From Nitrososphaeraceae archaeon (GTDB lineage Archaea; Thermoproteota; Nitrososphaeria; Nitrososphaerales; Nitrososphaeraceae), in the NCBI GenBank assembly GCA_009377575.1, contig WHTU01000017.1:1-55977 (forward strand): a stretch of 55,977 nt of DNA, read 5' to 3'. This document shows positions 1-55,977 of this stretch, in pieces (positions within the stretch are counted from its first letter, which is position 1; each line of letters starts with the position of its first letter). The notes beneath the pieces are model-generated. The model made no database searches. It saw only the letters and a program-made list of their open reading frames with translations, and was not told the origin of the DNA. The position numbers and the translations under genes were made by a program.

Positions 1-183
1 AAGTCAGATCAATAGTAGCTTTAATTGTGGCATAAAATACCCGTTTCAAATAGAATATGGAGCTTCATTATATAGGCCTAAAAAAGGAGATCCATAGTGT
101 AGAGTTGCTTTTACTTGAGCCTATTCAATCATTTCTCCACATGAGGAAAATTGAATGTTCTATAGGAAGCCATTAGACAATAC

Positions 184-190
184 TTATATA
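184..190 (+). promoter_or_regulatory. TATA box of small secreted protein gene
   Basis: TTATATA centred about 30 nt before the ATG at 217. This is the spacing expected for an archaeal promoter giving an mRNA with almost no leader. No ribosome binding site is visible between it and the start. Confidence 0.55.
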
Positions 191-216
191 CGTTTGAGTT
201 TTTTATAGGATCGAAC

Positions 217-417
217 ATGTCATCAAGAACAAACCTAGCTATCTTGGTCGTATTCACAGCATTCGCAATCATCGGTGCTACCATGGCGTTGTCGACAACA
301 GGATTCTTTGACACAACAGGAATCTCAAGCGCATACGCACAGAATGACACTATGATGAGCGGTGACAACATGACCGGTGGAAACATGACTGCCGGCATGA
401 GTAATATGACAAGTTAA
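217..417 (+). CDS. Small secreted protein, Asn/Met-rich
   Basis: A 66-residue protein of unknown function. Residues 7-28 form a hydrophobic signal segment, followed by an Ala-Tyr-Ala-Gln stretch that looks like a signal-peptidase site (about residue 41). The short mature part is rich in Asn, Met and Thr and holds several N-glycosylation sequons (NDT, NMT). The same signal-peptide style (hydrophobic helix ending in AYAQ or VAQ) recurs in other exported proteins of this window. A TATA box about 30 nt upstream supports the ATG at 217 and a leaderless transcript; an oligo-T run (441-449) shortly after the stop may end transcription. A role outside the membrane or in the cell envelope is inferred; the ligand is unknown. 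Confidence 0.7.
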   Translation: MSSRTNLAILVVFTAFAIIGATMALSTTGFFDTTGISSAYAQNDTMMSGDNMTGGNMTAGMSNMTS

Positions 418-1297
418 GTGTTTAAAGACACTAACATCTCTTTTTTTTCACACGAAGATTGGTTTATCAAGAAATTTACTTTATTTGAAAAAGCATCTTA
501 GGGAAAGTTTGAAGACTGTTCCGTTTCCATTCTGTAATAGTGTAGTTTTTTCCCAGATTAACGCAAGAAATTACCAAGAGGCTTGAACATAAGCGAACGA
601 TTATCCACTTTATTATTTTTTACCAGGTTCGACCTCTTTTAGCAGCAGAATATCATATGTGACTTATCTGTGATTGACGTCATTGATAGATTGATATTGT
701 TAACCATTCTTAAGATTATTGTTACTCACTTAGAGAAGTGATATGTGTGACGGTTTGAAGGCGACCACTTTTCATTTAGCCTCTACTGGGTTATCAAATT
801 TCTCCACATAAAGTATCATTTAGAAGAATATATCATGTCCAATTGTAAACACTGCATGAATGTCCTTTATCGCACCTACCTACTACCGAACTTGACCGAT
901 GCACGGTTTAGTATCTCATGCGCAAATACCGAGAAGCGTGTTCCATTCCGCAGTATCAAGTAGTCGCGCTAGAATCAAAGTGGTGAAGGTAGTTTTATTT
1001 GGTTAATAGGACAGTCAGTCAGTCCTAATAAACTAATCGATCAGTATTTTGCTTTGTCCGAACCAAATATTTTCATAAGTAACGAAAGATGATCAAGGGA
1101 AAACGATGAATAAAAAACCGTGCAATTTTCAATCAATATTTTTTTAATCCTGACTAATAGGAACCGAAATTATATTCAGATTCTTATTATGTCACAACAG
1201 AATTAATTCATTGCCTGGAGAAATTGTTTTTTCTATTTGCTCCTAATTTTACAGAAGAAAATCAATACAAATCATTACATCGATTCGATGGACTGAC
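418..1297. other. Intergenic region without a convincing gene
   Basis: About 880 bases, A+T-rich. The only thing noted is a 42-codon frame at 835-963 (+) beginning with a CxxC pair. Its TATA-like sequence lies directly against the ATG, which is wrong for an archaeal promoter, so I do not call it. Confidence 0.5.
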
Positions 1298-2257
1298 TCA
1301 CAGTTCTGAAATAAAGGATAATACTACGTTCGTCCATGCTTCGCCAATATTATTTAGGTTGTAACCTCCCCCACCTAGTGCTATAATTCTACCATCACAA
1401 TATTTGTGCGCTAACTTATGTAAAGATCTTGATGCGTATTTATGAGACTCGGGGGAATATCGTAGGTGCGTAAGAGGATCTGACTCGATGCAGTCGGCGC
1501 CACATTGCAAAATGATCAAATCTGGCTTCGCAACGCCGTCTATAAATTTTTCAACCTCCTTGAATGAAGCTACAAACTCTATGTCGGTTGAACCAGGAGC
1601 AACTGGCACATTAAGTTTTGTTCCTTCCGCCTCTCCCCTCCCTCTTTCCTCTCTTGATCCTGTTCCTGGAAACAAATATTTGCCATCTTCGTGTATGTCT
1701 GCAACAAAAATCAAGGGATCCCTTTCAAACTCATAGTAGACTCCATCGCCATGGTGTGCATCAATGTCAACGTATGCTATCCTATCTAGACCGTATTTGT
1801 GTCTAGCACGCAATATCATAATCCCAATATCATTAAAAACACAAAAACCAGATGCATTTCCTCGATAAGCATGATGCAATCCACCAATGGGATTGAAGGC
1901 ATGTCGTGATCCCTTCTTCCTCTCGATTACGGCTTCTAGAGCCTTCAGACTCGAACCGACAACTGTCGCAGCCGCCTCAAAGACGCCCTTGTATGCAGGG
2001 GTGTCACCGGCATCTAAATACCCAGAACCAAGTTGCGAGTACTGTTTAACTAGATCAACATATGATTTGTCATGAAAAGACAATATGGTCTCTTCATCGG
2101 CAATAGTTGGCACTTCGATCTCGATCAGAGATCTGTCTGGAACAAGTTCCTTAAATTTATTCCAAAATGCCTCCATCCTATTATTATTTAGAGGATGAGA
2201 GCTTCCGAAGCCATACTTTGCTAGCTCATCTCCTAACAATACGGAAGTCTTACACAC
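1298..2257 (-). CDS. Histone deacetylase family (AcuC/HDAC-like) hydrolase
   Basis: A 319-residue arginase/deacetylase-fold enzyme, full length for the family. Visible active-site features are the His pair in GGLHHA (128-129), the zinc ligands in YVDIDAHHGDG (D166, H168) and in QCGADCIESDP (D260), and the catalytic Tyr in GGGGYN (Y299). It should therefore be an active zinc (or iron) deacylase. Family members remove acetyl or other acyl groups from lysines or small amines such as acetylpolyamines; the substrate cannot be read from sequence. The start is GTG at 2257, the first usable one in frame. It is a single gene with no operon partner. Thaumarchaeota lack canonical acetylated histone tails, so acetyl-polyamine or protein-lysine deacylation are both open. 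Confidence 0.93.
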   Translation of the reverse strand: MCKTSVLLGDELAKYGFGSSHPLNNNRMEAFWNKFKELVPDRSLIEIEVPTIADEETILSFHDKSYVDLVKQYSQLGSGYLDAGDTPAYKGVFEAAATVVGSSLKALEAVIERKKGSRHAFNPIGGLHHAYRGNASGFCVFNDIGIMILRARHKYGLDRIAYVDIDAHHGDGVYYEFERDPLIFVADIHEDGKYLFPGTGSREERGRGEAEGTKLNVPVAPGSTDIEFVASFKEVEKFIDGVAKPDLIILQCGADCIESDPLTHLRYSPESHKYASRSLHKLAHKYCDGRIIALGGGGYNLNNIGEAWTNVVLSFISEL

Positions 2258-2453
2258 GAAAGCATTGTGATGCAGACGCGTTTAAGGTTTTGTTCTGTCA
2301 GATTATAAAATTACTCCATCTTCACACGATCCTGCCCCAAGTCACATATTTATTAACATAGAACTAATCACTAAACGAAAAACGTGATATGAGCGTCTTC
2401 TTATACTTTTCAATTTTAGAGATGACCTTGATGCTTGGTGCTCTAAGGAAATG

Positions 2454-2630
2454 TTAAATATTCCTCTTATTACTATTCCTTAAAAGTATGATAATTAATA
2501 CAGGAAAGGCAACTCCTATCAGAAGCATAACTTCCAAGGTTAGCACCAGAAAAAATCCTATCATTATCAGCCAAACAACACATATAGTTAGAATGTAATC
2601 AACTGTCTCACTCTTTACAATTATTTCCAT
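2454..2630 (-). CDS. Small two-helix membrane protein
   Basis: About 58 residues from the preferred ATG at 2630 (73 from an ATG at 2675). Two hydrophobic helices fill most of the chain, ending in a basic, Asn-containing tail. A TATA-like ATATAAAAAGG lies near 2681-2691, only about 10 nt before the 2675 ATG. Transcription would then start near 2660, downstream of that ATG, which favours the internal start at 2630. No homologous family is recognised. It may be an accessory subunit or stress membrane peptide; this is only a guess. Confidence 0.5.
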   Translation of the reverse strand: MEIIVKSETVDYILTICVVWLIMIGFFLVLTLEVMLLIGVAFPVLIIILLRNSNKRNI

Positions 2631-2777
2631 ACCTATCACACTGGCTCCTAGAGGGGGTAAGAAACGTAAGCTCATTAAGCCTTTTTATATCTATGTTCGA
2701 TAACGCCCTTCCCCCCGTTCAAAATAGATGTATGGGAATAGTATCTATACCATAGTGAATTCGAACAATTGACTACG

Positions 2778-2960
2778 TTATACACAGGTTCCAAAATCAT
2801 TCGGCAACATGTCAGCTCCATTCTTGAACAAAACGTCTACTTCTCTGGCTGAGAATAGACCTACGACAAGCCAATGGTTGACCCTTGCCTCGAGACTATG
2901 ACCTCTTAATGAGCGTAAATGTGCAACAGCTGGAAAACCCTTGCTGGGATTATAAGCCAT
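2778..2960 (-). CDS. Small hypothetical protein
   Basis: Sixty residues, soluble and mixed in composition, with no motif I recognise. An AATAAAAAAATG-like TATA element lies about 27 nt before the ATG, the leaderless spacing seen at well-supported genes here, and this is the main reason for calling it. It lies between the small membrane protein and the divergent secreted protein at 3071. Confidence 0.4.
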   Translation of the reverse strand: MAYNPSKGFPAVAHLRSLRGHSLEARVNHWLVVGLFSAREVDVLFKNGADMLPNDFGTCV

Positions 2961-3041
2961 TACCTAGCAAAGATACTGAGTTGCATTTTTTTATTGTCAA
3001 GTAATACTGATGCTTCTTTCAGAATTTTCAGATGACAATTG

Positions 3042-3050
3042 TTATATATA
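3042..3050 (+). promoter_or_regulatory. TATA box deciding the start at 3071
   Basis: TTATATATA centred 25 nt before the ATG at 3071. An upstream in-frame ATG at 3032 lies before the TATA box and so cannot be in the mRNA. This fixes the start at 3071 and implies a leaderless transcript. Confidence 0.65.
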
Positions 3051-3070
3051 TTATCATTAAACTATGCGCA

Positions 3071-3418
3071 ATGAAATCAGAAATTAGGACTCTTCACAAA
3101 ACAATAGTGACTCTTCTAGTCTTGATATTGCCAGCATGCATGTATTCTTTTGCGCCCCTTTCTGCCCAGACTGACGGAAACAGCAATTCTGCCAGTCAGG
3201 ATTACCAGGAATTTCAGTCGTGCCTCTCTGATACTGAGGTAGATGGTTATGCTTCCGAACAACAAATAAGGGATTGTTTTGCACCAATCTATAATACAGG
3301 TACAGCTACTACTGGTTCCGCTCCAAGTGATACCTCTTCCGGGGGCGAAGACGCTTCTTCCAGCCCCACTACCAGCGACGAGAATGATGCTGATGATGAT
3401 GATGATAACGGCAACTAA
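3071..3418 (+). CDS. Secreted acidic-tailed protein
   Basis: About 115 residues. A basic N-terminus and one hydrophobic helix ending in APLSAQ make a signal peptide. The mature part holds two cysteines (in QSCLSDTE and RDCFAP) that could form a disulfide, then a Ser/Thr/Gly-rich stretch and a C-terminal run of Asp (DADDDDDNGN), a likely divalent-cation-binding tail. The 8880-9167 protein is built the same way: signal peptide, two Cys, acidic end. A strong hairpin terminator follows. Function unknown; an envelope or metal-binding role is inferred. Confidence 0.72.
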   Translation: MKSEIRTLHKTIVTLLVLILPACMYSFAPLSAQTDGNSNSASQDYQEFQSCLSDTEVDGYASEQQIRDCFAPIYNTGTATTGSAPSDTSSGGEDASSSPTTSDENDADDDDDNGN

Positions 3419-3496
3419 TGCGAAGAAGGCAGCGGCACTGGTTCGGGATAATGGGAATTTAGGCAGCAAAGCGGAATCGTTTTTGTACAGAAATTA

Positions 3497-3546
3497 ACAC
3501 GAGGATCTAAGGTTAAATTCTCCCGTGTCTTTTTTTCTGCACTACA
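3497..3546 (+). terminator. Hairpin plus T-run terminator
   Basis: ACACG at 3497-3501 pairs with CGTGT at 3534-3538, with G/C pairs extending inward, and is followed directly by seven T at 3540-3546. It lies about 80 nt after the stop of the secreted protein gene. Confidence 0.6.
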
Positions 3547-3851
3547 GATAAACATTAACTTTAGATATTGATGTATAGCAGCAACTATGTTTAACGCAGA
3601 TAGCAGCAGAGGACTAATTTAGATACTAACACAGAAAACCGGTCTGAAGTAGCCTTCCTAAGATATGATCCACACTAGGAAACCATAATTTGGCAGTTAT
3701 TCTTTGCCACATCAGGAAGCAAAACCATTGCAGGGTGTACTCATTCTGTTTTGGCAACAACAAGATCAGCCCTCTAAAGCGGTCATGACGTGAATTTCAC
3801 CGATAGATATATCTTTACCGTTACTGTTCCACTAATTGATCCTTACATTCG

Positions 3852-4112
3852 ATGAAGTATAGAAGTAAAATTGATCTTATAGCACAAATGTTACAAGTTG
3901 CTAGCGAAGGGCCTGTTTTGAAGACCAAAATGATGTACGGTGCATTGTTATCTCAGTCCCAACTTAAGGGATTGCTATCACTTACTCTAAATGCTGCGTT
4001 ATTGGCGCATAACAAGGAGGAACAAACTTACCAAACTACGCAAAAGGGCTTACGCTTCATAGAAAGGTATAATGAAATATCAAACTTATTGGGGGGTCTT
4101 CCTAATCAGTAG
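3852..4112 (+). CDS. Winged-helix DNA-binding protein (HTH_45-like)
   Basis: Eighty-six residues matching the small archaeal winged-helix group that starts with a YRSKxDLIAQxLxxA helix, then a LLSQSQLKGLLSLTLNA recognition region and a TTQKGLRFIERY wing and last helix. The protein at 54116-54364 is a second member with the same plan (RTEIIASVLEA, LSYEQLKEYL, YITPKGSKFLE). Members are single-domain and probably bind DNA as dimers; target genes are unknown. It stands alone, about 350 nt after its neighbour, so autoregulation or distant targets are likely. Confidence 0.82.
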   Translation: MKYRSKIDLIAQMLQVASEGPVLKTKMMYGALLSQSQLKGLLSLTLNAALLAHNKEEQTYQTTQKGLRFIERYNEISNLLGGLPNQ

Positions 4113-4873
4113 AGATTCCGTTGAAGCCTGTCTGAACATATCGTCAAACTAGGCATGAATTAGTTTAGGAGATTTTGTTATGGATTCAAATCAACGTGGG
4201 AAGCGTAAGCATGCTAAATGCAGGCTTATCTTCTAAGTTCGCTTAGTGTTTGGTTTTAGGAGGCCGCTTGATCGAAATGGAAGGCAAACAAGTCAGTGCA
4301 AAGCAGATTCCCGAGACTTTCGGACGAGATGGCTAGCCGGAGGAGAATCAATTTGCTCTACGAATATCGGAAAAACACGGGCACTCATGCTAGAAGCGAG
4401 CAGGGTATACACTGTTACTCGAATCGATGATCAGGTAGTTATCAAGGGTTATACACTCTGTCAATAGTTGTGGAGCCAAAGTAATGAGTAATAATGTCAA
4501 TAGGACGATTCAGAGACTCCGTTAGACAGATTGACGATTAAGTTTTACGTCGGGATTGAGTCACCTGTTTGGCTGGCAAAAGCATTCTGAGTTATCGCAC
4601 ATTACTTTCCATTCAGTTGGTTTCAACCTGCTCTTATTTTTGACTTCTAGTTCTGAACCAAAAATGTTGGGGTCTAGATCCTGAGACAAATTATTCGTCA
4701 AGATCCTTTCGAACCCATTGGTGATTCATGAGGAAAGGATATTGACTCGTTACAACCGGACCGCCCAAGGTATTATTGTTAAAAGGATAAAGCGATTAGT
4801 TAGATGATAAGACGAGTAAAGAAAAGATATTAAATATAAGTAACAGCTGTCAGATAGTGGGGTAAATAGTAAT
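4113..4873. other. Intergenic region, possible gene remnant
   Basis: About 760 bases. A 73-codon frame from GTG 4246 to 4467 has an odd, Arg/Cys/Thr-rich composition. The other two frames of the same stretch hold short plausible peptides ending in stops, as in a decayed gene. No family can be named. Nothing else is seen. Confidence 0.35.
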
Positions 4874-5179
4874 ATGAAAAGAGTTGAAGCATATGTATCA
4901 TCAGAAAAGGCAGAAGCGGTATTGTCCGCTCTGGAATCGTCGAATTTTCAAGCGACGTTTTTCGAATCAAAAGGGATGGGAAAAGGTGAGAAAAGAGATC
5001 TAAGCTTCAAAGGCAGGACTATGAAAATGAGATATTCTACTCGGAACACTATAGTAACTATCGTTGATGAGGATAAATTAAATCAAGTTATTTCAGTAAT
5101 AAAGGAATCTGGAGGCACAGGTACAACCAGTTCTGGGGTAATTGTAATTTCGCCTGTAGATGATTTGATAACGCTGTAA
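4874..5179 (+). CDS. PII-like signalling protein (GlnB superfamily)
   Basis: A 101-residue protein with the PII ferredoxin-like plan: an initial strand MKRVEAYVSSEKAEAV, a helix, a shortened middle loop, a VTIVDEDKLNQVISVI helix and a closing TGTTSSGVIVISPVDD that corresponds to the B-loop and last strand of GlnB. The T-loop is short and lacks the uridylylation Tyr of classical GlnB/GlnK, so it is a divergent PII rather than GlnK itself. Such proteins are usually trimers that bind nucleotides or small metabolites and regulate a partner. No amt gene is next to it. A TATA-like TTAAATATAAG lies at 4829-4839, giving a short leader. Confidence 0.8.
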   Translation: MKRVEAYVSSEKAEAVLSALESSNFQATFFESKGMGKGEKRDLSFKGRTMKMRYSTRNTIVTIVDEDKLNQVISVIKESGGTGTTSSGVIVISPVDDLITL

Positions 5180-5344
5180 TTCGTCACTGCCACCAGTGCT
5201 AAAAAAATGAAAATTTTGGGATTAGGAGAATCATTTAGGTAACTACCTTCCCCATTACAATGAAAAATTCCATTTTTCTCTAAAAGGTGAAACTTCACCA
5301 TGTTAATTAGAATGGAAAAACTGCAACCAATGTCCTAATGCCTT

Positions 5345-7057
5345 CTACAAAGAAGATCGTGACGGTGACTGCGCTTGCGACCGTTCAATGATGTCTATCA
5401 ATAGCTTGTTTAAATTGATCCTGTAGTAATCTAATTTATCGGGATCATACTTTTGTACTATTTGTACTGACTCTCCTCTGTTTATTCTGTTCACTATAAC
5501 ACTCCGGTGGACATATCCCGTTACAAATACAAATCCGTTGATTTTTGCTTCTCGTAGAAAGTGGGTTCTAAGCTCGTGGCCACCCGCTTCACCCCAATAT
5601 CCAGGCTTGATGCAGATCCATTCCATATATGCCGTATTGTGGTTGCCCCAATTTTCGTCATGTGTGCCTCTCCTAAGGGTATAATTTTCCAAAGGCCCCC
5701 CCTTTACATAACCAACTATCTTATCGCCAAGAGCACCATATTCATTACTGCTGCTGGTGTTGGTATAGGAGCCGCCACCACCGCTGTTACTATTCCTACT
5801 ACTGTTATCAGATCCGTCCTTGATTTTAAGGGTTATCAGGATAGTACTGCGATTGTGTAGGGACCGCAAGAATTGAGCCTTGTCGAGTTGTAATGGAACA
5901 CGTAATTCTTGATAAATATTTAGGATTGCATCTCTTGTTTGAGAAGAGAGATCTTTGTCGGAGACTTCTTCTACATTGCAAAATAACGCCAATTCCTTCC
6001 TTCTAATGGAACTTCTTGTCTTATTTTCGTCTTCCCAAGCCTCCCTGAAGGCCTCTACATTATCATAGAAATTCTTCCTATATTGATCAGGTAAATATCG
6101 TAATATACCTTGGGTCATTTCCTTCTCTTCTTTTAGAGTGCTAAAGTACTTGACAGACTCCTCGTTAATGAATGAAGGATGCCAACCTAAAGCATGTGCG
6201 TTGCGCCTCGCAAGAGTCTTTGCATGTTCATAATCCCCTAAGGCGTACCCGGCCATTCGCTCACATACTGATAATAGCCATCCCAAGTATTCATAATGTT
6301 CTCTTGTTTTGGTATCATTTTCTGGTATGCCAGCGTCTAAAAATAGTTCTTGCATTCTCATCCTTGCATGTTCGGCGTTCTCACCTTTGAAAGGATAAGT
6401 AGTACGATATATTATTGCAATAACCATATCAAGGTTGATGTCGATATCGTCTATGAATTTCTTTATCTTTTTATCATGTCTTAAAAAATATTCAACTGAA
6501 TCTTCATGCGGCTTGTCCGAAAGTTTCAAGGGATCATAGTCGTGAAAAAGAGCAGCAATGAACAGATACTTTATGTCGTGATCGTTGAATTTTCTATATT
6601 CCATACCAGAAGCACCTAATTGTCCATCAAGGGCTAGCAACGCAAAGTATGTAGCTTCAAGTTCATGATCTATATTGTGATAGCCGTAGTAGTCTGGTCC
6701 TAATCCCTTCTTTGAAAATTCGGACACAGCATGTCTTACAATTCTGTCAGTCCATCTATCCTGCAGTCCCATAGAAGTGGCGAGTTCGATAATCTTGTCT
6801 TTAAGCGCTGCCTGATGCGCAACACCTACAATGTACTTGAGCCACCAAGTGAATAATTTTACCCTGTTGTAGAATTCAAACCACCATGGAAAAGAAACCG
6901 CAAGAGGATTATCTACCTTAACTGAATACTTCTCATCTAGGTAATTTTTCTGGTCGTCCTCATGTACAGGAGGCAGGATAATCAGCCAAGGATAATGATC
7001 ACGAACTGGCACAAAAGTGTTCTGTTCCGTCCTGACACAATCGTACCCAATCTGCAC
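5345..7057 (-). CDS. HD-domain-type metal-dependent hydrolase with C-terminal extra domain
   Basis: A 570-residue protein. The central part carries an HD-like site: YHNIDH (126-131), then a helix and ALFHDYDP with the His-Asp pair at 172-173, with further acidic residues downstream. This suggests a metal-dependent phosphohydrolase or phosphodiesterase. The first 120 residues are Trp/Tyr-rich and unassigned. Near residues 420-445 a Ser/Gly/Asn linker separates a C-terminal domain of about 110 residues (CIKPGYWGEAGGHELRTHF) that I do not recognise. It is a single gene with no operon partner. The substrate cannot be read from sequence; nucleotide second messengers are one option. The start is the ATG at 7057. 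Confidence 0.72.
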   Translation of the reverse strand: MQIGYDCVRTEQNTFVPVRDHYPWLIILPPVHEDDQKNYLDEKYSVKVDNPLAVSFPWWFEFYNRVKLFTWWLKYIVGVAHQAALKDKIIELATSMGLQDRWTDRIVRHAVSEFSKKGLGPDYYGYHNIDHELEATYFALLALDGQLGASGMEYRKFNDHDIKYLFIAALFHDYDPLKLSDKPHEDSVEYFLRHDKKIKKFIDDIDINLDMVIAIIYRTTYPFKGENAEHARMRMQELFLDAGIPENDTKTREHYEYLGWLLSVCERMAGYALGDYEHAKTLARRNAHALGWHPSFINEESVKYFSTLKEEKEMTQGILRYLPDQYRKNFYDNVEAFREAWEDENKTRSSIRRKELALFCNVEEVSDKDLSSQTRDAILNIYQELRVPLQLDKAQFLRSLHNRSTILITLKIKDGSDNSSRNSNSGGGGSYTNTSSSNEYGALGDKIVGYVKGGPLENYTLRRGTHDENWGNHNTAYMEWICIKPGYWGEAGGHELRTHFLREAKINGFVFVTGYVHRSVIVNRINRGESVQIVQKYDPDKLDYYRINLNKLLIDIIERSQAQSPSRSSL

Positions 7058-7618
7058 TCTTTTTTCAGTGCCCTTATTGTATTAAATATCGTGAGAGCAA
7101 GAATTCACCTTCCCGATTGATGGCTGACGTCTAATTATGGGCTCGTTTTTTCGCATCAGTTTACGGAGCATTGAGCTAGATTATCGCGTATTTCGATACG
7201 TTGATTGTCCTAGGTGGTCGGGGAGGTTGACGATGCAGCTTGCTAATAGCCAGTTAAGGTCGTCTTACTCCATCTGGTCAGAAGGAGATGCTTTTTGCCC
7301 ATGAAATAATCCACGTATAGCGTCAGGTTCAGAGAGCGTTACAATCCCCACCCGTTTTGCTAGTCGCCTAAATTCAAACCTACCGATAAAATATACTATC
7401 ATTTCCCAATCCAAGAAGCGGAACGCAAGTACTAAGCCTGAAGAGGTTACGCTGTACCAGGAACATTATGTTCGCAAAAAATATTGAGCGTTGCAATTCG
7501 AATTAGAGAACTACGCGGATTGGCCTTGATCCTGCTTCAATCAGGTCGAACACTATACGCGAACAAAATCAGCTAGCGTCTTTTATCAAAAAGCTTATCT
7601 ATCACTTCAACAAGATGA
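7058..7618. other. Intergenic region
   Basis: About 560 bases between two genes pointing away from each other. No gene, RNA or clear repeat seen; it presumably holds the promoters of both. Confidence 0.5.
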
Positions 7619-7627
7619 TTGGGGTTA

Positions 7628-8269
7628 ATGTTCAAGAAGTGTTATTCCACTCTTATCGTAATACTTGGAGGGGTTATTCTAATAGCTCTATGTGCTTTGG
7701 ATCCTTTACTGAGTACTGGAGGACAAGTGGTCGCTCAGAATTCATCATCTCAAGAGGAAATGATATCTGGCAGTAGTAATAGTAGTAATAATTCTGAAAT
7801 TTAGACGAATAAGAGTAACTCTGCCACGAATTCACAAACGCTTTCAATAGTGAAGCAACGTACAGAAATGTCAAGCCCAGCACCAGTAAGGCATCCCGGA
7901 CAACCGCTTCATGCACTGGTATTTGCATTACCACTACGAGATGATGGTAAGATATGGTCTGGGAAAGTGACCTTTACCGCTAGCAAACCGATTGAAGTTG
8001 AGGTATTGCACCCTTATGAGTCAAAAGGAGAAGTTGATACTATGCATGGGGAGCCTTATTATGCAGTACTGCCTGGAAACAAGAGTATTGCCATTTCTCA
8101 TCTGAGAGATTTAGTCGATGTACCAATTGAAATTAATGGTACCGGCATTAGTTCAGGGACGCTAGGATTTGTCGGTAGTGCTTTAGTCTTCCATAAAACA
8201 ACGGGACAACCATTTACAGTAACATATTCTATAGACGCAGTTGCGAAGTCACCCATCAATCAAAATTAA
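7628..8269 (+). pseudogene. Secreted protein gene interrupted by an in-frame TAG
   Basis: From ATG 7628 the frame codes a signal peptide (MFKKCYSTLIVILGG, ending VVAQ) and a Ser/Asn-rich linker, then hits TAG at 7802-7804. The same frame continues without further stop to 8269 and codes a beta-rich domain (HPGQPLHALVFALP, ending TVTYSIDAVAK). Linker codons run smoothly across the TAG (Ser/Asn/Thr-rich on both sides), so one exported protein of about 213 residues was split by a single substitution. The downstream half has no signal peptide of its own, so it would not be exported if made separately from GTG 7850. A sequencing error or readthrough remain possible. Confidence 0.72.
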
Positions 8270-8542
8270 CAAGTGAAAAGAGTTCAGTAGCCGACCATTT
8301 CACTATTGAAGTAAGCAACATCGAATTTGAAAGACCAGTAAAGAACAATACAAAGAATGCTTGATGATGAGATCAAAGATTGGACAGTAACTCTTCTGAG
8401 AAAAGATGCTTCAAGAGCTATGGATAACAGGGTGGATGCCGATGGTATTTTCCTTCATTCGTTGATGATAACAGTAACGATAGCATTGCTAAGTATGACG
8501 TTGCTATGGCATGAGACGCTTTCACCTCAGACAAGTCAGTGA
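8270..8542 (+). other. Probable continuation or remnant, frame-disrupted
   Basis: Directly after the stop at 8269 a different frame, open from about 8257 to 8364, reads like protein (VADHFTIEVSNIEFERPVK). A third frame, 8357-8542, reads MLDDEIKDWTVTLL followed by a hydrophobic stretch. Neither has a clear start signal. They look like the rest of the broken secreted-protein region or a second decayed gene. No family named. Confidence 0.3.
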
Positions 8543-8879
8543 GCTCTCAATTACAAAAATAATCTTCTGAGTATGTTCCTATCTAGCAGATCGCACCTGC
8601 TAAATTGAAGGGGATGGATGCTATTTCACGATCTTTAATCTGATTCTATATCGAAACCAATTCAGAAGTTGGTCGATAATGTCTATATAACGTAACCAAC
8701 ATAAACATGAAGGGGTGGAACGGGGATCCAAGTAAACTTGGAATATGGATCAACCTAGGTTATGGCGATAACCAATATGGTATCTGTTTGCTATTTGCTA
8801 GTGATAGATAATGCCTAGTAAAAAGCAACTTTTGGATGATAAAAAAAAGTTTGTAGGTTTTTGTGGTTCTACACGAACT

Positions 8880-9167
8880 CTACCAAGGTAGCAACTGCAG
8901 ATCGTCGTCGTCTTCTTCACCTGATGGTTGTAGTGCAATTATATTTATGGCATTACCATCACCATCTATTTGAGAAGCCAGGTTTTGACAGAATATGTTT
9001 AGAGGGAGTACTCCGTTTCCGCAATCGTTGCTTCCAGCACTTGCCTGACTGCTCTCGTACTTTGTAGCTGAGGCATCGTTGACATTAGCAAGTGATCCTG
9101 CTATAGCAAGCATTACTCCTGCTACGACTGCTAGTGATTTCGCGTTCATCCTTATTGATTGGGTCAT
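8880..9167 (-). CDS. Small secreted protein with two cysteines and acidic tail
   Basis: Ninety-five residues. The signal peptide covers about residues 6-34 (AVVAGVMLAIAGSLA, then NDASA). The mature domain has the pattern CGNGVLPLNIFCQN followed by SQIDGDGNAINI, then an acidic EEDDDD end. I know this Cys-x(10)-Cys/QxxGDGNA layout as a recurring small exported protein type in soil thaumarchaea; its function is not established. TATA-like AAATAAACA lies about 30 nt before the ATG. It is a single gene. Confidence 0.7.
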   Translation of the reverse strand: MTQSIRMNAKSLAVVAGVMLAIAGSLANVNDASATKYESSQASAGSNDCGNGVLPLNIFCQNLASQIDGDGNAINIIALQPSGEEDDDDLQLLPW

Positions 9168-9788
9168 ATTACTACTAAGAAAGATATCTCAATTGTTTAT
9201 TTGAATTAATAATGTTAATGTTATCAGATAAATCTGATTTATCATATGAAATGGATGATAGGAAGATTAATCATCAAATAATGATGGTTGTTTAACCATG
9301 AATCTACGTAATAAGTGTTCCAATCTCTTTCTCTACTCGCAGCCTCAAATGGGAATCCTCAGAACGCAAATTGAGCCTCGCCAACAAATAATTCCTGCAC
9401 AGATGGATCCTTACACTTAATGCACTTCTATCTACCGAAAAGACACAGCTACTTTGCCATACCAGATTTACACCCTGTAATTGCGTAATTCGTGCATTTA
9501 ATATTTGACATTTCACAAAGGTATGAGGCTCAGAAGGCCAGCAAATCGCATGAAATGGTGATAAGGCTTACGAATAACCATATTCTTGTCTATGACATCC
9601 CTAGCGCCGCAACTATTGCCCGATGACACTAGTTGTTCAAGCGATAATACAACCCGACAGTAGGTTTATTCAACATGTAAACAGTATTCAAGACGGCCTT
9701 AAATGCTTGATTTTGAAGTAACTGAAGTAGCTAGCTACTCCTAGCCATAAGCAATGCAGATCAAATACGAGGTAATAAAGCATCTCCA
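9168..9788. other. Intergenic region
   Basis: About 620 bases, promoter side of both flanking genes. A 70-codon reverse frame at 9304-9516 has no supporting promoter or family and is not called. The segment 9180-9300 is markedly A+T-rich. Confidence 0.45.
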
Positions 9789-12700
9789 ATGGAACAATAT
9801 TATTTCAAGAAGATCTCAAGTCTGACAAAAAATAGAGTTAGTGTCCCGACCTGGAGTCAATATAAACTATATAGCCTAGATCCGCATCTTAGTTACCCAG
9901 GAATGCAGAAGTCGATAAGAACACACTTTGACACGGTACTTGACTCACCGGTAACAGTGAGAAAAATAGCTATATCGGTTGCAGGTGTTCTAGTCGTGCT
10001 AGCAGTCTTCGCTCTGTTGACAACTCGTCAAATTATCTTTTTTGACAATAATCTTCAAACTTTACTTTTTCTATTAGTCGTAATTCTAGGATTTGGAGTA
10101 GGATCTTGGATTCTTTTGGAATACACCAAGAGGACAAGCTCCGCACTCAGAGCTAAATCTCGTTCAATAAACAGAATTCATTGGATAGCAACAATAATAC
10201 AATTTGTGTTACTTGCTATCATGATAATTCTTATTTTTTACAACAGTGTGTATTGTTATAACTATTTCAGCTTTTGCAATACCCCTGTGTCGACGGTTTC
10301 AATTACTGCAATTGCTTCGGCATCGGCCTCAGTAATTCTGGGATTTTTTAGTTATAGATTCTTTTCTTGGTACAAAACAAGCAAACGAAACTACATCCTA
10401 TTTTTTTACGGTTTGGCCGCTGCTGCCCTTTCCATGTCAATTGCCGGAGATGCGATTGACAAGTTTATGGTGGCTGGATTAATTGTGGAAGAACAGTCAC
10501 AAGCGGGTACTGTTCCCGATTCATCGTTTGTTTACGAAAACGTCGAGAAGTATAATGGCGAGGTTCAATATAGGGTCACAAATCCCGAGGGTACTACGCT
10601 GTATGTTGTGTCACCTGAAGATGATGAATTATACTCCTTCATTAACAAGCTGACTTCCTATCCAAGGTATGTTTTCTTGTGGATAAGCACCTGTCTTCTC
10701 CTGCACTTGTACTACCAGAGAACTGGACAAAAGATCACTAAATTTCCCATCACGTATTGGATACTACTTATTATCCCGTTTGTGCTATATCTGGTTGGAA
10801 GTGGACTTGTATTAACTCTCCCAGACGATTCAGACTATAGGTACTATCAGCGGATTATTTATCGAGCGGGCAATATCGGGAGCAGTGTACTCTTTGGTGT
10901 TGCATTCTATATAATAGCTAGAAGAGTACCTTCTGAAAGAGTAAAGGACTACTTGACAATAGCCGCTATAGGAATCACCTTGAGTGGAATTGCCTTTAGT
11001 GTATCTGCATTTCAGCAGACTTACGGGGTCGCTGTTCATTCTCTCGTGTTTTTATCATCTTATTTATTTGCCATAGGCTTCTACGCGTCAGCCGTATTTC
11101 TAACTCAGGACGCAAAATTGCGAGAATCAATCAAGAGATCTGCTCTTGAAGAGTCAAAAATATTGGTAAGTTTGGGGACTTCTCATCTCGAACAAGAGAT
11201 AGAGCGGCGTGTTTTTCACACAGCTCAGAAACAAGAAGAAGATCTCGTCAAAAGAACTGGAATCGTGCCATCCCTCACCCACAGCGAAATGAAACTTTAC
11301 CTATCGAATGTACTAAGTCAGATTACGCTACTTCGGGGCTATGAAGACATAGTTCGTAAAGAGAGAGAAATCCTAGAGTCATCGAAAGAGCTCGTAGCTT
11401 GTCTAAACGTTAGTGGGATTCGCCTAGCATACAACAGCAATTTTGAAGTTTACCAGAAGATAATGCAGGAAAGATTCGCAACTGGAGAACATAAAGGAAT
11501 AAGATTTGTGACCAAGGTCGACAAACACAGTGTAAGCATGATCAAACGGTTCTTGGAAGCGGGGGTAATGGTAAGGCACGTTGATAACCTGCCTCCCATC
11601 GACTTTGCTGTTTCTGATAAGGAGATCGTGGCTAAAGTGCACAAAGTTGAGCGTGAAATGACAGACGAAAAGTTTGATTCTAGCAATCGTGAGACCAGCA
11701 TGGACGTAAAGAACGTTCTAGTCAGCACCGAACAAGCTTATATTGACTATTTTCTTTACACATTCAGTGAGCTTTGGAGCAATGGAACGGATGCAGCAGA
11801 ACGGATTGCATATATAGAACAAGGATTAGAACCGGAATTTATCGACGTGCTAAACGACGGTAAAAAGACGATCCGCATACTTTTGGAACTTGTAGGATCT
11901 ATTCGACAGGAAGCCCAAATATTGGTACCTGATGAAAGAACATTACTTAATTTGGAGAAGATAGGCGCAATCGATCACCTCATAAAAGGCGCCTCGGCTA
12001 ATCACGCTAAAATAAGGCTTGTCTGTCCCAATGCTGAAGGTGAGTCCGATATCATAAAAGGGATAAAAGAGAAAGCACCTGAAATAGAAATTGTAAATGG
12101 AAATAATTCAACATCGCTGATGGTAATTGTGGATAATTCAAGGTTTTTGCGTGCGGAATTAACGAATGCAACCTCTGAGAATTTTGCTGATTCTATTGGA
12201 TTCACGGTATATTCAAATACAAGGCAGAGTGTAGACTCCTTTAGAACCTTCTTTGACTTACTCTGGAAGGAACACATTCTTAATGAGGAACTTAAGAATG
12301 CTGATAAAGTTCAGAAAGAGTTCATAAACATCGCTGCACATGAGTTACGTACCCCGATCCAACCTATTCTAGGTTTAAGCCATGTAATGTACTCCGAGGT
12401 GAAAGATCCGAAACAAAGGCAATTATTGGAAGTAGTTGTGAGAAACGCTAACAGATTGAAGAGACTGACAGACAATATTTTGGATGTGACCAGAATTGAA
12501 AGCAAGAAACTTCGCTTAAACAAGGAAGAATTTAACCTAAGCCAGGTAGCACTCTCTGTGATTGATGAGTACAACAAGATAAACCCGAATAGGAGTGGTT
12601 CTGAAACAAATATCGCTTTTGTCAATAATTTAGGAAATTCTGAATTGGAGCATTTGACTGTCAAAGGAGATTTGAATAGAATCACCGAGGTAATATCTAA

Positions 12701-13004
12701 TCTAATAGATAATTCGCTAAAATATACTAAGGGAGGAACAATAAATGTGAAGGCAAAAAGGCTGAACGGCGAAATGATTGTGAGTATATCAGACACAGGG
12801 ACGGGTATCGACCCACTGATCTTTCCAAAATTATTTAGAAAGTTTACCTCAACATCTGCTCTTGATTATGGGGATGGTGGCACTGGACTAGGCTTGTACA
12901 TTTCAAAAAGCATCATAGAAGCACATAACGGAAGAATTTGGGCGGAGAACAATAGTGACGGCAAAGGTGCAACATTTTCCTTTAGTTTGCCATTAGACAA
13001 CTAG
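9789..13004 (+). CDS. Multi-spanning histidine kinase with two cytoplasmic sensor modules
   Basis: A 1071-residue sensor kinase. Residues 60-440 hold about ten membrane helices with an external loop (235-292) between helices 5 and 6. A coiled region follows, then two alpha/beta modules in tandem (about 515-680 and 681-838), each closing with an F-x-x-LW motif (FSELWSNG, FDLLWKEH). These match modules 2 and 3 of the kinase at 46375-48519 (GEHKGIRFVTKVD/GEHKGLRYITNID; VRHVDNLPP/IRHVGNLPP). The kinase core has the H-box AAHELRTPIQPI (H851), N-box NLIDNSLKY, DTGTGID and GTGLGLY, so it should be active. No receiver lies beside it. The membrane part probably senses an envelope or lipid-phase signal and the modules a cytoplasmic ligand; both are inferred. 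Confidence 0.93.
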   Translation: MEQYYFKKISSLTKNRVSVPTWSQYKLYSLDPHLSYPGMQKSIRTHFDTVLDSPVTVRKIAISVAGVLVVLAVFALLTTRQIIFFDNNLQTLLFLLVVILGFGVGSWILLEYTKRTSSALRAKSRSINRIHWIATIIQFVLLAIMIILIFYNSVYCYNYFSFCNTPVSTVSITAIASASASVILGFFSYRFFSWYKTSKRNYILFFYGLAAAALSMSIAGDAIDKFMVAGLIVEEQSQAGTVPDSSFVYENVEKYNGEVQYRVTNPEGTTLYVVSPEDDELYSFINKLTSYPRYVFLWISTCLLLHLYYQRTGQKITKFPITYWILLIIPFVLYLVGSGLVLTLPDDSDYRYYQRIIYRAGNIGSSVLFGVAFYIIARRVPSERVKDYLTIAAIGITLSGIAFSVSAFQQTYGVAVHSLVFLSSYLFAIGFYASAVFLTQDAKLRESIKRSALEESKILVSLGTSHLEQEIERRVFHTAQKQEEDLVKRTGIVPSLTHSEMKLYLSNVLSQITLLRGYEDIVRKEREILESSKELVACLNVSGIRLAYNSNFEVYQKIMQERFATGEHKGIRFVTKVDKHSVSMIKRFLEAGVMVRHVDNLPPIDFAVSDKEIVAKVHKVEREMTDEKFDSSNRETSMDVKNVLVSTEQAYIDYFLYTFSELWSNGTDAAERIAYIEQGLEPEFIDVLNDGKKTIRILLELVGSIRQEAQILVPDERTLLNLEKIGAIDHLIKGASANHAKIRLVCPNAEGESDIIKGIKEKAPEIEIVNGNNSTSLMVIVDNSRFLRAELTNATSENFADSIGFTVYSNTRQSVDSFRTFFDLLWKEHILNEELKNADKVQKEFINIAAHELRTPIQPILGLSHVMYSEVKDPKQRQLLEVVVRNANRLKRLTDNILDVTRIESKKLRLNKEEFNLSQVALSVIDEYNKINPNRSGSETNIAFVNNLGNSELEHLTVKGDLNRITEVISNLIDNSLKYTKGGTINVKAKRLNGEMIVSISDTGTGIDPLIFPKLFRKFTSTSALDYGDGGTGLGLYISKSIIEAHNGRIWAENNSDGKGATFSFSLPLDN

Positions 13005-13081
13005 ATCTATTATTTATTATATCATAGCAACTAATTCTGTGAATCTAGAAATAATTCTCTAACATTTGAAGCAAATATGTA

Positions 13082-13306
13082 TCATCCGTGAATCTCTTTT
13101 TCCAAGGCTTCCTTTAGCATATGAACATGTTTTTGTCTGTCTTTTTTGATTGTTTGCCACATCTCCACCAACTCTGACTTGCCGGCATTATTTGCATCCT
13201 TGATATAGCTGTCGATGGTATCATACAGAAAATCAGCATCCTTTCCCAAGACTTTCAGAATATCGTACGCTGTATTGCTCAATTCCGCCGTCGCGACGTC
13301 ACTCAT
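13082..13306 (-). CDS. Small helical conserved protein
   Basis: About 74 residues from the preferred ATG at 13306; an in-frame ATG at 13360 would add 18. All-helical, charged, with the segment YDILKVLGKDADFLYD and a C-terminal KKDRQKHVHMLKEALEKEI helix, reminiscent of small four-helix or ferritin-like proteins but without enough metal ligands to say so. A TTAAATA element at 13329-13335 lies about 26 nt before the 13306 ATG and inside the longer form, which is why I choose the shorter start. Function unknown. Confidence 0.65.
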   Translation of the reverse strand: MSDVATAELSNTAYDILKVLGKDADFLYDTIDSYIKDANNAGKSELVEMWQTIKKDRQKHVHMLKEALEKEIHG

Positions 13307-13587
13307 ACATTTTTTATCGATAACATGATATTTAAGAACTCCCACATCAGTCACCGCCATGTGGGACCAAAAAATGGTTTAGGGGTCATTATGTAAATGA
13401 TTAAGCAAACGAGTTAATTCCTACTTTGCTCTTACTTTACCTTTATGAAAAAAGCATTACCACTTGAATTTGCTAAATTAATTTAATGATGCTGTAACAA
13501 AATACATCTGTATGGATATGGAAACTATTTACGCGAGATCTATCGTCAGGTAGAATGTAAGAATGCATAATCTTTCCATTTAATATG

Positions 13588-14616
13588 CTATGTAACATGG
13601 GAAACACCTTTAACCTGTATTTGGTGTTCATTCGGTGGAATAAATATATCCATTTTTATAGTCTTACCATCACGACTCATTTTCACATCTTCGCCTGGCG
13701 AACCATCCATGATCACCGTTAGTGTTTGGTCATCATAAATTTGCGGCAATTTAAGAGTTATAATGCCCCCTTCTGGATTGTAATGATCAACTCCAAAAAC
13801 TATACTTTTTGATTGATCGTCATATTTGAGATCGATAATTTTTGCTATTGCTTGGAGATCGAATGGTATAAAACCACCATCTGAAGTTGGCAAGGTACTG
13901 ATTGGAGCATCGAGATCCACTCCAGCACAGCTGTAGTATACAGCATCGGACTTTACTGATTCATCTGGTACAAGTTTGAATTGGACTTCTTGCCCTGGTC
14001 CTAACAGGGGTATCTCTTTGGTGATTGCAGAGTCTATCTGGGCCTGGTTTGAATCGTGTATCGAGGCAAACACTGTTGAATTGTAAACTGGAAAGGGTGC
14101 CAAGTTCCTCACCGTTCCCATCAATGCCCTTTCTCTACCTACAGCGATATTACTATAATTCAATTCCAATACATCGTAGTTTACATTCTCTTTTTGCGTC
14201 ACAGAATAGATGAAAGGTTGACCTACTGATTCTGTCGATTCAGGCGGTATCACTATTTTGAATGGGGTCCCAGTACCAGGATAAATCACTCTTGCAAAGG
14301 TAGGACTGGTAACTGTGGAAACAGATGAATTGCTAGTATTACTAGATCCGTCAATAGAGGTACTATTTTCTTCATCAGATACCTCGGTTACGTTAACTCC
14401 AACAGTCGCGTCAACAGGAAATACTCCGTTGTTATCAATAACACCTATAACATTTAATTTCCCAGTGTTATCATAAAATGAGGCAGGATCCTTCAAGATA
14501 ATGTCGTCACCGAACCCATACACTGTATAAAGTTCATGAATAGGGAAGAAAATAGTACTCGCTCCTGTGAAGAACAGCAGTCCCAAAAGCAAAAACATCG
14601 TACCGTGTTTATCCAT
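13588..14616 (-). CDS. Large exported protein with Ig-like repeats
   Basis: A 342-residue protein with an N-terminal hydrophobic segment (MFLLLGLLFFTGASTIFF) that serves as a signal or anchor. The rest is beta-rich. It contains two segments of the type GVIDNNGVFPVDATVGVNV and GTVRNLAPFPVYNSTVFASI, typical of CARDB-like folds in exported archaeal proteins, a Ser/Asn/Thr-rich insert with many N-glycosylation sequons (about 85-100), and a final KMSRDGKTIKMDIFIPPN strand region. It is probably a surface or pseudo-periplasmic protein in complex with others; no enzyme motif is seen. TATA-like TTTATATGC lies about 37 nt upstream, giving a short leader. It is divergent from the terminase-like fragment. 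Confidence 0.75.
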   Translation of the reverse strand: MDKHGTMFLLLGLLFFTGASTIFFPIHELYTVYGFGDDIILKDPASFYDNTGKLNVIGVIDNNGVFPVDATVGVNVTEVSDEENSTSIDGSSNTSNSSVSTVTSPTFARVIYPGTGTPFKIVIPPESTESVGQPFIYSVTQKENVNYDVLELNYSNIAVGRERALMGTVRNLAPFPVYNSTVFASIHDSNQAQIDSAITKEIPLLGPGQEVQFKLVPDESVKSDAVYYSCAGVDLDAPISTLPTSDGGFIPFDLQAIAKIIDLKYDDQSKSIVFGVDHYNPEGGIITLKLPQIYDDQTLTVIMDGSPGEDVKMSRDGKTIKMDIFIPPNEHQIQVKGVSHVT

Positions 14617-14712
14617 TAAACTATACTTACAAATCCTAACTCAATATGCATATAAAAAGTATTACAAGCAGGAAATACTGCATATAAATAAATCAATAAC
14701 CATAGATAACCG

Positions 14713-14952
14713 TTGACAGCAGAAGCAGAAGCAGCATCTGTCCCCTTCGGCAAAGAACACAAGAGCATGTTATCACACTGCAAGCAAATGATGGAATACG
14801 ATAATGGAAGGGTAGCGATTAATCCACAGTTCACCAAACTCATAACGTCATTGAGGACAGCAGTAGCGGATGAATGGAGTTTAGACAAAGAAGCAACTAG
14901 TCATGATGATCTCTTTGATAGTTTTAGAATGTCCCTTCAGTTTTGGCATTGA
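14713..14952 (+). pseudogene. Fragment resembling the C-terminal end of a viral terminase large subunit
   Basis: A 79-codon frame beginning at TTG 14713; a stop lies just upstream, so nothing is joined to it on the 5' side. The peptide has PFGKEHKSMLSHCKQMMEY, then AINPQFTKLITSLRTA, then LDKEATSHDDLFDSFR. The order (residue for nuclease metal binding near KEHKxML, an INPxFxKLIxSLRTA strand-helix, DDLxDSFR) is what I expect at the C-terminal nuclease end of phage/archaeal-virus terminases. The N-terminal ATPase is absent, so this is probably a provirus scar. A TATA-like ATATAAATA lies about 26 nt before the TTG, so it may still be expressed as a small protein. Identification is from memory of the family, hence moderate confidence. 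Confidence 0.5.
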
Positions 14953-15011
14953 CTATGATCTTCGTTACCAACAAACATCTAAATATTTAACACGTTAAGT
15001 GGAGATTCCGT

Positions 15012-15260
15012 ATGTCGAGTACAAGTGATAGAGAAAGTAGACTAAGCGGCCTTAGCAGGAAACTCGGTCACGAACTAGACGAAGATTTCAGAAGGGCAGG
15101 AAACAGGCTAAGGGATATTTTGATTCGTGACTTTGAGAGAGAAATCGCGCTGGCTGAGGTATTTGTTGACCGAAATGATCTCATTGAAGCGGCATACCAT
15201 AGAACATTGGCTTATGCGATACACAACACTCTGAGGGATCTTGAAATGATGATTGGATAA
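15012..15260 (+). CDS. Small helical hypothetical protein
   Basis: Eighty-two residues, Arg/Glu/Asp-rich and all-helical (LGHELDEDFRRAGNRLRD, then DLIEAAYHRTLAYAIHNT). AAATATTTAA at 14981-14990 lies about 27 nt before the ATG, giving a leaderless transcript and supporting expression. No family recognised. Located just after the terminase-like fragment, so it may belong to the same element, but nothing in its sequence says so. Confidence 0.6.
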   Translation: MSSTSDRESRLSGLSRKLGHELDEDFRRAGNRLRDILIRDFEREIALAEVFVDRNDLIEAAYHRTLAYAIHNTLRDLEMMIG

Positions 15261-16128
15261 TGATTCGAACTAGGAACCAGGATGTATCTGCAGTTGTGAA
15301 ATTAATCAGCCGGTAGAAGACGCCAACTATGATAGTCTACTCTTGCTTCTTGATTGCTGTTTTTGTCGTTGTCGCTTTGCTTTATGAACTCTGCAAAGTT
15401 AGTATAATCCATTATGCTGCTACAGTAAATGCAAATCCATCTCATAGGTAAGAACCATTACTACTACGCAGACATTGTTTATATAACATTCTTCTATAGT
15501 TCTGCAACAACGTTGTGAACTAAGTTCACAATCCTGTTCTGGAACAAACTTTTACTTCTACCAACTAATATAACGGTATTCGTTAAAGCAAAGGACCAGA
15601 ATGCAGCATTTGAATGGACCGATATCAGTTGTAAACTAAGTTGACAGATGCAGTTATTCGGCGAACTAGAGGACGATTTGAGGCCTTCCTAAGCCTTACA
15701 AACGTGTTCAATTTTTTATGCGGCAGTGTTTCCTACAGATAAAAAGTAATATGATCTCTCCACGGTTTTTGTGGAAGATTGACAAAACCAGAGTATTCAT
15801 GGCATAATCAGCCTACCCAAATCACCTAGAAAGTATCAATATTATACGGAATTTGATTGATTAGGTTACGTGATCAAAATAGAGTTGAATTTGTAACCTA
15901 ACTTTGAAGTGACTCTCATGAAAGGTTTTCATAATCCTTCCGATTTAGCTGTCACTACAGAAATCCATAAACATCAAGTAGCAAGTTTACACTAAATAGT
16001 GGCAAAACAAGCGCATCATAAATAGCTCCTTCGAATTGGTAACTTAATCCAATGTTAGGAAAATGTTGAATCAGTCAAACTAATGATGGCTGAAGAAATT
16101 GGTTACTAGATGATTTGATTTAAAATGG
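15261..16128. other. Intergenic region containing an operator-like palindrome
   Basis: About 870 bases with no convincing gene. It contains the 19-bp palindrome at 15513-15531 and a degenerate copy at 15629-15646. It separates two genes whose 3' ends face it or run into it, so the palindromes do not lie in an obvious promoter of a called gene. Confidence 0.45.
15513..15531. promoter_or_regulatory. Inverted repeat TTGTGAAC-TAA-GTTCACAA
   Basis: Two perfect 8-bp arms around a 3-base centre, the size and symmetry of a dimeric repressor site. A second, imperfect copy (TTGTAAACTAAGTTGACA) lies 116 nt downstream at 15629-15646, keeping the ACTAAGTT core. Confidence 0.45.
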
Positions 16129-18567
16129 CTACCGTCTGGTCACCCTGTTAAATAATAATTTTACTCTGCCTATAACCGGAATACTGTAACTCTTTGCAAC
16201 TATTATTGGACATTCTAGATATTCCAATAGATGGAGCAAATGGGGGTCGTTCAGAAAACTATATCTCGCAATGCTAGCTCCAACTATCAAGAGATCCGGT
16301 TGGGCAGCGTTAATTGTCGACTGGATTAGCATTGTCAAGCTCTCTATACTGCTCTCTGTTCCTTTTGATAGGTAGATTTCGTTATATTCAACTTCGTCCA
16401 TCCCTAAACGTTGTGGTTGATGTGAATGGTTCCTGTGGTTGGGCCCTTTTTTTTCTTCCGTATTTTCATCATGACCCTTGTTGATAGAGAGAATATTCAC
16501 TGTGAATAAACCCGAGTGTTCAATCCACCTTGTAGCCCTTAAAACAATATCTGAATGCTCTCCACGATCGAACAGAACAACGAGTCTTTTTTTCTTGTTA
16601 TTTTCGTTTCTTAATTGCGTATTCGCTTGTGGCTGCTGCGCGTAATTTGGATTCCGTGCTTGTATATAGTCACTACTGCGAGCCATCCTAGAAGTGGCTT
16701 CAAGTTGCAGATCATCATCAGCTCTCTTCACGGCTAAAGCGTCACAAGTAGCAAGTGTCTGTAGTTTCTTGTTTGTTCGAAGTGTTTCAAAGTCCGCCAG
16801 TAGTAGATCGATATGCTGCTCTTCAATGGTCACAAGAATTGCCTCGGTTGCATCATGTGATATTCTAGCCAAATAATGATTTGTAATACCCTCTTTGTCG
16901 AGGGCTTCTTCTAATGGCTTATATGCTCTTTTCGCTGAATCCGCGAATGCAATCCCTGCAGATAAGGGAGTCTGCTCGGGGACTGTTATCACTCTCAATA
17001 CGTCTACTTCCCCATTATTTTCTTTGGCTACCCTAATTGCAAATTTTATCAACCTGTCGGGGTTCTCTGGTGTATACAAGATTAGAATTCGAAAGTCTTT
17101 CCTCTCCATAGCTCCTTCGCTAGTTACAGTAGGGGCATAATGCTCAAGTTCCTTTCGAAAGATATATACTCGATATACTGCAAACCCAATCGCAACCCAA
17201 ACTATTGTGATGACCCAGCTTAAAGGATCTGTTACTAGGAGATATATTGCTAGGCCGATCTTTAGAAAAATCCCTACAATTGGAATAACAGGGAAAAACG
17301 GGGTCTTAAACCCATAATCTAATTTGTCTCCGTAAATCCTTCGTATATTTATCGCAGCCAGATTGACCTGAGTAAAGAGCAAAAGAAAGATTACTCCCGC
17401 AGCGATAGCAATCTGATCTAATGGTAATCCAGAAGCCATCACCGCCATTATGAGTCCTGAAAGAAGAATTGCAATGTATGGTGTCTTGTTCTTAGGATGA
17501 ATTGCACTGAACCTATGCGGCAGATTGTAGTGTCTTCCCATAGCAAAAGCAACCCTTGCTGAAGAGAATGTTGTTGCATTTAGGGCAGCAAGTGTGGAAA
17601 TCATTCCTCCTCCAAGGACTATGAATGCACCGTACGGAATAATCAATTCAGCAGCAGCACTTATTCCCAATTCACCCTGATCGCCTATGAATTTCCATGA
17701 GGGAACCCCGCCTTCCGGAAAAATGGCCCCTATAGACACAAAGGCTATGAGACAATACAATACAACAACTGCAGACAAAGAGATGAAAATCGCTCTGGGA
17801 ATATTTCGTTTTGGGTTTTTTACTTCTTCGCCCGTTTGAACTATGACCTCATATCCTTCAAAGGCAATAAACGTCAATCCCATTGCTGCAACAATACCCG
17901 CAATTCCCATAGGCATAAAATTAGAAAAGTTCAATGTCCATCCCTGATTCGCGTGCATGGTCCACAACCCCGCACCTATGAGTGCAAATATCAGTCCTAG
18001 CTGGATTACCGTCACAATGGTGCCGGTCTTGCCCGTTTCAGAAGTTCCCTTAAAATTGACGTATGTAAAAGCAGCAATGGACGCAACGGCAATAACTTTG
18101 TCCAATGGGATTATGCCTAGTATTAGCAGAGTTCCCTCTGAACCGACATCTTTGAACAGATTGAGCTGCATCAATAGGCCGTTCAAAAATGATGCAAAAC
18201 TCACTGCGTATAAACTCCCGGCCACTATATGTGCAAACCATGCCATCCATCCGCTAATGAACGCATTTGGACGAGGAAGACCTTCACGCACCCAGAGGTA
18301 TCCACCACCTGCTTCGGGCATTGCAGACCCAAGTTCAGCATACGCCATTGCTGTGAAGAGCGTTATCGTTGCATTAATTATGAATGCGATTATTACAGCG
18401 CTTCCGGCCAGTCCGATTGCTGGTCCAGTCAGTACAAAAATCGAACCACCGATCATGGCAGCAATCCCGACCATTACTACATCGAGAAGGGTCAAGGAGC
18501 GAACCAAGTGGTGTTCTTGAGGACGATGTGAAGGGGTGGATGACTCTCCAGAAGAAGAGCTGGCCAA
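16129..18567 (-). CDS. APC-family amino-acid/polyamine permease fused to two universal stress protein domains
   Basis: An 812-residue membrane transporter. Residues 20-470 form the APC superfamily core of about 12 helices, with the helix-1 motif MVGIAAMIGGSIF and the amphipathic PEAGGGYLWVREGL; GxGxIGxGIF-like glycines mark the substrate site. The C-terminal 340 residues lie in the cytoplasm: a first USP domain (about 490-615, RILILYTPENPDRL), a Gln/Asn-rich linker, and a second USP domain (about 665-800, KRLVVLFDRGEHSD, DLLIVGASIARYS). USP domains bind ATP or nucleotides in other transporters and may gate transport. The start is TTG 18567; the upstream frame has only non-start codons back to a stop. 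It is probably an amino-acid or cationic-solute importer; the substrate is not readable. Confidence 0.92.
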   Translation of the reverse strand: MASSSSGESSTPSHRPQEHHLVRSLTLLDVVMVGIAAMIGGSIFVLTGPAIGLAGSAVIIAFIINATITLFTAMAYAELGSAMPEAGGGYLWVREGLPRPNAFISGWMAWFAHIVAGSLYAVSFASFLNGLLMQLNLFKDVGSEGTLLILGIIPLDKVIAVASIAAFTYVNFKGTSETGKTGTIVTVIQLGLIFALIGAGLWTMHANQGWTLNFSNFMPMGIAGIVAAMGLTFIAFEGYEVIVQTGEEVKNPKRNIPRAIFISLSAVVVLYCLIAFVSIGAIFPEGGVPSWKFIGDQGELGISAAAELIIPYGAFIVLGGGMISTLAALNATTFSSARVAFAMGRHYNLPHRFSAIHPKNKTPYIAILLSGLIMAVMASGLPLDQIAIAAGVIFLLLFTQVNLAAINIRRIYGDKLDYGFKTPFFPVIPIVGIFLKIGLAIYLLVTDPLSWVITIVWVAIGFAVYRVYIFRKELEHYAPTVTSEGAMERKDFRILILYTPENPDRLIKFAIRVAKENNGEVDVLRVITVPEQTPLSAGIAFADSAKRAYKPLEEALDKEGITNHYLARISHDATEAILVTIEEQHIDLLLADFETLRTNKKLQTLATCDALAVKRADDDLQLEATSRMARSSDYIQARNPNYAQQPQANTQLRNENNKKKRLVVLFDRGEHSDIVLRATRWIEHSGLFTVNILSINKGHDENTEEKKGPNHRNHSHQPQRLGMDEVEYNEIYLSKGTESSIESLTMLIQSTINAAQPDLLIVGASIARYSFLNDPHLLHLLEYLECPIIVAKSYSIPVIGRVKLLFNRVTRR

Positions 18568-19675
18568 GTGGTATAAGTAGGGCAGATCTTCTTCTGAAAT
18601 TAAAACCTTCGCTTATTAAAAACAATTAGCTTAAATAACTAGGACGCGGCTAGCTCTATTGTAGGACCTTTAGATAACGAAAAGCCAGGAGAATGAAATG
18701 CAGTAGTGCCGAGAACGAAGCATTGCCAGGCTGTTAACATGCGATCGCCAATCGATTTTGATGGATATCTATCGCTTCTCTTGCCCGTCACAGGAGGAAG
18801 GTCAGGTTCAGTCCCCTAAAATTGCGTCATTGACATAGAAAACAATCAATTTGATGGATCAAGGGACAGCAGATTGAGAATTAATAGTGATGCAAAACAC
18901 CACACCAACAAATTACCCATATATATGAAAAGAAATGGTTATTTTTTTGCATATCAAGTGGAGTAAAGGCAAAGACCAAACAGAAGGCCCGTAGATTGTC
19001 ACTCCGTTAAATTGATGGTCATTGAATTTCATATCTCGCGGAACTTTAATCTTGTGGTAGTCTCTTTTGGTGAAGTTTCAATGTTCTTAAACAGAGACCA
19101 CCAGAAGAGTTCTGATCATTAATCTGATTAGGTTAATGATCTTGTTTTGAACTTCCTCTATTTTCCACTTCTGTTTCTTAGAAAGAATCGTTCACTTGGC
19201 TACGTATACTGGCACACATTTAATGGCTATCTACTACTAGAAACAATTAATGACAATACTTGAAAAAGTAATGGGATATAGCAATCCTATTCGTCTTGCC
19301 GAAAATGATTTCAATTGTTTCATGTCCTAATCTGAAAACCATCAGAATTTTTGAATTGACCTTCAGGATTTCCTAGTTGCAAACGATTCTCTTCTAACCA
19401 CAATGCTACTACTTAGAAGGTCTATCGTTAGGGCTAGTATTCTGCAATGAAGCCACTTTAGTGGTGTCCTTACTGAGATCGGTCGTCTCTCTATGAGCGT
19501 ATAGAAATTATTGAGCGATAGTGGTAGCGAGAATTCAAACTGAATAGGTTCGTATATCCTATTGATGAAAAGTTTACAGAACCAACAAACGGAAGAGTTT
19601 CAAAAGCGTGGCTAGAAATAGACTAATTAAAATTCAACAAGGTGGCCACACTCACCAATAAATACAAAAAGCCAT
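18568..19675. other. Intergenic region
   Basis: About 1.1 kb between divergently transcribed permease and malic enzyme genes. I see no gene, tRNA or repeat. The last 25 bases hold a TATA-like AATAAATACAAA in front of the malic enzyme start. Confidence 0.45.
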
Positions 19676-20971
19676 ATGGTACGTACCACAAAATCTATTA
19701 ATTTGACACTCGAGAATGATGCAATTGCGTTGCATCGTATTCTAAAGGGGAAGATAGGGATCCAAAGTAGAGTAACGGCAAATTTTGCAAGACCCTCTTT
19801 CGTATCCGGCGCGGAAGGTAATATAGATCAAGGAGTTAATGAAAAAAGTAATGATGGAAAGAAGGTCGACAATTTTGGGATCCTTGAATTGATTTACACC
19901 CCCGGCGTTGCTGCCGTTGCAGAAGCAATAAGCAGTAACAAGAAACTCGTATACGATTACACTTCCAAGTGGAATAATGTGGCAATTGTATGTGATGGTA
20001 CCCGTGTTTTAGGTCTAGGCAACATTGGACCACATGGGGCCCTACCCGTAATGGAGGGAAAGTCTGTACTGTTTAAATTATTAGGTGACATAAATGCTTA
20101 TCCATTATGTCTAAATTCCACCGACAAGGATGAAATTGTCAGTTTTGTTAAGGCTGTAGAGCCAACATTTGGTGCGATCAATATAGAAGATATTGAATCA
20201 CCCAAGGTTTTAGAGATAGTGGAAAGGTTGCAACAAGAACTGCCTATTCCAGTTTTTCACGATGATCAACATGGAACATCTATTATCGCCCTTGCAGCTC
20301 TACTCAATGCATTAAAATTAGTCAACAAACCAGACATTAGCGATGCTAAAGTCGTAATAGCAGGCGCAGGCTCAGCCGGCTACGGAATTTCAAAAATATT
20401 AAAGCAGGTTGGATGTAACCAAATATTAGTAATTGATAGTCACGGAATTATTTATCCGAATAGGCCAGAGGGAATGCACAATAAGTATAAGCAGGAAATA
20501 GGATCGATCACAAATCCAATGCATATGAAAGGATCTCTGGAAGACGCACTTGTAGGGGCCGATGTTTTCATTGGTGTATCGGGAAGGCCGAATATCATTG
20601 ATGGCAGAATGGTCCAGACTATGAGTAATGATCCTATAATTTTTGCGCTAAGTAATCCTGGGCCAGAAATTTTTCCCTCACAAGCTCTTGCTAATGGAGC
20701 AAAAGTGGTTGCAACTGGGAGATCAGACTTTCCTAACCAGATTAACAACGTCTCTGTTTTTCCGTCAATGCTTCGTGTCCTATTGGATCTTCGAGTTAGA
20801 ACTTTGAGTGAGGATCTGCTAGTGGCTGTAGCTAAAGGCATTGCAGATCTAGTCGAGCAAGAGCATTTGCACGCAGACTATATTCTGCCACCCATTGACG
20901 ATCCGCGGATTCTTGCGACTGTTTCCGAAAAATTGAGAGAAGTTATCAAGCTTCATGTTGACGAAAGATGA
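19676..20971 (+). CDS. Malic enzyme (oxaloacetate-decarboxylating malate dehydrogenase)
   Basis: A 431-residue enzyme converting malate to pyruvate and CO2 with NAD(P). Visible are the catalytic Tyr in YTPGVA (Y74), the Lys in MEGKSVLFK, the metal-binding INIEDIESP (E171, D172) and HDDQHGT (D197), and the Rossmann motif VVIAGAGSAGYGI (227-238). The C-terminal NAD domain ends with IDDPRILATVSEKLREV. Length matches the prokaryotic single-domain form without a phosphotransacetylase extension. An insert at about 40-68, rich in Asn/Gly/Asp, precedes the YTPGVA motif and is longer than usual. It supplies pyruvate and reducing power to an autotroph running the 3-hydroxypropionate/4-hydroxybutyrate cycle (known for the group). 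A TATA-like element lies about 20 nt upstream. Confidence 0.95.
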   Translation: MVRTTKSINLTLENDAIALHRILKGKIGIQSRVTANFARPSFVSGAEGNIDQGVNEKSNDGKKVDNFGILELIYTPGVAAVAEAISSNKKLVYDYTSKWNNVAIVCDGTRVLGLGNIGPHGALPVMEGKSVLFKLLGDINAYPLCLNSTDKDEIVSFVKAVEPTFGAINIEDIESPKVLEIVERLQQELPIPVFHDDQHGTSIIALAALLNALKLVNKPDISDAKVVIAGAGSAGYGISKILKQVGCNQILVIDSHGIIYPNRPEGMHNKYKQEIGSITNPMHMKGSLEDALVGADVFIGVSGRPNIIDGRMVQTMSNDPIIFALSNPGPEIFPSQALANGAKVVATGRSDFPNQINNVSVFPSMLRVLLDLRVRTLSEDLLVAVAKGIADLVEQEHLHADYILPPIDDPRILATVSEKLREVIKLHVDER

Positions 20972-21002
20972 TATAAAGATGATTTGTATGGTATAATTTT
21001 AG

Positions 21003-21546
21003 TCAAATTAGTCTAATCCTTGGGGGCAAATGAGCAGCAGTGAGATCTAATTGGTACGAATCATAACAAAAATGGTACATTGTCAGATAAATCTTCCTGA
21101 ACACAAATCTCTTTTCAAGAAAAGCAATTTCACGATTCGGAACAATCATCAAGTACATGTCCTCGGGCTCACCTCCATGTAAGTCTGGTAACAAATAGTG
21201 TATATTTTCAAGGGCTTTTGCACCATGTCTCTGTAAAACATAATCCTTCTCTGTCCGAGTTCTTCCTTATCGTGCTTTCTTGGGCTTTCACGTTGAATCT
21301 CAAAAATCACCCCTATGGAATTCTTCACATGCCGCCTCGACGCGTTCAAAGTATATTTGAACAGGTCGCTACCTACACTACGGCCTCTGTACCTGTTATC
21401 TATTGCCATAAAATCGAGGAATGCAGTATTTAATTCATTGAAAGCATAGAGTAAGGAAAATCCCACTAAGAAGTCGTGCTGTTTGACCAAGGTGATAGTT
21501 TGTGTCGAATTCAAGCATACGTGTAATCATCTCGGTAGGCCTAATT
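21003..21546 (-). pseudogene. GNAT acetyltransferase, frameshifted
   Basis: Two overlapping frames together make one GNAT protein. The N-terminal part (from TTG 21514) has FLDFMAIDNRYRGRSVGSDL, the acetyl-CoA pyrophosphate loop (RxxGxG type), and then FEIQRESP and GQRRIMFYR. At about 21222-21230 the sense frame shifts and continues as RHGAKALENIHYLLPDLHGG to the stop at 21003, restoring the usual FYxRxGA strand of the fold. A third frame upstream of 21514 reads IRPTEMITRMLEFDTN, the expected GNAT N-terminus, so a second shift is likely there. The gene is therefore broken twice. Its natural substrate is unknown. Its 3' end faces malic enzyme with about 30 nt between. Confidence 0.75.
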
Positions 21547-22075
21547 TGTGAAACTGGAAACGAAGCTAGATAGATCTCCTCTACTTGCTTAAATTACGCA
21601 AGAGACTTTGCTCTTTCAACTTCTACAAAATCCATTGACATGAACTAAACTCCCATCCAACCATCACACACCCATGACAACTAAAGATATTCGTATATGT
21701 CACCTTTGCCGTAGCTATTGATCGGCATTGACAAATGAGTCATTGCACAAGCGAACAATGACCGATCCCTGGAGTCAGTCCTATATGTTGGGCTTACTAC
21801 ACAATATTATTTGCAATAACATTCTTCATTGTCCGGACATCAGGACGATGTACAGCTCATCTCAAATAAGGATTCTATCTTATATTCATAACCTACGCTT
21901 CCTTAATTTCTGCAATAAATCTATTACCCAGTTCTTGTTAGCCTCTTTTCCTTGAAGTATGATGAAGAAGGATAATGCTTCCGATAACTGGAGAGTGCGT
22001 TAAGAAGATTTCTATGCGCTAGATCTGGCTCAACTTTTTATATGCCGTATGGGTTAGTAAGAACAGAAATTACAA
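21547..22075. other. Intergenic region
   Basis: About 530 bases. The 75-codon frame at 21728-21955 has no promoter or family support. The right end holds TTTTTATATG at 22035-22044, the probable TATA box of the PadR gene. Confidence 0.45.
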
Positions 22076-22450
22076 ATGCGTTCTGGATGGGCAGACAAGG
22101 CTACCACATTGCTAAATAGAGGCTTCCCACGGATGTACCTTTTGAATATGCTTAAGGATAAGCCGATGAATGCGAAAGAGATAGTTGAAACTTTATTAAT
22201 GAAAAGTGGAGGGTCATGGAAACCGTCACCTAAAATTGTCTATCCATTGCTAGCCAAACTGGTGGAAGAAGATTTGTTATATCAAACTGATGAAGGTCAA
22301 TACGCTTTGACAAGAAAGGGGATTAGAGTGGCAAGTGATGCAGGCACAGTATCTAGAACCCTTAAGAAGCAGATAAATTTTTTTGGTAAATTCGGTATAC
22401 TAGCTGGTAATACAATTGTTACGAAAGTGAAGAAACGATTATTTTGGTAA
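22076..22450 (+). CDS. PadR-family transcriptional regulator
   Basis: A 124-residue winged-helix protein. The DNA-binding part runs YLLNMLKDKPMNAKEIVETL, then SPKIVYPLLAKLVEEDLL and the wing YQTDEGQYALTRKG, the classic PadR layout. A short C-terminal region (about 88-124) with basic residues replaces the long dimerisation helix of other PadR proteins. TATA box TTTTTATATG centred near 22040 predicts an mRNA start about 10 nt before the ATG. Orphan; targets unknown, Hsp20 at 22914 or itself being the nearest candidates. Confidence 0.85.
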   Translation: MRSGWADKATTLLNRGFPRMYLLNMLKDKPMNAKEIVETLLMKSGGSWKPSPKIVYPLLAKLVEEDLLYQTDEGQYALTRKGIRVASDAGTVSRTLKKQINFFGKFGILAGNTIVTKVKKRLFW

Positions 22451-22511
22451 TTCCCGTGTTAGTCGTTGGGACTAGAACAGAATTCCATGACGGTATCATA
22501 CAGGGAAAAAA

Positions 22512-22724
22512 ATGGAGTATGCAAACATCAATTACGACATACGTTTGTTTTCGTTGGAGGCCGATCTTTTTTTTAATCTCAATGCAATGCTGCAATCTAT
22601 AAGATGCACACCTATCATCGACACTGAAGTAGTACCATCTAATACTATCTACTTCATTGACGATCTAAATTGGTTGACATACGCACAAGACAGGATTAAA
22701 AAGTACATCTTGTTGAATAATTGA
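22512..22724 (+). CDS. Possible small protein
   Basis: A 70-codon frame beginning MEYANINYDIRLFSLEAD and ending in a basic helix. Composition is protein-like, but no promoter or family can be named. Reported at low confidence because it fills the gap between two genes. Confidence 0.3.
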   Translation: MEYANINYDIRLFSLEADLFFNLNAMLQSIRCTPIIDTEVVPSNTIYFIDDLNWLTYAQDRIKKYILLNN

Positions 22725-22913
22725 TAGACCCACCTACGGACCATAAGCACACTTATTGAATATTCTGAAGTAATATTGATCAAAGCTAGGTAAATTGTTA
22801 CTTAATAAACCTTGCCGCAATCTGTCAATAACGAATTCTGACTGAGAAAAAAAGAGAGCCTCTACAAGAGGATAACGATACTGCAAAAAGGATTGGTTGC
22901 GAATATGTCTCTA

Positions 22914-23546
22914 TTATTCGATCTTGATCTGCTTTCCCTTTGGCTTTGTTTCCTTTTTCTTGTCAAAGGTTATTTCTAGGATGCCATTGTTGTACTTCGA
23001 TCGGGCTGTTTTTACGTCTGCTTCTGTAGGCAGGTCTATTACTTTGTGATATTTTCTTGTAGGCTCAAGGCTTCTTACTTGTACGGTGTTGTCATAAGCA
23101 TCTATCTTGATTTTGTCCTTTTCCACTCCAGGCATTTCGACGGTCACTTTGACATTAGTTTCTGTTGCCAGCACGTCGATCATGGGTTCCCTTTCCTCTC
23201 CAATTTCTGGTCTAGCTGGTCTAATATCAGCGGTGAGGCCATGTTTATGATCTCTCTTGACGTTACCAAACTCGCGTATTACTGGTTTACCATCTGGGCC
23301 AACCGTCATACTGTATCCATAGACTATCGGACCTATTTTTCGAACTTTGGTTCCATCTGAATTTTCGTGTTCCGTGATAAGTTCTTTTGGTGCTTGACTT
23401 TCTAGATGTTCAAGCTCCTCTTCCATTTTTGAAAACCCCGTAAGCACATCATCAAAGAATGCTGGTCTAATCTCTCTGTCCAACAAGGGTAGTAATCTCC
23501 TTGCTCTCGAAAACCAACCGTCAGGTTCTATATTCCAATAACTCAT
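22914..23546 (-). CDS. Small heat-shock protein (Hsp20/alpha-crystallin)
   Basis: About 210 residues from ATG 23546. An N-terminal segment (YWNIEPDGWFSRARRLLP) leads into the alpha-crystallin domain, with PMIDVLATETNVKVTVEMPGV, KDKIKIDAY, VIDLPTEADVKTARSKYNNG and EITFDKKKETKPKGKQIKIE at the end. It is an ATP-independent chaperone that holds unfolding proteins. The start is chosen from TTTATATATCGGG near 23592-23601 and an AGGTGA site about 12 nt before the ATG; an apparent upstream extension to 23672 lies above that promoter and has no family match. The N-terminal extension of about 100 residues is longer than in most bacterial Hsp20. Confidence 0.93.
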   Translation of the reverse strand: MSYWNIEPDGWFSRARRLLPLLDREIRPAFFDDVLTGFSKMEEELEHLESQAPKELITEHENSDGTKVRKIGPIVYGYSMTVGPDGKPVIREFGNVKRDHKHGLTADIRPARPEIGEEREPMIDVLATETNVKVTVEMPGVEKDKIKIDAYDNTVQVRSLEPTRKYHKVIDLPTEADVKTARSKYNNGILEITFDKKKETKPKGKQIKIE

Positions 23547-23954
23547 TGCTTTCAAATTCACCTTACAGATAAATATGGCGCCCCGATATATAAACGTGAC
23601 TAACTGAGAGTGACTAACTAAGCATGACCAAGATACCGAGAATCTATGATTCAATCTGCCAGCTGAATTCAATTTGATATCATTAATGATATAATGACGA
23701 TATCGTATTAGTAAGGAATGATAACGTCAGTCTTATTGAAGAAGTAAGAGATGATATTACTATTGCGTATATGCTGAGAGCCAGTACAGTAAGAAAGCTT
23801 CTCGGTTAACTTCACCAGCTCTTGCGTAAGTCCCAGCAATTATTTACTTGGATCAGGATTACTACAAATTTCATCTTGTTTTGGATCCTGCTATCGAAGC
23901 AAAAAAGTAAAAGGAACTGGAGCTATTAGAAAGGTCAGTAACTGGAGAATCGAT
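23547..23954. other. Divergent promoter region
   Basis: About 410 bases between divergently transcribed Hsp20 and BtuF-like genes. A TATA box for Hsp20 lies near 23592-23601. Direct-repeat-like tandem GTGACTAACTGAGAGTGACTAACTAAG occurs at about 23598-23623 (two copies of GTGACTAACT). No gene seen. Confidence 0.4.
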
Positions 23955-24893
23955 TTGGATAAGAGAATTGTTTCATTCTTGCCCAGCTCTACGGAGATTC
24001 TTTACGAGTTGGGATTAGAAACGCAGATCACCGGGGTGACACATGAGTGCAAATATCCGGATTCAGCTCGAGGAAAACCAAGGGTGGTCAATTCCTCCCT
24101 AGATTGCTCTTTGATGAGCAGCCGAGAAATTGATGGAAGGATTGTAGAATTGTCAAGCACTGGAGGAGAGATTTATGTGTTAAACAGCCACGTCTTAAAG
24201 GAAGCAATGCCTGACATCATAATTGCTCAAGGTGTTTGTAAGGTATGTGCTCCCCATGTTAAGGAAATAGAGAGAGCATTTGAAATACTTGGATATGAAC
24301 CAGATGTGATCGTACTTCACCCTCATGATTTCGATGATATACTGGATAACATTCTATATGTGGCCAAAGAGGTCGATAAATTGGAGAAAGGACGTTTAGT
24401 GGTATCCAATCTTAGACGGCGAATTAACAGGGTAAAAACCAAGGTATCGCAGAAACTGGGTGAGAAATTCAACTGGCCTAAGGTACTCTGTATAGAATGG
24501 ATCGATCCGTTCTATGTGGCTGGTCATTGGATACCACGAATGGTCGAGATAGCCGGAGGAATAAATTGCATTAGCTCGCGTGGAGAGCCGTCACGTCGTA
24601 TAAGTATTGACGAAATTTCTCAATGCCAACCAGATAAGATCGTTCTCATGCCATGCGGTTTCGACATAGAGAGGACTCTCAAAGAAATGGATGCTTTAAA
24701 CGATAAAGATGAATGGAAGGCTTTGGACGCAGTTAAGAGGGGAGAGGTATACTGTGTAAACGCAAATTCTTATTTTAGCAAACCTGGACCTCGAATTGTG
24801 GTGGGATTGGAGATTTTGGCAAAAATAATCAACCCCGGAACTTTTACGAGTCTAGAATTACCTTCAAATTCCTATATGAAATACACATTATGA
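23955..24893 (+). CDS. BtuF-like cobalamin/iron-chelate binding protein (cytoplasmic form)
   Basis: A 312-residue periplasmic-binding-protein-fold protein of the BtuF/FecB type: RIVSFLPSSTEILYELG at the start, GVTHECKYPD, then ILYVAKEVDKLEKGR and a second lobe with VLCIEWIDPFYVAGHWIPRM and ISIDEISQCQPDKIVLMPCG. It has no signal peptide, so it is either cytoplasmic or anchored some other way, unlike typical BtuF. In archaea such proteins have been linked to corrinoid uptake or salvage; that role is inferred. The start is TTG 23955, nine nt after a GGAG. No permease or ATPase lies next to it. Confidence 0.85.
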   Translation: MDKRIVSFLPSSTEILYELGLETQITGVTHECKYPDSARGKPRVVNSSLDCSLMSSREIDGRIVELSSTGGEIYVLNSHVLKEAMPDIIIAQGVCKVCAPHVKEIERAFEILGYEPDVIVLHPHDFDDILDNILYVAKEVDKLEKGRLVVSNLRRRINRVKTKVSQKLGEKFNWPKVLCIEWIDPFYVAGHWIPRMVEIAGGINCISSRGEPSRRISIDEISQCQPDKIVLMPCGFDIERTLKEMDALNDKDEWKALDAVKRGEVYCVNANSYFSKPGPRIVVGLEILAKIINPGTFTSLELPSNSYMKYTL

Positions 24894-25379
24894 ACTCTGA
24901 CGATAAACTTCTTAAAGTACAGCCTTCTACAGCTTCACTATCTTTTCATTTCTTCATGCTCTGATATTGAAAAAAAGATGAAATTGGGTACAGCTATTCA
25001 TACACGTTCATACACCTTGTCTTGTAAAAGGATCACAACTTCAAGTTATGATATTTTGTCATACTAGTTTGCTTGTAGGAATCAGCCTATGCTCTAAGCC
25101 ACTTCGTCACATTCAATGGGTTTGATCGTTTGGTGTCCAGAAGAGCCTGGTAGGAGATAATAAGGCCACGTGAAGATCATATCGCGAAGGTAGCAGATCA
25201 ATTCCTTTTTCCATGTTCCAGTCCTAACGAGTGGTTAATCAGATCAGTTGGAATGGTCACTTCAGGCATAAAGTAGACTGCCGATCACTACTCTAATAAT
25301 TGTTTGTAACATTAGTCGGGCGATCGAATAAACTTAGATTAGGCTACGATTTATTAATGCAATTAACAATTAATTACTC
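24894..25379. other. Intergenic region
   Basis: About 490 bases, no gene or structure seen. Confidence 0.45.
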
Positions 25380-26559
25380 ATGCGGATTTCTCGTATTCTT
25401 ATTGGCATTGCTATAATTTCTACTGCTGTTATTGTTGTTATCACGATCAGTTCTGGAACATACAATGCTCTTAATTCGATTATGAGTGCAGCAGACTTCT
25501 GACACAGACAGCGAATCTGGCCTAAGAATAATTGGGAGCCATACTCCCGGCTATCCTGTTGTCAGTACTTCCGGCAGCGTTCTGGCCTCCCTTCAGACAG
25601 CTGTTGATGGCAATTCCGCCAATGCCGTCGTTGATCCCATGAAGTATCTTCGTGAATTTAATTATGGGAAAGTATCAAAACTTTCTGATGGAAAAGCGCT
25701 TAGAGAGTTTACATTAGTTGCTTCAGATAATCTCGTAAAGGAGGTTTCACCTGGAGTATTTTATAATGTGTGGACATTCAACGGCACTGTCCCGGGTCCG
25801 ACCAGGCGAGCTACTGAAGGAGACATAGTACGGATAAACTTCGTTAACAATGGGTCAATGTCGCATTCTTTACATCTACATGGTGTTCATCCTGCGAATA
25901 TGGACGGGGTTTTTGAGATGATCTCCCCCTGGTGGAGAGTTCACTTACGAATTCACAGCCGAGCAATTTGGTGTATTCCCATACCATTGCCACATGACAC
26001 CGCTGGAGGAGCACATATCACATGGTCTGTATGGAGTCCTCATAGTAGACCCGAAGACCCAATGTGCCCCTGCAGATGAAATGGTCATGGTTATGAACGG
26101 TTATGATACCGATTTTGATACCGAGAATAATTTTTACACCGTCAATGGAATACCTTATTATTATATGCATCATCCGGTGCAGATTCAGAAGGATAACCTT
26201 GTAAGAATATATCTTGTAAATATGTTAGAATTTGACCCGCTCAACAATTTCCATCTACATGCGAACATGTTTGATTACTACCCAAGCGGCACACGCCTAC
26301 AGCCAGATGAGCTTACTGATATTGTTACCACAAATCAGGCGAGTGAGGCATTTTAGAGTTCAAATACAAATATCCGGGAAATTTCATGTTTCATGCACAT
26401 AAGACTGAGTTTGCAGAGAAATACTGGATGGGTACTTTTTCTGTTATGGAAGGAAACGAAACTCGGCTACCAAGTCAAGCAAACAGTAGCCTCTTTTACG
26501 ATTCCCTGAATAACTCCTTTGTCGGCAAAACGCCTAAAACTAATGGAGGCCAGTTCTAA
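25380..26559 (+). pseudogene. Two-domain multicopper oxidase, multiply frameshifted
   Basis: The parts of one multicopper oxidase are spread over several frames. ATG 25380 codes a signal peptide (RISRILIGIAIISTAVIVV) to about 25495. Frame 2 holds the first cupredoxin domain, with WTFNGTVPGPT and LHLHGVHP. After a C5 run at 25924-25928 the frame shifts; it continues as PGGEFTYEFTAEQFGVFPYHCHMTPLEEH (Cu ligands) and HLHANMFDYYPSG. Near 26335-26345 it shifts again with a TGA, and ends YPGNFMFHAHKTEFAEKYWMG. All copper-ligand motifs survive, so decay is recent, or the assembly has errors. The enzyme type (laccase/nitrite-reductase-like, known in ammonia-oxidising archaea) oxidises metal or phenolic substrates outside the cell. 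It precedes the ZIP gene directly, as a metal-homeostasis pair. Confidence 0.82.
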
Positions 26560-27994
26560 ATGCCAAGTTACGCAATTAGTATGATTGGGAAGTGGTTGCT
26601 GAAATTGTCAAATGAAGGCAAGAATACCATGACTGGCAAACGCCTCTCTCATAAAACATCCATGATTCTTGCATTTATCCCGATCGTAGTCTTAGCGGGG
26701 ATGTTAATATTTCTACTTAGTCCATAAGGGCAATCCCTCATAAATGCTGGAATTCCATTACCGCAAGTTACTATTGAAAAGATCGGGTTTCATGATAATC
26801 AGATATTGGCATCTATACGCAACACAGGCCCTCTGGACATAGTTGTATCACAAGCCGATGTCAATGACCGTATCCAGTCCGCTGCAATAGAACCTAGTAG
26901 TAGAATCCCGAGGCTAGCCGAAGCCAAGGTGACGATCCCTTTTCCTTGGATCTCCGGGACCCCTTATGAAATAGGCATAACCACCTCTGATGGGACCAGA
27001 TTCAGTAAAAGCATTGAAGCAGCTACTCTGGCACCGACTCCAGACGCAAATCAGGCTCTACTCTTCACATCGTTGGGCATCTATGTCGGGGTGATTCCTA
27101 TAATGATAGGTCTTTTATGGTATCCATATATACGTAGAATAAGCATTGGCAAATACAGTTTTTTCCTCAGCCTCACAGCAGGACTACTTGTGTTTCTGGG
27201 CATCGATGCTTTCTTAGAAGTGAACGAAATCGTAATTGGAAATTTGGCCTCGGTATTCAACGGTCAAGCGTTGAGTGTGCTGGTAACAATTTCCTCATTC
27301 GTAGTCCTGCTCTATACTTCTGAACGGTTAACCCAGAGGGCAATAGAAAAGTCAGTAGTTAGCAAGGGCCACACCTTGCCTTCATCTTCATATGTCGGAG
27401 CGTCATCGAAGCAGGAGAGACCTTCCACGGAAAACCAGGAAGGTGAAATCTATAGTGAATCCGCAAAGGTATCTTCTTCAACGCGAGAAATACAGATACA
27501 ATTACAGAAATATCAGCAACTTTTGAAACCGCTAACAATATCGATGATGATAGCAATTGGAATAGGTCTACACAATTTTGGTGAGGGATTGGCAATAGGG
27601 GCTGCCATGTTACTTGGCGAAGTAGCGCTGAGTACATTTCTAATAGTTGGGTTTACTCTTCACAATACGACTGAAGGACTGGCGATAGTAGCCCCAATTG
27701 CAAAAACAGAAGCGAAAAGAAGCATGATGATTCGAAGATTGGTTATGATGGGATTAATTGCAGGGGTACCCACAATAGCTGGCACGTGGATAGGTGGTTT
27801 TCTCTATTCACCGCTTGCAGCAGTTCTATTTTTGTCAGTGGGGGGCAGGGGCAATATTTCAAGTAGTATACTCATTAATGTCATGGATTTCCCATCATCA
27901 AAAACCTGAATCTTCACCCTCCATCTCTGCCCCAGTCGTTGCAGGATTTATTACTGGACTATTGATAATGTATTTTACGGGCTTACTTATATGA
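26560..27994 (+). pseudogene. ZIP-family metal transporter with N-terminal extension, broken
   Basis: Starts at ATG 26560, immediately after the multicopper oxidase stop. A hydrophobic helix near residues 40-55 ends at an in-frame TAA (26725-26727), yet the same frame goes on as a beta-type external domain (IRNTGPLDIVVSQADVNDRI) and the ZIP membrane core, with GLHNFGEGLAIGAAML and FTLHNTTEGLAIVAP, the His/Glu metal path of helices 4 and 5. A G6 run at about 27839-27846 then shifts the frame; the last helix continues in another frame as GAGAIFQVVYSLMSWI to 27994. Two lesions mean no full-length product unless the sequence is wrong. A His-free Ser/Glu-rich cytoplasmic loop (about 27360-27500) lies in the middle. 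It would import Zn, Mn or Fe. Confidence 0.8.
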
Positions 27995-28020
27995 TGGATG
28001 CTCAATTATGAATACTATAG

Positions 28021-28575
28021 ATGATGGTAGGCTATTTTATGATGCATAGTGACAGTGGTGGTGGAGAGGATACATTAGATACCTCATCAACTGCAACAGC
28101 AAGACATAACCGGGGGTCGCTTTTTCAGGGGAAGGGCGAGCTTGATGCCAGGCTTACTTCAATTCGCGATGCCAATCGGACGATTAGAGAAGATCGTACT
28201 GATCGGATGGAAGACTATCTCGAAGTAATCTATGAACTTGTTCTTCAGAAGGGCTATGCGACAACAGTTGACATTTCCGATTATCTCAATGTTTCCTCGC
28301 CAAGTGTTACAAGGATGATGAAAAAACTCCATGAAACAGGGTTCCTCAGATATGAAAAATACAGAGGAATGAGTCTCACAGACAAAGGAATAGAGGTGGC
28401 TAAAGCCATTCGCAAGAAGCATGGAATACTTGCTGAGTTTTTTAAGATGATTGGGGTTCAGAATGATGTCGCTAACGAAGACGCAGAAGGTATAGAACAT
28501 CATCTTCATTCTGAGACCTTGAAGAAACTCGAGGATTTTGTCAGGAATTTAAAGGCAACTCACAAGATGCAATAA
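28021..28575 (+). CDS. mntR: MntR/DtxR-like metal-dependent repressor
   Basis: A 184-residue regulator. After a Ser/Thr/Gly-rich N-terminal extension of about 60 residues comes the DtxR winged helix (MEDYLEVIYELVLQKG, YLNVSSPSVTRMMKKL) and the dimerisation part. The six metal ligands of Bacillus MntR (D8, E11, H77, E99, E102, H103) are all present with identical spacing: D65, E68, H134, E156, E159, H160. This predicts Mn(II)/Fe(II)-responsive DNA binding. It follows the broken ZIP gene by 26 nt and probably controls it. A TTATATG element near 27985-27992 fits a start at 28021. It is intact while its likely targets are broken. Confidence 0.9.
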   Translation: MMVGYFMMHSDSGGGEDTLDTSSTATARHNRGSLFQGKGELDARLTSIRDANRTIREDRTDRMEDYLEVIYELVLQKGYATTVDISDYLNVSSPSVTRMMKKLHETGFLRYEKYRGMSLTDKGIEVAKAIRKKHGILAEFFKMIGVQNDVANEDAEGIEHHLHSETLKKLEDFVRNLKATHKMQ

Positions 28576-28883
28576 CAGATTTGATTCGGTCGCGTACATG
28601 TGTCTCATCCACATTACGATATTTTTACTGTCATTTTAAGAAGCGTGGAAGAATTTTGACACTTTGAAATTTACTAAACACAAGTCTGCCCTTGTATCCC
28701 CAATGAATGTATTTTGCAAAGTTCCTATCCTAAAGATTGCATGTTATTCTCAATGGAAGTGCGACATGCATCGAACCACCATGGGGACCTACTTGCCGGT
28801 TGATTTGTATGATCTCATTTCTTATAGCCTGTCAAGAAAGAAGTAAAGATGTAATTAATCTTCACCTTTTGACTTCTGAATGA
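28576..28883. other. Intergenic region
   Basis: About 310 bases; the 60-codon frame at 28664-28846 (TTG start) has unusual composition and no promoter. Not called. Confidence 0.4.
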
Positions 28884-29312
28884 CTAGGGGAGGCGTTGAA
28901 TCAGATCTCTACCACGAGGGATTATCTCTCGTCTCAGAATATCAAACTCAATGGAAATTCTCCCTGGACCCGTAAGCAAGAGACTTATAGAAATGGAAAT
29001 TAGTAACAAATCTAATTCAAAACCACCCACTAACCCTTCAGAGATCTTGGCCAGAAATGTTGAACCTATCATTTCGATTATGAACAGGATCGAAACTGTT
29101 CTTGTCAGTATTCCGACAAGTATGGCAGACCGTCCAACGACTTCAAGTAACCCAATAGGAATAGCCATTTCAGGTGGTAAGCCTATGTTGCCAAAGAACC
29201 CTTGCGTCATGGAAGGATCAACTAATTTAGGCATACCATGCACGATAAATGTTATTCAGGCAAGTATCCTTATAGGTAACGGCCCAAATAATACGACTTT
29301 TTGGATATTCAT
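28884..29312 (-). pseudogene. DoxX-family membrane protein interrupted by TGA
   Basis: From ATG 29312 the frame reads MNIQKVVLFGPLPIRILA, then TGA at 29256-29258, then ITFIVHGMPKLVDPSMTQGF, the normal DoxX opening (helix 1 continuing into hG..Kl). The rest is the usual DoxX fold of four helices: MAIPIGLLEVVGRSAILVGI, then RTVSILFIIEMIGSTFL and FELDLLLISISISLLLTGPG. The stop replaces the residue before ITFIV, usually Gly or Ala, so one substitution explains it. If translated from GTG 29243 the protein lacks most of helix 1. DoxX proteins are tied to quinone/thiol redox and stress. A small inverted repeat sits 35 nt upstream. Confidence 0.75.
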
Positions 29313-29346
29313 TTCATGATAGGTATATCTATTTTTGAATAAGTAT

Positions 29347-29363
29347 GTTGTATGATGTACAAC
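29347..29363. promoter_or_regulatory. Inverted repeat GTTGTA-TGATG-TACAAC upstream of doxX-like gene
   Basis: Two perfect 6-bp arms around five bases, about 35-51 nt before the DoxX start codon on the minus strand. That is the position and shape of an operator overlapping a promoter. Confidence 0.35.
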
Positions 29364-29683
29364 TAGTTGGTAGTGGCCGGGTTTCTAAATCGAGAGGTTA
29401 TTTAAGCATAAAGGTCATGCAACTGGATGATAAATTATTTTCCAGGGTCAATATCATTATACTCCCAACAAAACTAAGATATTTTTTGTTAAGAGATGGT
29501 TCTAAATTGTATATTTAACTACTAACAATATTGGGCTTTATGAGATGGGCCGAAAAGTAACTGGGGACGTGCTAGCAATCAACATAGCTCTCATAAGCGA
29601 TAAAATTCACATAACTTCTAGGCATAAATATACTTGGCATATTTATTAGTATAATCTCTGAAATAAGGTTATTGCCAACGCAC
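29364..29683. other. Intergenic region
   Basis: About 320 bases, A+T-rich, no gene seen. Confidence 0.4.
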
Positions 29684-30061
29684 TCAATCAAGGCTAATTA
29701 TGATCCCCACCAGTTGTCCCTTAGTTCTAGAAAAGATCCCTGCCAATGTAGCCCTCAATCCATACTTCTTGTTCCTCAAGCTCAACGCATGATTTAGTTC
29801 CTCCGGATTAGCAAAAGAAGCCTTTCCATTGAACCACTGACCCTTGAGATGACCTCTTATACCACATGGAGCGAGACGTACGTTTGGATTGTTTCTCAGG
29901 CGCTTTACCTTGCCGGTCTGATTTCTTGTTACAACATTAATCTTTCTTCCATTTATCGTAAACCAGACAGTTGTAGTAACCCCTTCTCCGTTTCTTTTCA
30001 AGGTCTCGAGATTGATATACCGATACGGAGAAAGTGTTGATATTGGATCAGCGGAAGACAT
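29684..30061 (-). CDS. PPOX-class, F420-dependent-type oxidoreductase
   Basis: A 125-residue split-barrel flavin/F420-binding protein. It begins MSSADPISTLSPYRYINLET and continues with GVTTTVWFTINGRKINVVT, KVKRLRNNPNVRLAPC, and ends LRATLAGIFSRTKGQLVGI. This matches the Rv2061/PPOX single-domain type found with F420 cofactors (family knowledge). The start at 30061 is chosen because AATATTAAAAAC at about 30082-30093 puts the mRNA start right there; the open frame above it to 30424 is not part of the gene. Probably reduces an unsaturated metabolite; the substrate is unknown. Confidence 0.82.
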   Translation of the reverse strand: MSSADPISTLSPYRYINLETLKRNGEGVTTTVWFTINGRKINVVTRNQTGKVKRLRNNPNVRLAPCGIRGHLKGQWFNGKASFANPEELNHALSLRNKKYGLRATLAGIFSRTKGQLVGIIISLD

Positions 30062-30645
30062 GTCTTTACTGCTGAATGCGTTTTTAATATTGTTTTCTTT
30101 CTTAATGTGTAAAAGTATGGGATGTTTAACTCTCCAGCCTGGTGTCGGAGTCGGGGATAAAATCTCAAATGGAAATCTATTGAAGCGACACTTGAAAGAA
30201 ACTATAAAAGTGATTCGAAGAGATACAGAAGTATGAGAGCGTAGGATGAGTGTCATTGACGATGAGGCAGATGGACTGATCAAAACTACGTAAGAAGCGC
30301 TTTGACGAAGAAACCGGCAAGTTATAAGTCGGATCAAGTGGTAGATAATATTTGAGAGTCGATCCAAACAATACTCGGTTTTGGGCATCTGAATTTCTTC
30401 TAGAATTGAAACAGTGGGGGTCATAAAATCGATAATTTTTGTGAATGAGAAGAGTAGCTAGGTTCGTTGTTTGACAAAGGATAAATCTAAGAATTATTTG
30501 GCATATAGCTATCAAGAAATTTATCCCTGATTTATGAATATCATCGGAGAGAATATTGATGATACTTCTAGTGAACAAAATCTGTGTCGACGGTGCAGGA
30601 GTACTCCTTTTATACGAGTAACTGTTTAAATGTCTAGCTAGGTTA
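30062..30645. other. Intergenic region
   Basis: Holds the PPOX promoter at its left edge and the TTTTATACG TATA element of the zinc-finger gene near 30608-30616. The long reverse frames over 30177-30884 have Ser/Leu/Ile-rich shadow composition and are not genes. Confidence 0.45.
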
Positions 30646-30777
30646 ATGTCTACATCAACATCGTCGTCCAGACACACATGTGAAATTTGCGGAATCACGT
30701 TCAATACGATGAATGAAAAAGAAGAACATGTCAAACTAGAACATAAGGAGCACCATCCCCCTACAGGAGTTGGATAA
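30646..30777 (+). CDS. C2H2 zinc-finger miniprotein
   Basis: A 43-residue protein. After a Ser/Thr-rich start it has one classical finger, HTCEICGITFNTMNEKEEHV followed by KLEH: C-x2-C, a Phe four residues after the second Cys, then x12 to the first His and x4-5 to the second, followed by a His-rich tail. Such one-finger proteins occur in many thaumarchaea and are inferred to bind nucleic acid. TTTTATACG about 34 nt upstream and a GGTTA near the start support the ATG. Confidence 0.75.
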   Translation: MSTSTSSSRHTCEICGITFNTMNEKEEHVKLEHKEHHPPTGVG

Positions 30778-31328
30778 TGAATACTTGTTAAATATGGGGC
30801 CGCTTCCCTGTCGTACATGGAAATCCAGTGACGGAAAATAGAATAGTTATCAGATAACCGTAGATGTGATTGTTCAGGACACAATTCGGCTCAAAGGTGA
30901 TTTAGCTGATCACTAGCCTCAGAAATTCCTATATGTACTGTCTTAAGTCAGCTGGATTTGTTACCAGGTGAATATCTCTTGCTCCTTCGACTAGGCCCTG
31001 ATTTTTATATCAATTCTGAAACATGTACTAGGTATAACAATTTTACATATCTTGTTTAAGATCCCTAAGCTTAGAAGCATTTCGCGACTTTATATGATCT
31101 TCTTTTGGTAATTGTTAATAAGGCATTTTTTCAGGAACCCATGTTTCGCTGAATTCGAACCCATAAGTCATACATAACACCACATTATGCGTTAATTTCA
31201 GCAGTAACACACTTTATAAAGGTTATAGTGTCTAATGAGAGCTTCTTATTCGATTCAAATTGTAAACTGGTCGTAGCCTTAGCTGTCAGTAATATCTAAT
31301 CCATTGACTGGAGAGACTAATACAAATT
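30778..31328. other. Intergenic region
   Basis: About 550 bases. A GGGTTCGAATTC string (reverse strand, about 31150-31161) looks like a tRNA T-loop, but the flanks form no T-stem or acceptor stem, so no tRNA is called. Confidence 0.45.
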
Positions 31329-31963
31329 TTATTCTAAACCTTTCCCAATTTCTTCTACATATGCTATCTCTGACAGCTTCCTTCTCTCCCGTGGGGAAAA
31401 TGCTTTTTCTCGAAATCTTTCAGGAAGAACAGTGTATTTGTCTTGATATCCTATTGCAATCATGACTCCTATTTCAAAGTCCTCAGGAATATTAAAGACT
31501 TTGATAGCCTTTTGAACGTCAAAGCCCCCCATCTCGTGCATGATGAGACCTTGGTTAAAAGCTTCAAGAAACATATTCTCATTAGCGGCTCCTAGATCGT
31601 GAAAATGGAGCCTATTGTATTTTCCTCCTTCAGAATAATTTTTTTTCGCTATCGCACATATAAGTATAGGAGCCCTTTTAGCGTAGGCATTTGATTCAAG
31701 TAAGACAGACTGGGCTTCCATTAGTTTCTCTGGGTTGTCGTTAGTGAAGATTATGTACCGCCATGGTTGTTCATTTTTGGAAGATGGAGCCCATCTTGCA
31801 GCTTCTATCATTGAAAGCAATTTAGATCTTTCCACTGGCATCGCAGAAAATGCTCTTGCACTCCATCTCTTTGCGATAAGTTCATTGACGGGGTGTCCTG
31901 TTTTTGCGATTTTCGTAACCTTCTCTTCCGTCGCAGAATCACCTAGACCTGCTGCTCACTCAA
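31329..31963 (-). CDS. Nitroreductase-family flavoprotein with a disrupted 5' end
   Basis: The FMN-binding nitroreductase fold is clear: HPVNELIAKRWSARAFS, then LLSMIEAARWAPSSKNEQPW, HDLGAANENMFLEAF, GFDVQKAIKVFNIPEDFEIG and ERREKAFSPRERRKLSEI-type end. However the first ATG in this frame (31841) would cut off the conserved HPVxELIxKRxS segment, which lies upstream at about 31840-31895 with no ATG, GTG or TTG before an in-frame TGA at 31956. A neighbouring frame offers TTG 31961-31963 followed by SEQQ, which would join after a one-base shift. So the gene is probably frameshifted near 31946-31956, or uses a non-standard start. FMN-dependent NAD(P)H reduction of quinones or nitro-compounds is its family role. 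Confidence 0.75.
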
Positions 31964-32260
31964 GAGTAATTGTTTGTTTCTCTGATTACACCAGTCGCAA
32001 GGCAAGACCGTTATTCCTAAATTTAATAAAATAAACAGGGAGGAGCAGAGGGCACATTCCTTAATGCGAACCCCTTATGCGCTCCCATCCTTCAGGTCAC
32101 TCTCCTTCCTTATCACGACTTTCGTCGATATAACACATGCTTATCCATTTGATTGACATTTTAGATTCCGTTAACACATACCTAAACGATTCTGTTGTGC
32201 TTTCTGAGCGAAGAAAAGTGACAAAATTCTGAATCAAGTGGAATTTTTGGACTCGACACT

Positions 32261-32881
32261 CTAAAAGTTAAAATCACCGCCGAAATCCATTCCAGAACCT
32301 CCAGAACTATCAAATCCCCCTCCTTCGAAGCCCCCGCCACTGCTGTCGCCTCCAGAATCTGTGGCACCAGCGTCTTCCTGCCCGGCAGTATCTGAGCCAG
32401 CATCCGTCGAGTCAGAAGCACTTCCGGCATCTCCGGCCATAGAGCTCTCCTGAGGACTCATTGCCATACCCATAAAAGACATCATTGAAGCGAAAAACAT
32501 GACATTCATTAGACCAGAGAAAAGCATCATCGGGATCCAAGCCCTATCGGCTTGCATTAATGATTGCAATTGAGCGGTATTGCCATTGCCGTAGGCCTGT
32601 TGAAGGTCATTGGCCTTTTGTTCTAATTCGTGTTTTTTGGAGTCTAGCAAGCTCTGACCTGTTTCATTGATGACAAATTCTGTCTTACTTCGAAAAAAGC
32701 CTTTTTTTTCCATTCGGACTACCAATCGCTGCACTGCAAGGTCGTTTAGTATTAGTTCGACCTCCGATTGATCAAGCTGAGTCACTTTGCTTATCTTATC
32801 TGCTGTTTTCATTCCTCTTCCGATTGCATCCAGTACTATGAAATGATTAGGGCTCTCGTTAACCTTGACATCTCTCGACAT
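32261..32881 (-). CDS. Membrane-anchored winged-helix protein with Gly-rich tail
   Basis: A 206-residue protein in three parts. A winged helix covers about 10-75 (NHFIVLDAIGRGMKTADKIS, ILNDLAVQRLVVRMEKKGF), a coiled region about 80-110, a hydrophobic segment about 114-142 (IPMMLFSGLMNVMFFASMM) and a tail very rich in Gly, Ser and Asp ending GMDFGGDFNF. Tails like this occur in tethered regulators and in low-complexity surface anchors. TATA-like TTATTATAATTTG lies about 28 nt upstream (leaderless start). It may relay a membrane signal to DNA; this is inferred. Confidence 0.75.
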   Translation of the reverse strand: MSRDVKVNESPNHFIVLDAIGRGMKTADKISKVTQLDQSEVELILNDLAVQRLVVRMEKKGFFRSKTEFVINETGQSLLDSKKHELEQKANDLQQAYGNGNTAQLQSLMQADRAWIPMMLFSGLMNVMFFASMMSFMGMAMSPQESSMAGDAGSASDSTDAGSDTAGQEDAGATDSGGDSSGGGFEGGGFDSSGGSGMDFGGDFNF

Positions 32882-33441
32882 ATACTATCTTGATTGGATC
32901 ACAAATTATAATAAATTATTGGTTTGCGTTGTGTTGCAACGTCTTGCCTCATTCATCTAATATATAAACATTTATCAAACCACCACATTCTCTGGTAATA
33001 CAATGAGCATATTGTACTGCTTATATGATGAGCATATTATGCTTCTTACGTAATAGAATAATCTCAAATTTCAGACAATAACTAGGATGTATGCTTATAA
33101 GACGTCCCCTCAGCAATTGAATTGTTTAATTTATTGCAACAAACCCGCAACCTTGCAAGGTGTAACTTCGATTTTTATGTCGATTTTCAAATAGGACATC
33201 AAATGTGATACTTGACTAAGTTGAAGAAACTAGAGAAAATAGCTAACGAATTCTTCAATCTTGATCATAGGGGTATCCAAACAAGAACCTGAAATGCTAT
33301 CATGGGACGTAAGTTTGATAACTTACCATATGAGCCTTACAATAATATTCAGAAGTTTGTTAATTACTGATATTTTTAGAGGAATAAACCTTCTGAACTT
33401 TCTGAGGCTATTATTATAAAGATTATGGTAGGTAAAAGAAT
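32882..33441. other. Divergent promoter region
   Basis: About 560 bases between two divergent genes. The right-hand TATA element TTATTATAAA lies at 33411-33420. No gene seen. Confidence 0.45.
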
Positions 33442-34032
33442 ATGAAAACCTCATCGCGACGGACTTCAAAAGTATCGCTACTTGGCTTTTCGGTGGGATT
33501 TCTTTTCCTATCTGTTTGCCTCTCGATCGCAATCTCTCCACAATCTGTACTAAAACATGTTATAGCACAGGAGCAATCCTCCAGTTCAGGCGCAGCATCG
33601 GTCAGAGACGAAATATCAAAAGATGTTAAGGATGAGATAAGACTGTTGCCAAAATACTCTCCGGGTAGCATATCTCAAACATTAAACTACTCACATTTTG
33701 TGCCACTGAGTCCGTTAAGCAATAGTCCTGGAAACCAAGTCAAATTGCTTCTTAATTACAATGTAACTGAATCATCGCTAATTGATTACCCTATAAACGC
33801 CATTATGGAGGTATATGCTGCCAACCAATCGTTAGTAAGAACCTCCTCGCTACCTCATCCATTGAACATCACAAGCTCCGAAGGAACCATCCAACTCGCT
33901 ACTACTCTAAATGATAACAATCTAAAAAACATAACTGCAGTAGCGTTGCTCACAGATGATGAGAAAGCTATTCCCATTTCTAACGTCCTGGAAGCAAGAC
34001 TCAACTTGGGTGAAATGAACGCTGATAGGTAG
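33442..34032 (+). CDS. Secreted protein, 196 residues
   Basis: A signal peptide (SLLGFSVGFLFLSVCLSIAI, cleavage near HVIAQ) is followed by a Ser-rich stretch, then a beta-rich region with many N-glycosylation sequons (NYS, NVT, NQS, NIT). No catalytic motif or family recognised. TTATTATAAA centred 26 nt before the ATG gives a leaderless mRNA, and a hairpin terminator follows the stop. Probably a glycosylated cell-envelope protein. Confidence 0.75.
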   Translation: MKTSSRRTSKVSLLGFSVGFLFLSVCLSIAISPQSVLKHVIAQEQSSSSGAASVRDEISKDVKDEIRLLPKYSPGSISQTLNYSHFVPLSPLSNSPGNQVKLLLNYNVTESSLIDYPINAIMEVYAANQSLVRTSSLPHPLNITSSEGTIQLATTLNDNNLKNITAVALLTDDEKAIPISNVLEARLNLGEMNADR

Positions 34033-34064
34033 TGGTCTCAATCTTCCGATTAATATTGACGGGG

Positions 34065-34090
34065 AAGGGGGGAAATCACCCCCTTTTAAT
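34065..34090 (+). terminator. GC-rich hairpin followed by T-rich tract
   Basis: AAGGGGG (34065-34071) pairs with CCCCCTT (34079-34085) around a seven-base loop and is followed by TTTAATTTTTCTT. Lies about 33 nt after the stop of the secreted protein gene. Confidence 0.6.
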
Positions 34091-34341
34091 TTTTCTTCAT
34101 TTTATAATATTCCTTGTTAATTTCTAAACTACTGAATACAGCTCACTAGGCATTTCCCCAATTCTTCAATGACAGAACGGCATAGCGGCAAACAATTTTA
34201 CTAGAAATCTGTTGGCGAAGAATTCTATAATACGGCTTCAAGACTATCGAACAGGTGATTTGTACTATAAAGTATTATGTAAAACTTTGGGCAAGAAATT
34301 CCTGTTATTCAATATTAGGAAGTGCTTGATATGAATATACA

Positions 34342-35067
34342 ATGCATTTAGACAAGAGTGGATCACCATATTTAATTATAATATCTTTTGTGCTACTTTT
34401 GACAGTTGGATTCATCGTTAGCATAGAAGCTATGAACGATTCACAGGCGAAAAATGGCAATGGTAGCAAAAACGATGACAACGGTCCTCATTGCGATGAA
34501 ACAAATATAATCATCGGCACAAGGACTTTCACCAAAGGAACCAATTGTGATGACATAATCATTGGTTGTCCTATAACAACAGAAGGCACTGGATGCAGCT
34601 CAGGTGATATACTAAGAGGATTAGAACGACATGATGTCTTGCACGGATCGGTTGGAGATGATACTCTTTATGGTGACGAAGGTAATGATGAGCTCAGCAG
34701 CTCCGATGGTAACGACCGATTGTATGGTGGTCCAAATGACGATATTCTTATGGCTAGTTTCGGAGGTGATTTCTTAGTAGGTGATAAGGGAAAGGACGAG
34801 CTTTATGGAGGGCCTGGCGATGACGTATTGATTGGTGGACCTGGGCCAGATTATTTTGATTGTGGAGATGGATATGATATTATTATCGACTTCAATCCGG
34901 TGAATGGCGACACCCATGCAGATAATTGTGAAGTAGTACTATCTGATTTAGGTAACAAAGAAATTCTGACCCAAGGCGGGATAGATAAATCGAAGTTGGA
35001 AGCACTAGGAATAGGTTCTCAGAAACATCCAATCGACTTGGAAAATATTGGTGAAACAATAAATTAA
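34342..35067 (+). CDS. Secreted RTX-type calcium-binding repeat protein
   Basis: A 241-residue exported protein. One hydrophobic helix (LIIISFVLLLTVGFIVSI) is followed by a short disulfide-rich section (HCDETN, NCDDIIIGC, GTGCSS) and four to five hemolysin-type nonapeptide repeats of the GGxGxDxLx kind (GDDTLYGDEGNDEL, GNDRLYGGPNDDIL, GKDELYGGPGDDVLIGG), which fold as a Ca2+-filled beta-roll. It ends with a FDCGDGYDIIIDF capping segment holding a last cysteine pair. There is no protease or lipase domain, so it is probably a structural or adhesive surface protein. Extracellular Ca2+ should be needed for folding (family knowledge). Confidence 0.88.
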   Translation: MHLDKSGSPYLIIISFVLLLTVGFIVSIEAMNDSQAKNGNGSKNDDNGPHCDETNIIIGTRTFTKGTNCDDIIIGCPITTEGTGCSSGDILRGLERHDVLHGSVGDDTLYGDEGNDELSSSDGNDRLYGGPNDDILMASFGGDFLVGDKGKDELYGGPGDDVLIGGPGPDYFDCGDGYDIIIDFNPVNGDTHADNCEVVLSDLGNKEILTQGGIDKSKLEALGIGSQKHPIDLENIGETIN

Positions 35068-35348
35068 TGCATCATCTAATTTTAGGGTTGACTATATCAT
35101 GCATTCCATATAGATTTCCACCCTATAATCTTTCTTCAATTTCAATTTTAACCAACCCTAGGAGCAGCATTTGTACTGCGTAGAACCAGGATTTGCTACG
35201 CATTTGCGATGAGCAAGTTAGTTTTGGACATTTCAAATTATTTTTCGAAAACCGCTCACGGCATCGGTAGTATGGTAAGCGCAAGAGGCATTAATTTATA
35301 ACGATGGTAGAGTTAGTCAAAATCTGATATCTCCTTCATGTGAAGTAA

Positions 35349-36381
35349 TTAATTTAGACTTGATTTTGTGCTTAATAGATTTTGCAGGAACCCCGCGACG
35401 ATATCGCTATGTGGGATATTGTTGATAACACAAGATCCATTCCCGATAATTACATTGGTCCCTATCTTTAATTTGTGTCTAATAGTACAATTGAGTCCGC
35501 CCCAACAGACATCACCTATTTTTGTGCTACCTTCTACTATGGTGCCCACCGTCAATGCACAATTTCTCCCAATTTCTACATTATGTGCAATATGCACCAG
35601 CCCATCCAATTTTGAACCGTCACCAATTACGGTATCTGAAACGGAACCTCTAGCAATGGAACGGTTGGAAGATACTTCTACATTACCACCTAACTTAACT
35701 CCACCTATATGAGGAAACTTTTCAAGTTCAAAATTGTCCTTATTTCTCTCGTACGGAAAACCCTCTGCTCCGATTACCACCCCAGGTTGTATTCTGCAAT
35801 TATTTCCAATTGTAGTGTTTTGTTCAATCGTAACATTCTCGCTAATTATCACGTTGTCACCAATACTGCAATTATTTCCTATTTTCGAAAAATGTCCTAC
35901 CTTGCACTTCCTACCTAGTCGTGCTGTATCAGAGACTACCGCATCTGCAGATGTCGTGTCTGATTCCATCGTTTTCATGCTTTTTTTGAGCTTTTATCAG
36001 ATGATTGCTTAGATCCTTAGTATTAATTTCATGTGAGAAGATTTCATTCATAATTCTAATGAATGATGATCTTGGCTAATTCACAAATACCAGACATTTG
36101 TGTTTTTTCATGGAAAGCGGTTCACTGGCGCCTATTCCACCCATAAACAGTAACCTGATCAAAGCATTACTACACAAAATGAGCTTGGCGTTGGATTTTT
36201 CGATACTAGCAATGACTTGAGGAGTCTTGTCAGATGAGCAGAATGTCAAATCATCATCCATAGCCTTGTCAATTGTTGATACACTTCGAACGCACGTATC
36301 AAATCTATCCTTTGCTCCGTAGCTGCGGAATGGAACATCAAGATCAGAAAGCATCGATACAACATCAATTAAACGTCTCAA
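35349..36381 (-). pseudogene. LpxD-like N-acyltransferase gene, broken
   Basis: Two frames in the same direction form one LpxD-type protein. The first (36381 to 36076) is the N-terminal uridine-binding-like domain, with VSTIDKAMDDDLTFCSS and KLILCSNALI, and ends KCLVFVN at a TAG. The frame resumes right after the stop with PRSSFIRIMNEIFS, which aligns with NPRLAIMKIMNKIYYS in the paralogue at 55438, so the stop is a nonsense change. A run of seven A at about 35980-35990 then shifts the frame into the hexapeptide part (35978 to 35349), with ARLGRKCKVGHFSKIGNNCSIG and VIGAEGFPYERN, then LVHIAHNVEIGRN. Members of the family acylate a UDP-amino sugar; in this lipid-A-free archaeon it must serve surface glycan or glycolipid assembly (inferred). 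Confidence 0.8.
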
Positions 36382-36801
36382 GACAACATTCCCGTTAAAG
36401 AAGAATGTCCAAAGCTAGGGTAGACACTCTTGGCTAGGTTCATATTTTCCTTATTATTTTTTCTTTATAATAATCATGGTGTCAACAAACAGTTGCCTCT
36501 CTCCAATAACATTAAATGAGAAACAGACTACCATTAGAGTACGTACTCCAATGTTATTTTGTTTTAGACGTGGTTGTCGTTTTGTAAGGAAAAGAACTTT
36601 CCTCTTCCCATAAGATGGGAATATGAGTGGTTCAATTTATGCTCATTCCGAAAGAATGCCCGTGAGGGAAGGAAAATGACATTTTCCTGACTTGACCTCA
36701 TCTGAGTAATAGTTGGACCAGCTACACTTTTTTTCATTATGGCGGCGAAAATGACCTAAAGTTTTATAACTTGCATAAGTTCAAACTGAACTGTAAATGT
36801 A
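36382..36801. other. Divergent promoter region
   Basis: About 420 bases. TTTTATAACTTG at about 36758-36769 is the likely TATA box of the 36802 gene. No gene seen. Confidence 0.45.
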
Positions 36802-37410
36802 ATGTATTCTTCTTCTATGTCGCTAGGACCAGGGGGCGTTGACGTTTTAGGAAATTTGGCAAGCAAAATGGAACAGCAGCTCAAAGATACGGAACAAGTC
36901 AGAACCTCATTTGACGCAGACATCCGGAGGTACAAAAATAAACAGATTAGTAAGAAGGAATTTGTACATAAACTAGTTACCTATACTATTTCCCTCTCAG
37001 CCTTAAATTTTCTGGCTATGCATGTGATCCTAGAGATGAGAACGGCTGTTGAAAAGGGAACTTCGATGAAGGATACTACAGGGGGAACCGTTACGGAGGA
37101 CTCATCGACTTCAGGTTCCCAATTCAGTTTCGGTATTCAGGGATTTGTTGGAGGTTCGTTTCCGGGTGGATCGGGAGACGGTGGTGACCTCTTAACCAAT
37201 GGAAAGACGGCGACTTTGATTCGCGATATCAACAATACCTACAATGGTACTGATACGACAGGATCACGTGACAAAACTGATTATAGAAAAGGCCAGAATA
37301 GCAATGGTGGGTATTTCCGAGAGAGTTCTTTGCCAAAGGAATGTATTGGCTGTGGAACAGTACTGATTCGAAACACAAATTTTTGCGGTAGCTGTGGACA
37401 TGAACAATGA
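36802..37410 (+). CDS. Coiled protein with C-terminal zinc ribbon
   Basis: A 202-residue protein of unknown function. The first 95 residues are helical (DTEQVRTSFDADIRRYKNK, TISLSALNFLAMHVILEM), the middle is Gly/Ser/Thr-rich, and the end is a compact zinc ribbon: CIGCGTVLIRNTNFCGSCG, two C-x2-C pairs 11 residues apart. Zinc-ribbon tails of this sort are common in archaeal proteins that bind nucleic acid or partner proteins. It is well promoted (TATA element, leader of about 10 nt) and stands alone. Confidence 0.72.
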   Translation: MYSSSMSLGPGGVDVLGNLASKMEQQLKDTEQVRTSFDADIRRYKNKQISKKEFVHKLVTYTISLSALNFLAMHVILEMRTAVEKGTSMKDTTGGTVTEDSSTSGSQFSFGIQGFVGGSFPGGSGDGGDLLTNGKTATLIRDINNTYNGTDTTGSRDKTDYRKGQNSNGGYFRESSLPKECIGCGTVLIRNTNFCGSCGHEQ

Positions 37411-37756
37411 ATTAATTTTGATTTAGAATAAATAATACAAGGGCTAATTTCTATGACATTTGGCTAATTACTCTCAATAAATGTAGATTTAGCATTATTA
37501 TGATTCAATAGAATATTCTGAGAGCGATTTAATTGAATGAATTAGGTTGGAGAGGTCTAAGCCGATGACTGACAAAATCAGTTTGTTATGAGTATAAGAT
37601 ACAAAATAGTTAAATCATGAGGTTATCGCAACCAAATAAATTGAATGATCCCATATTTTTTGAATGCTTTTAGTTCTAAATTATATATACCTTCTATTAA
37701 CTATTGATATTTCACGACAATGTTATTCCAATTTAGCTGATATTATATCAAGCAGC
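37411..37756. other. Intergenic region
   Basis: About 350 bases of A+T-rich DNA between convergent genes; no gene or clear hairpin seen. Confidence 0.4.
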
Positions 37757-39268
37757 CTACCATCCTAAAGCATGAGCAGATTTGACAGCCGCTTCATTCA
37801 GAATCGTATTTATACTCGGGCTAGTAGCATTTGAATAATAAACTCGATCAATTGCTTCATTTATGTGTCCTTCAATAATTGGATATTCTGGTATGCTTGG
37901 CCTTATATTACCGAATGGGATCATAGATATCAACGTATCGTAGTACGGTAGCTCAGTGGCGGATTGGTTGAGAATTAACCCCTGGCCAAGAGGAATCTGC
38001 GTTGGGAGGTAACCATACTCTTGAATCCAAGGCCCAAGTATCTCAGGTTCTAATACTGTCTCGATGAACTCCCATGCCAGCGTTTTGTGATTAGACGTGA
38101 TTGGGATGGCTAATTCCCATCCCCCCATTAATGTACTCGATTGCTTATCAGGGCTTGGAACGGGAAACAATGGGATAAATCCTATCATATTTTCAAAATC
38201 GGCTCTTTTCTGGTCTCCAAAGTATCCTGGTATCCATGAACCGCCGAGAATCATAGCAATCCTTTTCTGCGCAAATTCAATACTGTCACTAGCTGGTAAT
38301 TTATCGGGTCTTATACCTGCATTAACTTGGTCTTTAATGAAGCCTAGAGCCTGAATTCCTTCTGTACTGTTGTACGTGGGAAACCAATATGTTCCTTTGG
38401 TCGGGTGTCCATCCCTGAGCTGCAAAATGTCGCCTCCTAGCATCCATAAGTAAGGAAACCACAGGTCTTGAGAATAATATGTGTCAAATAAAATAGTTCC
38501 ATTTATTCCGGCCGGCTTCAATTCTTGGTTTAACTTCTGTGCAGATCCGATGTAACCCTTCCACGTTTTTAGATCGTCGGCATCAATCTGTGATTGTTGG
38601 AGTAAATCTTTCCAATACCATAAGCCTCTTACGTCGGTCCACGTCCAAATACCGTATACTGTGCCATTATACGTTCCGCCATCCCAATGTTGCTGGTACC
38701 AGTTAGATGCTCTTGCCCAATCGTCTACATATGTGGTCAAGTTGGAGAGCAAACCTTTGCTAGCGAATTCACCTAACCAGATTTGGTCGACAGATACGAA
38801 ATCAATCGCTGATTTATTGGACATAAGTTGCATGAATTCTTCTCTAGTATCATTCGTTGGGAGCTCTTGATACTTGAGGACTATGTTTTTGTCGGGATAT
38901 TTTTGCTGCAACTTCTCCAGACCTTTGTCTAGCAATGATTTCCACCTTCCTTTTTCGCCCAAATCGGTGAGGAGACCATTTAATGTGACAGTTCTCTCAT
39001 CATCTCCTGATTTCAGACTAGCATTTGACAAAGCAGATGAATTCATTCTGTCCGTAGAAGCGAACGCAACTGAATATGTGAATGCCTCGAAGGAAGGATC
39101 TACTTGTGCATCGGATAGCCCTTCAGCATTATCAAATCTAAATAGTTGATATGAGAAAGAAAAATGATCATTTATTTGCAAATCAACGATGATAACCAAA
39201 AGAGCAACGAATAACGAGAAGAACGAATAACGAATGAATTGGAGGGAAGATGGAACTTGAAAGAGCAA
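37757..39268 (-). CDS. Extracellular solute-binding protein, family 1 (sugar type), orphan
   Basis: A 503-residue ABC-type binding protein. A hydrophobic N-terminal segment (YSFFSLFVALLVIIVDL) anchors or exports it. The mature part follows the MalE/UgpB plan: NIVLKYQELP, FVSVDQIWLGEFASKGLL, YNGTVYGIWTWTDVRGLWYWKDLL, a hinge with RIAMILGGSWIPGYF and GGWELAIPITSNHKTLAWEF. Trp and Tyr residues line the expected ligand site, as in sugar binders. The start is TTG 39268; ATAAATATATTTAG lies about 27 nt upstream and no ATG is open. No permease or ATPase genes are near; instead a dCache kinase is divergent at 39451, suggesting a sensory use. Ligand unknown. Confidence 0.9.
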   Translation of the reverse strand: MLFQVPSSLQFIRYSFFSLFVALLVIIVDLQINDHFSFSYQLFRFDNAEGLSDAQVDPSFEAFTYSVAFASTDRMNSSALSNASLKSGDDERTVTLNGLLTDLGEKGRWKSLLDKGLEKLQQKYPDKNIVLKYQELPTNDTREEFMQLMSNKSAIDFVSVDQIWLGEFASKGLLSNLTTYVDDWARASNWYQQHWDGGTYNGTVYGIWTWTDVRGLWYWKDLLQQSQIDADDLKTWKGYIGSAQKLNQELKPAGINGTILFDTYYSQDLWFPYLWMLGGDILQLRDGHPTKGTYWFPTYNSTEGIQALGFIKDQVNAGIRPDKLPASDSIEFAQKRIAMILGGSWIPGYFGDQKRADFENMIGFIPLFPVPSPDKQSSTLMGGWELAIPITSNHKTLAWEFIETVLEPEILGPWIQEYGYLPTQIPLGQGLILNQSATELPYYDTLISMIPFGNIRPSIPEYPIIEGHINEAIDRVYYSNATSPSINTILNEAAVKSAHALGW

Positions 39269-39450
39269 TTCCTTGCCAAATAGGATATGCTAAATATATT
39301 TATGTTTATCTTAGCTTCGTTGTAAATGAGCATTCTAACCGTGACAATTCAGTGAAACAAGGGTGGGGTCACACTGCCTGATTTCTGCCACTCAACTGTA
39401 TCATTATTAGTTGGAAGTGGAAATGTTAAAGTAAGTCATGACATTACTTA

Positions 39451-41283
39451 GTGAGTGTAGGATCAAGAGGGAGGATCTATACGGAAAGACTAATTCTAAT
39501 AGGCATCATACTGGTAGTCATCATTGCAAGTTCCTCTTTGATCTTGTTGGTTTATCTGCAAAACTTTACTGAGTCAACCGTTAGGAAGAACCTTTACGAA
39601 CAGCAGGTTGACAGACAGGAAGAAGTTACAGATAGCATCTCGCAAAGTATTAGCTCTGATCTTGGGATCTTAGTATCGGTGTTAGATGGTCTCGCAAATT
39701 CTGATCTACTTCAAAGCGGAGACTTTGCTTCGGATGAGACATTCAATCTCTTCAACGACAAATTGCAAAGATACGGAGCTGAGGTTTCCGAGATCTTTCT
39801 GCTAGATAAGAACAATATAGTGACTTTCAATATGAAAGGCCCAAATGCGACAACAGATGATACAAACTTGAGGACTGGTGACGACTTAACTCAGAGGCAA
39901 TGGGTCAAGGACACCCGAACTAGGACTGAAGCACCATATTTTTCAGGAGGCTTCGAAAGACAAGGCATATATAAATTCTTTATCACCTTTCCAATACTTG
40001 ATAGAGAGACAAATGAGAAATTAGGAATCGTGGGAGCTTCAATCTCTACCGGCCCATTTTTCTCTACGTATGGTAACCTTGAGGACCTTGATGAGCAGTT
40101 TCTGGTGGTGTTTGATAAGGCAGGTAACATCATTACTAATCCTGGCAACGCTGGCCTTCTTGGACAGAATTTCTTTGGAAAGTTTGTTCAGGATTTTGTG
40201 GGAGGGAATAAGGTACTGAACAACCTTACGAGAAGCCTTCTACAGGGTAACTCAGGTTTTGCAGTATATGACTACGGAAGTGGGGAAAGAATTACGACCC
40301 AAGATCCTATACTGGTAAATGGGCGGCCAGAATTCTTCGTACAGGCTGTGACTCCTACAAGTAGTCTATATTCTGACTTGGAAAACTCTCTTTTCATTGA
40401 AAGGATAAAACTATTTTCGCTATTTGCTGCTACTTTGGCTGGAGTGGTTGTTCTGGTGATATTTCTAATGAAATGGAGTAATTCCCTCAAAAATGAGGTG
40501 ACTAAGCGAACTAGGGAATTGCATGATTCTAATAAGCAGCTAGTGGAAGCAAATGATCAGCTAGAGCGCAACAATAAGTTACAAAAAGAATTCATTAATA
40601 TTGCGGCTCATGAACTGAGGACCCCGATTCAGCCGATTTTAGGGCTTTCTGAAATTGTAGTAAATGAAAATAAAGACAAAGCACTTGACAAATACCTCGA
40701 AGTAATATTCAGAAATGCCAAACGACTTCGGAAATTAACAGAGAACATACTTGACGTAACAAGGATTGAAAGTAAAATGCTGAAATTAAGCAAAGAGCCA
40801 GTGAGTTTACACTATTTGTTACTGTCTATTGTAAAAGATTATCAGACAGAAATCTTAAAGGAAAATCATACAAAGCAAATTAGGCTATCTTATCATTCCA
40901 ACATATATGGTAATCCTGAGAACATAGTAGTGGAAGCAGATATCAGTAGGCTCATACAAATTATTTCAAACCTATTGAACAACGCTTTGAGATTTTCAAG
41001 AAAAGAAGGAGGATTTATCGAGGTAACATTAACCGAACATACTGAAGGCAATAACAGATTCGCGGCGGTTAATGTAATCGACTATGGAGAAGGCATCGAT
41101 CCTATAATACAAGCAAATCTCTTCACTATGTTTTCTACTAATTCTTATGATGGGACGGGTCTTGGACTATATCTCTGTAAGAACTTAGTCGAAGCTCAAG
41201 GTGGCAGAATATGGGCTAGGAATAATCCGCGTGGGAAGGGAGCTGTATTCGGTTTTGACCTTAAGATTGTTGATGGGAGTTGA
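39451..41283 (+). CDS. dCache-domain sensor histidine kinase
   Basis: A 610-residue kinase. Helix 1 (13-36) leads to an extracellular double-Cache region (about 40-320; IFLLDKNNIVTFN, RQWVKDTRTRTEAPYFSGGF, FLVVFDKAGNIITNPG) and helix 2 (321-341). A coiled stretch (KRTRELHDSNKQLVEAN) connects to the kinase core: H-box AAHELRTPIQPILGL (H387), N-box NLLNNALRF, DYGEGIDP, and GTGLGLYL. All catalytic boxes are present. dCache domains bind amino acids, purines or other small ligands directly (family knowledge). The GTG start is the first possible after a stop. It lies head to head with a solute-binding protein, which could hand its ligand to the Cache domain (inferred). No receiver partner is adjacent. 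Confidence 0.93.
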   Translation: MSVGSRGRIYTERLILIGIILVVIIASSSLILLVYLQNFTESTVRKNLYEQQVDRQEEVTDSISQSISSDLGILVSVLDGLANSDLLQSGDFASDETFNLFNDKLQRYGAEVSEIFLLDKNNIVTFNMKGPNATTDDTNLRTGDDLTQRQWVKDTRTRTEAPYFSGGFERQGIYKFFITFPILDRETNEKLGIVGASISTGPFFSTYGNLEDLDEQFLVVFDKAGNIITNPGNAGLLGQNFFGKFVQDFVGGNKVLNNLTRSLLQGNSGFAVYDYGSGERITTQDPILVNGRPEFFVQAVTPTSSLYSDLENSLFIERIKLFSLFAATLAGVVVLVIFLMKWSNSLKNEVTKRTRELHDSNKQLVEANDQLERNNKLQKEFINIAAHELRTPIQPILGLSEIVVNENKDKALDKYLEVIFRNAKRLRKLTENILDVTRIESKMLKLSKEPVSLHYLLLSIVKDYQTEILKENHTKQIRLSYHSNIYGNPENIVVEADISRLIQIISNLLNNALRFSRKEGGFIEVTLTEHTEGNNRFAAVNVIDYGEGIDPIIQANLFTMFSTNSYDGTGLGLYLCKNLVEAQGGRIWARNNPRGKGAVFGFDLKIVDGS

Positions 41284-41646
41284 AGAATCGAGTATTGTGA
41301 TATATATGACATTGGTAGCTCGTATTACGAGAATCTGAAATCTAACTAGACCTGGAATATGGGTTACCTCCCAAAGAATCAAACTGGTTGACAAATAAGC
41401 GAGGTCTAACGTCCCATTTCAAATTAAAAAGGAATCACGACAATCATGCGTGTACTTAGAGCAGAACCATAAATCGTAGAGATTCAGATTTCGAAGTTTG
41501 CTGCAAAAAAGGCTTTTGTAGATTAGTTTCTGGTGTTGGACTTGTATAACTTACGAAGATCAAGGTAAGGAGCCGAGATACTCGAGATTGACTATTACAA
41601 TCGCAATGGGGGAAAATATAATGGCGTACTCCTTGCTAAATCAGCC
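41284..41646. other. Intergenic region between convergent genes
   Basis: About 360 bases, no gene seen. Confidence 0.4.
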
Positions 41647-42150
41647 TTACTTTACCAAACTTTGTGAAGAATTCCATTTCTCTTTTTTTAAGTCATATTC
41701 AGCCCGTGAGAATTTAATTCTAGCAGGATGGCCTATTACTACCGTGTCTGATGGAACATCTCTAGTAACTACTGCTGCCATTGCAACAACACTATTTTTT
41801 CCCACTCGAATCCCTGGCTTTATTACAGCTCTACCACCTATAATAGCACCGTCCTCCACGATAACACCCTCCATTCTTGGGCTTGTAGGATACGGGTCGT
41901 TAGTAAACGCCGCCGCAGGTCCCACAAATACATTTTTTCCAATAACAGTTAACGGTGGAATATAAACAGATCCTTCTATTCTAGTATTTTCTCCAATCTT
42001 GACATTGTAATCTATATGCGTCAAAGACCCGATACTTACGTTGTCACCAATCTCAGTATTACCTCCAATATATGAAAAATGCCAAATCTTCACATTCCTA
42101 CCTATCTTTGCCTCTGGTGAAATATAATTGACTACCTTATTTTGTTCCAT
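41647..42150 (-). CDS. Hexapeptide-repeat acetyltransferase (WbpD/WlbB-like)
   Basis: A 167-residue left-handed beta-helix acyltransferase: PEAKIGRNVKIWHFSYIGG, IGDNVSIGSLTHIDYNVKIG, VFVGPAAAFTNDPYPTS and IVEDGAIIGGRAVIKPGI, ending GHPARI. This matches UDP-2-acetamido-3-amino-uronate N-acetyltransferases of surface polysaccharide pathways. It uses acetyl-CoA to acetylate an amino sugar (family role). TATA element AATTATATAGC lies about 28 nt upstream of the ATG. Together with the LpxD-like genes and the SIS isomerase at 50974 it suggests amino-sugar modification for the envelope. Confidence 0.85.
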   Translation of the reverse strand: MEQNKVVNYISPEAKIGRNVKIWHFSYIGGNTEIGDNVSIGSLTHIDYNVKIGENTRIEGSVYIPPLTVIGKNVFVGPAAAFTNDPYPTSPRMEGVIVEDGAIIGGRAVIKPGIRVGKNSVVAMAAVVTRDVPSDTVVIGHPARIKFSRAEYDLKKEKWNSSQSLVK

Positions 42151-42451
42151 TAGTTGTCAATACTATTCAATGCTATATAATTCTCTTTTTAAAGTTCTGG
42201 TAAGATCCCCCTTCCGAAAATAAGTCATTTCTGTATGTCATGTCATAGTTTCCCGAAATCACACAATTCAAGAATTCATAAATTGCGAGAGTCTATCTAA
42301 TCAATGATTTAGAATCACTATCCCAATTTAGTAACATGAATATCGATCTACTGATATCTAGAATCCTTCATAGGGGATATCCTTCAACAGCATACATTTT
42401 TAACTAATGCGTTAATTGGACAACTTTCTGCTGAATTGCAAAAAGATAAGT

Positions 42452-42589
42452 ATGACACCGTGTGATGAAGCTAGAAGCAGAATACAAATGCTATCATATC
42501 TCGCGAAACAATGGGATGTATTTCTTGTCGGCGCCGGAATGATAATTGGATTTGCTGTCGTTGTTCTAAAATTAACAGGATTCTTCTAG
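42452..42589 (+). CDS. Small single-helix membrane protein
   Basis: Forty-five residues: a short soluble start (MTPCDEARSRIQMLSYLAKQ) and one hydrophobic helix of about 22 residues (VFLVGAGMIIGFAVVVLKL). No family known. Called from its clean composition and length; no strong promoter seen. Confidence 0.45.
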   Translation: MTPCDEARSRIQMLSYLAKQWDVFLVGAGMIIGFAVVVLKLTGFF

Positions 42590-42856
42590 TTAGTGCTCGT
42601 AGTTTGTTACGGAAATACATATATCAGCTAAGGAGTGCTAATATTATTATAAAAGAGAGAATAATCTTCAATATTTCATAGATTCAATTGTCTTTTACCT
42701 TAGCCAAGAGGACTGCCAGATTTCGGGTATTCGTTCAAAAGGGAGAGCCGTCGATTTTCTGGAACGGTGGGTCTACTACCAATAATACATGGTAAGAGGT
42801 TAGTAGAATATATTATTCGTATTCTATGAGAATCCTAATAGTTAGTAGCCAAATCG

Positions 42857-42866
42857 TTTTTATAAG
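42857..42866 (+). promoter_or_regulatory. TATA box of the eL13-like gene
   Basis: TTTTTATAAG centred about 25 nt before the ATG at 42887; leaderless promoter. Confidence 0.6.
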
Positions 42867-42886
42867 CTTGCAAATTAGATCGACCT

Positions 42887-43264
42887 ATGATCTCGGTTGG
42901 CTCAGACGAAGTTGACGTGGATAAGCATCAATCTAATTTGGAGAGGAATCAAATATCTGACGAGGCAAGACCACTTGTCTTTATAAAACGAAATGGGATA
43001 CTAAGAAGCAGGAGAGGAAGAGGCTATTCCACTATGGAGATTTCACAAGCGTTTGCAAATCTGGGGCTGGGAAATCAAAATATAGCGAAAGCTAGAGCCT
43101 TCCACATACCCGTTGATACCCTAAGAAGATCAATTCGCCCAGAAAATGTGAACGATCTGGCAACGGTTTTGGGTAGACACATGCAAGGTAAAGGGACAAA
43201 GAATAGCGGCAAAAGGCAGCGGCAGACGAAAGACAAGACTGCTAAAACCAAAGTCAGTAAGTGA
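42887..43264 (+). CDS. Ribosomal protein eL13-like protein
   Basis: A 125-residue basic protein. Residues 35-95 hold an eL13-type core: RSRRGRGYSTMEISQAF, KARAFHIPVDTLRRSIR, PENVNDLATVLG, which is the GxGxS..E....A..AR.xxIPVDxRRxxxxxENV pattern of L13e. An acidic N-terminal part (1-30) and a Lys/Arg-rich end (GKRQRQTKDKTAKTKV) flank it. Thaumarchaea keep such L13e-like proteins though most archaea do not (family knowledge). It may be a large-subunit protein or a paralogue with another RNA-binding role. Leaderless TATA at 42857. Confidence 0.75.
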   Translation: MISVGSDEVDVDKHQSNLERNQISDEARPLVFIKRNGILRSRRGRGYSTMEISQAFANLGLGNQNIAKARAFHIPVDTLRRSIRPENVNDLATVLGRHMQGKGTKNSGKRQRQTKDKTAKTKVSK

Positions 43265-43568
43265 CTGTTTCACTCGCTCGCAGAGACGGCAGAGAGTTTC
43301 TGACATGAGGCACTCCTCTTGCAGCTAAATCCTTGTGTCACGTTGTATGAACAACAAGATACAAATTAAGCAATTTAAATTGAATCAAACATAATAAATA
43401 CACTCAGTTTTTAAATATCCATTGATATCTAAGGAACTTTTATACATGGAGTAAATGCCGAGTTACAGGGATCTATGAGAGTGACTGTTTGTAATTATCT
43501 CGAACCCTTCAAGGTGTGGTACTTAGGACGTTCAATTTTTTGTCGGTTCTTGTATCTAGTTAGTTTGG
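43265..43568. other. Intergenic region
   Basis: About 300 bases between convergent genes; no gene or obvious terminator seen. Confidence 0.4.
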
Positions 43569-44279
43569 TTATACCAATCCTTTTCCTGGTAGTTCATGTT
43601 TGAGGATAGGGCTATGCTTTTTTAGTATATCTATAAGAGGGAACCTTCTTCCACCTACTATTTTTATATCAGTATTTATTTTCCCGTCATAGTCGATCTC
43701 TATAATATTGTAAGTATTCTTGGTGAATCCCCTAAATCTAGTTGACGACGCAGTTCCTGCGTATGCAATATCTAAAGTTTCTAGATTCCACAACCACGGT
43801 CTGTGCTTATGTCCACATAGTACCAAATCTACCTTGTTTTGAAGGCAGGTCCTAAGAATATCGCCAGCATCAACGATTACTATCTTGTCTGTACCAGTCT
43901 GTACCTCTCCTTCATCTCTGTCTGGCCTGGCGGTAGCAAGTGTTATGATTATGGTATTATTAAATCTGTAAACATTGGATGGAATGAAAGAAGAATGAGA
44001 AGAAGGAAAGAATTTCTTAAAAAGTAAATAGCCAGTATGACGATAATCATGATTTCCGGGTAGAATTATGACTTTAGGACAAACATCCATAAGCCTTTTA
44101 ATTTCCACACTCGCTTGCCTGAATTGAGAAATCAGTCCTTCATCAGTTAAATCTCCTGTTATTAGTATTACATCTGGTTTTAACTTATTTTTGACTTCAT
44201 TGACGATAGTATCAAAAATCTCTTGTTTGAAATAAGCACCTCCTATATGAAGATCGGATAACTGGACGAGTTGCAGCAT
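43569..44279 (-). CDS. Calcineurin-type metallophosphoesterase
   Basis: A 236-residue enzyme with the full set of metal-site motifs: QLSDLHIGG (Asp and His near the start), GDLTDEG, PGNHDY and CGHKHRP. This is the class III phosphodiesterase/Icc type with two metal ions; targets include cyclic nucleotides, phosphodiesters or UDP-sugars. The start chosen is ATG 44279, right before the first motif. The open frame continues to 44492 with hydrophobic residues and no good promoter, while TTATTATATCATACC lies near 44310-44325 and would serve the shorter form. It is the enzyme one would pair with the cyclase-like gene at 45127, but nothing proves that link. Confidence 0.85.
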   Translation of the reverse strand: MLQLVQLSDLHIGGAYFKQEIFDTIVNEVKNKLKPDVILITGDLTDEGLISQFRQASVEIKRLMDVCPKVIILPGNHDYRHTGYLLFKKFFPSSHSSFIPSNVYRFNNTIIITLATARPDRDEGEVQTGTDKIVIVDAGDILRTCLQNKVDLVLCGHKHRPWLWNLETLDIAYAGTASSTRFRGFTKNTYNIIEIDYDGKINTDIKIVGGRRFPLIDILKKHSPILKHELPGKGLV

Positions 44280-44756
44280 ATCTGTAGTTGTTCTTCCCCT
44301 TAATGTAAGGGTATGATATAATAATGTTGAATAATATAAAGGCAATAAAAATATCAGAGATCCTGTATCACTAATGTGGAGGTCCGGGGATAGTTGACGT
44401 GCATCTAATACAAATATCGATATCAATATTTCTGCTGCTGTGAGCATTGAATCTCCAATCATAACTGTTATTAGCATTGGCTGGAGAGGCAACTGTTAAA
44501 AATAGAAGAATGAACGATACTATAATGGTAGGAGTAGCGATTTTAAGGTGTGCCTCAGCTGTTAACTTCATCCCAAGAAGTTACTTGGCTGTTTTGTTTT
44601 TCTAAGTTAGGATCTATAATGCTGTATCTCTAATCTTAGATATATTCTATAAGAGATCACAAGCCTTGCAAATTACCAAATCGAACAAGTACTAATATCA
44701 ATACTCTTCTATTAGTCGGATGAATAGGATTTGGTATTAACTAGTTCTCTGATATT
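44280..44756. other. Promoter region with an ambiguous reverse-strand frame
   Basis: About 480 bases. On the minus strand 44371-44571 encodes a 66-residue frame with a signal-like helix (ATPTIIVSFILLFLTVA), overlapping the hydrophobic extension of the phosphoesterase frame. Either a small exported protein or a frameshifted membrane anchor of the enzyme; too uncertain to call. Confidence 0.35.
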
Positions 44757-44969
44757 ATGCAGAGTTGGTATATGTCACGGACTAAGAAATGTAGTTGTGA
44801 CTGGCAAATAACTAATTCCAATGCAATGGAATTTGTGATAGTGGATTTGAGAATAGAGCTCCGATGCCGCAAATGCAATGGTATGGTTAGATGGTGGAAT
44901 GAAGATACTAAAAAGATCGTATCATCTAGACGCGCATGGTCAGAAGAAGAATGTTCTTCAATGCATTAG
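44757..44969 (+). CDS. Small zinc-binding-type protein
   Basis: Seventy residues with CSCDW near the start and LRCRKCNGMVRWW in the middle, two cysteine pairs fit for one zinc, followed by a short helix. A TATA-like GGTATTAAC about 25 nt upstream supports the ATG. No family name. Confidence 0.55.
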   Translation: MQSWYMSRTKKCSCDWQITNSNAMEFVIVDLRIELRCRKCNGMVRWWNEDTKKIVSSRRAWSEEECSSMH

Positions 44970-45126
44970 CCCTTATTCCTTTATCGGCTAGCTGTTATGC
45001 AACACTCTCGGTAAGAGATTTAAGATTTAATACTTGATGATAAAACTGTAACCCATGTTGGTAAGATAAATTGTCATCTATATTAGAAAGTACAACAACT
45101 AATTATATTACGGTGTTGACTAGAAA

Positions 45127-46224
45127 TTAAGGTGATTCTAATATCATTGAGTTAATTTTTTCAAGAAAAGGTTCTTTGCCAATTGGTTTTTTAATTATAT
45201 TTTTGTCTGATTTAATTCCAGGTAATAGACTTATTAATTCTTCTGCTGCCTCAAGCGCAGATACAAAAATAATCTTTGTGTCCATATCAATTGATTTCAT
45301 TCGGTAAAATAGTTGAAGTCCATTTAGACGTGGCATTCTAATATCTAGCAATACCAGATCATAATAGGAAGCTTCGCGCTGTGAAAAATGCTTTAATGCA
45401 TCCTCCGAGTTATTTAATGCGTCTACCTTATAGCCCTCAACTTCTAAGAAGGATTTGAATGTCAAAAGAATGTCTGGATCATCGTCTACTAAAAGGATAT
45501 TGCCAGAACTGCTAGAATTCCTAATTAGACTTACTTCTACACCTCTCGATTTATTTATTGATTCGGTATCGTTCAATAGTTGATCCTGTCTTAATCGCAC
45601 GTATTTACTAGCTATGGAATAAATAGGATAAGCTCGTTTTAAATCACCAAGGGAATACTCGCCTGCTACCTTGCATAGATAATCTTCAAGAAAAGAAGAA
45701 GGAAAAGATTTGATGATCTGATATAGACTTCCGCCTACCACCATGGTATTTGGAGTTGCGATACGATTTATCTCTGCGCAAATATTCATAGCCGATCCGA
45801 ACAAGTCACGATTATTACTTCTATTTGATCTAGCAGTATCGCTCCTACCATAATCAGAGCTTATTCTATAACCCACAGGAGGAAGGCCTTCTTCAGACAT
45901 CTTGAAGTTAATAAAATTAAATGCTGCCAACATGGTTATGCCACATTCTATAACGTTCTTGAAAGCGCGTTTATCATTTTTGTTCGATGTCTGAGGGAAA
46001 TAAAGAACTAGACTATCTCCGCCCATCTTTGTGATTAGCGCTCCAAATTTCTTTCCTATAACTGCCATATTATTGATGAATATAGAATAATACTTTCCGA
46101 GTTTGTGTGAAGTTTTAATATTGGTAGTGATCTCTGTCGATCCCACCATATCCACGATGCTTATACAACAGTCTATCGGTTCACCAAAACGTAGTTCGTA
46201 ACCATCTTCTCTTCCGTACGCCAT
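45127..46224 (-). CDS. Class III nucleotide cyclase-like domain fused to a receiver domain
   Basis: A 365-residue signalling protein. The cyclase homology domain covers about 15-205: CISIVDMVGSTEIT (metal Asp D25), KMGGDSLVLYFP (second metal Asp D70), RDLFGSAMNICAEI (D140, N147). In active cyclases N-x3-R supplies the transition-state Arg; here that place is Glu (E151), so cyclase activity is doubtful and a regulatory role is possible. The C-terminal half (about 240-362) is a complete receiver: ILLVDDDPDI, VLLDIRMPRLNG with phospho-acceptor D294, FVSALEAA and KKPIG. It is divergent from the kinase at 46375, so it may be a second target of that kinase. TTTTTATTTTAG about 24 nt upstream gives a leaderless start. 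Confidence 0.88.
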   Translation of the reverse strand: MAYGREDGYELRFGEPIDCCISIVDMVGSTEITTNIKTSHKLGKYYSIFINNMAVIGKKFGALITKMGGDSLVLYFPQTSNKNDKRAFKNVIECGITMLAAFNFINFKMSEEGLPPVGYRISSDYGRSDTARSNRSNNRDLFGSAMNICAEINRIATPNTMVVGGSLYQIIKSFPSSFLEDYLCKVAGEYSLGDLKRAYPIYSIASKYVRLRQDQLLNDTESINKSRGVEVSLIRNSSSSGNILLVDDDPDILLTFKSFLEVEGYKVDALNNSEDALKHFSQREASYYDLVLLDIRMPRLNGLQLFYRMKSIDMDTKIIFVSALEAAEELISLLPGIKSDKNIIKKPIGKEPFLEKINSMILESP

Positions 46225-46374
46225 GTAAACTTACAGGAAATTCTAAAATAAAAAGGCTATTTTTTGCGCCTTATGACATTTTTGTATTATAAACAGAGCT
46301 TTTGATAGATAAATCGCCCTTATATAGCCAATTATGCATAGTACTTATGTTGACACTTTCCAGTTCCCATCAGA

Positions 46375-48519
46375 GTGGTAAAAAAAATGGCTAGGGAAGG
46401 TACTGAGGTTTTCTATGGAGTTGATACAGTTATGAATACGGTATTACAGTTCTTGTTCCAGAGCAGAAGTAGAATCGACGCCTGTGTTGATTACACCAGA
46501 CCTTCATTAGCAATTGACATTGCGATATTGAAAAGAGCATTCGTTGACGCTAGAAAGAGAGGAGTCAAGCTTAGATACGCTACTGAAATTACTAATGATA
46601 ACATCTTTTATTGCAAGCAGATGATGGCAATGGTTGATGAGCTTCGACATTTAGATGGAATTAAAGGAAACTTTTACATTAGTGAAACAGGTTATCTTGC
46701 TCCTGCCACTTTTCATGAAGCAGGAAAACCAGCAGCACAAATCATCTATAGCAACGTCAAAGAAATCGTCGAACACCAAAAGTACGTTTTTGAAACCCTA
46801 TGGAGTAAAACTATTCCTGCAGAGCAAAGAATACGAGAGATCGAAGAAGGAATCATACGTTATGAAACGGTAATAATAGATAACTCAGGTGAGATTATAA
46901 GAGAGATTTCATCTCTTACTGCTAGCTCAAATGAACTTGATACGTGTCTGACCTCAGGTGGGATGCATTATAGTCATAAGTACTTCTTTGACATAAAGAA
47001 AAAACTATTAGATAAACAAAAACGAGGAGAACACAAAGGTCTTAGATACATTACCAACATAGATAACGAAAACCTAGAGCTCGTTAAACTATATCTGGAA
47101 AGCGGGATTAAGATTAGGCATGTAGGAAACTTACCTCCAATGAGTTTTGGCGTTTCAGATAAGAAAGTAGCAGTAACAATAGAGAAGATGGAAAACGGAA
47201 AAGTTGTTCAAAGCCTTCTGTTAAGCAACGAATCCCAATATCTAAAGCACTTTTCTTCCGTCTTTCAACGGTTATGGGAGAGTGGAATTGATGCAGTAGA
47301 CAGAATACGAGAGATTCAAGAAGGAACCGAAGCAGAATTTTATGAAGTTATCACCGACGGCAAAAAAGCAAGTCAGATTCTTGTTGATATGACAACAGCT
47401 ATCCAGAAAGAAGCCCTAATCTTTCTCCCTAACGATAAATCTATGATGAGGATGGATAGACTGGGTCTGATTGATTATCTTGTAAAGGCATCACAGAATG
47501 GAGCGAATGTAAAGATTATCTGTCCATTGTCTAAGGAGAATGCAGAGATTCAGAAAAAAATATCCGAGAATGCCCCAGATATCAGGATACTGCATGGGAA
47601 TAGCTCTCCCTACGGCATGTACATAATTGACCGTGAAAAGTTTCTTAGAGCTGAGCTCAAAAGTCCAGGAGCTGAAAAATTCTCAGATGCAATTGGTTTA
47701 GTAGTATACTCTAATAGAAGAATCACTGTGGATTCCTTTGGATCAGTCTTTGAATTACTTTGGAATGAGCGTATGTTGGTTGAAGAACTAAAAAAAGCGG
47801 ATAGGATGCAAAAAGAGTTTATCAGTATAGCGGCTCATGAATTAAAAACGCCCATACAAGCTATCCTTGGTATGAGTAGCCTATTGAAATATTATCCAGA
47901 AAGAACAGATCAGGTATTAGAAGTAATAAGCAGAAACGCAGTTAGATTGCAAAGGCTTTCTACCAATATATTAGATGCAACGAGGATAGAGAGTCAGACG
48001 TTAAGACTAGAAAAGGAACGATTTGACATCCGTGATTTGATACCTAGTATTATAGAGGATTACAAAGAGAGGATTAAAGACAATACCAATAATAAAGTTG
48101 AATTAATCTATGTTAATGATGCTAACCTTAAAAATAATAATCCCATCGTTGTAGAAGCAGACAAGGAAAGGATAATCCAAGTTATTTCTAATCTCATAAG
48201 TAACTCTATTCAATTTACAAATCAAGGTTATATCTCCCTTAATATAGTTGCTGATAATGATAGTAATGAGGTTATCGTTACTGTGAGAGATACAGGTACT
48301 GGTATCAACCCTGAAATCTTACCAAAACTATTTTCGAAGTTTGTTACGAGATCACAACGCGGTACAGGCTTAGGACTTTTCATTTCCAAGAGCATAATCG
48401 AAGCTCATGGAAGCAGAATCTGGGCTGAAAATAATGTCTTAGATGGACAAGGAACAATATTTTGTTTCACGCTACCCTTGGAAACGAAGGATAGAGTTGA
48501 AGGCGAAAAAGGAGGATGA
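46375..48519 (+). CDS. Cytoplasmic histidine kinase with three tandem sensor modules
   Basis: A 714-residue soluble kinase. Three successive alpha/beta modules cover 9-157, 160-317 and 318-475. Each ends with the same signature, F-E-T-LW/FQRLW/FELLW, and the first two continue with RIREIEEG and RIREIQEG. Within modules, LRYATEIT / LRYITNID and GIKIRHVGNLPP recur. The kinase core follows: H-box IAAHELKTPIQAIL (H488), N-box NLISNSIQF, DTGTGINP, GTGLGLF. There is no membrane segment, so the signal is cytoplasmic. The repeated unit resembles the PLD-like/TrmB-type sensory fold, which is my reading. GTG 46375 or ATG 46387 starts it. The receiver at 48530 follows 10 nt after the stop, and a cyclase-receiver gene is divergent. 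Confidence 0.93.
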   Translation: MVKKMAREGTEVFYGVDTVMNTVLQFLFQSRSRIDACVDYTRPSLAIDIAILKRAFVDARKRGVKLRYATEITNDNIFYCKQMMAMVDELRHLDGIKGNFYISETGYLAPATFHEAGKPAAQIIYSNVKEIVEHQKYVFETLWSKTIPAEQRIREIEEGIIRYETVIIDNSGEIIREISSLTASSNELDTCLTSGGMHYSHKYFFDIKKKLLDKQKRGEHKGLRYITNIDNENLELVKLYLESGIKIRHVGNLPPMSFGVSDKKVAVTIEKMENGKVVQSLLLSNESQYLKHFSSVFQRLWESGIDAVDRIREIQEGTEAEFYEVITDGKKASQILVDMTTAIQKEALIFLPNDKSMMRMDRLGLIDYLVKASQNGANVKIICPLSKENAEIQKKISENAPDIRILHGNSSPYGMYIIDREKFLRAELKSPGAEKFSDAIGLVVYSNRRITVDSFGSVFELLWNERMLVEELKKADRMQKEFISIAAHELKTPIQAILGMSSLLKYYPERTDQVLEVISRNAVRLQRLSTNILDATRIESQTLRLEKERFDIRDLIPSIIEDYKERIKDNTNNKVELIYVNDANLKNNNPIVVEADKERIIQVISNLISNSIQFTNQGYISLNIVADNDSNEVIVTVRDTGTGINPEILPKLFSKFVTRSQRGTGLGLFISKSIIEAHGSRIWAENNVLDGQGTIFCFTLPLETKDRVEGEKGG

Positions 48520-48529
48520 GTAATAGATA

Positions 48530-48928
48530 ATGAATGAAAGAATAAAAGGAAAAAGAATCATGGTAGTAGATGACGAATCTGACCTTACTTTGTTTTTCAG
48601 TATGTCTTTAGAATACTATGGATTCGAAGTTGAAGCATTTAATGACCCTAGAAAAGCGTTGTCAAATTTCAAACCAGATTATTACGACTTGGTCGTTCTT
48701 GATATCAAAATGCCAAATATGGATGGCTTCGAATTATACAAGCAAATACAAAAGATAGATAGTAAGGCTAACGTTTGTTTTCTTACAGCAAGTGAATTAT
48801 ATTATAAGGAGTTTCGAGAGAAAGAATATAATGCATTAGATAAAGATCTATTCATTCGCAAGCCCATTGGAAATGAGGAGCTAATAAAAGAGATAGATCG
48901 CCTAATTGAAGATAAGGAAGATGCGTGA
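48530..48928 (+). CDS. Single-domain response regulator (receiver only)
   Basis: A 132-residue receiver domain: RIMVVDDESDLTLFFSMS, VLDIKMPNMDGFELYKQ (phospho-acceptor D58), FLTASELYYKEF and IRKPIGNEEL. No output domain. It is translated with the kinase before it: a GGAGG lies about 14 nt before the ATG, inside the kinase end. It is probably the direct phosphate acceptor of that kinase, passing the signal by binding partner proteins, as CheY does. Confidence 0.93.
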   Translation: MNERIKGKRIMVVDDESDLTLFFSMSLEYYGFEVEAFNDPRKALSNFKPDYYDLVVLDIKMPNMDGFELYKQIQKIDSKANVCFLTASELYYKEFREKEYNALDKDLFIRKPIGNEELIKEIDRLIEDKEDA

Positions 48929-49014
48929 CAAGCCTATAAGCAACACTAGTTTTAGAGCTAAGTATCTTGCGTTATGATCACAACGTCTTTTCCTTCGGCT
49001 GAAGATAACTTTTA

Positions 49015-49290
49015 CTATTGCTTTAGCTCCGATTGAATCCATAGATTTTCAAATATAGAAGACAGAACTGTTGATTCACTGTTTGAGTACGTTGCTAAAC
49101 CAACTTCATCTTCATTCTCTTTTTCTTGTATGACTAATGATAGCTCTCTGTATGTTACTATAGTCTTTAGCTTGGTTTGTATCGACCTGACTAAATAGTG
49201 TACCTCGATATGCTGATATTCCAATAACAATTCTCCAGGCTTCTCTTCCGTAGAATAATCTGTGCCGATGAGGAATGTTATGTGTACCAT
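49015..49290 (-). CDS. Solitary sensor-module C-terminal half
   Basis: A 91-residue protein. Its end, EVGLATYSNSESTVLSSI followed by FENLWIQSELK, matches the ends of the third modules of the kinases at 46375 (GLVVYSNRRITVDSF, FELLWNERMLVEELK) and at 9789 (GFTVYSNTRQSVDSF, FDLLWKEHILNEELK). The first half is a beta-type start (HITFLIGTDYSTEEKPGEL) that differs. So it is a stand-alone half module, or the remains of a lost kinase. TATA-like AGATATATTTG near 49317-49325 supports expression. It may bind the same ligand or the same partner; inferred. Confidence 0.7.
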   Translation of the reverse strand: MVHITFLIGTDYSTEEKPGELLLEYQHIEVHYLVRSIQTKLKTIVTYRELSLVIQEKENEDEVGLATYSNSESTVLSSIFENLWIQSELKQ

Positions 49291-49359
49291 TTTGGTTTAT
49301 TATTTAATACCTACATCAAATATATCTAAGATAAATAGAATAAGGACAAAGAACAGTAC

Positions 49360-49641
49360 ATGTGGGAGGAAAGAGAGGAAAGATCTATTATGACTGAAGA
49401 GATGGATAAACCGTTAAAGGAAAGTGAAGTAGGACCTACCTCAATTGATGTGACAGATGAACAGACTTCAATAGGGGAAGTACCGCTTGCAGAACTGCAA
49501 GAAGAAAAAGTGCAAGAACAAAACAGAGAAATAGAACAGGCACAAGAGGAATCCAGAATTGGCAAAAGGAAACAGAAGAGGAGGCGAGCGATTACATACT
49601 TATTACATATATCAATCCATACAAAAACAAAAGCAGACTAA
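49360..49641 (+). CDS. Acidic then basic small protein, possibly part of a frameshifted gene
   Basis: Ninety-three residues; start ATG 49360 lies about 26 nt after TAAGATAAATAG. The first 70 residues are acidic, Glu/Gln-rich and coiled (VQEQNREIEQAQEESR), then the frame turns basic and ends. The next frame (49559-49900) overlaps by 83 nt and continues as a coiled, basic protein. They may be one protein joined by a shift near 49560, or two separate genes. Confidence 0.5.
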   Translation: MWEEREERSIMTEEMDKPLKESEVGPTSIDVTDEQTSIGEVPLAELQEEKVQEQNREIEQAQEESRIGKRKQKRRRAITYLLHISIHTKTKAD

Positions 49642-49900
49642 GTCGACAAAAGGCGCAGGGATAAGCCAATCACCTTCACAATCAATAAAACAGATTCAAT
49701 CTCAAATCAGTCAGCTGCAAAAGCAAGTGACACGAATTCAAAATGGTATTCAAAGGATAAGAACAACTTCTGGAACAGGAACAACTACAAAAGCAAAATT
49801 TAAGAAACTAGCTTCCTCCAGTGCTAACATTAAACCTAGATCTAAGAAAAGCAAGTCACTTAAGAGTACCAACGTCAGAAGAGGTAGAAAGAGCAGATGA
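49559..49900 (+). CDS. Basic coiled-coil protein
   Basis: A 113-residue very basic protein (TTG start) with a short heptad helix (SQISQLQKQVTRIQNGIQRI) and Lys/Arg/Ser-rich ends. No own promoter is visible; it overlaps the end of the preceding frame. Possibly DNA- or RNA-binding. See the preceding entry for the frameshift alternative. Confidence 0.5.
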   Translation: MAKGNRRGGERLHTYYIYQSIQKQKQTKSTKGAGISQSPSQSIKQIQSQISQLQKQVTRIQNGIQRIRTTSGTGTTTKAKFKKLASSSANIKPRSKKSKSLKSTNVRRGRKSR

Positions 49901-49989
49901 CCGTAAGATAAAAAAGAAGGAGAAGCAAATACACAAAGCTAGTTAACATCATTGGGTCTGTATTTCCGTCAGCAGTCTAAGAATTAAAT

Positions 49990-50106
49990 ATGAAATGCTT
50001 AAACTGTTATTCTGAGTTTCGTCCTACGCTTTCAAATCCCATTTGTCAGCGTTGTGGGTATTGTTATTATTGTAGAGATTTTTTCTTCATCATGGACAGT
50101 AAATAG
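49990..50106 (+). CDS. Six-cysteine zinc-binding miniprotein
   Basis: A 38-residue protein: MKCLNCYSEFR, then CQRCGYCYYCRDFFF. The cysteines C3, C6, C19, C22, C25 and C28 are arranged for zinc binding, with four forming a ribbon-like site. No family name; called from composition and pattern. Confidence 0.5.
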   Translation: MKCLNCYSEFRPTLSNPICQRCGYCYYCRDFFFIMDSK

Positions 50107-50161
50107 CAGAGAGGCGCATGAAACTCAACCACTAGAAATTGGAATAGTATAACTTTACTAT

Positions 50162-50437
50162 TTACAGGCCTGTGTTGGGTTTAACTCTTGGAATTTTATT
50201 ATTTCCGATATCATATCCTTGTTGTCGGAGATATTTCAAAGTTAATTTATAAACCAATTCGTCATGGCCTGCCGTATCTAATACTCGCGTCCATGAAACC
50301 TCACCATTTTCTAATAGTTCTTTTGATAGTACTCGAGTATTTTCTCTGGCTTCTTCCTTACATTGCTCCATGGTCTTACCATTTTTATAAGCATGAACAC
50401 GACTATCACAACTATTAACGTGATTGGTTTTCTCCAT
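50162..50437 (-). CDS. Small conserved-looking hypothetical protein
   Basis: Ninety-one residues from ATG 50437: MEKTNHVNSCDSRVHAYKN, helical EEARENTRVLSKELLENGE and a basic end KLTLKYLRQQGYDIGN. The frame is open to 50542, but AATGTATATTATTATT near 50470-50486 lies between and favours the inner start. It lies downstream of 50532-50879 on the same strand and may be co-expressed. Confidence 0.5.
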   Translation of the reverse strand: MEKTNHVNSCDSRVHAYKNGKTMEQCKEEARENTRVLSKELLENGEVSWTRVLDTAGHDELVYKLTLKYLRQQGYDIGNNKIPRVKPNTGL

Positions 50438-50531
50438 AGGTATACAACTAACTTTGGAACTAATGACTAATAATAATATACATTCAAGAAGAGTACTCTT
50501 ATATTTCGTTCTAGTATCCTCACTGATATTC

Positions 50532-50879
50532 TTAAACCTCAAATATGTCTGTGCTGGTCCTGGAGGAAGATTCTTTTTTCGGAGGATTTACCTTGTCCAT
50601 CTTTTCTGCTAATTCAGCAGTCTTGGGATTTGATAATATATCTTTGATCCATTTAAGTTCTGCAGCAGATCGTACAACAACTCCTCTTTTCTTTGTAGGT
50701 GAACCTGAAGCATCAACAGGATTTATCTCGATAACGATCGATGGCGGGTTGCCTCTCAAGCCAGGAAGTTTAAGCAGAAATAAACCGGGTATGTTAGTAG
50801 CCTTCTTTTCCCAATCTCTAGCATTTTTCAGAAATTGAGCTAACCTTTCATTTATGGACATGGATTGTAAAGTAAACAA
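50532..50879 (-). CDS. Conserved thaumarchaeal hypothetical protein
   Basis: A 115-residue protein (TTG 50879) or 109 from ATG 50861. Core: IPGLFLLKLPGLRGNPPSI, EINPVDASGSPTKKRGVVV and KWIKDILSNPKTAELAEKM. I have seen this layout as a recurring protein of unknown function in soil thaumarchaea. GATATAATAATG near 50900-50911 fits mRNA start close to 50880. Confidence 0.7.
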   Translation of the reverse strand: MFTLQSMSINERLAQFLKNARDWEKKATNIPGLFLLKLPGLRGNPPSIVIEINPVDASGSPTKKRGVVVRSAAELKWIKDILSNPKTAELAEKMDKVNPPKKESSSRTSTDIFEV

Positions 50880-50973
50880 ATTTCCTAGCCTTTAAGCATT
50901 ATTATATCAACACTGGTATCATATCATAAGCTTATTTTATTAACCCTCAAGATAATAAATCATAACAATCTCT

Positions 50974-51948
50974 ATGGCTTTTCTTTATGAAATTAATATC
51001 CTCAATCAACCTTCTGAATGGAGAAGGATTCTAGATATTCCACTTCCTTCTAGATTATCAGACCTTGACTTCAAAAGAATCTACTTTATCGGGATTGGTA
51101 GCAGCTTCTGGGCTGCTAAAATCGCTGAATTCTTATGGAGAGAGTATGTACAAATGGATGCCATTGCAATACAAAGCTACGACTTTGTTAACTCAAGATA
51201 CTTTGTTTCTCCAAATGATATTGTCGTTGTCTTTTCACACCGAGGAACCAACACCTTCAGCGTAAGAGCTTTAGAGATGGCGAAAAGACGCTATAATGCT
51301 TATGCTGTTCTAATTACAGGATTACAAAGTCCAATTTCCATTAATACCGATTTTCGGATTGAAACATGTCCCCAAGAGAATTGTGGAGCTTTTACGATCT
51401 CACTTACATCAGCTATTGTTCGAGTCCTTCAATGGGTTGACTTATTCTCAAATGGTTTAATCGATAGATTTAGAATCTGGCTAGAATCCGTAAGACTTCC
51501 TTTCATAATTCAGAAGCTACCGAAATTCCATAATAAATTGATTATAGTTGGAGATTTGATTAGAGAAGCTGTAGCTCATGAAGTTGCTCTCAAAATATCC
51601 GAAACTTCATACTTGCCGGTTAGAAGTTATGGAATTGAACAGATTCTGCATGGTCCAAAGGTTACCTTAGACAATGAATCAAGCATTATAGCATTTACTT
51701 CCTTATCTCAAGATAGACAGGATAGTTTAAGAAAATATGCAAATGCAGTAGGTGCAGAATTCATTGAGATAAATGATGCACAGAAGCAATTATTTCCTTC
51801 CTCGTCTGAGGAGTTTAACTGGTTAGCTCAACTTGTCTGGGGTCAGCAATTAGCCTTAGAACTTGCAAAGAAGTTAGGTACGAATCCAGATACTGTAAGA
51901 AAGGATCAAAGTGTTTATGCATATGCTAATAAAGATATATACCTATAG
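50974..51948 (+). CDS. SIS-domain sugar isomerase (GlmS isomerase-type, no glutaminase)
   Basis: A 324-residue protein of two SIS lobes, like the isomerase half of glucosamine-6-phosphate synthase (GlmS) but without the glutaminase domain. Motifs: YFIGIGSSFWAAKIAEFL, VVFSHRGTNTFSVRALEMA, the second lobe KLIIVGDLIREAVAHEVAL, YGIEQILHGPKVTL and the end NPDTVRKDQSVYA, which is the GlmS-like C-terminal tail. Related SIS proteins isomerise, deaminate or bind sugar phosphates (AgaS, FrlB); the exact role is open. ATG 50974 is about 40 nt after a TATTTTATTAA element. It fits an amino-sugar pathway with the hexapeptide acyltransferases. Confidence 0.88.
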   Translation: MAFLYEINILNQPSEWRRILDIPLPSRLSDLDFKRIYFIGIGSSFWAAKIAEFLWREYVQMDAIAIQSYDFVNSRYFVSPNDIVVVFSHRGTNTFSVRALEMAKRRYNAYAVLITGLQSPISINTDFRIETCPQENCGAFTISLTSAIVRVLQWVDLFSNGLIDRFRIWLESVRLPFIIQKLPKFHNKLIIVGDLIREAVAHEVALKISETSYLPVRSYGIEQILHGPKVTLDNESSIIAFTSLSQDRQDSLRKYANAVGAEFIEINDAQKQLFPSSSEEFNWLAQLVWGQQLALELAKKLGTNPDTVRKDQSVYAYANKDIYL

Positions 51949-51994
51949 ATTTTGGGAATTAATATCAGTATAAATTTGTACTAATAGTTAAAGA

Positions 51995-52421
51995 TCAGAA
52001 CTTCAATAAGTTTTCAGAAAAAATCAAACCATTTTCAAGCAATCTATTCAGAAAAATAGATAGGTCTTTAAATTCAATATTGTATTTACATGCTAATTTA
52101 GGATTTAATCGTTTCTCAGACAAAATACCAATTGAGATATCGGATCTTCTGAATGCAGGGTTGCTAATTCCAGCCTCATCAGCTTGCTTCAGGAAATTTG
52201 GATCTTTCAACCTTCATTCATTTTCTGGAATTGAATCAAAGAATTCTTTCATGCAAATCTAAAATGCAAGTTTCTTGGGTTCGCGTTTATCCCATATTTT
52301 CGTAGGATATCACCTACCCTTTCAAATGCTGTATCAAACTCTCGCTTGAAAGGAACGCCTGGAATGTTTCATTTAGTATTGATGTAATATGAGCTAAATC
52401 TTCCTTCGGTATAATACTCAT
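51995..52421 (-). pseudogene. Decayed hypothetical protein gene
   Basis: The reverse strand holds protein-like pieces in several frames: MSIIPKEDLAHITSILNETF from ATG 52421, then in another frame VPFKREFDTAFERVGDILR and KYGINANPRNLHFRF, then a third with MKEFFDSIPENE, TGA, and the final part (from 52210) KDPNFLKQADEAGISNPAFR and LNPKLACKYNIEFKDLSI. Read together they give one soluble helical protein of about 140 residues with two frameshifts and one stop. Family not recognised. Confidence 0.5.
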
Positions 52422-52747
52422 AATAATTTTCTACGCAATACCATGGCGATATGCTCATCTATACGCGTTGTTTATAGTACATGAGCTTCTTTCGTATTAG
52501 CCTTACAGTTCGTATAAGAGCTCATACTTGTGACGTTTCCCTATTCTTCTTCAAAGCTCATATGCAACAAGACACATCCTTTCCCTCAACCACAAGGATA
52601 TTTCACTCTTATCTTTACAAGATATTGGGGTCAACTTGATCATTATAATTCCTATACATGATACGCATTCTTGGTTAGTTTTATTTTGTAATAAGAAGTA
52701 ATGGCGTTGTGTAAGTCTAAATATTCGCATTTGTATATATCTATAGA
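52422..52747. other. Divergent promoter region
   Basis: About 325 bases. TCTAAATATTCGC near 52714-52726 gives leaderless spacing to the 52748 ATG. No other gene seen. Confidence 0.4.
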
Positions 52748-53284
52748 ATGTCCTCATTCAGATTAAGGACTAAGAGTATTAAAAGACCATCAGGTATAAT
52801 TGCTGGTCTGACAGCAGCTTGGGCAATATTTGGATTATTCTTAACTGTCGATTCTCAACTAAGTGTTCCTCCAGGTACTTTCTATAAGACGGTTGGATTG
52901 ATCTTTGGAATCAATTCTGCTTATGCTATGTATGTAGGCTTTCTCCTGTTTATGGTAACAGCCGTAATCATTTCAATTATTTACAACTATATATCAAAAC
53001 GCATCAGAATATTTCACATAAGCTCTATGCCTAAGGGAATAGGTACAGGCATACTTGCTGGAGTAATAGTATGGGGTGTTCTATTTTTGCCGATGCATTA
53101 TTATATCATACAACCTGCACTTTCTGGTATGGCTAACGGCTTGAACTTGAATGCAGGCAATCTGGATTTATCTGTAGCGGAACAACTGCTTGAATTGTCA
53201 AATACTATTGTCATAGGTTCACTTGCATTACATATGCTGTTTGGAGGAGTAATGGGATTTTGCTCCAGATTAGCTGTAATATGA
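52748..53284 (+). CDS. Four-helix membrane protein
   Basis: A 178-residue integral membrane protein with helices at about 15-35, 48-75, 93-118 and 154-178. A small Ser/Asp/Asn-rich loop and a mostly basic N-terminus (MSSFRLRTKSIKRPSG, inside by the positive-inside rule) are visible. No family known. TATA-like TCTAAATATTCG about 28 nt upstream fits a leaderless ATG. Confidence 0.7.
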   Translation: MSSFRLRTKSIKRPSGIIAGLTAAWAIFGLFLTVDSQLSVPPGTFYKTVGLIFGINSAYAMYVGFLLFMVTAVIISIIYNYISKRIRIFHISSMPKGIGTGILAGVIVWGVLFLPMHYYIIQPALSGMANGLNLNAGNLDLSVAEQLLELSNTIVIGSLALHMLFGGVMGFCSRLAVI

Positions 53285-53375
53285 TGGTTAACTTTGCTGA
53301 ATTCCTAATAGTAATACCATTTACAGTCAACTAGCAACCTTTTTTTTACTTTTATGTTAAGAGTAACTTTGATAG

Positions 53376-53753
53376 ATGTCTACCGATGAACTACAGCAAA
53401 TAAGAAGGGTCTTTCAGGGGTTGCAGACCTTGTATCAGACATATCTTCCGAAGGTTGACCCTGCTCTAATACATGATTTACTTATTCGTGAGCTAGATAA
53501 AAAATCTGGGGATACGTCTACGTTACCTCCATTTTACATAGTTGAAATAAAAACATTAAAGGGAACAGATCAAGAACATATGAAGAATATGATATTTGAC
53601 AAAACGGGATTTCTTCCATCAATTCATGAAAATGGTACCCAATACGTAGCAAATATGAGATTAAGCTTGGAATTGCTTAAGGAAACTTGTGAATCTCAAG
53701 AAGATATAGTAAGAGTTACCGGAGATTACACAGGTGGCATAGGTGGAAGATAA
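53376..53753 (+). CDS. Hypothetical protein
   Basis: A 125-residue soluble protein: helical QQIRRVFQGLQTLYQTYLP and DPALIHDLLIRELDKK, then a beta part PPFYIVEIKTLKGTDQEHM and a Gly-rich end YTGGIGGR. No family recognised. TTACTTTTATGTTAAG at about 53346-53358 fits the ATG at 53376. Confidence 0.65.
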   Translation: MSTDELQQIRRVFQGLQTLYQTYLPKVDPALIHDLLIRELDKKSGDTSTLPPFYIVEIKTLKGTDQEHMKNMIFDKTGFLPSIHENGTQYVANMRLSLELLKETCESQEDIVRVTGDYTGGIGGR

Positions 53754-53907
53754 ATTCGGGTTGGTTTTGAAATATTAGATCTGAATGGGAATGCAACTAT
53801 ATCATTATATGTCTGAGAATGATCAGAAGTCCTTATCTATTTTTGAACTTAATTAAGATCAAATTTCTATATACTGCTATCTTCATCCAAAAAAGGCAAT
53901 TGACCAC

Positions 53908-54039
53908 GTGAATGAGAGGGCTAGTGAATGGAAGGACAAAGTGTATTACACTGCTTTGTATAAACAAGATTACCCCATTAACTTCCAGTGTATAGTGACT
54001 TTGAATCCGACGAACTATAACACTGAAGTTGCTAAGTAA
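53908..54039 (+). CDS. Possible small protein, 43 residues
   Basis: GTG start; VNERASEWKDKVYYTALYKQ and CIVTLNPTNYNTEV look protein-like, and the same frame is open to the left (LHPKKAID) without a start codon, back to a TAA at about 53855. TTTCTATATACTGC about 35 nt upstream. It could be a short gene or a fragment. Confidence 0.3.
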   Translation: MNERASEWKDKVYYTALYKQDYPINFQCIVTLNPTNYNTEVAK

Positions 54040-54115
54040 GCAAGTATAGGTAAAGTCATCTACTGCGGGATTAGTTTACCTGGAGCTAATTAGGGTTCAG
54101 AGAGGGTCACTGATC

Positions 54116-54364
54116 TTGAAAACAAAATATAGAAATCGAACAGAAATAATTGCTTCAGTATTAGAGGCTGTTAAAGGGGTTGGTGCTAATAAGACAAGAA
54201 TTATGTTCACTGCTTACCTATCGTATGAACAGCTGAAAGAGTACCTCAATGAATTACTGGGCAAAGAACTTTTGGCATATGATTTTCATACTCGAACTTA
54301 TTACATAACTCCGAAAGGAAGTAAATTCTTGGAACTATATGCTGAACTCGAAAAGGTAGAGTGA
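54116..54364 (+). CDS. Winged-helix DNA-binding protein (HTH_45-like), second copy
   Basis: Eighty-two residues, TTG start. Same architecture as 3852-4112: RTEIIASVLEAVKGVGANKT, LSYEQLKEYLNELLGKELL, TYYITPKGSKFLELY. The clear TPKGxxFLE wing-to-helix segment is typical of the group. Likely an archaeal transcription factor of unknown target. Confidence 0.82.
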   Translation: MKTKYRNRTEIIASVLEAVKGVGANKTRIMFTAYLSYEQLKEYLNELLGKELLAYDFHTRTYYITPKGSKFLELYAELEKVE

Positions 54365-54499
54365 TGTTGCTTATAGATAGCTAAGCTTAAGACCTGTTCA
54401 TTGAATACTTTCGCTACTATCAGCTTTAGGATCTGCTATTATTGTTGAAACCCTATGTTAATGGTCTTGCAAAAGGAAGCTGATAACTATCTGGTTCAC

Positions 54500-54700
54500 T
54501 TAAATGGAAATATCTCTCGCCTCATGGAGCATTAGCAGATACAGTTTCAAATATTTATTAGCCGAAATAGATTCATTATTCTTGAAATATTCATAGAGTT
54601 TATCTACATCATTAGTATGAAAAATGATTCTTCTAAAATGTTTTAGTGTTGTTGTAGTTTGGTTATCTGGATTAGTTCGATCTTTAATTGGGCGAATCAA
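54500..54700 (-). CDS. Small hypothetical protein
   Basis: Sixty-six residues, TTG start: IRPIKDRTNPDNQTTTTLKH, then FHTNDVDKLYEYFKNNE and a helical end. Composition is protein-like and the TTG fits the only open start. No family known. Confidence 0.4.
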   Translation of the reverse strand: MIRPIKDRTNPDNQTTTTLKHFRRIIFHTNDVDKLYEYFKNNESISANKYLKLYLLMLHEARDISI

Positions 54701-54793
54701 TTCTGTTTAAGTAATTCTTAGAATCATTTGATTCGCCAATTTCATAGGTACTAAAAATTGTAGCTGGTTTTCCTTATTTACTAACCAGCATTT

Positions 54794-55078
54794 CTAGAGT
54801 TGGACTTTTGTATCCCGTTCTAGGGGTTTAAAGATTGGATCAAGAAATTTCAATAATGGACTTGGTTCTCGTAGATAACTAATAAAATGAGTCGAAGAAA
54901 CAAGTTTCCAAAAGCTGGGATTCAGAATGTATTGATCTGACTTGCACCATTCCACAGTAAAATATAGCGCGCCGTATTCTGGGCTATATGGTGTAAGATA
55001 TGGATGTAAACATCCCTCCTGTACTAGAGGGTGTACATATAACGAAAATTGTCCGTGCAAATGAACTAGATTTCCCAA
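54794..55078 (-). CDS. Doubtful reading frame
   Basis: Ninety-four codons from TTG 55078, rich in His, Leu, Pro and Tyr. The frame is open further upstream to a TAG at about 55157 without any ATG. No promoter or family. Kept only because the stretch holds nothing else. Confidence 0.2.
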   Translation of the reverse strand: MGNLVHLHGQFSLYVHPLVQEGCLHPYLTPYSPEYGALYFTVEWCKSDQYILNPSFWKLVSSTHFISYLREPSPLLKFLDPIFKPLERDTKVQL

Positions 55079-55437
55079 GAAATGATGACTTCGACAGTCA
55101 TGCGATTGGTGAACAATAATGCCGTAGCAGAAATTTGTAATGAAAACGATGACCTAAATCCATGAGGTCACTTACTTTCATCATATGAGGACACGATTTT
55201 GAATTGTATGGATCTTTTGTCTTTTGAGGCACACGAGTTAATTGATATAGAGTTATATGTAGCAACTGGAAAGCGTTGCTTTTCTACTCATATATGGCAT
55301 CTAAGTGCACTTTTCCATCATCTGTCTACTTGTTGCCACTATAATATGATTATCGCTTAAACTAGTAAACTATCTAAGAACAAGAACGGTAGTTCTTATA
55401 TAAGATAATTCAAACAGTATGTCCTTTAAGTTATTAA
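55079..55437. other. Intergenic region
   Basis: About 360 bases. TTATATAAG at about 55416-55424 is the probable TATA box of the partial gene to the right. Confidence 0.4.
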
Positions 55438-55977
55438 ATGACCGATCACCTTAACCATACTCAATTGTCTGAGAATAGACTTGGCGGTAAACATGTTATA
55501 GCATATGATATAGAATTTATTCTTTCAGAGCTAAAAATCAGATACTCTATCTATAGTTCAGAGGGAGATTTCGATTCCACATACATATACGATATTAAAG
55601 ATATTAAAAATGCATCAAGTAACGATCTAACATTTTGTTCCTTGGATGATGTAGAGAAGGCCATTATGATAATATCAAAATGTAATGCGAAAGTAGTCCT
55701 TTGTCATCAATTGCTAGAAGGACTAGTATATCCTAAATCTGGGAAGCAACAATCTTTGATATTTGTAGACAATCCTAGATTGGCTATTATGAAAATTATG
55801 AATAAAATCTATTATTCTCCCTCTATCAATAGAAGGAAGAGAACCCGTCAGAATGATAAAATTGTGATAGCTCCCCTGACATCAACCATATCTGAATCGG
55901 CCTGGATAGGAAAGAATTGCTCTATCGGTAACTTTACCAAGATAGGAGATAAATGCATTATTGATGATAATACAGTT
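55438..55977 (+). CDS. LpxD-like acyltransferase, intact 5' end (cut by window edge)
   Basis: The first 180 residues of a second LpxD-type protein, with no stop before the edge. It has the same N-terminal domain as the broken copy at 35349-36381: SSNDLTFCSLDDVEKAI, KVVLCHQLLEGL, IFVDNPRLAIMKIMNKIYYS, then the first hexapeptide turns (SAWIGKNCSIGNFTKIG). This is the intact paralogue of that pseudogene. Family role: acylation of a UDP-amino sugar; here for surface glycan (inferred). The start ATG 55438 follows a TATA element by about 20 nt. Confidence 0.85.
   Translation, partial: MTDHLNHTQLSENRLGGKHVIAYDIEFILSELKIRYSIYSSEGDFDSTYIYDIKDIKNASSNDLTFCSLDDVEKAIMIISKCNAKVVLCHQLLEGLVYPKSGKQQSLIFVDNPRLAIMKIMNKIYYSPSINRRKRTRQNDKIVIAPLTSTISESAWIGKNCSIGNFTKIGDKCIIDDNTV

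Follow-up and report, generated by a model that had tools for sequence, protein, structure and literature searches.

Organization of the locus

The window analyzed here is the whole 55,977-nucleotide stretch of DNA, contig C88 of a 3.9 Mb Nitrososphaeraceae archaeal genome in 380 contigs. Three adjacent genes for signaling proteins lie within it, and a phosphoesterase gene adjoins them:

43569-44492, minus strand: calcineurin-like phosphoesterase, 635 bp downstream of CYC-REC on the same strand; start codon uncertain
45127..46224, minus strand: CYC-REC, 365 residues, a cyclase-fold domain and a receiver (ORF call, Pfam, AlphaFold/Foldseek)
46225..46386: divergent intergenic region between CYC-REC and the kinase
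46375..48519, plus strand: histidine kinase, 714 residues from a GTG codon; the ATG at 46387 is the likelier start
48530..48928, plus strand: lone receiver, 132 residues, beginning 10 bp past the kinase stop codon

CYC-REC is composed of a class III cyclase-fold domain (approximately residues 11-206), a linker modeled with low confidence (211-238), and a C-terminal receiver (242-361). The kinase consists of three tandem PLD/TrmB-like sensor modules followed by HisKA and HATPase_c domains. Within the intergenic region, TTATATAG at about 46329, read in the plus direction, appears by eye to be a plausible TATA box. The three reading frames were recovered at exactly the positions given by an earlier, sequence-only reading of this DNA, and its assignment of a signaling locus is borne out by the HisKA and HATPase_c domains of the kinase and by both receivers, all of which score far above Pfam cut-offs.

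A soluble kinase with three PLD/TrmB-like sensor modules

The N-terminal 468 residues of the kinase are three repeats of one homologous module, and a single HMM matches all of them, at residues 21-159, 177-317, and 334-471 (180, 150, and 104 bits, respectively). No membrane segment was found in the kinase, the highest 19-residue hydropathy being 0.96, in keeping with the earlier description of a soluble kinase with three sensor copies. The H-box (AAHELKTP), N-box (NLISN), G1 (DTGTGI), and G2 (GTGLGL) motifs are intact, and the protein would be expected to autophosphorylate.

The AlphaFold model of the sensor part has a mean pLDDT of 90.4 but a pTM of 0.51, and thus the module folds are reliable while their mutual arrangement is not. 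Foldseek relates the sensor to PLDs (E 2e-11) and to TrmBL2 (5bpi, E 5e-9), and among 42 aligned sensors Pfam recognizes PLDc_2 weakly in 32 and TrmB in two. The modules therefore resemble the PLD superfamily and TrmB/TrmBL2 in fold, but differ in that a histidine kinase carries three of them in tandem and in that they lack the HxKxxxxD catalytic motif of PLDs, which is absent from the window kinase and present in only one of the 42 aligned sensors. Its absence leads us to reject a role for the modules as PLD enzymes; no PLD chemistry is expected of them, and by analogy with TrmB we infer that all three are putative ligand sensors. A literature search returned no direct description of such a kinase sensor.

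The same module occurs elsewhere in the window, in two copies on a 1071-residue histidine kinase (9789-13004, plus strand) and in a fragment-like ORF of 91 residues that matches the sensor-module HMM (49015-49290, minus strand). A stretch related to this ORF lies on contig C351 of the same genome, close to a two-module ORF and a further receiver.

The two receivers

Both receivers contain the acidic pair, the phosphorylatable Asp, the Thr/Ser, and the Lys of response regulator receiver domains. In CYC-REC, the residues are D247, D248, D294, S322, and K346, and in the lone receiver the corresponding motifs, assigned by sequence, are DD, LDIKMP, LTAS, and RKP. It had been proposed that one kinase serves both; the two domains are only 37% identical and their first helices differ by eye, so that one kinase need not do so. 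Phosphotransfer from the kinase could in principle reach either receiver.

The cyclase-fold domain and its active site

The AlphaFold model of the window CYC-REC (mean pLDDT 86.7) displays the class III catalytic fold. Its top Foldseek match is the class III cyclase CyaB (3r5g; E 8e-14, TM 0.83 by target), and a profile search of the PDB with the cyclase domain finds CyaB, Cya2, and CyaC. Together with the clear Pfam match to the receiver, this model corroborates the proposed fusion. In the scanned alignment, PF00211 matches 56 of 57 members (best 7.7e-14); the one that it misses is the window copy, whose cyclase domain it fails to recognize.

Alignment with CyaB identifies D25 and D70 as the metal-binding Asp pair, and the substrate-specifying residues K66 and D140 and the catalytic N147 are also present in the window copy. 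These positions are highly conserved over 64 homologues (D25 in 59, K66 in 64, D70 in 62, D140 in 64, and N147 in 62). The spacing of 7 from D140 to N147 is the same as in mammalian C2. The exception is position 151, which the profile alignment places in register with the CyaB Arg of the NxxxR motif that stabilizes the transition state in class III enzymes. This position is Lys in 60 of the 64 homologues, Arg in two, and Glu in two, the last being confined to the window copy and its duplicate on C351 (see below). Lys is likewise found in the third CYC-REC of the genome (contig C110). All 18 further cyclase domains that lack a receiver match also have Lys; six of them come from the same genome, and some are situated within longer proteins. 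Lys is thus the normal residue in these archaea, and Glu is a local change. Relatives also encode cyclase domains inside far longer proteins, of up to about 1,700 residues (L071 3764-8797; L272, L273).

Because Glu occupies the position of the catalytic Arg or Lys, cyclic-nucleotide output from the window copy is doubtful. The earlier label "class III cyclase-like" accordingly holds for the fold and is in question for the product. Lys or Glu in the Arg position is no proof of lowered activity; judged from its sequence, the window CYC-REC may no longer produce cyclic nucleotide.

Two readings would preserve catalysis. In the first, the locus encodes a fully working phosphorylation-controlled adenylyl cyclase, in which the kinase acts through CYC-REC to yield cAMP and Glu is tolerated. 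Asp25, Asp70, Lys66, Asp140, and Asn147 are all retained, as this would demand, but both copies in the genome carry Glu at the transition-state position and PF00211 fails on the window copy alone; we regard this reading as unlikely. In the second, CYC-REC is one subunit of a heterodimer, and its metal-binding half complements a Lys-bearing cyclase in the manner of the mammalian C1/C2 split. Class III cyclase active sites form between subunits, the window copy combines the metal-binding Asp pair with the loss of Arg/Lys, and the C110 CYC-REC and the six receiver-less cyclase-domain proteins of the genome have the Lys that it lacks. However, no Lys-type cyclase gene adjoins the window CYC-REC, and the residues of both half-sites are otherwise retained; we consider this arrangement quite improbable.

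Distribution of the CYC-REC family and its neighbors

CYC-REC homologues are abundant in Nitrososphaeraceae, and public records label the relatives that encode them Nitrososphaeraceae, Nitrososphaera, or Nitrosocosmicus. Across 300 genomes sampled from the whole phylum, full-length fusions (E<=1e-30) were found only in the family of the window and in one genome (G196) from another family of the same order; in that second family, related cyclase domains that have no receiver match are frequent.

We examined 60 CYC-anchored neighborhoods, with genes called mechanically, that contain 64 CYC-REC proteins. A kinase or sensor-module gene is the direct neighbor of 30 of these (16 of the sensor-module type and 14 other kinases). 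Since HATPase_c matches number only 27 in the 3.9 Mb genome of the window, we estimate chance adjacency to a kinase at a few percent at most. On a CYC tree of 65 rows, to which two kinase-anchored loci were added and from which one very long protein was excluded, the kinase-neighbor label is clustered (5 changes vs 10.7 in shuffles). The window and C351 copies group with the CYC-REC of locus L049, from another genus (G012; support 95/74), which is likewise divergent from a three-module kinase. Pairwise distances between CYC-REC proteins correlate with those between their neighboring kinases (r=0.68; 0 of 5000 shuffles as high), which supports a CYC-REC/kinase pairing, though the correlation is confounded by species phylogeny.

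How fixed is the three-gene set?

A complementary set of 40 loci was anchored on related three-module kinases. A CYC gene occurs in two of these (L252 and L235), directly adjoining the kinase in both; most such kinases thus work without an adjoining CYC-REC. In L252, CYC-REC, kinase, and lone receiver are all on one strand, and in L235, which has the same three genes, the contig end truncates the CYC gene. Of the CYC-anchored loci, L049 has the three genes in the divergent arrangement, its kinase being broken into two ORFs. At least two further genomes thus have the three-gene set, in some cases with different orientations. The window kinase has its nearest orthologues in two same-genus genomes (G001 and G004), with sensor regions 83% and 82% identical to its own. 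Both genomes keep the kinase and the lone receiver and are missing CYC-REC; DNA homology with them begins at about 46350 and never reaches CYC-REC. Kinase and lone receiver can thus be regarded as a stable pair, in support of their pairing in the sequence-only reading.

Placed on the kinase tree, the link to CYC requires at least six gains or losses. Together with the differing orientations and the lack of CYC-REC in sister species, this leads us to reject a conserved three-gene operon, and the single fixed unit envisaged by the sequence-only reading finds no support. That reading had also named a lack of conserved co-occurrence across genomes as grounds for rejecting the system; such grounds fall away, since CYC-REC recurs with such kinases in other genera. 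Comparative sequence evidence makes CYC-REC an optional partner of the kinase and lone receiver pair, though one that recurs. It would have become linked divergently upstream of the kinase in the window species, or in an ancestor whose sister lineages lost the link.

These data bear on a third alternative, in which CYC-REC is a coincidental divergent neighbor, the kinase serves the lone receiver only, and another kinase drives CYC-REC. The same-genus orthologues without CYC-REC, the low identity between the two receivers, and the 38 of 40 kinase-anchored loci without a CYC gene favor this view. On the other hand, kinases neighbor CYC-REC far more often than a random gene would, CYC-REC and kinase distances correlate as described above, and a duplication took in the whole unit (see below). 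We consider coincidence somewhat unlikely.

A duplicate unit and selection on its genes

The same genome carries a second copy of the whole three-gene unit on contig C351, with a nucleotide identity of 87% across 3.8 kb. Assembly or strain mixture is an unlikely source of this copy (the contamination estimate for the genome is 2.4%); the duplication would have followed the linkage of CYC-REC. Between the two units, dN/dS is lowest for the kinase (0.13), followed by the lone receiver (0.19), the CYC-REC receiver (0.22), and the CYC domain (0.34). These values show purifying selection on the reading frames, with the cyclase domain the least constrained of the folded domains. Purifying selection on this domain would suit a working cyclase, but it is weaker there than on the kinase. 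A truncated third relative, comprising a kinase end and a lone receiver, is present at G000:C334 (L231 748-2213).

Candidate phosphodiesterase and effectors

The phosphoesterase that adjoins CYC-REC on the same strand would favor a working cyclase, but it scores 24 of 225 bits, far under the cut-off, against the NCBIfam equivalog for CpdA-type cAMP phosphodiesterases and is recognized as generic Metallophos only. No homologue was found in any other fetched neighborhood, and we reject a dedicated cAMP phosphodiesterase. Only two cNMP-binding proteins were found in the genome (contigs C323 and C22; L255, L256), both of which appear by eye to be fused to an FAD/thioredoxin-reductase-like part. 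Such fusions could act as effectors of a working cyclase; they lead us to reject a dedicated CRP-like effector.

Proposed mechanism and relation to known systems

We favor, with a probability of roughly 0.6, a cytosolic two-component or phosphorelay branch whose cyclase-fold output is weak or inactive in the window copy. The kinase would sense something soluble through its three non-catalytic modules, with the lone receiver as its constant partner. Dimerization or activity of the cyclase-fold domain would depend on phosphorylation of the CYC-REC receiver. Most members of the family are probably purine-nucleotide (ATP-type) cyclases in which Lys replaces the transition-state Arg. The window copy, with Glu151, most likely would have weak or no cyclase activity as a homodimer, and its cyclase-fold domain may instead serve as an output that binds a nucleotide or interacts with proteins, or as one subunit of a heterodimer. 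More tentatively, it is possible that Nitrososphaeraceae in general employ phosphorylation-gated nucleotide signaling through NxxxK CYC-REC proteins and soluble PLD/TrmB-module kinases, with the Glu-bearing window cyclase a non-catalytic, nucleotide-responsive output.

Bacterial two-component cyclases, such as the multidomain CyaC of Spirulina, couple a receiver to a class III cyclase domain. CYC-REC does likewise, but in a simple architecture with a C-terminal receiver and a separate soluble kinase of the PLD/TrmB type. It has the fold, metal-binding Asp pair, Lys/Asp/Asn positions, and soluble catalytic domain of Pseudomonas CyaB, Spirulina CyaC, and Synechocystis Cya2, and departs from all three in the C-terminal fusion of its receiver and in the replacement of Arg by Lys (in the family) or Glu (in the window copy). 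A census of archaeal two-component systems described REC-linked output domains, some of them specific to Nitrososphaera (PMC5847659). Like NitrOD2-REC and NitrOD3-REC from that study, CYC-REC is thaumarchaeal and lineage-limited and has its output domain, which also occurs in stand-alone copies, N-terminal to REC; it differs in that this domain has a class III cyclase fold. The word "cyclase" is absent from the main text of the census, where GGDEF is the only nucleotide-cyclase-type output that we found discussed. A 2021 study detected 3',5'-cNMPs in archaea, listed few class III candidates, and presented evidence against archaeal class IV cyclases (PMC8646023); COG2114 was reported from sponge thaumarchaea in another paper. 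Our literature search gave no direct description of the cyclases of these archaea, and no paper describing CYC-REC in Nitrososphaeraceae was found in the literature outside subscription journals or in the census main text.

CYC-REC is thus apparently a large, uncatalogued archaeal cyclase-receiver family. For the enzymes that make archaeal cAMP, the family offers a concrete set of candidates from abundant soil ammonia oxidizers; these proteins are receiver-linked, have the class III cyclase fold, and carry an Arg-to-Lys signature. The Glu variant at the window locus provides a natural internal control for that signature.
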